Below, one piece after another: positions 1-42,218 of a stretch of 42,218 bases of DNA (position 1 is the first letter of the stretch; every line of letters begins with the position of its first letter). The stretch is from Nitrospiria bacterium (GTDB lineage Bacteria > Nitrospirota > Nitrospiria > DASWJH01). The stretch lies in contig DASWJH010000073.1 of assembly GCA_036397255.1 (NCBI GenBank), positions 1 to 42,218 on the forward strand. Direction: 5' to 3'. A model generated the notes under the pieces. It saw only the letters and a program-made list of their open reading frames with translations, was not told the origin of the DNA and made no database searches. The translations under genes were made by a program, and so were the position numbers.

Positions 1-5
1 TCCTT

Positions 6-141
6 AAAATCAACATCTTCTGGATTCCCGCTTTCGCGGGAATGACGGGAAGGGCCTGGATTTCCGCTTTCCCCTGCCTGCAAGTGCCCGCCGGACAGGC
101 GGGTAATGACAAAATTTACCCACTCACTTCCACGATGAGCC
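6..141 (-). repeat. 136-bp repeat copy A (end of a MITE-like element)
   Basis: The reverse complement of this stretch matches 35083-35218 over 136 positions with a single mismatch (at the palindrome near base 38). It contains nested palindromes: ATTCCCGC/GCGGGAAT around 26-45 and CCCGCC/GGCGGG around 87-105. Its right end (base 141) corresponds to the terminal inverted repeat of the complete element at 35083-35388, so the rest of this copy probably lies left of the window or is lost. It sits only 4 bp beyond the stop codon of the LPP20-like gene at 146, so it may also serve as that operon's 3' structure. Confidence 0.85.
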
Positions 142-145
142 GTTT

Positions 146-1276
146 TTAAAAAAGGTTTTTTTCATCTCCAAAAATTCGCTGCGATATTTCGGGGCCAATT
201 TCTTTAATAATAACCCGTTGGGCAAACCGAACCGCGCGGGCTTCGGCTTCTTTTTTATTCACATGGCCTTCTCGTCCATTCCTGTTGAGGGATCCAAAAA
301 CCCTACCGCTGCTTTTCTCCTTTAAAATGGCACTCACCTGCCAATTAAAAAATGGTTGAGCCTGAAGGGTCAGGGGAAAAAGACTAAATTCCACCTTAAT
401 TAAAAGAGATTCCACATCCTCTCGGTATTGGTTTTCAATAAACGGGAAACCCTCCTGGGAAAGGGATCGAACAAAAGCCATACGAATCTCCCTTTGAAAA
501 GGACCAGAAACTTCCAAAACCACATCCAAGTCCTGCTCAAGAAATTTTCTGAGCCGGAGTGAAATCTTCTCTAAAGAAAATGGGGATTCCATCCCCCGAC
601 CAAAGGGTTCAATAATTTGAAGGTCAGCGTTTAATCCATGCCGAACCAGTACTGTTCGAAGGGCCCCATGTAGATTCTGAACAATTTGCAATTTACTTTC
701 CAACCCTTTTGGGTTTTGAATTTGCTCCAAATTCTGGACATTGTTCAACAACTCCAAAGCTTTTTTATCCAAATCTCTAATCTTCTCCATTAGAATCTGG
801 ACAGAGTGCCCCCGGTTAATGATGGCCAGCACGAAAAATTTCTTTTTTTGTTGATCCTCCCAAACTTCAGCAATGGAAATATTTTCAAGAACTTTCTCTG
901 TTGAAACCTGAGTTAATTGATCAATTTTAATTTTTCGTTGGACTACAGGATTTTTGTCTATTTGATTTTGGCCAGATGACTGGAGAAACTCCTCCCACTC
1001 ACGGCTTTGGGATTGAATGTTGGCTTGAAAAATTTGGGACAGCGCTGCATAGGCCTTCTTCTCAGCGCTCTCCCGGGTATCACCAAATCCCACTCCTGTT
1101 AGGTATTCCTCCCTTGGGTAATCAACGCTTTCCCCATTAACCCAATCAGGAGGGGAAATTATTTTAATCCTTCCACACCCGTAAAAAAAATCCCCAAAAA
1201 GAAATAGGAGGGCTAAACCAAAAAAATATATTTCTATTTTAGCATCGAATACCATTAAATTTATTAATTTTTCCAA
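146..1276 (-). CDS. LPP20-family lipoprotein
   Basis: Predicted outer-membrane or periplasm-facing lipoprotein of unknown exact role. The N-terminus has a hydrophobic segment (about residues 15-33) ending in a lipobox-like FFYGC with Cys34. It is followed by the LPP20-type start of the mature domain, PPDWVNG then YLTGVGFG and a helical ESAEKKAYAALSQIF stretch. The C-terminal half (about 220-376) is less conserved and resembles LpoB/FlgT-like beta-alpha folds only loosely. The first codon here is TTG at 1276; an ATG at 1255 is the alternative, and neither has a strong Shine-Dalgarno. It is the last gene of a four-gene lipoprotein operon and starts 8 bp after the stop of the COG3014 gene, which suggests translational coupling. 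The family assignment rests on the PPxW...YxxGxG pattern. Confidence 0.7.
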   Translation of the reverse strand: MEKLINLMVFDAKIEIYFFGLALLFLFGDFFYGCGRIKIISPPDWVNGESVDYPREEYLTGVGFGDTRESAEKKAYAALSQIFQANIQSQSREWEEFLQSSGQNQIDKNPVVQRKIKIDQLTQVSTEKVLENISIAEVWEDQQKKKFFVLAIINRGHSVQILMEKIRDLDKKALELLNNVQNLEQIQNPKGLESKLQIVQNLHGALRTVLVRHGLNADLQIIEPFGRGMESPFSLEKISLRLRKFLEQDLDVVLEVSGPFQREIRMAFVRSLSQEGFPFIENQYREDVESLLIKVEFSLFPLTLQAQPFFNWQVSAILKEKSSGRVFGSLNRNGREGHVNKKEAEARAVRFAQRVIIKEIGPEISQRIFGDEKNLF

Positions 1277-1284
1277 TCAAACGC

Positions 1285-2643
1285 TCATTCAGAAGAGTTA
1301 ACCATTCGGGCCCCTAAAAAAACCTTCTCTCCTGCCTTCACTTCAATTTTTGAAGGATTTCTTTGGGCTACTTTTTTACCAAATGAATTGAAATACTCCA
1401 CTCTGATTTGGTATTGCCCTGGAGTAACCAGGACCCCCGCCATCTGGATTTCACCGGGTAAGGTACGCCAGCTCCTTTTATCGGACTGTTCAGAAAATAA
1501 AGAGAACAGATTGGTTCCTAGCTCCGCCAAAAAAGAGGAAAGCGGTTCTTCATCCTTCCCAGCCATCTGCCGAATTCCTCTGGCTAGTAAAAATTTTGAA
1601 GAAGCACGTGCGATGGCTTTTGTTGTAATCCTTCCCACCCGATCTTCAAGGTTTTTAATCGCAATATCAGAAATATTTTGCACGGTAACCGTTTTCTCGG
1701 AAAAAGACTCTTTAGGGTTCCAGACACTGACCAAAGCATAGGAAATATTAGAGGAACGGCGGATAAACCGGGGCATGGCAATATTTAAAATATAAATTCC
1801 ACCTCGGCCATCAGGAACAGGAGCGGTAATAAAAAAATCTTCTTTAATAGGAGAAAGCCCCTTAAGGCTGATGAAAACCACCTCACCTAATTTTTGATAT
1901 TCCTCTTGGGTTAACCAATGGGTCTGGCCAAAACCTTCCTGGTATTGGCTATTTTCAGTTTCTAGCCCAAGGAACTGGGTTAATCGGAGTAAATCGCTTT
2001 TCAACGCTACCGGAATGGCTATTGCGTAATTATGTTGATCATCCTGGTAAGCCTCATAGGCTTTTCGGAAAGCGATAAGGGCATCATTGGGTTCCTTTTT
2101 GGCTTCATATAATTTTCCACTTAAATACCTTGCGAAAGCATCCTGTTTATAAATGCTTTTTTTATCATATCGATCATTTAAAAGATTCAATTGATGGTCT
2201 ATTTTTCTCACCTCGACCAAAGCCTCATCCAAATTTTTCATATAGGTATAATTCAAAGCTGAAATCAAATGTATCATCACCCGTTCAAAATCCTCTCCCT
2301 CATAGGGAAGGGTATTATCATTGGTAAAAAAAGCACCAGTCTCCGATACAATGCTTTTGGTATACAGATTTTCCGCAAATTGTTCTGCTTGGTGAAGGAA
2401 CTGGTTACTCTCCGTAAATTGACCCAAAAGGTGGAGTGTCATGGCTCGGTCCATTAAATACAGCAACTTATTTTTTGGTCCATAGTGCTTCTGATTTTTC
2501 TCGATGACCTGGTCCGCTTGTTCAAAATCCTGTTTTGAGATTAAGGTCTCAACCTGATTATAGTGGTGGGAAATGGGACTACAGGATAAGTTCAGGAAAA
2601 GGGAAAGAAAAAAGAATGGAAGTCGAGTGTTATAATATTTCAT
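1285..2643 (-). CDS. COG3014-family TPR lipoprotein
   Basis: Predicted exported lipoprotein of the COG3014 type, known only as conserved envelope proteins found beside LpoB and LPP20 genes. The signal peptide (about residues 1-21) ends in LNLSC, with Cys21 as the acylated residue. Residues about 28-210 form helical TPR-like repeats (QADQVIEKNQ, ALVEVRKIDH, ALIAFRKAYEAY). The second half is a beta-rich domain with the GRGGIYILNIAMPRF stretch and a C-terminal Ig-like strand region (GQYQIRVEYFNSFGKKV). It starts 15 bp after the LpoB-like gene and ends 8 bp before the downstream LPP20-like gene, so the genes are surely co-transcribed. The biochemical role is unknown. A link to peptidoglycan synthase activation is inferred from the neighbour only. 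Confidence 0.78.
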   Translation of the reverse strand: MKYYNTRLPFFFLSLFLNLSCSPISHHYNQVETLISKQDFEQADQVIEKNQKHYGPKNKLLYLMDRAMTLHLLGQFTESNQFLHQAEQFAENLYTKSIVSETGAFFTNDNTLPYEGEDFERVMIHLISALNYTYMKNLDEALVEVRKIDHQLNLLNDRYDKKSIYKQDAFARYLSGKLYEAKKEPNDALIAFRKAYEAYQDDQHNYAIAIPVALKSDLLRLTQFLGLETENSQYQEGFGQTHWLTQEEYQKLGEVVFISLKGLSPIKEDFFITAPVPDGRGGIYILNIAMPRFIRRSSNISYALVSVWNPKESFSEKTVTVQNISDIAIKNLEDRVGRITTKAIARASSKFLLARGIRQMAGKDEEPLSSFLAELGTNLFSLFSEQSDKRSWRTLPGEIQMAGVLVTPGQYQIRVEYFNSFGKKVAQRNPSKIEVKAGEKVFLGARMVNSSE

Positions 2644-2658
2644 CCCGCAACGGTTAAG

Positions 2659-3270
2659 TTAGAAACCGAAACGGCTCCGTTGAATAATTTTTTTTATTTT
2701 CTTCTGTCCAAACCAAGCCTTGGTATTATTTTCAATATTAATCATTTCTAGGTCCACCTGGTAAAAAATGGCTTTTGTTCCTTTGGCTTCATCTAAAATG
2801 GTATTAATGGTTCCCTTCAGCATAAAATCGGCCCCAATTTCCTTTCCTAGGCCTTTTGCGGTTTCCTCCGAGGAAAACTCCTGTTGTTCCAACCGTTCCT
2901 GCCTCACCTCCTCCCTTTCAGATTTGGACGCAACAAAGGTTACCCTTCCGGAATTGGTTAGCTCCCGCTCAAGGTCTTTAATAAAGGTTTGAACATTGAT
3001 GTGTTCGTGACTTCGATTGACAACGGTTCCAACAATAACCGAGGGCTCCTTCCCTTTTCGGGCAATATAGGTATCCAACCAGGAGCGCCCCAGAGCATCG
3101 CCCAGCATCTCTTGGGCCACTAACCTCGAATCAGTGTCATTCCACCGACCGCTGAGGTCCGTCATGGTTTCCGGCTCCACACGGGAAACCTTTAATCCCC
3201 CACAGGCCTCTAATAAAAGGAAAATTGCCAATACCAAAAATAAAATTCCAGGTTCTCTTTGGAGTTTCAT
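2659..3270 (-). CDS. LpoB-like penicillin-binding protein activator lipoprotein
   Basis: Resembles the LpoB family, outer-membrane lipoproteins that reach through the periplasm and stimulate class A peptidoglycan synthases. The start at 3270 (MKLQREPG) is preferred over the longer frame to 3357. It has a GGGGA Shine-Dalgarno at good spacing and gives a normal lipoprotein signal: hydrophobic core, then LLLEAC with Cys at about residue 23 of the short form. The mature part shows the LpoB features SGRWNDTDSRLVAQEM, PSVIVGTVVNRSHEHINV, then GKEIGADFMLKGTINTI and a final strand pair. It lies 83 bp downstream of the first LPP20 gene and 15 bp upstream of the COG3014 gene. The LpoB fold assignment is fairly safe; the partner enzyme is not in the window. 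Confidence 0.8.
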   Translation of the reverse strand: MKLQREPGILFLVLAIFLLLEACGGLKVSRVEPETMTDLSGRWNDTDSRLVAQEMLGDALGRSWLDTYIARKGKEPSVIVGTVVNRSHEHINVQTFIKDLERELTNSGRVTFVASKSEREEVRQERLEQQEFSSEETAKGLGKEIGADFMLKGTINTILDEAKGTKAIFYQVDLEMINIENNTKAWFGQKKIKKIIQRSRFGF

Positions 3271-3353
3271 GTGGTTCCCCTCTCTCAAAATCTCCCATCC
3301 CCAAAAAGGCCATTTTCCCATACCCCTGACCTCCTGGACCGGATTACCCCTAA

Positions 3354-3944
3354 TCATCTTAAATGATTCTCTTCGCTAGCCAACTCATTAAAACTTCGGT
3401 CAGCATTCTCACGAATAAAGTCTCTAACGTTTGCGTTGAGCTCCTGCATTTTTTCTGTGCTGTTTTTAAAATTTTCCAAATCCAGTTTGGCAAGGGAATA
3501 GTGTGTTTCAGTATTTTTATCCACCCAATGATCAACAATCATAACTCCAGACAAGGTCACCGATGAAAAAGTCTTAATCGTTTGCTGGATATGCTGCTCC
3601 TCCATTGCAGCCCCTTCCGCTGTTACGGCTGCGCCTCCTGTTGTGGATGCTACATAATCTTTCATCAAAGAGGCGGTGTAGGTTTTAAATATCTTTCCCA
3701 CTTCCGCCCGAGCCCGGTTTTCTGCGGAAACACGCGCCAAGGGTTCATTTTTAATCCCCACCACCGCACCTACACCATAAAAAACCTTTTTTCCACCATC
3801 GGAAAAAGCTCCGTTTCCTTCCTTTACCCAAGGAGGCATCTTCCCCCCCCGTAGGGTAGGACCGGCACAAGCCAACATTAAAAATGAGAGGGAAATCATA
3901 ATGAGAAAAATTATGCTAGATTGGGTTATGTCTTTCCGGATCAT
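3354..3944 (-). CDS. LPP20-family lipoprotein, first gene of operon
   Basis: Small lipoprotein of the LPP20 type. The ATG at 3944 is chosen because AAGGGGGC lies 5-6 bases upstream; the frame also reads on to 3992 without ribosome-binding support. The signal peptide ends in FLMLAC (Cys about residue 26), followed by MPPWVKEGNGAFSDGG and VFYGVGAVVGI, the family hallmark. The C-terminus is helical (LENFKNSTEKMQELNANVRDFI). It appears to be the first gene of the LPP20-LpoB-COG3014-LPP20 operon, since the groEL terminator lies just upstream. FlgP of vibrios belongs to the same broad family, but no flagellar gene is near, so a general envelope role is more likely. Confidence 0.78.
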   Translation of the reverse strand: MIRKDITQSSIIFLIMISLSFLMLACAGPTLRGGKMPPWVKEGNGAFSDGGKKVFYGVGAVVGIKNEPLARVSAENRARAEVGKIFKTYTASLMKDYVASTTGGAAVTAEGAAMEEQHIQQTIKTFSSVTLSGVMIVDHWVDKNTETHYSLAKLDLENFKNSTEKMQELNANVRDFIRENADRSFNELASEENHLR

Positions 3945-4056
3945 ATAATGCCCCCTTGCTTCTTTTTTAACCCCAGTTTTGAAAAATATCATAACATAGT
4001 TAATTTCTAAATCCTACCCTTTTGGAATTTCAAAATTTCTTTAATCCTTCTAAAAT

Positions 4057-4092
4057 AAAAACCCCCCTTTCAAGATAGAAAGAGGGGTTTTT
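4057..4092 (-). terminator. Rho-independent terminator of groES-groEL
   Basis: On the minus strand a stem of about 15 bp with one mismatch (AAAAACCCC and its complement, then a TCTTTC/GAAAG arm) closes a 6-base loop and is followed by a TTTTTATTTTA tract. It lies 80 bp downstream of the groEL stop codon, in the right orientation for that operon. Confidence 0.8.
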
Positions 4093-4172
4093 CATTTTCT
4101 GCTCCTTGAAACAAAGGAACAGGAAAGGTTTGGAGATTTTTACCCGTTCATTCTGGAAAACAAAGGGTAATT

Positions 4173-5810
4173 TTAGTACATGTCTCCGCCCATTCCGCCC
4201 ATTCCACCACCAGGCATCGGAGGCATTTTTTGTTCTTTTTCTGGTATCTCAGCCACCATCACTTCTGTGGTTAACATTAAAGATGCCACGCTGGCGGCAT
4301 TCTGAAGTGCGCACCGGGCCACTTTTGTAGGATCAATGATTCCAGCCTTGAGCATATCCACATATTCCTCCGCTGCTGCATCAAATCCTATTGTGTCTTT
4401 CTCTTTTTTGGCCCGTTCCACCACCACAGAACCTTCCAACCCCGCATTGTGGACAATTTGCCGAATCGGCTCCTCTAAACTTCTTTTAATAATATTCACG
4501 CCTATCTGTTGATCCCCTTCCAATTTCATCTTATCCAGTGCGGGAATACACCTCAAGAGAGCAATTCCTCCACCGGGGACAATTCCTTCTTCCACGGCCG
4601 CTTTTGTTGCATGAAGGGCATCCTCAACGCGCGCCTTTTTCTCCTTCATTTCGGTCTCAGTGGCAGCTCCTACATTAATCACCGCAACACCACCCACAAT
4701 TTTGGCAAGTCTTTCTTGGAGCTTCTCCCGGTCATAATCCGAAGTGGTCTCCTCAACCTGAGCCTTGAGCTGCTTAACTCTACCTTGAATTTTGCTGGAT
4801 TCTCCCGCACCTTCAATAATGGTGGTATTATCCTTATCGATGGTGACGCGTTTGGCGCGACCCAAATCGCCAATCTTAACGTTTTCCAATTTTAACCCAA
4901 GGTCTTCAGAGATGACTTGTCCACCGGTTAAAACGGCAATATCCTCTAACATGGCTTTTCGCCGATCTCCAAACCCAGGAGCTTTCACAGCTGCACAGGC
5001 CAGGGTTCCTCGAAGTTTGTTTACCACCAAAGTGGCTAGGGCTTCCCCTTCGACTTCTTCCGCAATGATCACCAAAGGTTTACCCATCTTTGCAATCTGC
5101 TCTAGAACGGGCAAAAGATCCTTCATGGTACTGATCTTTTTTTCATTAATTAAAATGAACACGTCCTCGAGAGAAATCTCCATCCTTTCTGGGTCCGTGA
5201 TAAAATACGGAGATAAATAACCCCGGTCAAACTGCATCCCCTCAACCACATCCAAGGAGGTGCTCATACTTTTAGCTTCCTCAACGGTAATCACACCGTC
5301 TTTTCCAACCTTCTCCATGGCCTCTGCAATTAAATCTCCAATGGTCGAATCGGTATTGGCAGAAATAGTTCCGATTTGAGCAATTTCTTTTTTGTCTTGG
5401 CAGGGCTTGCTTTGCTTTTTCAACTCTTCCACCACCAGCTCCACGGCCTTATCGATTCCCCGCTTCACTTCCATGGCATTGGCCCCTGCAGATACATTCT
5501 TGGACCCCTCTCGAAAAATCGCATGGGCTAAAACGGTGGCCGTGGTGGTACCATCCCCAGCAATATCGCTGGTTTTACTCGCCACTTCACGGACCAACTG
5601 TGCACCCATATTTTCATAAGGGTCTTTTAATTCAATTTCTTTTGCCACAGTAACGCCGTCTTTGGTTATCAGAGGAGCTCCAAATTTTTTATCCAAAATA
5701 GCGTTTCGCCCTTTGGGGCCCAGTGTGGCCTTTACGGCGTCGGTCAATTGCGTCATTCCCCTTAGAATGGCCGCTCTTGCTTCATCTCGAAAAACGATCT
5801 GCTTTGCCAT
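4173..5810 (-). CDS. groEL: Chaperonin GroEL (Hsp60)
   Basis: Sixty-kilodalton chaperonin subunit that forms the double-ring ATP-driven folding chamber in the cytoplasm together with GroES. The length of 545 residues is normal. Visible hallmarks are [11 protein letters not shown] (residues 27-37), the nucleotide site GDGTTT at 85-90, the [12 protein letters not shown] segment near 400, and the C-terminal Gly-Met tail [12 protein letters not shown]. The start has an AAGGAGGAAG Shine-Dalgarno 7-8 bases upstream. The gene lies 54 bp after groES and shares its promoter and CIRCE operator, with a strong terminator downstream. No key residue appears to be missing. Confidence 0.99.
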
Positions 5811-5864
5811 TGATTCTTCCTCCTTGCTAAACTTTGGTCAAAAAAGGTTAATAAACTTTTATCT

Positions 5865-6170
5865 CTATTTATCAAAGACCCCAAGAATATCTTCCTCTTT
5901 CAAGATGAGATATTCCACATTATCGATGTTGATCTTTGACCCCGAATATTTATCAAAGAGGATGACATCCCCAACTTTCACCCCTTTTACCTCATTTCCA
6001 ATAGACTCGATTTTTCCTTTTTGAGGTTTCTCCTTGGCTGCGTCTGGGATGTAAATTCCTCCCGCGGTTTTCTCCAATTCTTCTGTATAGCTGACAAATA
6101 CACGGTCCTTCAAAGGTTTAAACTTCATAGAAACTGCTCCTTTCTGCTTTGCAACGGCTTCTGCTGCCAT
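5865..6170 (-). CDS. groES: Co-chaperonin GroES (Hsp10)
   Basis: Ten-kilodalton co-chaperonin that caps the GroEL chamber. The canonical domain begins MKFKPLKDRV, includes the mobile loop around EELEKTAGGIYIPD, and ends YLILKEEDILGVFD. Two starts are plausible. The ATG at 6170 has a perfect AGGAGG seven bases upstream and would add 14 residues (MAAEAVAKQKGAVS). The internal ATG at 6128 matches the usual family start and has GGAG eight bases upstream. The longer form is listed because its ribosome site is the stronger. The gene heads the groES-groEL operon, 93 bp below a CIRCE operator. Confidence 0.97.
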   Translation of the reverse strand: MAAEAVAKQKGAVSMKFKPLKDRVFVSYTEELEKTAGGIYIPDAAKEKPQKGKIESIGNEVKGVKVGDVILFDKYSGSKINIDNVEYLILKEEDILGVFDK

Positions 6171-6262
6171 TTTTAACCTCCTTTTTTGTTATTGGGTTTC
6201 AAAAAAACAGGTTTGGGAAAAACCTTTTTGAAATAAATCAAATTAAAAGAAACCAAATATTG

Positions 6263-6289
6263 TTAGCACTCCCTGAAAGCGAGTGCTAA
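6263..6289 (-). promoter_or_regulatory. CIRCE operator (HrcA binding site)
   Basis: A perfect inverted repeat, TTAGCACTC, nine bases, GAGTGCTAA, which is the consensus CIRCE element. It begins at the -10 box of the groES promoter, so bound HrcA repressor would block transcription start. hrcA itself is not in the window. Confidence 0.97.
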
Positions 6290-6316
6290 TATACAAAGGC
6301 CTGACCCAAAAATCAA
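6288..6316 (-). promoter_or_regulatory. Sigma70-type promoter of groES-groEL
   Basis: Reading the minus strand, TTGATT (6316-6311) and TATATT (6293-6288) are separated by exactly 17 bases. The start point would fall inside the CIRCE operator, the usual layout for HrcA-controlled chaperonin operons. Confidence 0.75.
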
Positions 6317-6462
6317 GCTTTTTTTTATTTTTTTTTTATTATTAATATCAATGAGTTAAAACAGAAAATTTCTGTTCCTGTAAAGGTTCTTGGAATATAG
6401 GGCTCAATCCAACGGAAGGTTAGTGAGAATCTTTTTTTAAATTTTTAAAAAAAGGTAAGGAC

Positions 6463-8094
6463 TTAAGGACTGGTAATGAGAATACTATAAGTCCCTAAAC
6501 GCCCTGCGGAAGGGGGTGCATTCGGAGAAGATTTGACCCGAACATAAAATAGGCCCGTTTGGGATGGTGTAAATACAATTTCTGAAGAAAGGGTTGTTTG
6601 ATCATTGATAGGACAAAAAGGTTTACGCACCTGGCCACAGGAAGGGTCGTAACTGCTGCCGTTTCTATTATCATTGGTATTATTTGGATCAGGGGGAATA
6701 AGCAACACACCATTGCTATCCAGTATCTCTAAATAGGTATCCGCCCCATTTTTTAAATCCGTTGTCCCAATGGTATATTTCTGTCCAGATATACCATCAA
6801 AGGCTATATAATCAACATCCCCATTGGGATAAATGGTGTGGTTTTCCCGCGGGGATCCTAAATTAAATATTCTCGAGGAATTAGGAGTATCATCATTTTC
6901 AAACGAATCCTCAAAAAAATCCATTTTAAATTCTTTGGTAATGTTTTCCATTTCTGTCAGTGAGTTATGACCCTGAAGGAACCATCCCTCCCAAAAATCC
7001 TCCATACTGACGTTTCGAACCCCCGTCTGCGTCATATAATTGGTAATCACATCCCATATAGGACTGAGCCCGGTATTCAATCCATCAAAGGGTTCATTTT
7101 CGACATTATTATCAAAAATATCCCATAAGCTTTTTGCAACAGCCAGTTCATTGGTTGTATATACCTCATCATCCACCACCGAAGAAGGGGTTGATTCCAA
7201 ATCCACCAGCAGTGAGAATCCATTGTTTGGCGGATCTCCGCCGGTTACATCCAAAATGAAACGGTCATTCCTGATTGCACCCGAAATAAAAGAAGCCCAG
7301 CCTTCTGACCAGGACAATCGGATATCTAGTGTATTGTCAACGGGGCTATGTGGCCCCCCAGGAGAGGAATCTTTTGAATAAACTTCGGACATAAAATGGC
7401 CGAATTCATGATATATTACCCCGGTATCATATTCATCTGGGTCGGCCCCTCCATTAATCTGTATAAAAGCCCCATTAGGGTCCATCGAAAAACCGGTACC
7501 GGGATCAGAACCCACTGTCCATAAGGCTCTCAACCCGGGGGGTATTGTCCCTGTTAACTGCCTGGCAAAATCAACACCTCTCTCGAAGGTATCCAAAATT
7601 TTATACGCACCGGAAATTCCATCGTTAACGGTGGCATTCAGATTTTTTGTAAAACTAGGAGCATCCTGACTATTAAAAGGATTTGATTTTACGGAATAAA
7701 TGGTCGTATCGCCTAGGTTTTTTACCCGGAGGTTGTAATCGGGATGATTGGTTTTTGCCAAAACCCGCACATACACATCCGTTTCAGGAGCACCAAAGTC
7801 GATACAGAAAAAACCGGAACCGTTGGTTGCCCCAGAAGCTATGACCGACCCATTTGAGTTTCTTACGACCTCCACATCTGCAAAACGAATGGGCTGGTTA
7901 TTTCTTACCCCCGTAAATCCGTTAAAATCAATGACCCTGTTTTCAAAAGTGGCTGTACCTGAAACCGTAGTACCACTGGATTGGCAGATCTGCTCACTCC
8001 CCTTACTTCCCCCGCAACCCCAAAGATTGAGGCTCAGTATTAGAAATAAAATGAAACCCAACTTTGAACCTTCAAACCCGGTTTTTTGTATCAT
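6463..8094 (-). CDS. Secreted lipoprotein zinc metalloprotease with PPC-like C-terminal domain
   Basis: Predicted exported gluzincin-type peptidase. Using the frame opening at 8184, there is a signal peptide with lipobox LNLWGC (Cys57), then a CarboxypepD_reg-like beta domain (about 70-145). The catalytic region has HEFGH (His259, Glu260, His263) and a downstream SEGWASF whose Glu294 fits the third zinc ligand of gluzincins. The last 120 residues (NGDVDYIAF ... GLFYVRVKSS ... YSILI) resemble a pre-peptidase C-terminal (PPC) domain. The ATG at 8094 gives a normal signal peptide, but its GGAGG is about 23 bases away, so the start is uncertain. It overlaps or abuts the small lipoprotein gene and follows gspK, which suggests export by this type II system. 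That last point is inference. Confidence 0.75.
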   Translation of the reverse strand: MIQKTGFEGSKLGFILFLILSLNLWGCGGSKGSEQICQSSGTTVSGTATFENRVIDFNGFTGVRNNQPIRFADVEVVRNSNGSVIASGATNGSGFFCIDFGAPETDVYVRVLAKTNHPDYNLRVKNLGDTTIYSVKSNPFNSQDAPSFTKNLNATVNDGISGAYKILDTFERGVDFARQLTGTIPPGLRALWTVGSDPGTGFSMDPNGAFIQINGGADPDEYDTGVIYHEFGHFMSEVYSKDSSPGGPHSPVDNTLDIRLSWSEGWASFISGAIRNDRFILDVTGGDPPNNGFSLLVDLESTPSSVVDDEVYTTNELAVAKSLWDIFDNNVENEPFDGLNTGLSPIWDVITNYMTQTGVRNVSMEDFWEGWFLQGHNSLTEMENITKEFKMDFFEDSFENDDTPNSSRIFNLGSPRENHTIYPNGDVDYIAFDGISGQKYTIGTTDLKNGADTYLEILDSNGVLLIPPDPNNTNDNRNGSSYDPSCGQVRKPFCPINDQTTLSSEIVFTPSQTGLFYVRVKSSPNAPPSAGRLGTYSILITSP

Positions 8095-8104
8095 TAAAAA
8101 AGCT

Positions 8105-8623
8105 TTATTGATTTGGGACCTCCCCTGGAAACTCAATGACATCCTCATTAAACCGGTTTTTTCTAATTTGGGGTTGGACCCCATTTTTCTGTTTGATTCC
8201 GCCTGGGGATGAAATGTTCACCAACGCACTTTTGGTCATTTTTGTACCATCCGGAAATTCAACACTGGCAAAGCCAAAAATCTGATGGTTTAATTCTTTC
8301 GATACCATCACCCCAATTTGAATTATTTTTTCTTCCCCTTTTTTCAAGGGTCCAGACCACATTTTTTCTCCCTGGGTTATCTGAACTTCTTTGGGGATTT
8401 CGACTCTGATCCTCACCATAGGAGCATCGATTTGCGGGGTCACCCGGGCTGTTAAAACCATCTCATCCCCATTTTGAGATGAGGAGGCCAGATCCATTGA
8501 AAAATTTATAGGAACAGTGGGCTTGGCCATAGCCGGATCCCCGTTTAAGGTTCCACAGGCATTCAAAAAAATTAAAAACCCGAAAACCAAGGGTGCCTTC
8601 AAACATTTCTTTAAATTCTCCAT
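8105..8623 (-). CDS. Small lipoprotein of unknown function
   Basis: A 172-residue protein with a clear lipoprotein signal: basic start MENLKKCLK, hydrophobic core, and LNACG lipobox with Cys23. The mature part is an all-beta domain with DEMVLTARVTPQIDAPMVRIRVEIP and GEEKIIQIGVMV, looking like an immunoglobulin-type or DUF-like adhesion fold. I do not recognise a family. It has an AGGAGGAG Shine-Dalgarno. It sits 60 bp after gspK and immediately before the metalloprotease gene in the same direction, so it may assist, tether or inhibit that enzyme. No catalytic motif is visible. Confidence 0.65.
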   Translation of the reverse strand: MENLKKCLKAPLVFGFLIFLNACGTLNGDPAMAKPTVPINFSMDLASSSQNGDEMVLTARVTPQIDAPMVRIRVEIPKEVQITQGEKMWSGPLKKGEEKIIQIGVMVSKELNHQIFGFASVEFPDGTKMTKSALVNISSPGGIKQKNGVQPQIRKNRFNEDVIEFPGEVPNQ

Positions 8624-8683
8624 CCACTCCTCCTCATTTTTTTCAAAAAGTATTTTTCCTTAAATTAACCAAATTTTAAATTC

Positions 8684-9739
8684 TTATTCCACCCGCCAAT
8701 ATAGAATTTCAGGGTTTCCATTTCTTTGAACCACCGCATGAACCTTTTTTTGAATATCATTGACAATTCCTTGGGAATGAACAGAGAAAAAATCGCTCGT
8801 GAATCCAAACACCTCCTTGAACCCCAGCCCACTTCTCCCCCCCCCGATATCGGTCCCTAAAAAAAGGCCTTCACCTATGATTGCGTTCATATCTTCTTTA
8901 AAATCTCCATCGCTATCAAAAGAACGGTTTTCCATTATTTGTTGTGCTTTTTTTGATGTAATTTCATCGGAAAACGCCTGTATGACAACCGCATCAGCAG
9001 TATTCACATTGATTAGAATGTTTTTTCCCCCCTTTTTCGGAATCGGATAGACCGTTAAATAAGGGGTTACTTTTTGGTAAATTTCCTCTTTCATTCCCCG
9101 GATTTGCCGGAGTTCCGAGAGATGGGTCAAAAAATCATTTTTAGTTTGGTAAGGTTGTTCAAGGTTGGCATAATACCCATCTTCAGCCCCAAACAAGGTC
9201 TCATTATCAGAATCAATCCAATCTACAATACTTTCACCTATTTCAACCGCATCATTGGGATCAATATTCAAAAGCTCAAAAAGTCGCATCAGTATCTCAA
9301 CGCGTTTTTCATCTTTAACCTTATTCTCTCCAGAAAACTTAACCACTGTATTTACGTTAAATTTACCCGCCTCATCCCCAATTTCTGCCACAATAAGGCC
9401 ATCTCCCAAGGGGTAAGGAGGAAAGGGCGTGGCCCAGACTTCATCAAAACCGTCATATTTAGGACTCCGTTTGGAATCTTCCTTTAATAACGCACGGGCC
9501 GCCGCTACCCCGGATTTGGCAATGTAGGTAGCCTTAAAATCGTCCCGTAGGTTTCCAACCATTCTCAAATCCCTTCTAACCGTGGAATCCAGGCCCAAAA
9601 TAAGGGTCACCAAAAGGGTCACCACCAAAAGGGTCATCAGTAGGGCAACTCCCCTCTGGTTGCCCAAAATGGAACAATGGCCCCCAACTTTTCTTAAGTA
9701 AAAATGACCTATTTTTCCCCATCCTTTCGAGTTTTTCAC
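8684..9739 (-). CDS. gspK: Type II secretion minor pseudopilin GspK
   Basis: Largest minor pseudopilin, placed at the tip of the T2SS pseudopilus with GspI and GspJ. The prepilin site is NQRG before VALLMTLLVVTLLVTLILG. As is known for GspK, there is no Glu at position 5 of the mature protein. The soluble part has ATYIAKSGVAAARALLKEDS, IGDEAGKFNVN, DWIDSDNE and the helix-hairpin-like VNVNTAD region, all typical of GspK. The first codon is GTG at 9739, giving a long leader of about 30 residues. A TTG shortly before GNQRG would give a leader of normal length. It is unusually the last gene of the operon, 142 bp after gspM, with a hairpin in that gap. Confidence 0.92.
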   Translation of the reverse strand: MKNSKGWGKIGHFYLRKVGGHCSILGNQRGVALLMTLLVVTLLVTLILGLDSTVRRDLRMVGNLRDDFKATYIAKSGVAAARALLKEDSKRSPKYDGFDEVWATPFPPYPLGDGLIVAEIGDEAGKFNVNTVVKFSGENKVKDEKRVEILMRLFELLNIDPNDAVEIGESIVDWIDSDNETLFGAEDGYYANLEQPYQTKNDFLTHLSELRQIRGMKEEIYQKVTPYLTVYPIPKKGGKNILINVNTADAVVIQAFSDEITSKKAQQIMENRSFDSDGDFKEDMNAIIGEGLFLGTDIGGGRSGLGFKEVFGFTSDFFSVHSQGIVNDIQKKVHAVVQRNGNPEILYWRVE

Positions 9740-9800
9740 AATCCTGACTGGAAAATCAACCTCAACACTTAATCCTGTTACGGGTGGTTAGAAAATTAAA

Positions 9801-9818
9801 AAAAGGAAAACCCCTTTT
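9801..9818 (-). terminator. Hairpin between gspM and gspK (possible attenuator)
   Basis: Minus strand AAAAGG and CCTTTT arms around a 6-base loop, followed by TTTAATTTT. It lies in the only large gap of the distal gsp genes. It could reduce expression of gspK and the genes after it. The stem is short, so this is tentative. Confidence 0.35.
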
Positions 9819-9881
9819 CATTATAACTTTTTTTTCCATACCTTGGAGAAGGAACCCATTTCCCTTTAACTACCGGTATTT

Positions 9882-10463
9882 TTAGGTGAATTTTTTCTGG
9901 TAACTCGAGATCAAGAAGGTGGCATCCATAAAATTGGGATCGGAATAGCGTGTTTTCAAACGCACCTGTTTTACCCGGAGGTAAACGGGAGAGGACTCTA
10001 TGGCGGTTAAAAACTCTACAATTTGGGATAGCTTCACATTCTCCACCCTCACCTCCACGGAATCCTCCTCAAAGCTATTATCTTCCGAAGCGATGGGTTG
10101 AGGACGCATTGAAGAAATATTCTTTCGGATTTCAACCGTATTGGCTGTTCCTTCCAAAAATGACAACAAGCTAAAATCTTTTTTTTGCTGGCTTATTTTC
10201 TGCTCGATCCCGCGGAGTTTACCCTTTAGTTCATCAAATTCCTTTTTGAGGAAAGCCATTTTCTGTAATTCATCTTCTTTTTGAAGAATTAACCGATCAA
10301 CGGTTTTCATTTGTTCCAATAAAGGGCTAACCCCAAAAAAATATACGAAGAGAAAAACCAGGGTAATTCCCCCGCTAACGGTAAAAATCCGTTCCCGGTG
10401 GGAGAGTTTTTTAAAAAGATCAACACCCAAGGCTTTTTTGAAAGCACCAAAAAGGATTTTCAT
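9882..10463 (-). CDS. gspM: Type II secretion inner-membrane protein GspM
   Basis: Bitopic inner-membrane protein of the T2SS assembly platform, partner of GspL. A cytoplasmic start of about 27 residues (ending LSHRERIFTVSGG) leads into one membrane helix (ITLVFLFVYFFGVSP). It continues with a coiled coil (about 50-95) and a C-terminal ferredoxin-like periplasmic domain (VEVRVENVKLSQIVEFLTAIE). Length 193 is normal for GspM. Its ATG follows the gspL stop directly with no intergenic base, indicating translational coupling. Sequence conservation of GspM is low in general. The call depends on the layout and the position after gspL. Confidence 0.85.
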   Translation of the reverse strand: MKILFGAFKKALGVDLFKKLSHRERIFTVSGGITLVFLFVYFFGVSPLLEQMKTVDRLILQKEDELQKMAFLKKEFDELKGKLRGIEQKISQQKKDFSLLSFLEGTANTVEIRKNISSMRPQPIASEDNSFEEDSVEVRVENVKLSQIVEFLTAIESSPVYLRVKQVRLKTRYSDPNFMDATFLISSYQKKFT

Positions 10464-12074
10464 CTATATTCCTTCCCTCCACTCAAGGGTAACCCTAAAT
10501 TTTACCCTGTCTTTTTCCGCACTTACCCTGGCATCGCTGACCACCACTTCTTTAACTTCTTTAACTTTCAGAAAAGACCTTTTAATACTATCAATGGAAT
10601 CAAAACTGGCGGCTTCCGCCTCCATTCGAACCTTCGATTGATCAATGCTTAAATCATATACTTCAATGTCAGCCTCTTCAGGGATGCGGGAAGTTAATTC
10701 GGCAAGGATCTGCAATGGGGTTACCTGTCCCGTTCCTATTTTGGTTATTTTCTTTTTCATTTCCTCCAAAGCAGACCGCGTTTGCTGAACCTCATCCACC
10801 ACGTTTTTTGCACCGGGAAACATGGCCATATAGGTTTGACTGAGGTCTTCTTTTAAACTTTGGTGCCGGGAGTCTTTCATATGGAAATGAATGTAAAGAT
10901 CCAACAGACCTGAACTTAAAATAATAAAAACCAGACCGCCTAATATAAAAATTCGCCTACGCAAAGCCTGTGTTTCTTTTCCATAAACAAACTCCCCTTT
11001 TCTGAAATTTATCCAAGATCCCTCGTCACTAATTACCTCCTTCAACGCCAACCCCAACACAGGCAGATATAACCCTTTTTCATCGTGGGGTAAAAATTCT
11101 AAAATATTTTCTCTTTTTTTCAATGAAAGGGTTCGCTTGGATGAGATTCGTCCCAGATCGTTAATCGGAATGAGACTCATCTCTAAAGCCTGAGCTAAGT
11201 ATTGTGAAACCTCTGGAATGTGAGAGCCTTCTCCACAAATAAAAAGATGAGAAATGACTTCTTCCCCTTGGAGATGATTAAATTGTAAAGTCGTCATAAT
11301 TTCCTTCACAAACGAATCCAAGACATCTCTCAACAAGGGGAAAATTTTTTCGAGATGGGTATTCTGGGTATCTTCCTGTTTTTTTAAACCCAACCGGTGT
11401 AAATAACCTCGGGCTTCATGGATGTCCATCCCTTCTTTTTCAGTGAGGATGCTTTCCAATTGTTCCTCTCCAAAAAGTACCGTTCGAACCATTTTAAGAA
11501 CCCCGTTCTTTACAATGCACAGGGAACTCCGTCTCCGTCCCATATCAATTAGTAAATTCCCGTTTTCATTAAAAACCCCGAAAAACCGTGCAATATTAAA
11601 AAGGGCCATGGATTCTAGCTCAATAATTTTAGGTTCGATTCCGACCTCACGAAGCCATTGTAAATATCGCTCAACAGTGGTTTTGGGTACCGCGGCCACT
11701 AAAACCTCGGAAGTTCCCTCCCTCCGATTCAATATTTGATGATCAATAACAAGATCCTCCACGTTCATTGGAAGAAAACCCTCTACTTCATAGGGAACCA
11801 CCTGGGCAATCTTTTTTGGATCATGAAAGGGTAGGGAGATCACTCGGGTCATGACCTCATCTCCGGGAAGAGAAACAATGACGGTTTCTCCTTTTAAAAC
11901 CCCTGACCCAATAAGATTTTGTAACCCCTCTCGAATCCCCTCTTCAGCAGAAACCCCAGTTTTAATTTCAATGGAACGGCACTCTCCCCCTTCAAGACCC
12001 CAGAGACCCTGCTGGAGGGTAACAACCCTGATCGATCCCAAACCCAATTTCAAACCGATTATTTTTTGTCCCAT
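10464..12074 (-). CDS. gspL: Type II secretion protein GspL (PilM/PilN-like fusion)
   Basis: Inner-membrane platform protein that links the ATPase GspE to the pseudopilus base. The N-terminal 330 residues form an actin-like (ASKHA, PilM-type) domain: IGLKLGLGSIRVV, VIVSLPGDEVMTRVISLPF, NLLIDMGRRRSSLCIV. A membrane helix lies at about 372-395 (IFILGGLVFIILSSGLLDLYI). It is followed by a coiled coil and a PilN-like periplasmic domain with LTSRIPEEADIEVYDLSID. Length 536 is longer than classic GspL (about 400), because a linker and full actin-like domain are kept. It starts 27 bp after gspN and abuts gspM. Confidence 0.88.
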   Translation of the reverse strand: MGQKIIGLKLGLGSIRVVTLQQGLWGLEGGECRSIEIKTGVSAEEGIREGLQNLIGSGVLKGETVIVSLPGDEVMTRVISLPFHDPKKIAQVVPYEVEGFLPMNVEDLVIDHQILNRREGTSEVLVAAVPKTTVERYLQWLREVGIEPKIIELESMALFNIARFFGVFNENGNLLIDMGRRRSSLCIVKNGVLKMVRTVLFGEEQLESILTEKEGMDIHEARGYLHRLGLKKQEDTQNTHLEKIFPLLRDVLDSFVKEIMTTLQFNHLQGEEVISHLFICGEGSHIPEVSQYLAQALEMSLIPINDLGRISSKRTLSLKKRENILEFLPHDEKGLYLPVLGLALKEVISDEGSWINFRKGEFVYGKETQALRRRIFILGGLVFIILSSGLLDLYIHFHMKDSRHQSLKEDLSQTYMAMFPGAKNVVDEVQQTRSALEEMKKKITKIGTGQVTPLQILAELTSRIPEEADIEVYDLSIDQSKVRMEAEAASFDSIDSIKRSFLKVKEVKEVVVSDARVSAEKDRVKFRVTLEWREGI

Positions 12075-12101
12075 GGACTTAAACCTTTCAGCACTCAGCC
12101 A

Positions 12102-13031
12102 TTACATGGTTAACAGGGAAGATAAGTCCAAGCCGTTGATTGACCATTGAACATTTCTTAAAGAACCTTTTCCGATAATGCGAAGGCGCTCCCCATTTCT
12201 GACAGAGGGAATCATAAGAGAGATCAATTCATTTTCTTTAAGATCCCCCTTTAAAAGTGCCTTTAAATCAAGGTTCAAAAGGCTCGTAGAAAAAGGGTTC
12301 CTTAAAAGAAGGCTTCCCGTTCCTTCTAAATCCAACAAATCACCTTTCACACGAATTTCTTCTAAGGTTCCCCTTCCTCTGCCAACTGTCACCCGGCTGG
12401 ACCCTTGTGAGATAAATAGAGTTTGAATGGGAAAACCATGATAGGAGAAATCCCGAACGGAAAATTCTTCAAGGTTGAAATATGCAGACCCATCCCCTTT
12501 TAACACCTCTTCATTTTCCCAATCATGATCCCATTCTAAACCCATTTTACCCCGTACCGTCGCCTCGGGAAGGAACCCATTGAGAAAAGACAACTCTAAC
12601 CCTTGACCTATTCCTGAGAAATGGATCCTGGAAGAATGACGGCCTGGATTGACCTGAAGTTTTCCTTTTACAAGGCCTTCCATGGCTTTCATTGAAAACG
12701 ATCCATGAACTTGGCCGAAAAATAAAGGAAGCACAGCCACTCTGCATTTCAACTCCTTGATAAAAAGGGCTTCTTCCGAAAGAGGCAAGCGAACACTGAC
12801 GGTAGCCCGTTCCCATTGGAACCCCATCGGAAAGAGAAATGATCTTTCCTTCAACGAAAGGTGAATGGGAGTCCTTTCCTCAACCCATTCCACCAAAATC
12901 TTTTCAATTCGGTCATAAGGAAATGTCAGCACCAGAAACAGCAGAATGGCTAAAAAAGTATAAAGGGCATACCCAAAAGCAAGACCAATTTGAAATTTTT
13001 TTGTTTGAAACCATTGAATAATTCGAAACAT
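12102..13031 (-). CDS. gspN: Type II secretion protein GspN
   Basis: GspN-type protein: one N-terminal membrane helix (about residues 17-40, GYALYTFLAILLFLVLTF) followed by YDRIEKILVEWVE and a long beta-rich periplasmic region resembling AsmA/LptC-like folds. Length 309 fits the family found in Desulfobacterota and related T2SS loci. Its role is not settled; it is not essential in several systems. It begins 1 bp after the gspJ stop codon. In the usual order gspN closes the operon, while here it lies between gspJ and gspL. The call is based on topology, the N-terminal motif and position. Confidence 0.8.
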   Translation of the reverse strand: MFRIIQWFQTKKFQIGLAFGYALYTFLAILLFLVLTFPYDRIEKILVEWVEERTPIHLSLKERSFLFPMGFQWERATVSVRLPLSEEALFIKELKCRVAVLPLFFGQVHGSFSMKAMEGLVKGKLQVNPGRHSSRIHFSGIGQGLELSFLNGFLPEATVRGKMGLEWDHDWENEEVLKGDGSAYFNLEEFSVRDFSYHGFPIQTLFISQGSSRVTVGRGRGTLEEIRVKGDLLDLEGTGSLLLRNPFSTSLLNLDLKALLKGDLKENELISLMIPSVRNGERLRIIGKGSLRNVQWSINGLDLSSLLTM

Positions 13032-13032
13032 T

Positions 13033-13689
13033 TTATTGAACTAAACCCAATGTGGTTTTGGTGGTAAATTCCCGTTCCCTCCCTTGAATATCCTCAAGGA
13101 CCAGGTTTATTTCAATTGCCTTAGGGAGTCCCCGACGCTCGGTCGAGTCCCAATTTTCAACCCATTCCTTTCCATCATAATACTTAAATTCCAACCCCTT
13201 AAGTCTTTCTCCCAACTCAAAAACCTGTTGGGTTTTGGGAGTTAAACTAAAAAGATTAACTTCTTCCTCATGAAACAGTAAAAGAGTAGAATGCCCGCGA
13301 TCCTCTTCAAGGTAATAGCGGAGCAGGTTAAGATCCGATTCCCGGTTTTCGGCCCCGCGGCGGTAATGAGACAGAGAAGTAAATCTAACAGAATCCCTGG
13401 GGTAACCATCAACCTGTGCATGAGACCCCATTAAAAGAGTCCCCTCCTCATCAGGATTCCAATAGGCGCTCTCTAATTCATGGATCATTCTTGAAAGGGT
13501 CACACGAACGGTTCTGTAAAACTCTCGATCTTCCATGATTCGATCGGAAACCGAAAAACTGGTGGAAAAACTTCCATAAACCAGAGAAAAAATAACTGCG
13601 GTAATAGCAATGGCCACGAGGATTTCCAAAAGGGTGAATCCGTTTTGTTTGTTTAAATGCAAAACCTCTTTTTCTTTTCCCCTTGCCAT
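13033..13689 (-). CDS. gspJ: Type II secretion minor pseudopilin GspJ
   Basis: Minor pseudopilin of the T2SS tip complex. The type IV prepilin signal is NKQNG followed by FTLLEILVAIAITAVIF, with Glu at mature position 5. The soluble domain has the GspJ-like DREFYRTVRVTLSRMIHELESAYW and FTSLSHYRR, then KGLEFKYYDGKEWVENWDS near the C-terminus. The leader of 17 residues is long, but the start has GGAAGG close by. It lies 37 bp after gspI and 1 bp before gspN. Length 218 is normal. Confidence 0.92.
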   Translation of the reverse strand: MARGKEKEVLHLNKQNGFTLLEILVAIAITAVIFSLVYGSFSTSFSVSDRIMEDREFYRTVRVTLSRMIHELESAYWNPDEEGTLLMGSHAQVDGYPRDSVRFTSLSHYRRGAENRESDLNLLRYYLEEDRGHSTLLLFHEEEVNLFSLTPKTQQVFELGERLKGLEFKYYDGKEWVENWDSTERRGLPKAIEINLVLEDIQGREREFTTKTTLGLVQ

Positions 13690-13726
13690 TTCCTTCCCCC
13701 CGACTTTCGTCCGAAGGTTTTCAGTT

Positions 13727-14125
13727 TTATTCTTTTTTAAAAAAATATGAGGTCAGTCCCACATTTTCCTTCCGGTTTCCCCTATCCCAGGAAACCGTCA
13801 CACGGACTTCTCGAACCGAATCAAAGGGAGTTGGGATCACATTTTCCTTCCAAGAGAAACGGGATTTTTCTTCACCAAAATTCCCCCGGTATTCACCCAA
13901 TTCCGGGAATCCGGACAATTCCTGATCGGCCATTTTCTCCTTGACCAGAAGTGTGGCCTCCAAGAGCTCGCCTGAGTACTGGTGTAAAGCACTATCTCGA
14001 TTGCGGAGCCCTAAAAGAACAACCAAGGCGGTGGCCAATATCCCCAAAGCGACCATAACTTCTATCAGCGTAAATCCTTTTTGGGATTTAACTTTCAAAA
14101 AAATCAAAATAACCTTTTTGAACAT
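13727..14125 (-). CDS. gspI: Type II secretion minor pseudopilin GspI
   Basis: Minor pseudopilin that forms the tip complex with GspJ and GspK. The prepilin signal is KSQKG followed by FTLIEVMVALGILATALVVLLGL (Glu5 present). Next is the GspI pattern NRDSALHQYSGELLEATLLVKEKMADQEL and the beta strand region REVRVTVSWDRG. At 132 residues it has the usual size. The start codon lies inside the 3' end of gspH (38-bp overlap), so the two are probably translationally coupled. Confidence 0.92.
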   Translation of the reverse strand: MFKKVILIFLKVKSQKGFTLIEVMVALGILATALVVLLGLRNRDSALHQYSGELLEATLLVKEKMADQELSGFPELGEYRGNFGEEKSRFSWKENVIPTPFDSVREVRVTVSWDRGNRKENVGLTSYFFKKE

Positions 14126-14654
14126 GAACCTTCCCAGTAAGAGGGTTTATTTTTAATGTAATTTTCTCACCCCTGCTGTCCTGAAGGTGTATGGTTGTTT
14201 TTTCAACTCCGCCAATGGGATAGAACTCCGTAAACGTTTCCCCTTGAGTCACCTTACCATCATGAAGGACCACCACATCCTCTAATCTCACGCCCCGGGG
14301 TAAGTCCCTTTCGGGAAGAAAGGGAACCTCCAACCGGGAAATACCATTGGCTTCCTGAAGAACAGAGGCCCAGTATTTTTGCTCGTTTAAATCAAAATTC
14401 AATCGGATAACTTTTCGTTGTATGGAGGATTCATCGTAGAGATATTGAATGGTTCCAACCATTTTTCTGGAAACACTTTTTATATCCCCTCCAAGAAGGT
14501 TTTGGAATTTGGGAAACGTGAAAGCCAAAACCATACCCATCACCAATAGAACCACCATCAACTCAAGAAGGGAGAACCCTTTCTCTCCTTTCATCGGGAA
14601 TAAAAAAAAAGAGGCTCCCCATCGAATCTTATTTTGCTGTTTTGGATCCCACAT
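14088..14654 (-). CDS. gspH: Type II secretion minor pseudopilin GspH
   Basis: Minor pseudopilin with prepilin site GEKG before FSLLELMVVLLVMGMVLAF, Glu5 present, followed by the GspH-type helix and RKMVGTIQYLYDESSIQRKVIRL. Length 188 in the long form. An internal ATG at 14594 would leave a five-residue leader (MKGEK), closer to the norm, but neither start has a clear ribosome site. It overlaps gspI by 38 bp and follows gspG by 26 bp. Confidence 0.9.
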   Translation of the reverse strand: MWDPKQQNKIRWGASFFLFPMKGEKGFSLLELMVVLLVMGMVLAFTFPKFQNLLGGDIKSVSRKMVGTIQYLYDESSIQRKVIRLNFDLNEQKYWASVLQEANGISRLEVPFLPERDLPRGVRLEDVVVLHDGKVTQGETFTEFYPIGGVEKTTIHLQDSRGEKITLKINPLTGKVHVQKGYFDFFES

Positions 14655-14680
14655 TGATTTAAACCAAAAACCGGTAAAGT

Positions 14681-15127
14681 TTAGCCCGCATCATCAATAT
14701 TCCAATTTTCGACATCTGCATTTTTCCCTTCGCCACCCTGTTCATGGTCTGCCCCATAGGACATAAGATCAAATTCCCCATGGGTTCCAGGACTTAAATA
14801 GGAATAATCGCTTCCCCATGGATCCTTTGGAATTTTGGAAATATATCCATGTTCACTCCAATTTCTTGGAATCTCGCCAACACTGGGTTTGTTCACCAGC
14901 GATTCAAGCCCTTGATCGGTAGAAGGGTAAAACCCGTTATCCATTTTAAATAGCTGTAACGCACCCTCAATATTTCGCATTTGAACTTTTGCAGCCGTCC
15001 TTCGGGCGTCATCTGTCCGGCCCACAATTTTGGGTGCAACCAATGCAACCAATACAGCCAGAATTACGACAACCACCATGATTTCAATGAGGGTAAACCC
15101 CGATTGATCTAATTTTTTCTGTTTCAT
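14681..15127 (-). CDS. gspG: Type II secretion major pseudopilin GspG
   Basis: Main structural subunit of the pseudopilus that acts as the secretion piston. Short leader MKQKKLDQSG, then FTLIEIMVVVVILAVLVALV with Glu5, followed by the diagnostic GspG body: DDARRTAAKVQMRNIEGAL, DNGFYPSTDQGLESLV, KDPWGSDYSYLSPG and GADHEQGGEG. These residues carry the calcium-site loop typical of the family. The start has GGAGGTGA at good distance. It lies 38 bp after gspF. Maturation needs a prepilin peptidase, which is not in the window. Confidence 0.97.
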   Translation of the reverse strand: MKQKKLDQSGFTLIEIMVVVVILAVLVALVAPKIVGRTDDARRTAAKVQMRNIEGALQLFKMDNGFYPSTDQGLESLVNKPSVGEIPRNWSEHGYISKIPKDPWGSDYSYLSPGTHGEFDLMSYGADHEQGGEGKNADVENWNIDDAG

Positions 15128-15165
15128 ACCAATGGATCACCTCCTTTTTGTAATTCCCACAAAAA

Positions 15166-16404
15166 TTAGCGAATCACTTGACTCATTTCAAAAATTGGCA
15201 ACAAGATAGAAACAACGATAAAAAGAACCACTCCCCCCATTAGAAGGATCATGACCGGGGTTAGCAGAGAGGTCAATGTGGTTGCAATGGTTTCGACTTC
15301 ATGATCATAGGCTTCGGAAACCTTAAGGAGAACCTTTTCAAGCTCACCACTTTTTTCCCCAACCGCAATCATATGGGTCACCAAGGGGGGGAAAACCCCG
15401 CTTCTTTTTAGGGGCTCGGCAATACTTTCCCCTTCTCTTATATTTTCCCGGGCTGCGTTGATGGCTTCCGATAAAACCGAATTATTGACAACTTCTTTTA
15501 CAATTTCCAAAGAACGAAGAAGGGGAATGCCACTTCCAAGGAGAGTGCTCAGGGTTGTGGTAAAACGGGAGATGGAAACCCGTTTAAACAAGGAGCCTAA
15601 AAAAGGCATTTTTAAGATCCAGCGATCGAATTGTTTACGTCCCTTCGGAGTGCGAACCCATCGTCTCAACCCAAAAACGCTGACCCCAGCCATTAACAGA
15701 AGAAGCCACCAATAATTTTGAAGAAAATGGCTCACACCCAAAAGGATCTGTGTGGGCAATGGCAAGACCTGTTTCATTTCTTCAAAAACGGACGTAACTT
15801 GAGGAACAACAAAAGTAATCAACATAAAAAGAATAATAGCCCCAATGGCCATCATGATAAGGGGATAGGCCATGGTTGCCATGATTTTATTCCTCAATTG
15901 AATTTGCTTCTCAAGAAAATCCGATAAACGCAAAAGCATTAAGTCCAACGTGCCACTGGCCTCACCCGACCGAACCATATTGATGTAAAGCTCCGAAAAA
16001 ACCCTTGGATACTGGCCCAAAGCATCCGCAAGAGGACCTCCTTCCTTTACCATTTCCCTAACCCCCGCCACCACCCGTTTTAATCCCCCCCGCTCCAACT
16101 GATCCACCAATGCATTTAAAGACTCCATCAAAGGAAGACCTGCCCCAATCAACGTGGCCAATTGTCTTGTCATAATCGCAACATCTTGATGCCGAATCCG
16201 CTCGGTCAGGATTTGAGATAATCCTCGGCTAACCGTAGAAACAGGGAAAACGGAACGGGTGGGCCGCTTTCCTTCCAAAACCGAAACCGGGAAAATTCCG
16301 GATCGCTTCAATTTGGCCCGGGCCGTTTTGGAACTATCGGCATCGATAATCCCAGAGGTATCTTTTCCTTCTGTCGTCAACCCTTTATATTCAAAAACCG
16401 CCAT
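15166..16404 (-). CDS. gspF: Type II secretion inner-membrane platform protein GspF
   Basis: Polytopic membrane protein that forms the T2SS platform. It starts MAVFEYKGLTTEGKDTSGII, then has two repeated T2SSF domains (about 75-190 and 275-395). The DVAIMTRQLATLIGAGLPLMESL motif is matched in the second copy by SRFTTTLSTLLGSGIPLLRSLEI. Three membrane helices are visible (about 172-195, 225-245, 380-405). Length 412 is typical. It begins 5 bp after the gspE stop, with the GGAG ribosome site inside the gspE end. Confidence 0.96.
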   Translation of the reverse strand: MAVFEYKGLTTEGKDTSGIIDADSSKTARAKLKRSGIFPVSVLEGKRPTRSVFPVSTVSRGLSQILTERIRHQDVAIMTRQLATLIGAGLPLMESLNALVDQLERGGLKRVVAGVREMVKEGGPLADALGQYPRVFSELYINMVRSGEASGTLDLMLLRLSDFLEKQIQLRNKIMATMAYPLIMMAIGAIILFMLITFVVPQVTSVFEEMKQVLPLPTQILLGVSHFLQNYWWLLLLMAGVSVFGLRRWVRTPKGRKQFDRWILKMPFLGSLFKRVSISRFTTTLSTLLGSGIPLLRSLEIVKEVVNNSVLSEAINAARENIREGESIAEPLKRSGVFPPLVTHMIAVGEKSGELEKVLLKVSEAYDHEVETIATTLTSLLTPVMILLMGGVVLFIVVSILLPIFEMSQVIR

Positions 16405-16409
16405 AGAAT

Positions 16410-18110
16410 TTAACGGATCTCCTGCTGGGTAACACGTAACACTTCCTCAGTGGTGGTCAACCCTTCTAAAACCTTTCGAGCCCCATCTTCCCGAAGAGTT
16501 CGCATTCCTTTCTGAATCGCCCTTTGTTTGATGGTTGAAGAATCGGTACAGCTCAACACAAGATTTCGAATTTCATCGTCCAAACGCATTATTTCATAAA
16601 TGCCGATCCGGCCGTGATAACCGGTATTCATGCACTTTTCGCATCCAACCGCACGGTAAATATTCTTTTTAGAATCTCCAGTTAAGATTCCTAATTTCTG
16701 TTTCTCTTCCTCAGACGGCAGGTAAGGTTGCCTGCAGTGGAAACAGATAATGCGAACCAATCGTTGCGCAATAATCGCAACCACTGAAGAGGAAACCAAA
16801 AAGGGCTCAATGCCCATATCAATCAAACGGGTAATGGCTCCTGAGGAATCATTGGTATGAAGGGTGGAGAAGACCAAATGCCCAGTGAGCGAGGCATGAA
16901 TGGCAATTTCTGCTGTTTCGGAATCCCGAATTTCCCCCACCATGATCACATCGGGATCCTGTCGCAAAATAGACCGCAACCCGCTGGCAAATGTGAGTTG
17001 AATTTTTGAGTTTACCTGCATTTGCCCAATTCCTTTTAACTGGTATTCAATGGGGTCCTCAACCGTAATGATATTTTTATCCGGAGAGTTAATTTTACTT
17101 AATGCGGCATACAGGGTGGTGGTTTTTCCACTGCCCGTCGGACCCGTCACCAAAAGGATGCCATGGGTCAATTGAATGATTTGTTCCAATAACCCTAAAT
17201 CGGAAGAGGATAGGCCGATTTCCCCAAGGTTTAACAAAAGGTTGCTTTTATCCAACAACCTCATGACCACCCGTTCCCCATGGGCGGTAGGGATGGCCGA
17301 AACCCGGATATCCACTTCCTTCCCCGCGATCCGAACCCCGATTCGGCCATCCTGTGGAAGCCGTTTCTCCGCAATATTCATTCCCGCCATAATTTTTATT
17401 CGAGATACAATACTGGCTTGCGCGTGCTTGGGAGGGGAGAGGATATTATAGAGAACTCCGTCAATTCTAAAACGGATGAGCAAATCTCTTTCAAAGGGTT
17501 CCACATGAATATCACTGGCTCTATCTTTCACGCCTTGAAATAAAAGGGAGTTGACCAACCGAATGATGGGGGCTTCATCGGTTGCCTCCAAAAGATCAAC
17601 CGGTTCCTCAAGAGAACTGGCAACTAAATCCAGGCGCTCTCCGGAAAGATCTTCCACAACCTGCTCCGCGGTATCGGAGGGACGATCATAAACCTCATTG
17701 ATACGATCCAGAATGGTTTTTCCAGGTGCTACCGCTACCTGAATGGGGGATTGAAGAAGAAGGCGAATATCATCCAATGTGGTCACATTTAAGGGGTTGG
17801 AAGTGGCCACCCACACTTTTCCTCCCTCAGATTTTAAGGGGAGAAGACCGTTTTTTTTTGCAAAGCCCAGGGGAATGCGAACAGCCAAGGCTGGATCAAT
17901 ATCAGAAATATGAATTTCGGGAAGAAAAGGAATGCTCATTTGAACGGCCAAACTTTCCAAGACCTGGTCCATTTTGACGAATTTGAGACGAACTAAAATT
18001 TCCCCAATTCTTCCTCCCTTCTCTTTTTGGATTTTTAACCCCTCCTCCAACTGTTCAGGGGTTAAGAAAAATTTTTCCCGGAGGATTTCTCCAATAGGTT
18101 TCCGTCTCAT
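16410..18110 (-). CDS. gspE: Type II secretion ATPase GspE
   Basis: Cytoplasmic hexameric ATPase that powers pseudopilus assembly. N-terminal MshEN/N1E-type domain (about 1-145), then the catalytic core: Walker A GPTGSGKT at 323-330, Asp box around ITVEDPIEYQ, Walker B DPDVIMVGEIRD at 385-396, and His box TGHLVFSTLHTND. A zinc-binding tetracysteine element (Cys456, Cys459, Cys490, Cys493) is complete. Length 566 is within range. The ribosome site GAGGAA lies 9 bases from the ATG. It is separated from gspD by a 206-bp gap, the largest in the operon. Confidence 0.97.
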   Translation of the reverse strand: MRRKPIGEILREKFFLTPEQLEEGLKIQKEKGGRIGEILVRLKFVKMDQVLESLAVQMSIPFLPEIHISDIDPALAVRIPLGFAKKNGLLPLKSEGGKVWVATSNPLNVTTLDDIRLLLQSPIQVAVAPGKTILDRINEVYDRPSDTAEQVVEDLSGERLDLVASSLEEPVDLLEATDEAPIIRLVNSLLFQGVKDRASDIHVEPFERDLLIRFRIDGVLYNILSPPKHAQASIVSRIKIMAGMNIAEKRLPQDGRIGVRIAGKEVDIRVSAIPTAHGERVVMRLLDKSNLLLNLGEIGLSSSDLGLLEQIIQLTHGILLVTGPTGSGKTTTLYAALSKINSPDKNIITVEDPIEYQLKGIGQMQVNSKIQLTFASGLRSILRQDPDVIMVGEIRDSETAEIAIHASLTGHLVFSTLHTNDSSGAITRLIDMGIEPFLVSSSVVAIIAQRLVRIICFHCRQPYLPSEEEKQKLGILTGDSKKNIYRAVGCEKCMNTGYHGRIGIYEIMRLDDEIRNLVLSCTDSSTIKQRAIQKGMRTLREDGARKVLEGLTTTEEVLRVTQQEIR

Positions 18111-18316
18111 AGGTTTAAGTTCCTCTTGGGCTTCTTTTTCAGACCGGTAATAGAATTACCACCATTTCATCCCTCCAAAGGCCAAGGTGGGAATCCAGGG
18201 TTAAGTAGAAGGTGGAGCACCCTGTAAAAAAATATCACTAAAGCCGGGGGACTGAGAGCAAAAGAGATGGGCCATGGCCTTTGGCGAGACATAAAACTTC
18301 TTTGCAGAGTTTGTTC
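18111..18316. other. 206-bp spacer between gspD and gspE
   Basis: This is unusually large for an otherwise tight operon. A 41-codon reading frame exists on the minus strand, but it is rich in proline and tryptophan, has no good ribosome site and looks non-coding. No clear terminator or promoter was seen. Confidence 0.4.
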
Positions 18317-20593
18317 CTACCGAATCACCTCTGGGTTTCCAGGAGGGTGAATTCCCTTTTCAAGGAATTCCAATCTTCTCTTTCTTATTTCCACCTGATT
18401 TTCCTGTAAAAATTCTGCCATCTCTTGGGTTTTTCTGGCAGTCACCAGATCCAATTCCCCCCCATTCCTGACAATATAGGGGGTTAAAAATATGAGAAGA
18501 TTCCTTTTTTCCACCCGTTTGGATTGAAATTTAAACAACCATCCCAAAATGGGAATATCCCCTAAAAAGGGGACTTTTCGTTCGCTTTTAATAAGGTCAT
18601 CCCTTATTAACCCCCCTAAAACAGCGGTTTGTTTGTCCTCCACAATTACTGTCGTATTGGTGGACCGCTTATTGGTCGTCGGTCCCACAAAAAGATCCTG
18701 AACAGATTGAGGGGTATCCGTAACGGTGGATATTTCCTGAAAAACATCCAACTTGACGAGGTTGTTTTCCATTATTTGTGGAACCAGACGAAGTGTAATG
18801 CCCACATCCATCCGCTCAATGGCGGTAACGGTATTTCCCCCAGTGGTTTGGCTTTGCCCAGTGGTAATGGGAATATTTTGTCCTACCACAATTTCTGCCT
18901 TCTGATTATCACTGGTTAGAAGTTGGGGGGTTGAAAGAATATTGACATCAGAATCGGACTGCAACGCACGAAGAAGAGCCCCAATATTTAAAAATTTATT
19001 CCCCTGAAATTCAAAAGTTCCCTTGATAATTCCGACTGCTAAACCGGTTAACCCAACAGGACCCTGAGTGGCCAGGGTACTGATACCCCCAAAATTGGTT
19101 CCCCCAGCAGGCTGTAACACACCACTGAGTTCGTTGTTACTATCGGTTTTAATGGGAACCTGGGCCTCAACACCGATTTCGCGAAGCGTATCCAACCCGA
19201 TTTCCAGGATCACCGCCTCCACGTAAACCTGCCGACGCCGTACATCCAATTGCTGAATCACCTTTTTAATCCGCTCAAAATCTTCGGGAGAGGAGGTGAT
19301 GATTAGAGCATTGGTTGACTTATCAGGAAGAATTTGAACCGGCCCCTCTATACCTGTGGAATCATCTCCAGTGGCTTTGGACACCGCTTGTGCACGGGCT
19401 GTCCCACCTGAACGGGCAACCAGTCCGGCCAATAACTTGGCCATATCTTCTGCATTGGAGTTCTCTAAAAAGTAAACATTGATATCCTTTGTTTCGGGAA
19501 GTTGATTTTTCGGAACAATCTGAATTACCTCTCCCACCGGAAGGGCTGCGAGCCCTTTCAAATCCAAAACGGAAAGGAAAACCCCATAAGCCTCCTCTGG
19601 GTTTAATTTTTTCGGGGAAAAAATGGTCACCCGTCCTCTAACTTTTTCATCTATCATAAAATTTTTTCCAGTCAGCTCACTTATAAATTTCACTAAAACC
19701 GGCAAATCCACATTATTAAAATCCATGGTGATGAGTTTAGGGTCTTTGTCGGATGATGGTTTTGCCAACACCGGAACTTTTTTTCCAAATTCTTTTCCGG
19801 GGGTCTCCCCTGAACCATTAGGGGTTTGTGAATTTTCAACTTTTGGAATTTGGGAGGCTACCAAGATAGGTTCCCCTTTTTTCATGCCCTCTTGGTTTAA
19901 CGATTCAGTTTTTTGTTTAGTGTTGTCCGCACCCATCGTTTCCTTTACAATTGTCGCTTTCCCAAACGGGACCTTTTCGATTCCCTCAGATGATGAAACC
20001 TGTTCTTTTACCCGATCTTGTGAGGTTTTGAGCAATGTTGATGATGGGAAAGAGGGCCCTTCGCTGAAGGATTCAGGGGCCAAAAAAACCGAAATGATTT
20101 TTCCTTTTTCTATCACCTTGAAGGGAACCGATTCGGATAAATCCAAAACAACCCGAACCTTATTAGGGCTAACGTGTTCTCCAATTCGAATTTTTTTGAG
20201 TACGGGCTCTGCCCCCGGCAGGATGTGGGATTCCAATTGGCTTGAAGTACCCAACAAATCTACCACCAATCTATTATTATCAATCATGAACGATTTCTGT
20301 CTCAATTCACCATTCCCTTCAATAAGGACTTTAACCCCATTCTGATCCGCTATGGCCTCTACTTTTATGATCTTGCTGGCAAGGGGAATAGTCTCTTTAC
20401 CAGAGATTTTCTCCCCCTGGGCATGTAAATAGATTGGAATTAAAAAATTAAAATAAAGAAAAAAAGGAAGACCTAAAAACAGAAAACATTTCCTAAAAAT
20501 AAAATTTTGAAAAAAATACCGTTTATGGGGTTTATGGAAAAATGCCTTTTGGCATAGAAAGTCAGGAATACTCGTTTGTTTGCGATTCCTCAT
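18317..20593 (-). CDS. gspD: Type II secretion secretin GspD with AMIN domain
   Basis: Outer-membrane secretin channel. A long n-region and hydrophobic core (to about residue 58, IYLHAQG) form the signal peptide. An AMIN-type domain (about 70-170: VEAIADQNGVKVLIEG, RLVVDLLG, VRVVLDLSES) follows, then a Ser/Thr-rich linker (about 180-275). The N0 domain is at 285-360 (LITMDFNNVDLPVLVKFIS), one KH-like N domain at 370-455 ends QQLDVRRRQVYVEAVILEI, and the secretin core has GTNFGG, VNILSTPQLLTSDNQKAEI and the VPFLGDIPILGWLF motif. Fewer N domains than classic GspD plus AMIN gives a PilQ-like architecture. The genetic context (gspC, G-K) still favours T2SS. It starts 2 bp after gspC. Confidence 0.93.
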   Translation of the reverse strand: MRNRKQTSIPDFLCQKAFFHKPHKRYFFQNFIFRKCFLFLGLPFFLYFNFLIPIYLHAQGEKISGKETIPLASKIIKVEAIADQNGVKVLIEGNGELRQKSFMIDNNRLVVDLLGTSSQLESHILPGAEPVLKKIRIGEHVSPNKVRVVLDLSESVPFKVIEKGKIISVFLAPESFSEGPSFPSSTLLKTSQDRVKEQVSSSEGIEKVPFGKATIVKETMGADNTKQKTESLNQEGMKKGEPILVASQIPKVENSQTPNGSGETPGKEFGKKVPVLAKPSSDKDPKLITMDFNNVDLPVLVKFISELTGKNFMIDEKVRGRVTIFSPKKLNPEEAYGVFLSVLDLKGLAALPVGEVIQIVPKNQLPETKDINVYFLENSNAEDMAKLLAGLVARSGGTARAQAVSKATGDDSTGIEGPVQILPDKSTNALIITSSPEDFERIKKVIQQLDVRRRQVYVEAVILEIGLDTLREIGVEAQVPIKTDSNNELSGVLQPAGGTNFGGISTLATQGPVGLTGLAVGIIKGTFEFQGNKFLNIGALLRALQSDSDVNILSTPQLLTSDNQKAEIVVGQNIPITTGQSQTTGGNTVTAIERMDVGITLRLVPQIMENNLVKLDVFQEISTVTDTPQSVQDLFVGPTTNKRSTNTTVIVEDKQTAVLGGLIRDDLIKSERKVPFLGDIPILGWLFKFQSKRVEKRNLLIFLTPYIVRNGGELDLVTARKTQEMAEFLQENQVEIRKRRLEFLEKGIHPPGNPEVIR

Positions 20594-20595
20594 AA

Positions 20596-21501
20596 TTAAC
20601 GAATTTCGTAATCAAAAGAAGTTTTTATGTTATTTCGAACCAAATCCAAAGAAATACTTGTCTCATCTTTGAGTTGTTGAAAAATCTTTAAAAAACTCTG
20701 GGGATCCTTGATATCGATTCCATTGATTCTCTGCAGAATATCACCGTTTTTTAATCCAATTCTTTCATAGATGCTATTGGGCACGATTGAAATAATTCTG
20801 AAGCCGTTGGCCTTACCCTGGGTAAAATTGGGAATAATCCTGGCTTTTGTTAAAAGTTGGGGGAGATTTTCAAAGGCCTGTGAGACCTCCCGTTTATCTA
20901 ACACCCAATTGTTGGGGGCAACGGTTCGGATACCCGTGTTTTCTCCTTCCTCTAATTTTGCATTTTCCATTTGGGATGAACCTTCCTCGAGCTCTTCCTC
21001 AAATAGAAGGAGTAATTCCTCTCTTCCTCCTCTTAAAAGGGTGGCCTTTTCTCGATCAACGTAAACCAGCTTCGCCCCTTCCACCACCATGTCATTGATT
21101 CGGTATAATTCCTGGTTCTTTGTTTTTTCATCCTGAATCACAGCAAAACTTTTTGCGGAATCCCACCCTACTACAGTCCCAATTAAACGAATATTAAGAG
21201 GGGTCAATTCTATTTCGGGCGGGTTATCAGGAATAGAGGCAATCTCAGTGTCTTTTTTCCCCCGAAGTTCCCGACTGAAGATATTTCCCTCCAAAATAGC
21301 TTGGGAATACTGTTGGAAAGGTTTACGAATTTGGGAAGGGGAAGCCAGGGAATTATCCTTTATTTTGGAGTGAACAACAAGTTTTTCTCCAATAAAAAAC
21401 CCAATTAAATCAGCGACTATGAAGGAGAAAAGGGTCAATAAAATGAAATGGGAAAAAACAAAAAAACCTTTCCCGGGTTTAAAACCTCCTCTTATTCCCA
21501 T
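20596..21501 (-). CDS. gspC: Type II secretion protein GspC with PDZ domain
   Basis: Inner-membrane protein that couples the platform to the secretin and helps select cargo. The ATG at 21501 is preferred (MGIRGGFKPG) with GGAAGGA in front; a TTG six codons upstream is unlikely. One membrane helix lies at about 16-42. The homology region follows (LNIRLIGTVVGWDSAKSFAVIQDE, then YRINDMVVEGAKLVYVDREKATL). The C-terminal PDZ domain is at about 220-300, with FRIISIVPNSIYERIGLKNGDILQRINGI. It is the first gene of the operon, about 160 bp below its promoter. Confidence 0.93.
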   Translation of the reverse strand: MGIRGGFKPGKGFFVFSHFILLTLFSFIVADLIGFFIGEKLVVHSKIKDNSLASPSQIRKPFQQYSQAILEGNIFSRELRGKKDTEIASIPDNPPEIELTPLNIRLIGTVVGWDSAKSFAVIQDEKTKNQELYRINDMVVEGAKLVYVDREKATLLRGGREELLLLFEEELEEGSSQMENAKLEEGENTGIRTVAPNNWVLDKREVSQAFENLPQLLTKARIIPNFTQGKANGFRIISIVPNSIYERIGLKNGDILQRINGIDIKDPQSFLKIFQQLKDETSISLDLVRNNIKTSFDYEIR

Positions 21502-21551
21502 AGTTCCTTCCTTACCCAAAAATAACGATGAAATTCTTCACACAAAAAGAA

Positions 21552-21563
21552 TGCACCTGTGCA
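21552..21563. promoter_or_regulatory. 12-bp palindrome in the gsp leader
   Basis: TGCAC-CT-GTGCA, an inverted repeat lying between the gsp promoter and gspC. It could be a protein-binding site or part of a leader hairpin. No matching regulator is known from the window. Confidence 0.3.
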
Positions 21564-21669
21564 ATTTAAAGTCATTATTGCCGGCGAATAAAGTCCTTAA
21601 AAACTGCCACTGAGGGTGAGCCATTTAAAATTGGAAAAAATGAAGAGAAGGTATCAGAATTTAATTTTC

Positions 21670-21697
21670 ATTATAGTATTTTCTACTGATTTGTCAA
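21670..21697 (-). promoter_or_regulatory. Sigma70-type promoter of the gsp operon
   Basis: On the minus strand a perfect TTGACA (21697-21692) and a perfect TATAAT (21675-21670) are separated by 16 bases. The start would fall near 21663, leaving a leader of about 160 bases before gspC. Consensus hexamers suggest strong basal expression, limited only by the short spacer. Confidence 0.8.
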
Positions 21698-21829
21698 GGA
21701 GATATGTCATTTCTCCCCACCAACAAAAATTACACATCTGCTATCTGTCCCTTTACATTATGGACCTTCTTATGGTAGAAATCCAAATTCCATAAAGAGC
21801 ACTTGTTTTCATTCGAAAAGGAGGTATGG

Positions 21830-22360
21830 ATGTTTAAGGGTCACTGTATTTTTAGAATTAGCCTTTTAATTTTTTTGTTTTTAATAACCAGTATATCCAA
21901 AAGTATCGGTGCTGAATCCGTTGAAGGTCCCGGAAGGTCAATTCCTTCCCAGGGGAATGAGCACATTGCTTCCATAGGGGCTCCCCATGATCCATATAAC
22001 AGCAATCCTCCCACATCGGGTTGGCATGTGGGTTTTGTCGCAAGATGGGGTATTCATTCCAGCCCTATTCCAAAAGAATTACAGGTACACAATCTAGAAG
22101 ATGGAGGGGTCATCATCCAGTACAATTGTAATAATTGCGATGAATTGGTCTCAAAATTAACCAAAATCGCAAAAAAATATAATCGCATTGTTTTAGCCCC
22201 CTACACGGATATGAAACCTCTGATTGCCCTCACCGCGTGGGGAAAAATCGATGAACTTCCGGAATTTGATGAAAAACGAATAATCCGATTTGTCGAGGCA
22301 TATATTGGAGTTGATCACCACCCCAAAAAAGAAAACCTCCCCACCCCACCCCTCAAATAA
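21830..22360 (+). CDS. DUF3105-domain exported protein
   Basis: A 176-residue protein with a signal peptide (about residues 1-26, hydrophobic FRISLLIFLFLITSIS) and a DUF3105 domain. The family signature reads HIASIGAPHDPYNSNPPTSG followed by W-H, then LQVHNLEDGGVIIQYNC, and RIVLAPYTDMKPLIALTAWG. In most relatives the third element is LEHG; here the His is Asp (LEDGG). An NCNNC motif adds two cysteines that could bind metal or form a disulfide. The function is unknown. The start is the ATG at 21830 with GGAGG 5-6 bases before it, not the TTG at 21803. It is a single gene, divergent from the gsp operon. Confidence 0.85.
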   Translation: MFKGHCIFRISLLIFLFLITSISKSIGAESVEGPGRSIPSQGNEHIASIGAPHDPYNSNPPTSGWHVGFVARWGIHSSPIPKELQVHNLEDGGVIIQYNCNNCDELVSKLTKIAKKYNRIVLAPYTDMKPLIALTAWGKIDELPEFDEKRIIRFVEAYIGVDHHPKKENLPTPPLK

Positions 22361-22435
22361 GCCAGGTATTGGTTTTCCTTAAAAAAAGGGTTCCCAAAAG
22401 GGCCCCCTCCAAATAAAAAACTTAAATTAAAAAGA

Positions 22436-22474
22436 ATCTCTCCATACCCAAGGTTTCCGGGGAGAGTTTTTCTT
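22436..22474 (+). terminator. Hairpin between DUF3105 gene and repeat lipoprotein
   Basis: CTCTCC and GGAGAG arms around a 17-base loop, followed on the plus strand by TTTTTCTT and on the minus strand by ATTCTTTTT. It could terminate both convergent genes. The loop is large, so strength is uncertain. Confidence 0.5.
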
Positions 22475-22491
22475 ATCCCTTTTATCAAAAG

Positions 22492-23829
22492 TTAAGTTGT
22501 GCTTGTTGTAGAAGTGGTAGTCGTTGTGGTTGTGGTGGTGGTTGAGGTGGTGGTCGATGTCGTCGTGGTGGTGGTTGAGGTGGTGGTCGATGTCGTCGTG
22601 GTGGTGGTTGAGGTGGTAGTCGATGTTGTCGTGGTGGTGGTTGAGGTGGTGGTCGATGTCGTCGTGGTGGTGGTTGAGGTGGTGGTCGATGTCGTCGTGG
22701 TAGTGGTTGAGGTGGTGGTCGATGTCGTCGTGGTAGTGGTTGAGGTGGTGGTCGATGTCGTCGTGGTGGTGGTTGAGGTGGTGGTCGATGTCATCGTGGT
22801 TGAAGTAGTGGGCAAGGTGGTTGTTGCAGAAGTAGTTGAAGTGGTGGGTGAGGTGGTTGTCGCAGAAGTGGTTGTTGTGGAACCTGATATTGTCGTGGTG
22901 GTGGAAGTGGATCCTAAAGTCGTGGTTGGGACTAATGTAGTTGTCGTGGTGGTGGTTGAGGGAAGAGGATTAAGAACGTTTGAACTCAGAAAGTTAGTGA
23001 TGGAATTAGTTAAGTCTGCCTTTAAGGCATCAGGGGATAAATTCACCCCGCTTCCACTCACCAACTCTATTGAGGAACCATAAACCTGCCCGTCAAAATT
23101 TCCATCCGTAATATCCAGCTCAAGGGCCTCCAGCAAATCCAATACCGTAAAATTGCTAAATCCGGGATTGGCAGAACCAATATCAAACGCCTGTTGCGAC
23201 AGACCCAGGATAATTAAACCGTATTGTGTTGATGGATCCGTAAAATCAATGGGATTGGATAAAGACACATTGGGGATTATGTTGGTTATATTAAGGTTGA
23301 TCAAATTCACACCGGAGACCTGAATATGTTGACTGCTCATTTCCTGATTGGCGGAGGCAATGGCGGAGGAGGCAGAATTGCCATCTAAAATTTTAAAATC
23401 GGCTAAAATGCATCCTAAGGTGGTATAGGGAGTAATGGCCACATTGGATCTGGTTTCTCCGGAATTTAGGGGGTCAATACAGGTTCTCAGAGGATTTCGC
23501 CCTGCAAGGTCCAAAAGGGAACCCGTCACTTCATCTACAAAATTTCCACTGTTCAAATTCAATTCCATCAGACCGGTGGCACCCCCAATCGACAAGAAAT
23601 AATTTCCGCTGGAGTCGGTTAGACCTTGAACAATCGGGGTAGGTCCTCTTTGGCCATCGGGTGCAATATTCAAAGCATTGACCAAACCATTATCCACCGC
23701 TCCTTTGGTTACGGTCCCTGATATTGAACCTCTTGCCCCACCCCCGCCTCCCTCATCATCCCCCCCACACCCAAAAACCCCTATAAAAAGGGAAACAACC
23801 AACAAGGTTAGGATCTGTTTAAACCGTTT
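22492..23829 (-). CDS. Lipoprotein with long C-terminal Thr/Ser repeat tail
   Basis: Exported lipoprotein with the lipobox GVFGC followed by a Gly/Asp linker. It has a carboxypeptidase-regulatory-like beta domain (GSISGTVTKGAVDNGLVNAL, DSSGNYFLSIGG), a helical mid-region (SAIASANQEMSS, LIILGLSQQAFDIG), and then about 150 residues made almost only of Thr and Ser. The tail is an 11-residue repeat, TTTTTTSTTTS, encoded by a 33-bp tandem repeat, and the protein simply ends in it. The TTG at 23829 with GAGG upstream gives a compact signal peptide. The frame also opens at an ATG at 23877 that lacks a ribosome site. I do not recognise a function; surface display or a glycosylated stalk is possible. 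Confidence 0.7.
   Translation of the reverse strand, partial: KRFKQILTLLVVSLFIGVFGCGGDDEGGGGGARGSISGTVTKGAVDNGLVNALNIAPDGQRGPTPIVQGLTDSSGNYFLSIGGATGLMELNLNSGNFVDEVTGSLLDLAGRNPLRTCIDPLNSGETRSNVAITPYTTLGCILADFKILDGNSASSAIASANQEMSSQHIQVSGVNLINLNITNIIPNVSLSNPIDFTDPSTQYGLIILGLSQQAFDIGSANPGFSNFTVLDLLEALELDITDGNFDGQVYGSSIELVSGSGVNLSPDALKADLTNSITNFLSSNVLNPLPSTTTTTTTLVPTTTLGSTSTTTTISGSTTTTSATTTSPTTSTTSATTTLPTTSTTMTSTTTSTTTTTTSTTTSTTTTTTSTTTSTTTTTTSTTTSTTTTTTSTTTSTTTTTTSTTTSTTTTTTSTTTSTTTTTTSTTTSTTTTTTTTTTSTTSTT
22523..22795. repeat. 33-bp tandem repeat, about 8 copies
   Basis: The core GAGGTGGTGGTCGAT recurs eight times at exactly 33-bp spacing between about 22544 and 22790, with only a few third-position changes (for example GTA for GTG, GTT for GTC). 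The unit is a multiple of three and encodes 11 residues of the Thr/Ser tail on the minus strand. Copy number is likely to vary by slippage or recombination. Confidence 0.9.
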
Positions 23830-23877
23830 CAACGGATATTTTCCTCTTCTTTTTACTTCTGGTCCCGGGCCAAGCAT

Positions 23878-24155
23878 GCCAATTTCAGGATTTCATGGCA
23901 AAATTTATTAAAAGTAATTCCTTTGTTTATAAAAGCACTTTTAATGCCATTTGGAGGCAAAAAAGGTATTTTTTAAAAAGAAATTGCATAGTACTGAAAA
24001 TATTGGAAAGTTTCAATATAAATTTCACGGTTTCTTAATATTTAGGAAGGGTGTCCTTTTTAAGGATTGAAAAGGTTTTCTAGAAATAGGAATTTCAGTC
24101 TTTTTTTAAAAAGGAAACAGGGAAATCCTTTTCCACTTTAAAACCAATTAAATCC
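23878..24155. other. AT-rich intergenic region with divergent promoters
   Basis: No convincing gene lies between the divergent lipoprotein and lnt genes. The region is rich in A and T runs and holds the promoters listed at 23988 and 24156. A short minus-strand frame at 24138-24386 runs into lnt antisense and is not supported. Confidence 0.5.
23988..24016 (-). promoter_or_regulatory. Candidate promoter of the repeat lipoprotein gene
   Basis: Minus strand TTGAAA (24016-24011), 17 bases, TACTAT (23993-23988). This leaves a leader of roughly 110-150 bases depending on the start codon. Confidence 0.45.
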
Positions 24156-24184
24156 TTGAAATTTAAGCTTTAAAACGCTATATT
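24156..24184 (+). promoter_or_regulatory. Promoter of lnt-prfB
   Basis: TTGAAA at 24156-24161 and TATATT at 24179-24184 with a 17-base spacer. The predicted start, about 24191, lies some 32 bases before the lnt ATG. Confidence 0.65.
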
Positions 24185-24222
24185 CGTGCTTTTTTAAAAT
24201 CAGACGATCCCAACGCACCCGG

Positions 24223-25833
24223 ATGGAGCCTTTGATTGAATCGGTAACCAGAAAAAACCTGGCCCATTTTTTAATCCCCTCTATTTCCTCCGGAATTCTT
24301 TTTTTCCTTTGTTTTCCCTCTTTTGAGTTTCCTTTTCTTGCTTGGTTTTGTCTCATCCCCTTATTTTTCGCCATCCGGAATGTCACTCCAAAAACTGCTT
24401 TTTGGCTGGGGGGAATTTCAGGAACACTCTATTTTCTTGGAACCATTTCCTGGGTCACCAATACAATGGTGCAATACGGGAAGCTTCCTTGGGTGCTCAG
24501 TGTTTTGTTAATGTTTCTTTTAGTTTTTTACCTTTCCCTTTACGTGGCTACCTTTTCGTTTCTGGCCCATTGGGCTTCCACTTCAAAAAACATCCCATTA
24601 TTTATAAGTGCCCCGCTTTTTTGGACCATGTTGGAATATGGGAGGGGCCACTTTTTCACGGGTTTTCCATGGGTATTGTTGGGTTATTCACAATATCAAT
24701 CGCTTTGGGTCATCCAAATTGCAGATACCACAAGCGTTTATGGCATTTCCTTCTTGATCGTATTGGTCAATGTCTTTTTCTACGAATGGGTTTGCTTCTT
24801 TTTCCTGAGAAAAGAGAATAAGTCAGGAAAAACTATTCCATGGGCTTCTTCCGCTTTTACTTTAATCGCTCTTTTAATCACACTTTTTTACGGTCATTCA
24901 AAAATTTCCCAGACTGAAGAAAAAAAATCATTTATAAACCTCGCCCTCATCCAGGGAAATATTGGACAGGATATAAAATGGGATAGGAGATTTCAGGAGG
25001 AAACCCTTAACACCTACCTAACCCTTACCGAAAGGGAAACGCAAAAGGGCATTGATTTAGTGGTCTGGCCTGAAGCGGCAACTCCTTTTCTCTTTAATCA
25101 AAATCTTGAGTACCAAAAAAGGATTTTACAGTTCGCCCATGCCCAATCCACCCCCCTACTTTTTGGAAGCCCATCCCTCACTCTTCTTGAAAATTCAGCA
25201 CCTGTTCTTCTCAATAGCGCTTATTTGATTTCCCCCGAAGGTCAAATAAAAAGCCGGTATGACAAAATGCATTTGGTGCCTTTTGGTGAATATGTCCCTC
25301 TTTCCTCCCTTCTCTCATTTGTCAACAAAATGGTAGAAGGGATCGGAAATTTTATCCCCGGAAAAACCCCACTGGTCATGGACCTCCCAAAAGCCAAATT
25401 TGGTGTGGTGATCTGTTTTGAAGTGATTTTTCCAGAGCTGGTCAGAAAATTTGTTAATCACGGGGCCCAAATGATGACCACCATCACCAATGATGCCTGG
25501 TTTGGATACTCCTCCGCTCCCTATCAGCATTTCTCTATGGTGGTATTTCGAGCCATTGAGAACCGTGTTTCTTTTGCCCGGGCGGCCAATACGGGGATCT
25601 CAGGTTTCATTGATTCTCGGGGAAGAATTTTAAAAAAAACCAATCTTTTTGAACGGACCACACTTCGAGAAACCCTTTTTCTAAATCATGAAAAGACTTT
25701 TTACACCCAATTTGGTGATATCTTTGCCTGGGTCTGTGTTATAATGTCTTTTTCCATCATTATTCCAAGCATTTACCTTGAAATTAAAAAGAAAGGAAAA
25801 CTCCATGTTGGAAGAAACCCAGGAAAAATTTGA
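24223..25833 (+). CDS. lnt: Apolipoprotein N-acyltransferase
   Basis: Integral inner-membrane enzyme that adds the third acyl chain to the N-terminal cysteine of lipoproteins, consistent with the many lipoproteins in this window. The N-terminal half has several membrane helices (about residues 18-50, 60-80, 88-112, 125-180, 207-223), followed by the periplasmic nitrilase-like domain. The catalytic triad is present: Glu284 in WPEAATP, Lys348 in DKMHLVPFGEYVP, and Cys398 in VICFEVIFPE. A last membrane helix is at about 500-522. Length 536 is normal. No strong ribosome site precedes the ATG. Its 3' end overlaps the prfB start by 29 bp. Confidence 0.97.
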   Translation: MEPLIESVTRKNLAHFLIPSISSGILFFLCFPSFEFPFLAWFCLIPLFFAIRNVTPKTAFWLGGISGTLYFLGTISWVTNTMVQYGKLPWVLSVLLMFLLVFYLSLYVATFSFLAHWASTSKNIPLFISAPLFWTMLEYGRGHFFTGFPWVLLGYSQYQSLWVIQIADTTSVYGISFLIVLVNVFFYEWVCFFFLRKENKSGKTIPWASSAFTLIALLITLFYGHSKISQTEEKKSFINLALIQGNIGQDIKWDRRFQEETLNTYLTLTERETQKGIDLVVWPEAATPFLFNQNLEYQKRILQFAHAQSTPLLFGSPSLTLLENSAPVLLNSAYLISPEGQIKSRYDKMHLVPFGEYVPLSSLLSFVNKMVEGIGNFIPGKTPLVMDLPKAKFGVVICFEVIFPELVRKFVNHGAQMMTTITNDAWFGYSSAPYQHFSMVVFRAIENRVSFARAANTGISGFIDSRGRILKKTNLFERTTLRETLFLNHEKTFYTQFGDIFAWVCVIMSFSIIIPSIYLEIKKKGKLHVGRNPGKI

Positions 25834-26912
25834 AGGACTTTTGAAAAAATTGGATCAGCTAAGGGGGTATCTTTGACCCCGCTTCTATAAAAAAACAAAT
25901 TAACCAAATTGAAACCTCCATGGTTGCGGAGGGTTTTTGGGATAATGCTCAAAAGGCCCAAAGCCTCCTGAAAAACAAAACCCACCTTGAAAAAGAATTA
26001 AAACGTTGGGAAGACCTGGACCAACAAAAGGAAAATTTAACTCTACTTTTTGAGCTTTCCAATGAAGAGGGAGGGCAATCCCTGGAAGGAGAGCTCAAAC
26101 AGGGGTTAACGCATTTTCAAGAACAGATCGACCGCTTAGAGGTAGAAATCCTTCTTTCGGGTGAGAGGGATATCAAAAACGCCATTGTGGCCATTCATCC
26201 TGGTGCCGGAGGAACAGAGTCCCAAGATTGGGCCCAAATGCTTTTACGGATGTACCTCCGTTGGGCGGAGCGAAACGGTTATTCGGTGGAAATGATCGAT
26301 CTTCAGCCTGGAGATGAGGCCGGAATTAAAAGTGCAACTTTTTCCGTTAACGGCGAATATGCCTATGGTTACCTCAGAGCAGAGGGAGGGGTTCATCGAC
26401 TGGTAAGGATTTCTCCATTCGATGCCAACAAACGCCGTCATACCTCCTTTGCTTCGGTTTTTATTTTTCCCGAGGTCTCTGATGACATTGAAGTCGTCAT
26501 TGATGAAAAAGAACTCCGGATTGACACCTACCGGGCCAGCAGCGCGGGGGGACAGCACGTGAACAAAACCTCCTCGGCAGTGAGGATCACCCATCTTCCC
26601 ACGGGGACTGTGGTTCAATGCCAAAAAGAGCGCTCCCAGCATAAAAACAAATCTATGGCCATGAAGGTCCTCAAAGCCCGTCTATTTGAGCTGGAACAAC
26701 AAAAGAAAGAGGAAGAGCTAAATCAGTTGACCAGTGAAAAAAAGGAAATTGGGTGGGGAAACCAAATTCGATCCTATGTTTTTCAACCCTACCAAATGGT
26801 CAAAGACCATCGGACGAACCTTGATGTAGGAAATGTCAATGCGGTTATGGATGGAGAAATTACCCAATTTATTAAAACCTATCTCCTTCAGTCCTCAAAA
26901 GTAAAAAATTAA
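25805..26912 (+). CDS. prfB: Peptide chain release factor 2 (programmed +1 frameshift)
   Basis: Recognises UGA and UAA stop codons and triggers peptide release on the ribosome. The true start is the ATG at 25805, inside the end of lnt. The first 23 codons end at an in-frame TGA (25874-25876), and the ribosome must shift +1 there. The site reads AGGGGGTATCTTTGAC, identical to the classic RF2 site with its internal Shine-Dalgarno. After the shift, 15 residues (DPASIKKQINQIETS) join the long frame from 25920, giving 368 residues. The stop-recognition SPF tripeptide (about 203-205) and the GGQ motif (about 248-250) are both present. The shift lets RF2 regulate its own level. Confidence 0.97.
25862..25877 (+). 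promoter_or_regulatory. RF2 programmed frameshift signal
   Basis: AGGGGG stimulates shifting as an internal ribosome-binding site three bases before the slippery CTT codon and the TGA stop followed by C. All elements of the known autoregulatory signal are intact. Confidence 0.97.
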
Positions 26913-26954
26913 GGAATATCCTTCCACCTAAAAAAGAAAAATGGGGCCTCCAGG

Positions 26955-26988
26955 AAAAACCAACTTCAAAGAATGGCAAAAAAGTTGG
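26955..26988 (-). terminator. Terminator after the MBL/TPR gene
   Basis: On the minus strand CCAACTT and AAGTTGG arms (7 bp) around a 15-base loop are followed by TTTTT. It lies in the convergent gap between prfB and the metallo-beta-lactamase gene. Confidence 0.6.
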
Positions 26989-26995
26989 GGGGGGA

Positions 26996-28501
26996 TTAAA
27001 AAGGTTTGGGGGCTTTTGCGGTAATTCTCTCCGGAACCCGAAGCATCTCTCCGTCTCCCATCATAGCCATCCGAGCGGGTGCATAACCAGGATCAAGTTC
27101 CAATGCCCGTTGAAAACGGGGAACGGCTTCTTCTTCCCGCTCCAATGCCCGGTAGCAAATTCCTAGGTAAAATTGAGCCTTGGCTTCATCCGCGGGTTCC
27201 AAAGGTTGTTTTAAGACTTGTTCCAGAAGATTCATCGCTTCCGTTGGGTCGTCACCATTTCGAAAAGCTCCCATGGCATGGTAAGAGCCATATAAAATTA
27301 AAGCAGGGGCATAGTTAGGATCTAAATTTAACGCTTTTTCTGCGGAACGGCATACTTCAAAAAAGAAATCCGCCCGCTCTAAAACCGACCCGGCGACTCG
27401 GGACCCTTTAATGAGCACCTTTCCCCGGGTAACCCAGAGAGATGGTTCTTTAGGGAAGCGTTCACAGCCCTCATTAATGATTCCCACGGCCAAATCAATT
27501 TTATTTTCTTTTTCAAAGAACTCAGCCGCACGTATAAAAGATTCAGGCTGGTTGTTGATCTCCCTGAGCGGAATTCCCAACACATCCGGGTCCACCTGTG
27601 GGATGGCAGAGGGTTTTAATTCCTGCCAGCCGGTCATGTTTCGAACAATGCGTAAAACCGCATAACGAGGAGTTCCCCAGACCTGAGGCAAGGAACCATA
27701 TTTTTCCGGAAGAGCTGCTTCCACCTTCTGGATCATCTCTTCCAACGATATTCCTTGCTCCACCATGGGAACCACTGAATTAATAAAATAGTTCTGAAGG
27801 TCAATAAAAAAATCGATTTCCGGAATTCCCCCCAAGGGCCCGTGACCAGGAATAATTTTTTCTGGTGAAAGGGCTTTCATTTTATTTAAAGCCTTAATCC
27901 AGGACCGGTCATCGGATAACCCCTCTCCCATAACTGGTTGTCCCAAAATCGGAAAACTTCCGGTCATAAGGGTATCCCCACTGACCATACAATGCTCGGT
28001 TGGCAAATAAACCGCTGTGGCATCATCCGTTTCAGCACTTCCCAAAAAGAGAAGTTGAATGGGCACAGACCCCAGGGTTAACATCAATTCTCCATTGAAT
28101 GTGGTGTCCGGCAAAGCAGGGTCATTTTCAGGGATGGAAAAACCTCTCGACCGAAGAAAGGCACGTTGGCGTGTGTTTCTTCGTTCCATGAAATACTTTG
28201 TGAGCTCGCTTGAAATTATTTCCGCACCGGCCTCCTTGAAAACATCATTCCCGGCCCAATGGTCCCAATGGTAATGGGTATTGATCACATAACGGATCGG
28301 TGCGGGGGTAATGGTTCGAATGGCTTTCAGGACCCGTCTCGCCATGGGAGCATTGATTTGGGTATCCACGATGGCCACCCCTTCCTCTGTAATGATAATT
28401 CCGGAATTCACCACATTTCGGAACATGTAACAGTGATCGGAAATTTTTATTAGGCTACCGTATTGAAGTTTTCCAAAAGGATTGGGTATTTGTTTTTCCA
28501 T
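26996..28501 (-). CDS. Metallo-beta-lactamase-fold hydrolase with C-terminal TPRs
   Basis: Predicted cytoplasmic metal hydrolase. The N-terminal 250 residues carry the MBL motif NTHYHWDHWAGN (His76, His78, Asp80, His81), then GDTLMTG and IIPGHGPLGG, giving the usual dinuclear metal ligands. The C-terminal part (about 330-490) has tetratricopeptide-like helices, for example AKAQFYLGICYRALEREEEA and VPRFQRALELDPGYAPARMA. No signal peptide is evident. The substrate is unknown; it does not match glyoxalase II or RNase Z signatures. It is a single gene, divergent from the O-methyltransferase and convergent with prfB. Confidence 0.85.
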   Translation of the reverse strand: MEKQIPNPFGKLQYGSLIKISDHCYMFRNVVNSGIIITEEGVAIVDTQINAPMARRVLKAIRTITPAPIRYVINTHYHWDHWAGNDVFKEAGAEIISSELTKYFMERRNTRQRAFLRSRGFSIPENDPALPDTTFNGELMLTLGSVPIQLLFLGSAETDDATAVYLPTEHCMVSGDTLMTGSFPILGQPVMGEGLSDDRSWIKALNKMKALSPEKIIPGHGPLGGIPEIDFFIDLQNYFINSVVPMVEQGISLEEMIQKVEAALPEKYGSLPQVWGTPRYAVLRIVRNMTGWQELKPSAIPQVDPDVLGIPLREINNQPESFIRAAEFFEKENKIDLAVGIINEGCERFPKEPSLWVTRGKVLIKGSRVAGSVLERADFFFEVCRSAEKALNLDPNYAPALILYGSYHAMGAFRNGDDPTEAMNLLEQVLKQPLEPADEAKAQFYLGICYRALEREEEAVPRFQRALELDPGYAPARMAMMGDGEMLRVPERITAKAPKPF

Positions 28502-28605
28502 AGTCTGGTAGCATAAACCAAAGAAATGGCTGGGGTCAACCCGGTGATGAAGGTAATGGAAAAAAAGATTGACCTAAACCCTCTGAATTGATAAAAAGAT
28601 TTCTC

Positions 28606-29592
28606 ATGATTCGTTCCTATGAAGACTTGATTCAAATTGCAGATGCTTATGCCAATTCCCGCACACTGGTCACCGGTGTGGAATTGAATGTCTTCACCCA
28701 CATTGGAAAAAGATCGGTAACAGGCAAGGAAATTTCCCGAAAAACCCGTACCTCTTCAGAAGGAATGGAATTCCTTCTCAATGCACTTGCTGGAATGGGA
28801 CTATTAACAAAAAACGGAAACCGGTTTCGAAATACCCCCATTAGCAAAAGATATCTTGATGCCACCAGCCCTAAATCCATTACCAACTTTCTTTGGTTGG
28901 CCGGCCAACATTGGGAAGATTGGATGAACCTTACCCTGGCCATTCAAAAAGGTCGTCCCACGGATAACATCGACACGCAAGATGATCCTGAATTTCGAAC
29001 GCGTTTTGCCAAGGCCCTGCACGAGCGAAGTTTCTATGTCACCCCCCAACTGGTTCGCCATATTCACCTGGGAAAGGCAAAGACCCTTATGGATCTTGGC
29101 GGGGGAGCGGGTTCTTACGCTTTTGCTTTCGCCAGAAAAAACCCCGGGTTGCATGCCACCATTTTCGACAGGCCAGCCGCGGTCAAAGTGGCTCTCATGG
29201 AAGCTAAAAAAGAGGGCCTTTCAAAAAAGATCAGTGTGATTGGAGGAGATCTTTTTAGGGATTCATATGGTGGCCCCTACGATGTAATTTTTTTCTCTAA
29301 TGTAATTCACATTTACGGCCTTTCCCAAAACCAAATCATCCTGAAAAAGGTAAAAAAAGCCCTTTCACCTGGGGGGAGATTCATCATCGTAGAATATTTT
29401 CTCGATAAAAATCAAACCCGCCCTCCCGATGTCTCCTCTTTCGCCTTGATGATGTTTCTTTTTACTGAAACCGGGCGGTGTTACACCTGGGATGAAGTGA
29501 CCCAATGGCTTAAAGCGGGTGGTTTTTCTCAGTTTAAACGGAAACGGGTAAATGAAAAGATTGGGATTTTAGACGCCATGCTAAAAAGGTGA
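28606..29592 (+). CDS. SAM-dependent O-methyltransferase (AOMT type)
   Basis: Methyltransferase of the plant-type O-methyltransferase family, known in bacteria for hydroxylated aromatic or polyketide substrates. An N-terminal winged-helix dimerisation domain (about 10-95: ANSRTLVTGVELNVFTHIG, GMEFLLNALAGMGLL) is followed by the Rossmann domain. SAM motif I reads LMDLGGGAGSYAFAFARKNP, with the acidic TIFDRPAAV, then VIGGDLF, and LSPGGRFIIVEYF. The C-terminal RCYTWDEVTQWLKAGGF is typical. ATG at 28606 is preferred; a TTG at 28588 is possible. The natural substrate is not evident from the neighbours. Confidence 0.87.
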   Translation: MIRSYEDLIQIADAYANSRTLVTGVELNVFTHIGKRSVTGKEISRKTRTSSEGMEFLLNALAGMGLLTKNGNRFRNTPISKRYLDATSPKSITNFLWLAGQHWEDWMNLTLAIQKGRPTDNIDTQDDPEFRTRFAKALHERSFYVTPQLVRHIHLGKAKTLMDLGGGAGSYAFAFARKNPGLHATIFDRPAAVKVALMEAKKEGLSKKISVIGGDLFRDSYGGPYDVIFFSNVIHIYGLSQNQIILKKVKKALSPGGRFIIVEYFLDKNQTRPPDVSSFALMMFLFTETGRCYTWDEVTQWLKAGGFSQFKRKRVNEKIGILDAMLKR

Positions 29593-29650
29593 TTAAAAGC
29601 CTCTCCCCTTTAAAAAAACCGGGGTCCATTTCGCGTGGAAATTGATTTCC

Positions 29651-30643
29651 TTAAAAATGGTGGTTCCGGCCTTTATTCGCTGTTTCATCAAAACCATTCG
29701 AGGGAATAATTAATTGATGAAGCCTGGGTTTGGACATCAAAATAGTGTCTCCAATGACCTCCCCCATGGTACCTACGATCTGACCAAAAACCTGAAACTC
29801 TTTTCTCCCCTTGTATTTTCCCCAAACCACCAGAAACCGGTCTTCATCAGCTGATACGGAGGGTTGATCAAGGACATAATTACACGATGTGGTTTGGCTA
29901 ATGGGAAAACCCGAAGAAGGCATACTCCCGGAACGAAAAATGATTTTTGCCATGATGGCTGACCCACATTCTTGAATGTGGGCGCGCTTCCAAACCAATA
30001 AAAATGCATAACCATTAAAGGTAATGGATGGAGCGGTTTGGTTAAAAATGCCAGTGGCGATGGAGAGTTCCTCTTCCACCAAAAAACCATCTAAACTCAC
30101 CAGCTGCCCATAAATGGATATACCTTGGGATTGGGTCATATCAAATCGGGAATGTCGATCATCGGCCCAGGTCACTAGAGCGTTTTTCCCATCCTGTGCA
30201 AGGTGAACTTCCCTCTTCATGGATGCGGCATCATTTATTACAATCTCCGGCCCTTCTTTCTCCCCATCTTGAGTCATCCAAAGCCCTTTAATTTTATTTT
30301 TTGTTTCCCCTTTTACACCATCCTCCCAAACCATAAAAAAATGTGTTCCATCAAAGACCATGGCAGGTGTTACGGAAAGGGAACCGGGCATGGGTTGAAT
30401 GAGGAACTCCTCAACTAAGGGGTCTCCAAAACCATCCAATCGAATTCCATAAATACCAGAAGGAGTGGCTTCCTCATCAAACCATACCGCCATCACCTGT
30501 TGTTCAAATCTGACATGAGTTGCAATTTCAGGGTCATAGAGGGCAGGTTCTGAGAATTCCAAGACATGATTCATTTGAGGGTGAGAAAAATGGGGAATAA
30601 AGAAAAAAAGAAAAAGGCTGAAAAAAATTAATTTACGAAACAT
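29651..30643 (-). CDS. Secreted repeat protein, beta-propeller-like
   Basis: Exported protein with a signal peptide (residues 1-23, IFFSLFLFFFIPHFSHPQ). The mature part is built from repeated blade-like units with the pattern F-x-V-W-x-D then I-x-G-x-x-x-x-x-x-G, for example QVMAVWFDEE, FFMVWEDG, ALVTWADDRHS, FLLVWKRAH and FLVVWGKYKGRKEFQVFGQ. At least five such units are visible over about 300 residues, suggesting a beta-propeller. Related proteins are described only as secreted hypothetical proteins. The start has AGGA 6 bases upstream. No enzyme motif is visible, so a binding or surface role is the best guess. Confidence 0.6.
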   Translation of the reverse strand: MFRKLIFFSLFLFFFIPHFSHPQMNHVLEFSEPALYDPEIATHVRFEQQVMAVWFDEEATPSGIYGIRLDGFGDPLVEEFLIQPMPGSLSVTPAMVFDGTHFFMVWEDGVKGETKNKIKGLWMTQDGEKEGPEIVINDAASMKREVHLAQDGKNALVTWADDRHSRFDMTQSQGISIYGQLVSLDGFLVEEELSIATGIFNQTAPSITFNGYAFLLVWKRAHIQECGSAIMAKIIFRSGSMPSSGFPISQTTSCNYVLDQPSVSADEDRFLVVWGKYKGRKEFQVFGQIVGTMGEVIGDTILMSKPRLHQLIIPSNGFDETANKGRNHHF

Positions 30644-30941
30644 ATTTTTCCTAAAAGGACCCGATTTAAATTTCGGTAAATGTGAATCATTTATTATTTA
30701 TAGATTGCAATTTAAAAACCTAAAGGGGGAAATTTAGAGGAGGAAACCCATAACCTAATGAATATTCTAAAATTTTTATGGCCCACCTATTTAGGGTGGT
30801 TTTTCGACGCTTTATCTTCAAGAAATTTTTTCCAGAAAATAGGAAATTTTTTTCCTCGTTTCTGAAAAAAGATGAAAAAGCAACAAATTTTTGTTTTTTT
30901 CAAAAGAAGGGATGAATGGTGTGGATTTCTTGGAGAAAACT
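30644..30941. other. AT-rich intergenic region with a possible small ORF
   Basis: About 300 bases with no conventional gene. It holds the 35-codon frame at 30758-30865 and the hairpin CCACC/GGTGG followed by TTTTTC near 30782-30804, which lies inside that frame. Confidence 0.4.
30758..30865 (+). CDS. Possible 35-residue hydrophobic small protein
   Basis: ATG followed by a frame reading MNILKFLWPTYLGWFFDALS and a basic end with RNFF, KIG and FPRF. The middle could be a short membrane helix. A GAGGAGG lies 14 bases upstream, rather far for a start. The region also forms a terminator-like hairpin. No family is recognised and there is no supporting neighbour, so this is a candidate only. Confidence 0.25.
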   Translation: MNILKFLWPTYLGWFFDALSSRNFFQKIGNFFPRF

Positions 30942-31559
30942 TTAATAAACGTGGGGACTCTCCGCAATTTCTCTTTGGTGAATCCCGGGGACCGGAGGTG
31001 TTGGGGTATCAAGGGTTAGGGTTTCCCGATGAGGAGCTGCTTTGTAAAGCTCACAAACCAGGCGGCAATTATCCGAGTTTTGGACCAAACCCACTAAAAC
31101 GGTATAACGAGCCCCTTTGTAATAGGGGATATCATAGTGGAATCCAATGTGATCCCCCGGCTCTGTAAAAAAATAAAGCGCACAAGCGTGAGGATCATTT
31201 TCTGGACAAACCATTACCGGTGCCTGGACCAGGCGAGACAAGAAATCCAAAAAAACAGGATTTCGATAAAGAGCCATAAATGCAGGGGCTTTTTCCTTCA
31301 TGACAAAATAACTCACATTTCCCCCCTTTTTATGTTTTGGAATATAGTTTTGGTGAACAAACCGGCGAAGCTGATTTAATTCTGGGAGGAGGAATTTCTC
31401 AATAACAGCCGGGAGAAAAATTGGTTGAATAATGATGCACTCTTCCTGTTCCCAATAAACCCTTTGAATTTCGCAAAAATCTAGTGCCTTGGTGGCTTTC
31501 TCAATTTCCTCATTTATGGCCCGAGGATTTTCTCTCACTACACAGGGTTCACTTCCCAT
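30942..31559 (-). CDS. 2OG-Fe(II) dioxygenase-like protein, probably truncated
   Basis: A 205-residue protein that resembles non-haem iron dioxygenases. The iron-binding HxD part is visible as GDHIGFHYDIPYYKGARYTV (His141, Asp143), followed by a core strand (LVGLVQNS) and RLVCELYK. Relatives normally continue for another 30-40 residues to a distal His and an Arg that bind iron and 2-oxoglutarate. Here the protein ends soon after, with TPTPPVPGIHQREIAESPHVY containing no convincing distal motif. The start has GAAGGTGG at good distance. Either the gene has lost its 3' end or the family uses a different second ligand. A single gene between gene-poor regions. Confidence 0.55.
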   Translation of the reverse strand: MGSEPCVVRENPRAINEEIEKATKALDFCEIQRVYWEQEECIIIQPIFLPAVIEKFLLPELNQLRRFVHQNYIPKHKKGGNVSYFVMKEKAPAFMALYRNPVFLDFLSRLVQAPVMVCPENDPHACALYFFTEPGDHIGFHYDIPYYKGARYTVLVGLVQNSDNCRLVCELYKAAPHRETLTLDTPTPPVPGIHQREIAESPHVY

Positions 31560-31760
31560 GAGATTTCCACCTTCTTAAAGCACTCAATTTAGTTTGGGGT
31601 ATGGCAGTCATGGGTAACAAAAAGTGAGAATAAATCAACCTTGCTTTAAGGTCAAGCCCCGTTTCTAAACATCGGTTTTAATGAGATTTTTATTCTATTT
31701 TTTTTCTTAAATCCTTTTCAATTATTGTGGATCTAAAAATAAAGAAAGGAGGGGATTGCA

Positions 31761-31924
31761 ATGACCCTAACTGATTGGATAAGATTCATCGCGGGGACAT
31801 TTGTGGCGTAAGACTAACATTGGTTTTTTTCCACAAACCCTACTGGTTTTTTCTGATCGGTTGGGTCGGGTTAAATTTAATTTGATCCGCATTTAAGAAA
31901 GGGTGCCCAATGATGGCCCTATAA
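31761..31924 (+). pseudogene. Decayed DUF2892 (YgaP-like membrane) gene
   Basis: The frame from ATG 31761, with GGAGG upstream, reads MTLTDWIRFIAGTFV, a typical DUF2892 start, and then stops at 31809. In another frame from about 31808 the sequence continues RLTLVFFHKPYWFFLIGW then VGLNLI, stop, SAFKKGCPMMAL, ending at 31924. This matches the rest of a DUF2892 protein (a two-helix membrane unit ending in a CPMM-like motif). The usual Gln before SAF is replaced by TGA. So at least one frameshift and one nonsense mutation have inactivated it. It lies 64 bp before the DUF302 gene, its frequent partner. Confidence 0.75.
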
Positions 31925-31988
31925 CGAAAAACCGGTATGCTGGAATAACAGACCGAAAATTTAAAGCAATTTTGATTGGAGGAAAACA

Positions 31989-32375
31989 ATGGGATATTAT
32001 TTTAGTAAAACTTTAAACATTTCATTTGACCAAGCGACCAAAAAAGTAAAGGAAGATCTCAGTAAAGAAGGTTTCGGGGTATTAACCGAAATCGACGTTA
32101 AGGAAACACTTAAAAAGAAATTAAATGTAGACTTTCAAAAATACATAATCCTCGGTGCTTGCAATCCAACGTTTGCTTACCAGGCCCTTCAGGCGGAAGA
32201 TAAAATCGGTACCATGCTACCCTGCAATGTGATCCTTCAAGAAAGAGAAGACGGTTCCGTTGAGGTTTCCGCCATTGACCCCATTGCCTCGATGCAGGCC
32301 ATCGATAACCCAAACTTGAGGCCAATTGCTCAGCAGGTCCAGCAAAAACTCAAAACCGTTATTGACCAACTATAA
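31989..32375 (+). CDS. DUF302-domain protein
   Basis: A 128-residue soluble protein of the DUF302 family. The diagnostic order is present: YYFSKTLNISFDQATKKVKE, LSKEGFGVLTEIDVKETLKK, YIILGACNPTFAYQALQAED, GTMLPCNVILQERED, and VSAIDPIASMQAI. The conserved Cys in GACNP is kept. The biochemical function is unknown; members occur near sulfur and redox genes and near RND transporters. It has a GGAGG ribosome site. It is intact although both neighbours (DUF2892 and an RND fragment) are broken, which suggests that selection still keeps it. Confidence 0.9.
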   Translation: MGYYFSKTLNISFDQATKKVKEDLSKEGFGVLTEIDVKETLKKKLNVDFQKYIILGACNPTFAYQALQAEDKIGTMLPCNVILQEREDGSVEVSAIDPIASMQAIDNPNLRPIAQQVQQKLKTVIDQL

Positions 32376-32441
32376 AAAGGAATTCGTCGTGGGGAATCCT
32401 ATATTATTATAGGGATTTTTTATTGGCAGAAAAAAATTCAG

Positions 32442-32714
32442 GTGCCTTCACAAAAAAAACCGTGCAGGGGGGTACGGACCCTGCCAATTCTACTCACTGC
32501 ACCTGCTTTGATGGTGGGAGTCTCTGTGATTATTTTGGACCCTATATTTCAGGGTCTGGCCATTTCCCTTTTATTCGGGGTTTTCGCGTCCGCGCTTTTA
32601 ACTTTATTGGTGATCCCCACCCTCTACTATGAGGTCAATTTCTCCCTACAAAAAAAGAAAAGCTTTAAAGCGAGGGGGAAGTGGAGGTTAGATACTTTTC
32701 TGCAAATATTTTAA
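32442..32714 (+). pseudogene. C-terminal remnant of an RND efflux transporter
   Basis: Residues RGVRTLPILLTAPALMVGVS and DPIFQGLAISLLFGVFAS then LLTLLVIPTLYYEV match the last two membrane helices of RND-type pumps (the AcrB/CusA and HAE1 style PILLTA...DPIFQGLA...VIPxLYY signature). The remaining thousand or so residues are absent, and the upstream frame is only a short unrelated lead-in. The frame runs past the normal end into the 3' end of the opposing exonuclease gene. The fragment begins about 70 bp after DUF302 and appears to be the leftover of a deletion. Confidence 0.75.
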
Positions 32715-33225
32715 ATACCTTTGCCGTATGCCGTGTATCATCAATGGCCCGGTGGGTTGGCTTTTCCTTGAGTAAAGAATCCACTAGTTTCTCAAGAGAT
32801 ACCCCTTGGAACCCTGAAAAAAATTGAGCCACGGATTGCAAATCAAGAAAACGGTGACCGAAGGGCCATGGCTTGCCCATTTTTTCATATAACCCTCGTA
32901 AAAAGGCTACATCAAACCACACATTCCAACCTAAAATAGTAGGAATTGAACCTCCCTCACAAAATCGTTTATGAAACTCCTCAATTACGATTTTAAAATC
33001 GGGAGCAGTTTTTAGCTCTTCCATACTGATTTTATTGACCGCCATGGAGTCTGCGTTCATTTCTGTACCAGGTAAGGGAGCAATTAAGGAGGAATATTCA
33101 TCAACCAAATTTAATTCTTCATCCATTAAAACCGCCCCAATTTCGATACAGGAATGCTTGGTCGGATCTAATCCAGTGGACTCAACATCGATCACCAAAA
33201 CTTTCTGGTTGGCTTTAAAGCTCAT
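32665..33225 (-). CDS. DEDDh 3'-5' exonuclease (DnaQ-like)
   Basis: Single-domain exonuclease of the DnaQ/oligoribonuclease fold. Exo I is VIDVESTGLD (Asp13, Glu15), Exo II is around WNVWFDVAFLRGLYEK with Asp, and Exo III is HRAIDDTRHT (His and Asp of DEDDh). Length 186 is close to stand-alone DnaQ-type proteins. It may act in proofreading, repair or RNA turnover; the sequence alone does not decide. The start has AAGGAAAG upstream. Its 3' end overlaps the RND remnant frame. It lies about 90 bp after the YqgE gene, in the same direction. Confidence 0.85.
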   Translation of the reverse strand: MSFKANQKVLVIDVESTGLDPTKHSCIEIGAVLMDEELNLVDEYSSLIAPLPGTEMNADSMAVNKISMEELKTAPDFKIVIEEFHKRFCEGGSIPTILGWNVWFDVAFLRGLYEKMGKPWPFGHRFLDLQSVAQFFSGFQGVSLEKLVDSLLKEKPTHRAIDDTRHTAKVFKIFAEKYLTSTSPSL

Positions 33226-33314
33226 AGTCTTTCCTTTTTATTAAGGTTTTTTTTTGGGTGACCCGAATGCTATCAGATAGAGATGAATCCGTCAACAACG
33301 CTCTTTCGAAAAAC

Positions 33315-34061
33315 TTATTTTTCCCCCCAAAAAAACAATCGTACTGAATCCGTCAATCCCACTGAGGTGACACCGATATTTTCCCTCCCTTGAATAAACT
33401 GCTGACTAGATCTTCGGATCATTTTCTCCCAAACCGACTCCGGCTCTTCATTAAAAATATCTCCTGAGACACCCTGAAGAACACGCCAAACACCCCGTGC
33501 CAGTTCCCCGTCGAGTTGCCCTGGGGCCCATCCGGAATACCCAGAATAAACCCTAAAAGTATCTTCAGGATCAGCCTTAGTGATAACCTTTAATAAGGTA
33601 TCCACCTCACCACTAAAATAAATGTCATCCATAACGTGATAGGATGAATCAAATAGGTGTTGGCTTTTAAGAAGTAAAACCAGGGACTGGGGGGAAACCG
33701 GTCCACCCACATAAAGAATATCGGACCGGTCCTTTAATTCTTCAATATCAGGCAAAACCTGAAACAAACGCATGGAGGCAGGCCTGTTCACAATCACCCC
33801 GAGGGAGCCAACCGATCCATGGTCGGTAATTAATATCACAGACCTTTCAAAATAGGATCCCTGAAGTTTGGGATCCGCCACCAATAAAATCCCTTTTTCC
33901 ACCCTTTTCCCAGGCCTTTCCTGGGTAAGAAACCCTTGATTTAAAAATTGGAACTGTGTTTCGTATGAAGGCTTTTCACCCCCCCCATTTTCATCCACTG
34001 TTTTTGCTCCCAGGCTTAAAAAAATTACAAAGAATCCAATTATTACCGACAATATCCCCAT
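33315..34061 (-). CDS. YqgE/AlgH family protein with N-terminal export segment
   Basis: Member of the UPF0301 (YqgE/AlgH) family, whose function is unsettled (linked to alginate regulation in Pseudomonas). The core reads VEKGILLVADPKLQGSYFER then SVILITDHGSVGSLGVIVNR, and later ILYVGGPVSPQSLVLLL and VYSGYSGWAPGQLDGELARG. Unlike the typical 190-residue cytoplasmic protein, this one has an N-terminal hydrophobic segment (ILSVIIGFFVIFLSLGA) that looks like a signal peptide or membrane anchor. The start at 34061 has GAGG five bases upstream. An earlier frame start at 34097 is less likely. It begins inside or just beside the methyltransferase end, so the two are coupled. Confidence 0.9.
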   Translation of the reverse strand: MGILSVIIGFFVIFLSLGAKTVDENGGGEKPSYETQFQFLNQGFLTQERPGKRVEKGILLVADPKLQGSYFERSVILITDHGSVGSLGVIVNRPASMRLFQVLPDIEELKDRSDILYVGGPVSPQSLVLLLKSQHLFDSSYHVMDDIYFSGEVDTLLKVITKADPEDTFRVYSGYSGWAPGQLDGELARGVWRVLQGVSGDIFNEEPESVWEKMIRRSSQQFIQGRENIGVTSVGLTDSVRLFFWGEK

Positions 34062-34077
34062 GGTAGCCTCGTTTTTT

Positions 34078-34716
34078 TTAATATATTTTCCTGGCAATTA
34101 AATTAATCCATTTCCCTTTTCGTTCTTGATTAGAAACGGTTTTGATCATCTCAAGGCTCCACCCTGAGGAAACCACTGCAGCGATCAACTCTTGTTTTAA
34201 CCACCGGGAAACATAACGTCCAGGAATCCACCCTTTTTTCAAACGGCCGGAAACGTTCCCATGGGCAAAAGTAGCTCCCAAAATTCCACCGGAATTCATC
34301 AGGGATCCGATCCCCTTCAGGGCTTTTCGGAAATCCGGTTTTGAAACATGAATTAAGGAAGCGGCGGCCCAAATAACATCCAAGCGATTTTTTTTAATAG
34401 GCAGATACCTCAAATCACCATAAATAAGTTTAACCTGTGGATCTTTTCTCCTCGCCCACTTTAAAAAAGCCCACACGCCATCCAGGCCGATGGGGTGGTA
34501 CCCTTTTTTCTTGAGATAGAAAATATCTTGTCCTGGACCACACCCCAGGTCTAATATTATTCCTTTTTTTGGCATTTCCCTCAGGACCTCTTTTAGCAAA
34601 GGGGGAACTCTGTATTTTTCCTTACCCCATTGGGCCAAAAAAGTCCCGGCCTGTGCTTCGTAAACTGCCAGGGTGTTCTTCACGTCACCCTTTTGCTTTT
34701 TTCGAAAGGATGCCAA
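34078..34716 (-). CDS. Class I SAM-dependent methyltransferase
   Basis: Predicted soluble methyltransferase of 212 residues. SAM motif I is GIILDLGCGPGQDIFYLKKK, followed by the acidic GLDGVWAFLKWARRKDP, then LIYGDLRYLPIKKNRLDVIW and NSGGILGATF as the post-II and III elements. The substrate is unknown. It starts 9 bp after the HTH/zinc-ribbon gene and ends just before YqgE, forming a three-gene operon. No membrane segment or signal peptide is visible. Confidence 0.82.
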   Translation of the reverse strand: MASFRKKQKGDVKNTLAVYEAQAGTFLAQWGKEKYRVPPLLKEVLREMPKKGIILDLGCGPGQDIFYLKKKGYHPIGLDGVWAFLKWARRKDPQVKLIYGDLRYLPIKKNRLDVIWAAASLIHVSKPDFRKALKGIGSLMNSGGILGATFAHGNVSGRLKKGWIPGRYVSRWLKQELIAAVVSSGWSLEMIKTVSNQERKGKWINLIARKIY

Positions 34717-34725
34717 GGAGAAATT

Positions 34726-35061
34726 CTATTCCTTATCTGCTTGAACTCCAAAAGCGGGTGGACTCACCCCTTCATGCCTGCATTGAGGGCATCCGCTTGG
34801 AGCAGTCAAACGACGCCGAGCTTCAAAAACAAAACCGCAATGGTTGCATACCGATGGGATAATAAGGAACCGCTTTGGTGGATGAATACTTTTCGCCACA
34901 TAAGAAAGATGACTTAAAACCTCTTTTTCCGAAATACGAATCATTTGTGAAAGATCCCTGGCTGTTAAAACCTCATCATTCAATGCCGCCATAATCTGCT
35001 GACGAAGGGTCATGGATAGATTGTGCAACCATTCATTGTCCTTCCTTTCGGGTTTTCCCAT
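34726..35061 (-). CDS. HTH transcriptional regulator with zinc ribbon
   Basis: Small protein with an ArsR-like winged helix (about 15-65: SMTLRQQIMAALNDEVLTAR, DLSQMIRISEKEVLSHLSYV). It is followed by a zinc ribbon with CNHCGF and CPQCRHEG. This architecture matches the COG3357-type predicted regulators described mostly from archaea. The ATG at 35061 has AAGGTGAG directly in front; a GTG three codons earlier (35070) is less likely. It is the first gene of the regulator-methyltransferase-YqgE operon. The MITE-like element ends 21 bp upstream of the start, so the native promoter has probably been displaced. Confidence 0.8.
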   Translation of the reverse strand: MGKPERKDNEWLHNLSMTLRQQIMAALNDEVLTARDLSQMIRISEKEVLSHLSYVAKSIHPPKRFLIIPSVCNHCGFVFEARRRLTAPSGCPQCRHEGVSPPAFGVQADKE

Positions 35062-35074
35062 CTTTCTCACCTTA

Positions 35075-35082
35075 AGTTTTCT
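35075..35082. repeat. Target-site duplication, left copy
   Basis: AGTTTTCT directly abuts the left end of the MITE-like element and is repeated exactly at 35389-35396. Confidence 0.75.
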
Positions 35083-35388
35083 GGCTCATCGTGGAAGTGA
35101 GTGGGTAAATTTTGTCATTACCCGCCTGTCCGGCGGGCACTTGCAGGCAGGGGAAAGCGGAAATCCAGGCCCTTCCCGTCATTCCAGCGAAAGCGGGAAT
35201 CCAGAAGATGTTGATTTTTTGAATCCTGGATTCCCGATAAAACCATTCGGGAATGACGAACTGGATTTTGCAGGAACCTCTAATACTTCAAAGGCTTCAA
35301 CCACAGAATAACTTTGACTTGACCCTTGCCCTGTATGGACCTTAAACACTTTTTAACAATTTTTACCCACTCGATTACACGAAGACCC
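35083..35388. mobile_element. MITE-like element, 306 bp, with TIRs and TSD
   Basis: The left terminal repeat (35083-35109, GGCTCATCGTGGAAGTGAGT then GGGTAAA) and the reverse complement of 35362-35388 agree at about 22 of 27 positions, including the last eleven. Perfect 8-bp direct repeats AGTTTTCT flank the element. Inside are REP-like palindromes CCCGCC/GGCGGG, CGAAAGCGGGAAT-type arms, and ATTCCCGA/TTCGGGAAT near 35231-35256. There is no open reading frame for a transposase. A 136-bp left half is repeated in opposite orientation at 6-141. Confidence 0.75.
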
Positions 35389-35396
35389 AGTTTTCT
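35389..35396. repeat. Target-site duplication, right copy
   Basis: AGTTTTCT immediately after the right terminal repeat, identical to the left flank at 35075-35082. Confidence 0.75.
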
Positions 35397-35504
35397 AAAG
35401 AAAAAGTTATTGTAAACTTTTTTATAACCTCTGTCCATCCGCTGAATTAACCTTTAAACCCTTCTTTTTGGTAGGGGGAAAAAGTTTACAAACTCTCCCT
35501 TTGT

Positions 35505-35533
35505 TTGACAAATTCATTACTTAATTCTAATAT
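35505..35533 (+). promoter_or_regulatory. Sigma70-type promoter of crcB operon
   Basis: TTGACA at 35505-35510, 17 bases, TAATAT at 35528-35533. The start point would be near 35540, leaving a leader of about 53 bases before the crcB ATG. Confidence 0.8.
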
Positions 35534-35592
35534 GATCGTCCACTTAGAATCTAATTTTCGGAGATGGGAAAAGTCTCGGAGCTGTAGCAGAA

Positions 35593-35976
35593 ATGACATT
35601 CTTTCAAAAGTTAATTTGGATTGGAACCGCAGGTGCTCTGGGAACTCTAGTGCGTTACGGATTATCGGGGTTCATTCAAAAAACCTTTGGATTTGGGTTT
35701 CCCTGGGGAACGCTCCTAGTCAATATGATGGGATGCTTTTTATTCGGTTTGTTTTGGTCCCTTGCGGAACACCGATTCACCTTTGGGGGTGAAGTCCGTA
35801 TGATCGTACTGGTGGGTTTCTTGGGATCCTTTACGACCTTTTCCAGTTTCGCCTTTGAGACGTCCCAACTTCTTAGGGATTCTCAGTGGCTCATGGCCAT
35901 GGGAAACCTCATGGCCCAAAATCTGATCGGCATAACAACCTTATTCCTAGGCCTGTTTTTAGGCCGTTTGTTATAA
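35593..35976 (+). CDS. crcB: Fluoride exporter CrcB/Fluc
   Basis: Small four-helix membrane protein that forms a dual-topology dimeric fluoride channel and removes fluoride from the cytoplasm. The signature is clear: GTAGALGTLVRYGLSG, the central PWGTLLVNMMGCFLFGLFWS with the conserved Asn, and GFLGSFTTFSSFAFET with the Phe/Ser/Thr box. Length 127 is normal. A GGAG lies about 11 bases before the ATG. It is the first gene of the operon and is followed 9 bp later by its usual DUF190 partner. Confidence 0.96.
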   Translation: MTFFQKLIWIGTAGALGTLVRYGLSGFIQKTFGFGFPWGTLLVNMMGCFLFGLFWSLAEHRFTFGGEVRMIVLVGFLGSFTTFSSFAFETSQLLRDSQWLMAMGNLMAQNLIGITTLFLGLFLGRLL

Positions 35977-35985
35977 AACCCTTTT

Positions 35986-36354
35986 ATGAGACTTCCATCT
36001 GAAGCGGAACTGCTTAGGATTTTCATCGGGGAAAGCGATAAACATAAGGGATACCCCTTGTATGAAGTTATTGTGGACGAGGCCCGAAAACATGGAATGG
36101 CGGGGGCAACTGTATTACGAGGAGTATTGGGTTTTGGGGCTCACAGCCGAATTCACACCAGCAAAATTCTTCGTCTCTCGGAAGACCTTCCAATGGTTAT
36201 TGAAATCGTAGACCGACCGGACCGTATTGAATCCTTTCTTCCTAAATTGGACACCCTTATAGGGGAAGGACTGATCACACTGGAAAAAGTTCGGATCATC
36301 ACATACCGAAGCATTGTTCCTGGAAAAACAGAGCGATCAAACGAGGAAAGTTAG
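35986..36354 (+). CDS. DUF190 (PII-like) protein
   Basis: A 122-residue cytoplasmic protein of the DUF190 family, which adopts a PII-like fold and is often encoded beside crcB. Features are LLRIFIGESDKHKGYPLYEV, ARKHGMAGATVLRGVLGFG, and a LSEDLPMVIEIVD strand followed by LITLEKVRII. Its role may be to sense a small molecule and tune the fluoride exporter, but this is inference. The start is 9 bp after crcB. Confidence 0.9.
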   Translation: MRLPSEAELLRIFIGESDKHKGYPLYEVIVDEARKHGMAGATVLRGVLGFGAHSRIHTSKILRLSEDLPMVIEIVDRPDRIESFLPKLDTLIGEGLITLEKVRIITYRSIVPGKTERSNEES

Positions 36355-36364
36355 GAGGGAAAAA

Positions 36365-37159
36365 ATGCTATTCTTAAAATACCTTATTGTTGTGGGTTTT
36401 TCGATTCCACTAATTTTTTCTTGTGTTTCAAAATCTAAATTCCTGACCCTTGAACAAACCAGTTCCGCCGAGCGCGCAAAGCTAAAGGATCAAATTTCTG
36501 CACAGGAGGGGAAGATAAAGAAATTGGAAGAAGAAATCGAAAACAAGGATTTGGAAATCAAACAAGCCAACGAGCAAGTGATTCAAATGGAGAGAAAAGC
36601 GGGACGGATTAGGGCGGAAAAGGAGAAAGAGGCAGATGACCTAAAGGCGCAGAAAGATGCTGAAATCGATCGTCTTAAGGGAACCTATGAAAGCCTGGTA
36701 ACGGATTTGAAAACTGAAATTGAAAAAGGGGAAATTAAAGTCACTCAAATCAGAGATAAACTCTCTGTAAACCTGGTTGAAAAAATTCTTTTTGATTCGG
36801 GCCGCGCTGAAGTAAAACCAAAGGGAAAAGAAATCTTGCAAAAGGTGGGAAATATTCTTCAAACCGTTCATGACAAAGAGATTCGGATCGAAGGTCATAC
36901 CGATAATATTCCGATTGGTGGAAACCTGAGGCAACGTTTTCCGACCAATTGGGAATTATCCACACAACGGGCCACCAATGTCCTCCGGTTTTTACAAGAA
37001 GAAGGCCGCCTTGAAGGAAAATATTTATCCTCGGTGGGATATGGTGAATTTCGCCCCATGGCCACCAATGAAACTCCGGAGGGCCGTTCAGAGAACAGGC
37101 GAATTGAAATTGTTCTTGTCCCCCTTGACATCCAGGGAATATTCAAGGAGCTCAACTAA
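36365..37159 (+). CDS. OmpA-family peptidoglycan-binding lipoprotein
   Basis: Outer-membrane lipoprotein that anchors to the cell wall. The ATG at 36365 has an AGGAGGG site; the signal peptide ends at IFSC (Cys about residue 20). Then comes a long alpha-helical coiled coil (about 35-130, rich in Glu, Lys and Gln) and a C-terminal OmpA/MotB domain. That domain has ILFDSGRAEVKPKGKEIL, IRIEGHTDNIPIGG, the FPTNWELSTQRATNVLRFL helix and the final RSENRRIEIVLVP. The stretch with TDN and R...R is typical for diaminopimelate binding. It follows DUF190 by 10 bp and is probably co-transcribed. Confidence 0.92.
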   Translation: MLFLKYLIVVGFSIPLIFSCVSKSKFLTLEQTSSAERAKLKDQISAQEGKIKKLEEEIENKDLEIKQANEQVIQMERKAGRIRAEKEKEADDLKAQKDAEIDRLKGTYESLVTDLKTEIEKGEIKVTQIRDKLSVNLVEKILFDSGRAEVKPKGKEILQKVGNILQTVHDKEIRIEGHTDNIPIGGNLRQRFPTNWELSTQRATNVLRFLQEEGRLEGKYLSSVGYGEFRPMATNETPEGRSENRRIEIVLVPLDIQGIFKELN

Positions 37160-37201
37160 ACCCTTTAGCCGTTCTTTTTATCCAAATAGAGGTTTCATGC
37201 A

Positions 37202-37636
37202 ATGGGTCAACCCGAACGGGAAGCTCCCTTGGTTTGGCAAGGAAAACCCGCCTGGAGTTCCTATATTTATATTTGGATGTTTGTAACGATTATTGGAATT
37301 CGCGCTGTTGTTTCCTTCAGATTAGGGCTTGGGGAAAATGCTTTTTATGAAATTGTGTTGGTTTCTGTTCTTTTGACCATCCCACTCTATTTTCACCAAA
37401 CCACCCATTACAGGGTCACCCGTCATGCCGTATTCCGTGCAAAGGGATTTTTGGGGAAAGAGGAACAGTCATTTCCACTCTCCGCTATAGAATCCGTCAG
37501 TCAGCAACAGGGTCCACTGGAACGTTTGTTCAACTGTGGGAATGTGGTCATAAAATTAAAGGACGGTAGGAAGGAAAGGCTCTCCGGGATAAAAGATCCG
37601 GACGTTGTCGGACGAAAAATCAGAGCCCTGCTGTGA
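37202..37636 (+). CDS. PH-domain (bPH2, YdbS-like) membrane protein
   Basis: A 144-residue protein with two membrane helices (about 20-38 and 46-65) followed by a bacterial pleckstrin-homology domain of the bPH2 type. That domain reads THYRVTRHAVFRAKGFLGKE, then FPLSAIESVSQQQGPLERLF and NCGNVVIKLKDGRKERLSGI. Members are membrane-anchored and of largely unknown function. GAGG lies about 9 bases upstream of the ATG. It is the last gene of the crcB cluster, 42 bp after the OmpA gene. Confidence 0.87.
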   Translation: MGQPEREAPLVWQGKPAWSSYIYIWMFVTIIGIRAVVSFRLGLGENAFYEIVLVSVLLTIPLYFHQTTHYRVTRHAVFRAKGFLGKEEQSFPLSAIESVSQQQGPLERLFNCGNVVIKLKDGRKERLSGIKDPDVVGRKIRALL

Positions 37637-37674
37637 AACCTTTATTCAATATTCTCCGGTTCCCTCATATTTTT

Positions 37675-38391
37675 TCAATCCGTGCCGGAAAACTCCTCCA
37701 CCCACATGACAGTAGCCCCGGCAACGGCCGTGGGCATGACGATAAAATTGATAAAAGGAATCATTAAAAGAATCATGGTCGCTCCCCCAAAGCCCAGTAC
37801 CATCCAGCGTTTTTCCTGAAGTTTGGAACGCTGCTCTTTAAATAATAACCCATGATTTCCCATGGGATAATCAGCAAATTCCAGGGCCAACATCCAGGCA
37901 CTGAAAACCAGCCAAACCAACGGGGCAACCACATTGATCCCCGGAATAATAAACAGAAGGAGTAAAGGAAGGGACCGGGAAAGGAAATAAAAAATTTTTT
38001 TCCCTTCCGAGATAAAGGCGGGCCAAATATTCATGACTAAGGTTTTTATTCCACCCTCCGAAGGCATTAGGGTTCCTGTGAGATGAACCTCAACCGCTTC
38101 AGAAAGCAACCCATTAAAGGGAGCTGAGATTAAATTACAGAATAAAATAAAAAAATAAAAAACAATAACCAATATGACAACGGCAAATAATGGCCAAAGG
38201 AGCCACTCAAGCCAGTTCAACCAGATGGGCAATAAAAGGTCTATGAAGCGTTTAAATTGGCTGGCCCCAAACCAAATAATAAAAGAAAAAATTATAAGGT
38301 TGATCAAAAATGGAACAAAAACATACCTTCGGATTCCCGATTTTTGAATCAAAAAAAAACCACGAAGTAAAAAAACCATCCCTTTGACCAC
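37675..38391 (-). CDS. CysZ/EI24-family membrane protein
   Basis: Integral membrane protein with four or more helices, related to EI24/CysZ (a sulfate-uptake protein in enterobacteria). It has IRRYVFVPFLINLIIFSFII, then LWPLFAVVILVIVFYFFILF with C-N-L-I-S-A-P-F-N, the characteristic family stretch. The later PLVWLVFSAWMLALEFADYP is followed by MGNHGL, and a final helix. Length 238 is typical. Sulfate transport here is not proven, as the family has other members. It follows the patatin gene by 8 bp in the same direction and is probably translated from the same transcript. Confidence 0.87.
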   Translation of the reverse strand: MVKGMVFLLRGFFLIQKSGIRRYVFVPFLINLIIFSFIIWFGASQFKRFIDLLLPIWLNWLEWLLWPLFAVVILVIVFYFFILFCNLISAPFNGLLSEAVEVHLTGTLMPSEGGIKTLVMNIWPAFISEGKKIFYFLSRSLPLLLLFIIPGINVVAPLVWLVFSAWMLALEFADYPMGNHGLLFKEQRSKLQEKRWMVLGFGGATMILLMIPFINFIVMPTAVAGATVMWVEEFSGTD

Positions 38392-38399
38392 AGATCGGT

Positions 38400-39293
38400 T
38401 TACTCCCTAAATGAATCGGGTTTGGGTATATTCAGTGAAGGTAAAAACTCCTCTTTTTGTTTTAAACTGTTAATGATCGCTTCCTTTCCTCGTTGAATTA
38501 AAATCTCATTTTGCTCAAAACCAAACTCATAGATATCACTGACATTCGGACGGACGATTAAATCAGCGGATTTGCAGTCTGAAAAGGCCTGGCGAAAAAG
38601 GGCAATATCAAAAGACCGGCCGATGACCTCAACCAAATTGGTGGGCCTTTTCATTTGAATGCTTGAACTCAACACCACCCCAATCACAATATCCGCTCCC
38701 GCATCCTTTAAAATTTGGCATGGAACCTTATTTAACAACCCCCCATCACAATATAACTCCCCTTCCACTTCAACCGGGGCAAAAATTCCTGGCATGGCAC
38801 AACTGGCCTGGACGGCAGGGAGGACGGGGCCCTTATTAAAAATTTTAATGGTTCCAGTGGTGAGGTTGGTAGCCGCCACAAAAAACGGAATCCTTAAATC
38901 TTCAAAATGGGGGTTTCCAATTTTCTTTTCAAGGTAAGATGCCATTCGGTCGTTGGTCGCAATTCCCATTTTTGGAAAATAGTTAAATTTTCCTGCATCT
39001 CTCCAGCGATATTCCTTTCCGCAGGCTTCCAACAACTCTCCTTCAATCCCGCCCACATATAAAGCCCCCACAAAACTCCCGGAACTGCTTCCGGAAAGAA
39101 AAGAAATGCGTATCTGAAGGTCATGAAAAACGGAAAGAACGCCCACATGGGCAACCCCCCAGGAGGCCCCGCTTCCCAAGGCAAGGCCTACCTTGGGTTG
39201 CCTCCCATACCGCTTGATTAAACCTTGGAACCAATCCCACAGCCCCCCCACTTCAAACTTTCCTGTTCCAATTTTTTCAAACCTACCCACCAA
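38400..39293 (-). CDS. Patatin-like phospholipase (RssA type)
   Basis: Predicted lipid acyl hydrolase with the Ser-Asp dyad. The oxyanion loop is GLALGSGASWGVAHVGVL, the nucleophile elbow is SGSSSGSFVGAL (Ser70 as GxSxG), and the catalytic Asp183 is in YCDGGLLNKVP. The C-terminal third is a helical region typical of bacterial RssA-like members. No signal peptide is seen, so it is probably cytoplasmic. It is the first gene of a two-gene operon with the CysZ-like gene, and divergent from the dehydrogenase at 39447. Confidence 0.92.
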   Translation of the reverse strand: MVGRFEKIGTGKFEVGGLWDWFQGLIKRYGRQPKVGLALGSGASWGVAHVGVLSVFHDLQIRISFLSGSSSGSFVGALYVGGIEGELLEACGKEYRWRDAGKFNYFPKMGIATNDRMASYLEKKIGNPHFEDLRIPFFVAATNLTTGTIKIFNKGPVLPAVQASCAMPGIFAPVEVEGELYCDGGLLNKVPCQILKDAGADIVIGVVLSSSIQMKRPTNLVEVIGRSFDIALFRQAFSDCKSADLIVRPNVSDIYEFGFEQNEILIQRGKEAIINSLKQKEEFLPSLNIPKPDSFRE

Positions 39294-39386
39294 TTCTCTT
39301 CCCTCGCTCTTTCATTGTGTTAGCCTGGAAAGATTACTCTTTTAATCATTGGTTAAGCAATAGGAACCACAAATTGTGATAGACTA

Positions 39387-39414
39387 TTGGCATTAAAAAA
39401 AACGTTCATATCTT
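39387..39414 (+). promoter_or_regulatory. Candidate promoter of the dehydrogenase gene
   Basis: TTGGCA at 39387-39392, 16 bases, TATCTT at 39409-39414. The start would lie about 25 bases before the ribosome site. The hexamers are imperfect. Confidence 0.35.
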
Positions 39415-39446
39415 TTGAAAAATAGTCATTAGATAGGAGGCAAAGG

Positions 39447-40325
39447 ATGAAACAAATTGGGTTTCTAGGCCTTGGAATCATGGGCAGCCGAATGAGTAAA
39501 AGGCTTTTGGATGCAGGTTTTGAAATCACGGTGTGGAACAGAACTCCTGGAAAGGCTCAGGATCTGGTCCGAGCGGGGGCAAAGGAGGCCAAAACTCCAA
39601 AAGAGGCTTCGTCAAATAAAGATGCGGTTTTAACCATGCTGGCAGATCCCCATTCCGTTCTTCAGACTGTATTGGGTCAAAATGGAATCATCGAAGGGCT
39701 CTCAAAAGGATCCCTGTTAATTGATTTTACAACCGTAGATCCCGCAACACCCCAAAAGATTAATGATGCTCTGAAAACAAAAGGGGTTCGATTCCTTGAA
39801 TCCCCCGTTACGGGAAGTAAACCCGCGGCAGAATCCGGAGAACTGGTGTTGATGGTAGGCGGAGATCCCCAAGTTTTAGAAGAAGCAAACCCAATTTTAA
39901 AACCTCTTTCTAAAAAAATCGTACATATGGGACCTGTGTCTTCTGGGGCCCGAATGAAGTTGGTGAATAACCTGATCATTGCAGGGTCTATGCAGGCCCT
40001 TTTTGAAGGACTGACCTTGGGAAAAAAAGGAGGTTTGAATCATGAAGCCATGTTGGAGGTTCTCACCTCAAGTGCCCTTTCTTCATTTCTACTTAAAATG
40101 AAAGGGATCGCCGTCATGGACAGAGATTTTAATCCCAATTTTTCGGTTAAACATATGGCCAAAGACATACATCTTGCCATGGAAGAAGCCCATCACCAAT
40201 GCCTTTCTCTTTCCCAATTGGCAACCAATCATGCACTGTATGAGGCCGCAATGGCGCAAGTAGGGAATGAAGATTTTTCAGCCCTTATAAAAGTAACCGA
40301 AAAGGTATCGGGAACCGAAAACTAA
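39447..40325 (+). CDS. Beta-hydroxyacid dehydrogenase (3-hydroxyisobutyrate DH family)
   Basis: NAD(P)-dependent dehydrogenase of the 6-phosphogluconate/3-hydroxyisobutyrate family. The Rossmann motif GFLGLGIMGSRM (Gly8-Gly13) is followed by TVWNRTPGKAQ, which with Asn/Arg suggests NADPH. The substrate loop is SPVTGSKPAAESGEL (119-133), and the catalytic Lys171 lies in KLVNN. The C-terminal all-helical domain has FNPNFSVKHMAKDIHLAME. Bacterial members reduce succinic semialdehyde or glyoxylate, or oxidise 3-hydroxyisobutyrate; the exact substrate cannot be told here. It has a strong TAGGAGG site. A single gene. Confidence 0.92.
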   Translation: MKQIGFLGLGIMGSRMSKRLLDAGFEITVWNRTPGKAQDLVRAGAKEAKTPKEASSNKDAVLTMLADPHSVLQTVLGQNGIIEGLSKGSLLIDFTTVDPATPQKINDALKTKGVRFLESPVTGSKPAAESGELVLMVGGDPQVLEEANPILKPLSKKIVHMGPVSSGARMKLVNNLIIAGSMQALFEGLTLGKKGGLNHEAMLEVLTSSALSSFLLKMKGIAVMDRDFNPNFSVKHMAKDIHLAMEEAHHQCLSLSQLATNHALYEAAMAQVGNEDFSALIKVTEKVSGTEN

Positions 40326-40794
40326 ATCCTGATCGCCTTGGTCTTCTTGAAAAACTTCCTTGAAACTTAAAAAGTTCTGTGTTTAAATTCCCCGGATAGT
40401 CTATTTTAAAAATTAAGGGGAATTTGATTGAAATTCTTTGAATTAAAATTTTTAATTTAATTTCCGAAATTTCTACAGGAGATTGTCAAAAAACACTTCA
40501 ATTAAATAAAGTGGATTCCTTTCCCCCCTTTTGGTATTTGTCTATCCCCCTGTAAACCTATTTCAGGTCAAATAAAAGTCAATTGAAATTTTAGGGATGG
40601 GGGGAAATTTGATCTCAATTTGGTCAAAAAAACTTTGTAATTGAAATTCAAGAAAAAGTCTCCCCTCCGGGTCTTTTAAAAGATCCATTTCTATTTAAAA
40701 AGAAAAAAAAATCAATCATTTGTTTTTTTAAGGAATGGTTATTTTTTTTCTTATCCAATTAAAGAGACCCAGACAATAATTTACTCACCCCTTT
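40326..40794. other. Gene-free AT-rich region of about 470 bp
   Basis: No open frame of note and no ribosome site. It holds an inverted repeat at 40385-40425 and smaller palindromes (ATTAAAATTTTTAAT near 40442 and TCTTTTAAAAGA near 40672). The motif GGGGAAATTTGAT or GGGGAATTTGAT occurs twice. It may simply be a terminator and decayed DNA between convergent genes. Confidence 0.5.
40385..40425 (+). terminator. Inverted repeat downstream of the dehydrogenase gene
   Basis: AAATTCCCC at 40385-40393 pairs perfectly with GGGGAATTT at 40417-40425, with a 23-base loop. It lies 60 bp after the stop codon. The lack of a clear U run makes the terminator role uncertain. Confidence 0.35.
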
Positions 40795-41427
40795 TCAACT
40801 CTTTTCACTCATTACGGGCTCCCTCATCGCTTCAATGACTTGGACCATCCCGAAAAAAGTCCGGTGAAAAGTAAAAGGAACCAAATGGGCTTCCCGGACC
40901 AGGTCAAGGGGTTCTCGGTTCCAATGACAACCTAACATTTCGGCATGTTTGGGCGCCCCTTTATCCTGCCAGCGCCCTATTTTTTCCCAACTGCTTCGGC
41001 CATGCTCCAAAAGTAAAATACGTCCGTCTGTTCGGCAAACCCGCCCCATTTCTTTTAGGGCACCCACAGGATTAGAGAAGGTACATGTGGAAAGGGAAGA
41101 GACCACCGTGTCAAAACTTTGATCCGGAAAACCCAATTTCTCTGCATCCATCAAACAAAAGGTAATTGAACATTTAAGATCTTTGGCTTTTTTTTGTGCA
41201 AAGCCTAACATGGCCCCACTCATATCAACCGCGGTCAACCGGCATTTTGCAGGATAGTATTTAAAATTCCGCCCGGTGCCCGCAGCCACCTCAAGGACTC
41301 GACCAAATGCCCTTTTCATTAATTTCTTTCTAAGAAGGTTCAAACCCAAAACCTCCGGAATCCCCTCAGCCCAATCGTACCATTTGGCCATAGACCTGTA
41401 TTTTTCACGGAGTTCTTTATTATTCAT
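40795..41427 (-). CDS. Class I SAM-dependent methyltransferase (UbiE-like)
   Basis: A 210-residue methyltransferase similar to UbiE/METTL7-type enzymes that act on lipids or quinones. The start YRSMAKWYDW is typical. SAM motif I is VLEVAAGTGRNFKYYP, then the acidic TAVDMSGAMLGFAQKK, CLMDAEKLGFPDQSFDTVVS and RTDGRILLLEHGRSSW. The C-terminal CHWNREPLDLVREA also fits that subgroup. The substrate is unknown. It lies 9 bp after the restored HPP-family end, in the same direction. Confidence 0.85.
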   Translation of the reverse strand: MNNKELREKYRSMAKWYDWAEGIPEVLGLNLLRKKLMKRAFGRVLEVAAGTGRNFKYYPAKCRLTAVDMSGAMLGFAQKKAKDLKCSITFCLMDAEKLGFPDQSFDTVVSSLSTCTFSNPVGALKEMGRVCRTDGRILLLEHGRSSWEKIGRWQDKGAPKHAEMLGCHWNREPLDLVREAHLVPFTFHRTFFGMVQVIEAMREPVMSEKS

Positions 41428-41436
41428 AATGGAATT

Positions 41437-41936
41437 TTATAACAAATCCCTCAATGCATGGCGACCAATTTCCCTGGTTACCGATAAAGAAATAATGCCA
41501 ACTAAAACCACAATTAAGGTGAAGAGGGTCCACTCACATTAATGATGAGTGCCAAAGCAAGCCCTGCTGCCGGGGGATGTTCCGTTTGGATCACCACCAT
41601 CAAGAAAATGGATAACCCAACCGCCAGCGCCCCAAAAAATGCATAGTTTAATATCCCGCTTGAAAAAATCCCGGAAATAAAAGGCAAAAGTGCATGAATC
41701 ACACCTCCTGATATTATCCCCTCCATGTACCCCCCAATGAGGTACCTTGGCCTGGAGGAAACCCTTTCAGGCATGGTGAATGCAATAAAGGAGCTGGCCC
41801 CTAAAGCAGAAATCACAACCGCATTGTTTTTTGCATCCAAAACCAACAAAATAATAAAAACGGTTGAAGACGCTAAAAGGCATTGTAAAACATAACTAAT
41901 TTTATTACTTTTAAATTTTTCATCAAAAATTTCCAT
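41437..41936 (-). pseudogene. HPP-family membrane protein gene with a 3' frameshift
   Basis: Integral membrane protein with helices around 15-35, 40-55, 70-90 and 95-115, and the family signature EHPPAAGLALALI. The open frame stops early after NVSGPSSP (41514). In the next frame, starting at the GGACCC near 41526-41530, the sequence continues LFTLIVVLVGIISLSVTREI then GRHALRDLL and a stop at 41437. This is exactly the missing last helix and tail of an HPP protein. A single base loss explains it. ATG at 41936 has AAGG about nine bases upstream. It could be a real mutation or a sequencing error. Confidence 0.75.
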
Positions 41937-42075
41937 TATCACCATCCTTAATTTGAGGGTAAGCGAAGGAAACCAGGTTTACCAATCTTATTAAAGTTCC
42001 GCTTATACCAAAACTGGTAAGAAGAATCCATTCTCTATTTTTTTTATTTCCTTTTATGGATGAAAATTTTTCCAT
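41923..42075 (-). CDS. Possible 50-residue protein next to HPP
   Basis: A short frame reading MEKFSSIKGNKKNREWILLT and SFGISGTLIRLVNLVSFAYP that overlaps the HPP start by a few bases. A longer form to 42183 would borrow its first 36 residues from the insertion-sequence end and is rejected. It may be the 3' remnant of a gene split by the insertion or a chance frame. No family is recognised. Confidence 0.25.
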   Translation of the reverse strand: MEKFSSIKGNKKNREWILLTSFGISGTLIRLVNLVSFAYPQIKDGDNGNF

Positions 42076-42091
42076 GCCTGTAATCCCAAAA

Positions 42092-42218
42092 TGATAATGT
42101 CCTATTTGCCCAAAATAGAAATGTCCTATTGGCTGATAGAATGCCCTGACATGGAAGGAGGGCAGAATGGCCAGAGAGGACATGCTGAAGATGAGTGTGA
42201 AGGAACTTCCAAGGGTGC
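42092..42218 (+). mobile_element. Left end of an insertion sequence (ISNCY/IS1202-like), cut by window edge
   Basis: Two direct copies of AATGTCCTATT (42096-42106 and 42120-42130), spaced by 24 bases, precede a transposase start, as at the ends of such elements. The exact outer boundary and the other end are not visible. Confidence 0.5.
42167..42218 (+). CDS. Transposase N-terminus, partial
   Basis: The 17 visible residues, MAREDMLKMSVKELPRV, resemble the start of ISNCY-type transposases, which begin with a short acidic segment and a K-E-L-x-R helix leading into an HTH. A GGAAGGAGGG ribosome site lies just before the ATG. The rest is outside the window, so the family call is tentative. Confidence 0.5.
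   Translation, partial: MAREDMLKMSVKELPRV

Follow-up and report, generated by a model that had tools for sequence, protein, structure and literature searches.

A small gene and a zinc metalloprotease gene stand side by side directly behind gspK, at the end of a type II secretion system (T2SS) operon in a Nitrospiria bacterium, and together they form a conserved two-gene module. We lean towards reading this pair as a cargo module tied to the T2SS, made up of a surface-anchored lipoprotein protease and a dedicated small partner. A more specific version is tentative and, in our judgement, doubtful: a propeptide-less protease family would have given over both folding aid and inhibition to an Ig-like partner that docks by its C-terminal peptide, with the protease as T2SS surface cargo. 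The same tentative reading treats the protease family as widespread and so far unnamed. Arrangements in which a T2SS-linked protease has a partner are already known; a search of the open-licence PMC literature returned no description of this pair.

The pair closes the gsp operon

The window, that is the whole stretch of DNA analysed here, is an entire 42-kb contig (42,218 nucleotides) from a 3.35-Mb genome. A gspC–K run extends from gspC (20596–21519) down to gspK (8684–9739), with the pair at its end; going upstream from the pair, the order is gspK, M, L, N, J, I, H, G, F, E, D, C, where gspK, M, L and N were checked with family models and the other names follow from gene order and the matches of related loci. 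The genes that matter most are the following:

8684–9739, minus strand: gspK, immediately 5′ of the pair (NF037980, 218.5 bits against a cut-off of 130)
12102–13031, minus strand: gspN (T2SS_GspN_Lepto, 132.8 bits against a cut-off of 50)
8105–8623, minus strand: small partner gene, 172 aa, ATG at 8623 with a Shine-Dalgarno-like GGAGGAG just 5′ of it
6463–8094, minus strand: putative lipoprotein zinc protease gene, 543 aa, likely start ATG 8094

A preliminary description of this DNA had placed the pair directly after gspK, in the same direction, at the end of the T2SS operon, and the list of open reading frames bears this out: the small gene and then the protease gene both lie 3′ of gspK on the minus strand, and 60 bases separate gspK from the start of the small gene. 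The longest protease reading frame (573 aa) begins at 8184 and runs into the small gene. Judged by its sequence context, ATG 8094 is the likely true start; it lies 10 bases beyond the stop of the small gene and yields a lipoprotein signal ending LWG–Cys. Residues are numbered from this ATG throughout, so that the earlier His259, His263 and Glu294 become His229, His233 and Glu264.

Two further features flank this region. On the same strand and 5′ of gspC, 22492–23877 encodes a predicted 461-aa lipoprotein (C-GGDDEGGGG, then a long Thr/Ser-rich, mucin-like tail) that matched no Pfam family at E 0.01 and possibly represents another surface lipoprotein of the T2SS. At 6263–6289, a perfect CIRCE-type inverted repeat, of which none is expected from shuffled sequences, lies 5′ of an apparent groES–groEL (4173–6170, named by eye).

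A predicted thermolysin-fold lipoprotein protease

The features of the protease, all on the minus strand, are:

8014–8094, minus strand: predicted signal peptide and lipobox LWG–Cys27 with conserved Cys27, then the G/S-rich GGSKGSE (motif score 5 of 7)
6919–7959, minus strand: predicted thermolysin-fold catalytic region, residues 46–392, beginning shortly past the lipid anchor (structure match)
7396–7410, minus strand: HEFGH zinc-binding motif with His229, Glu230 and His233, invariant in alignments A1 and A3
7297–7308, minus strand: SEGW motif with Glu264 as candidate third zinc ligand; S263, E264 and G265 invariant in A1 and A3
6466–6909, minus strand: PPC/collagen-binding-type beta domain, residues 396–543 (family models and structure match)

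His229, Glu230, His233 and Glu264 are invariant in all 22 rows of A1 and in all 53 rows of A3, which spans several phyla; Cys27 is likewise invariant in A1 and is present in at least 90% of the 53 in A3. The 22 sequences of A1 share 33–45% identity. Eight of 30 loci were omitted from A1: L007 (two frames, no lipobox at the script-chosen start), L011 (a near copy of L009), L018 (two frames) and the partial L021, L024, L026, L027 and L028. The proteases of genomes G019 (L007) and G050 (L018) are each read in two frames and are either frameshifted or misassembled.

The predicted model of the protease (pLDDT 90.2, pTM 0.89) places the HExxH and Glu264 motifs on two predicted helices, residues 224–240 and 258–275. 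Residues 46–392 of this model match aureolysin and thermolysin with Z 19.9–20.6 and rmsd 2.9–3.6 over 257–267 aligned residues at 8–11% identity; for aureolysin the values are Z 20.5–20.6, rmsd 2.9 and 257 aligned residues. Structures of family M36 match less well than those of M4 (Z 15.1). These features of the model are those of a gluzincin-type clan MA protease with a two-lobed, thermolysin-like fold, and the protease further has a C-terminal PPC beta sandwich: residues 396–542 match the CBD/PPC domain of the collagenase ColG (Z 11.4), and PF04151 (PPC) is found at E 0.01 in 28 of 53 relatives, the window protein falling short of this cut-off at E 0.014. Both the gluzincin-like protease and the PPC-type domain proposed from the letters of the DNA are upheld by these comparisons.

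Family models recognise the protease only in part. No Pfam family at E 0.01 spans the whole protease among the 53 members, and NCBIfam gave weak or partial matches alone for the 22 proteases, of which four weakly match NF038113 (best 8.1e-4). PF02128 (M36) is matched at E 0.01 by 5 of the 53 (best 3.5e-5), the window protein not being among them, and no M4 Pfam family reaches E 0.01 in the sets of 22 and 53. A sequence search of solved structures returned nothing for the single protease and two chance-level matches for the profile. Big_2 is found at E 0.01 in 17 of 53 proteases, and in many relatives a Big_2 domain occupies the stretch after Cys27.

Cys27 is, by its sequence context, the likely N-terminus of the mature protease. 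The structure matches to mature M4 and M36 enzymes begin at residues 44–48, which leaves little space for a propeptide after Cys27, and no FTP/PepSY propeptide was matched by Pfam in the sets of 22 and 53 proteases.

The predicted lipid anchor and a candidate sorting motif

The T2SS lipoprotein cargoes InvL and PulA require GspN, and a G/S- or N/D-rich stretch past the lipobox Cys matters for T2SS lipoproteins in Acinetobacter, according to the part of the source available (PMC12802150). Positions P2′–P8′ of the window protease (C-GGSKGSE) hold five G/S/N/D residues out of seven, so that its predicted lipobox is followed by the G/S- or N/D-rich stretch of an InvL/PulA-type cargo. The mean G/S/N/D count over these seven positions is 4.70 in 44 protease lipoproteins compared with 3.51 in 51 other lipoproteins from the same loci (Mann-Whitney p 0.005); at least four of seven is reached by 30 of the 44 and 24 of the 51, which is non-significant (Fisher p 0.061). 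The motif is missing from the six scored members of a gammaproteobacterial family whose protease gene is linked to gspC (0–2 of 7), and two other gammaproteobacterial members, L106 and L115, score 6 and 7. GspN was considered as a marker of the protease and dropped: it tracks the T2SS overall, scoring above its cut-off in 46 of 58 genomes of the class (26 of 27 protease carriers and 20 of 31 others) and being present in all 13 genomes of the gspC-linked gammaproteobacterial family, protease or not.

The small partner protein

The features of the small protein are:

8555–8623, minus strand: predicted signal and lipobox LNA–Cys23 of the window small protein (pattern)
8201–8518, minus strand: predicted Ig-like beta sandwich, residues 36–141 (predicted model and structure matches)
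8129–8143, minus strand: conserved C-terminal peptide, DVIEF in the window (pattern count)

In the predicted model (pLDDT 84.5), an Ig-like sandwich is followed by a linker and then by a short peptide near the C-terminus. The pattern of this peptide, (I/V)(I/R/V/L/F)E(F/Y/I), is found in its strict form within 22 residues of the C-terminal end in 34 of 52 small proteins compared with 8 of 2012 control open reading frames from the same loci; a looser C-terminal pattern is found in 43 of 52 and 127 of 2012, respectively.

The preliminary description had called this protein a small beta-rich lipoprotein, which stands for the beta-rich fold and for the window sequence, where the lipobox is followed by GTLNGDP (4 of 7 G/S/N/D), but not as a trait of the family: by pattern, only 6 of 52 small proteins, the window's included, have a lipobox, whereas 27 carry a plain, signal-peptidase-I-like signal and 19 are unclassified. 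Going by these signal patterns, the label of lipoprotein fits the window's small protein though not its family, and the conserved lipoprotein of the pair is the protease rather than the small protein. No Pfam family at E 0.01 spans the small protein among 42 members; the comparison with NCBIfam covered the window sequence alone. The structural matches are generic Ig-like ones, to BBSome, TRAP, alpha-2-macroglobulin and complement domains with Z up to 11.9, and Foldseek gave a query TM-score of at most 0.47 among 50 rows; reading a function from them was abandoned.

Conservation of the pair

Among 58 class genomes, counting that of the window, 27 carry the protease (E 0.001), and the small gene (E 0.01) occurs in 26 of these 27 compared with none of the 31 others, counted as presence in the genome irrespective of adjacency. 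A scan with the single protein gave 31 pattern matches on genome contigs, none of them a relative, and was set aside; the alignment scan gave 236 relatives, of which the best 80 were kept, so that distant members, which are more often partnerless, are under-sampled. Among these best 80 of 236, protease loci are found in Nitrospirota, Nitrospinota, Gammaproteobacteria, Planctomycetota and others, and in 51 of the 80 loci a small gene on the protease strand lies no more than 1500 bases from the protease. The small gene lies upstream of the protease in 45 pairs and downstream in 11. Of the 29 loci that lack an adjacent small gene, eight break off on the upstream side no more than about 120 bases from the protease domain. 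No fusion of the two proteins in a single open reading frame was found among those of the 80 loci. Mirror correlation between protease and small protein over 53 pairs gives a rho of 0.47, reached in 0 of 2000 permutations, a value that is confounded by shared ancestry.

Some loci depart from this pattern. In L217, L218, L219 and L220 the retrieved sequence holds small-family genes but no match to the protease; G042, G017 and G044, whose small-family genes are partnerless, each have a pair elsewhere, and L217 (G026), which lies at a contig end, may be the split-off partner of the L114 protease. The loci L145 and L154 belong to the named strains Reinekea blandensis MED297 and Saccharospirillum salsuginis KCTC 22169, each of which thus carries a pair. 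A related giant gene, about 1600–1770 aa if complete and with Big_5 domains in L145, adjoins the pair upstream in four loci and lies nearby in a fifth; it is a possible further partner of the pair:

L108, 4177–9015: giant gene adjoining the pair upstream
L145, 4124–9448: giant gene adjoining the pair upstream
L154, 4266–9263: giant gene adjoining the pair upstream
L130, 2–2461: giant gene (partial) adjoining the pair upstream
L102, 1696–6483: giant gene about 1.8 kb upstream of the pair

Genomic linkage to type II secretion

The linkage recurs at opposite ends of the gsp operon, after gspK in Nitrospirota and before gspC in Gammaproteobacteria. The order gspK–small gene–protease is found in 8 of 27 carriers of the class (G000, G002, G011, G015, G016, G019, G025 and G028) and in all four carriers of f14, a family of Nitrospirota, which makes 12 genomes of this phylum in total. 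One gammaproteobacterial family has the protease in 10 of 13 genomes, and a copy lies 5′ of gspC in all 10 carriers; the small gene is visible at this site in eight, the stretches of G073 and G080 stopping at contig ends. At L133 the earliest possible gspC start is 8 bases beyond the protease stop, and its product scores above the GspC cut-off. Several of these gspC-linked genomes hold an additional protease copy elsewhere, and in L129, L131, L133, L141 and L252 proteases stand in tandem ahead of gspC, accompanied by one or two small genes.

Among the best 80 of 236 loci, gspK or gspC lies beside the protease in 17, compared with 0 of 40 controls, which are 20-kb segments drawn at random from six Nitrospirota contigs, while the protease loci are unequal in length and many are shorter than 20 kb. 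Any Gsp-like match is seen in 21 of 80 loci and 3 of 40 controls, four of the 21 being judged pilus-type and left uncounted. These four are the GspD/GspL-like matches in L117, L139, L140 and L161, rejected as T2SS: L117 holds PilM, a secretin and shikimate kinase, that is a pilM-Q/aroK type cluster, and the other three were judged pilus-type from arrangement alone.

At the level of genomes, GspK is present in 26 of 27 members of the class with the protease and 21 of 31 without it (Fisher p 0.007, kinship ignored). In the phylum sample, GspK at E 1e-10 is found in 14 of 15 carriers and 110 of 183 others (p 0.011, kinship ignored), and above the curated cut-off in 11 of 15 and 88 of 183 (p 0.10). 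GspD above its cut-off is present in 26 of 28 genomes with the pair, and so missing from two, compared with 14 of 22 whose protease has no partner (p 0.014, from 50 of the 80 loci). It is important to point out that the T2SS-linked genomes are interrelated and that the tests take them as independent; the linkage may have arisen independently as few as two times.

Linkage to the T2SS is not exclusive. No gspK lies beside the protease in 19 of 27 carriers of the class, where loci are short. Ten Manganitrophus-type loci have a common non-gsp upstream gene, a 2-hydroxyacid dehydrogenase gene in the two examined, which was judged a metabolic neighbour. In G004 and G010 of family f5, other genera of which carry the triple, the pair is absent after the gspK of the gsp operon. 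The window genome itself has a second protease (L002/L211), with neither a partner nor any gsp gene in the 20 kb retrieved. In the four f14 genomes (L242, L244, L246 and L248), a second, partnerless protease adjoins a secretin gene, besides the gspK-linked pair; L117 is on the same contig as L244. The co-occurrence with the T2SS that the preliminary description had raised is borne out, though not as an exclusive linkage: it holds for GspK in the carriers and for both gsp operon ends in two phyla, and many pairs lie elsewhere.

A model and its alternatives

In the T2SS-tied model, the protease would be exported by Sec and then acylated on Cys27; it would fold as a thermolysin-type enzyme with a PPC domain at its C-terminus, and the T2SS encoded alongside would carry it to the cell surface, GspN taking charge of the lipid-anchored cargo. 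The small Ig-like protein would be made first and work in the periplasm, where it would bind the protease, probably via the conserved C-terminal peptide, and either help it fold or hold it inactive until export. What the analysis shows is the gene pair and its conservation, the predicted domains, the conserved lipobox, the lack of a propeptide match and a T2SS linkage in two phyla; we infer how the protease is secreted, its display at the surface, its catalytic activity, its contact with the partner and what the partner does. We read the pair as surface cargo and periplasmic partner because of GspN and the sorting motif and because of the precedents of SslE and CpaA/CpaB. In M4-type enzymes such as LasB, the propeptide is both chaperone and inhibitor. 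Since a propeptide is apparently missing from the protease described here, we hypothesise that the partner may do this job in trans.

Alternatively, the small protein could mainly be an inhibitor that shields the periplasm from the protease, akin to emfourin, a co-operonic M4 inhibitor, rather than a secretion helper. The lack of a recognised propeptide to silence the protease, a conserved C-terminal peptide (34 of 52 compared with 8 of 2012) that could fill the active-site cleft, and the plain signal pattern of 27 of 52 small proteins agree with such a role, which we hold to be possible if rather unlikely; the partnerless proteases, namely the window paralogue and the four in f14, speak against it, because where some proteases have no partner nearby, silence without one must be possible. 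The small protein could also accompany the protease as a second subunit, either secreted or at the surface, and serve for example as a substrate-binding Ig module. Its generic Ig-like fold and the window protein's own lipobox with its GTLNGDP stretch would suit this, but one of the best conserved features of the small protein is a short C-terminal peptide, more in keeping with a tail used for docking than with substrate binding, and we regard a second subunit as improbable.

A different view takes the pair as a periplasmic or outer-membrane lipoprotein protease unit, engaged for example in envelope quality control, for which the T2SS linkage is merely operon position. Many pairs have other neighbours, such as the 2-hydroxyacid dehydrogenase gene, and unpartnered copies adjoin a secretin, in one examined locus within a pilM–secretin–aroK type cluster. 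Against this stand the linkage to gspK in one phylum and to gspC in another, at opposite ends of the operon, GspK in 26 of 27 carriers of the class, and the PPC, Big_2 and Ig-like domains, which are common in outward-facing proteins; we consider an envelope unit unlikely.

To our knowledge, little is known about T2SS cargoes outside well-studied proteobacteria. On the T2SS-tied reading, the pair found at one or other end of the gsp operon supplies a probable T2SS cargo for uncultured Nitrospirota and for one gammaproteobacterial family, and it bears on how lipoprotein cargoes of the T2SS are recognised and on whether a thermolysin-fold enzyme can swap its propeptide for a separate partner.

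Comparison with known systems

The M4 enzymes (thermolysin, aureolysin, LasB) and the M36 enzymes (fungalysin) have in common with the protease described here the two-lobed gluzincin fold, the HExxH motif and a downstream Glu, which in M36 stands in a motif of the form EGW; LasB is itself a T2SS cargo. The protease differs from both families in that it has no M4 Pfam match and a weak M36 match (5 of 53, best 3.5e-5), and in combining the lack of an FTP/PepSY propeptide match with a predicted lipid anchor and a C-terminal PPC domain.

InvL and PulA, as far as the available part of the report goes (PMC12802150), resemble the protease in having a lipobox and a GspN in the system, and the Acinetobacter cargoes share with the window protease the G/S- or N/D-rich stretch after the Cys, which the scored gspC-linked gammaproteobacterial proteases lack (0–2 of 7). 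Unlike the cargo candidate here, InvL and PulA are not proteases in that account.

CpaA/CpaB and LipA/LipB of Acinetobacter are described, in the excerpted text (PMC4713064), as T2SS enzymes with an adjacent, dedicated chaperone that is needed for secretion. The small gene adjoins the protease gene in the same direction, as genes of CpaB/Lif-class chaperones adjoin those of their cargo. According to the same excerpt (PMC4713064), CpaB and LipB are anchored in the membrane at their N-terminus, whereas the small Ig-like partner described here, where its N-terminus could be classified by pattern, shows a plain signal or a lipobox.

As a putative T2SS lipoprotein cargo, the window protease would resemble in function SslE (YghJ), a zinc metalloprotease lipoprotein of family M60 in E. 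coli. SslE has an M60-like domain (PMC8881592, in part) and belongs to another catalytic family and architecture than the predicted thermolysin fold with PPC domain; the accessible portions of the SslE reports mention no small Ig-like partner, unlike the pair here. In the portion of PMC5012682 available, SslE is a lipid-anchored zinc protease co-transcribed with its T2SS, and its gene arrangement resembles that of the gammaproteobacterial pairs placed before gspC.
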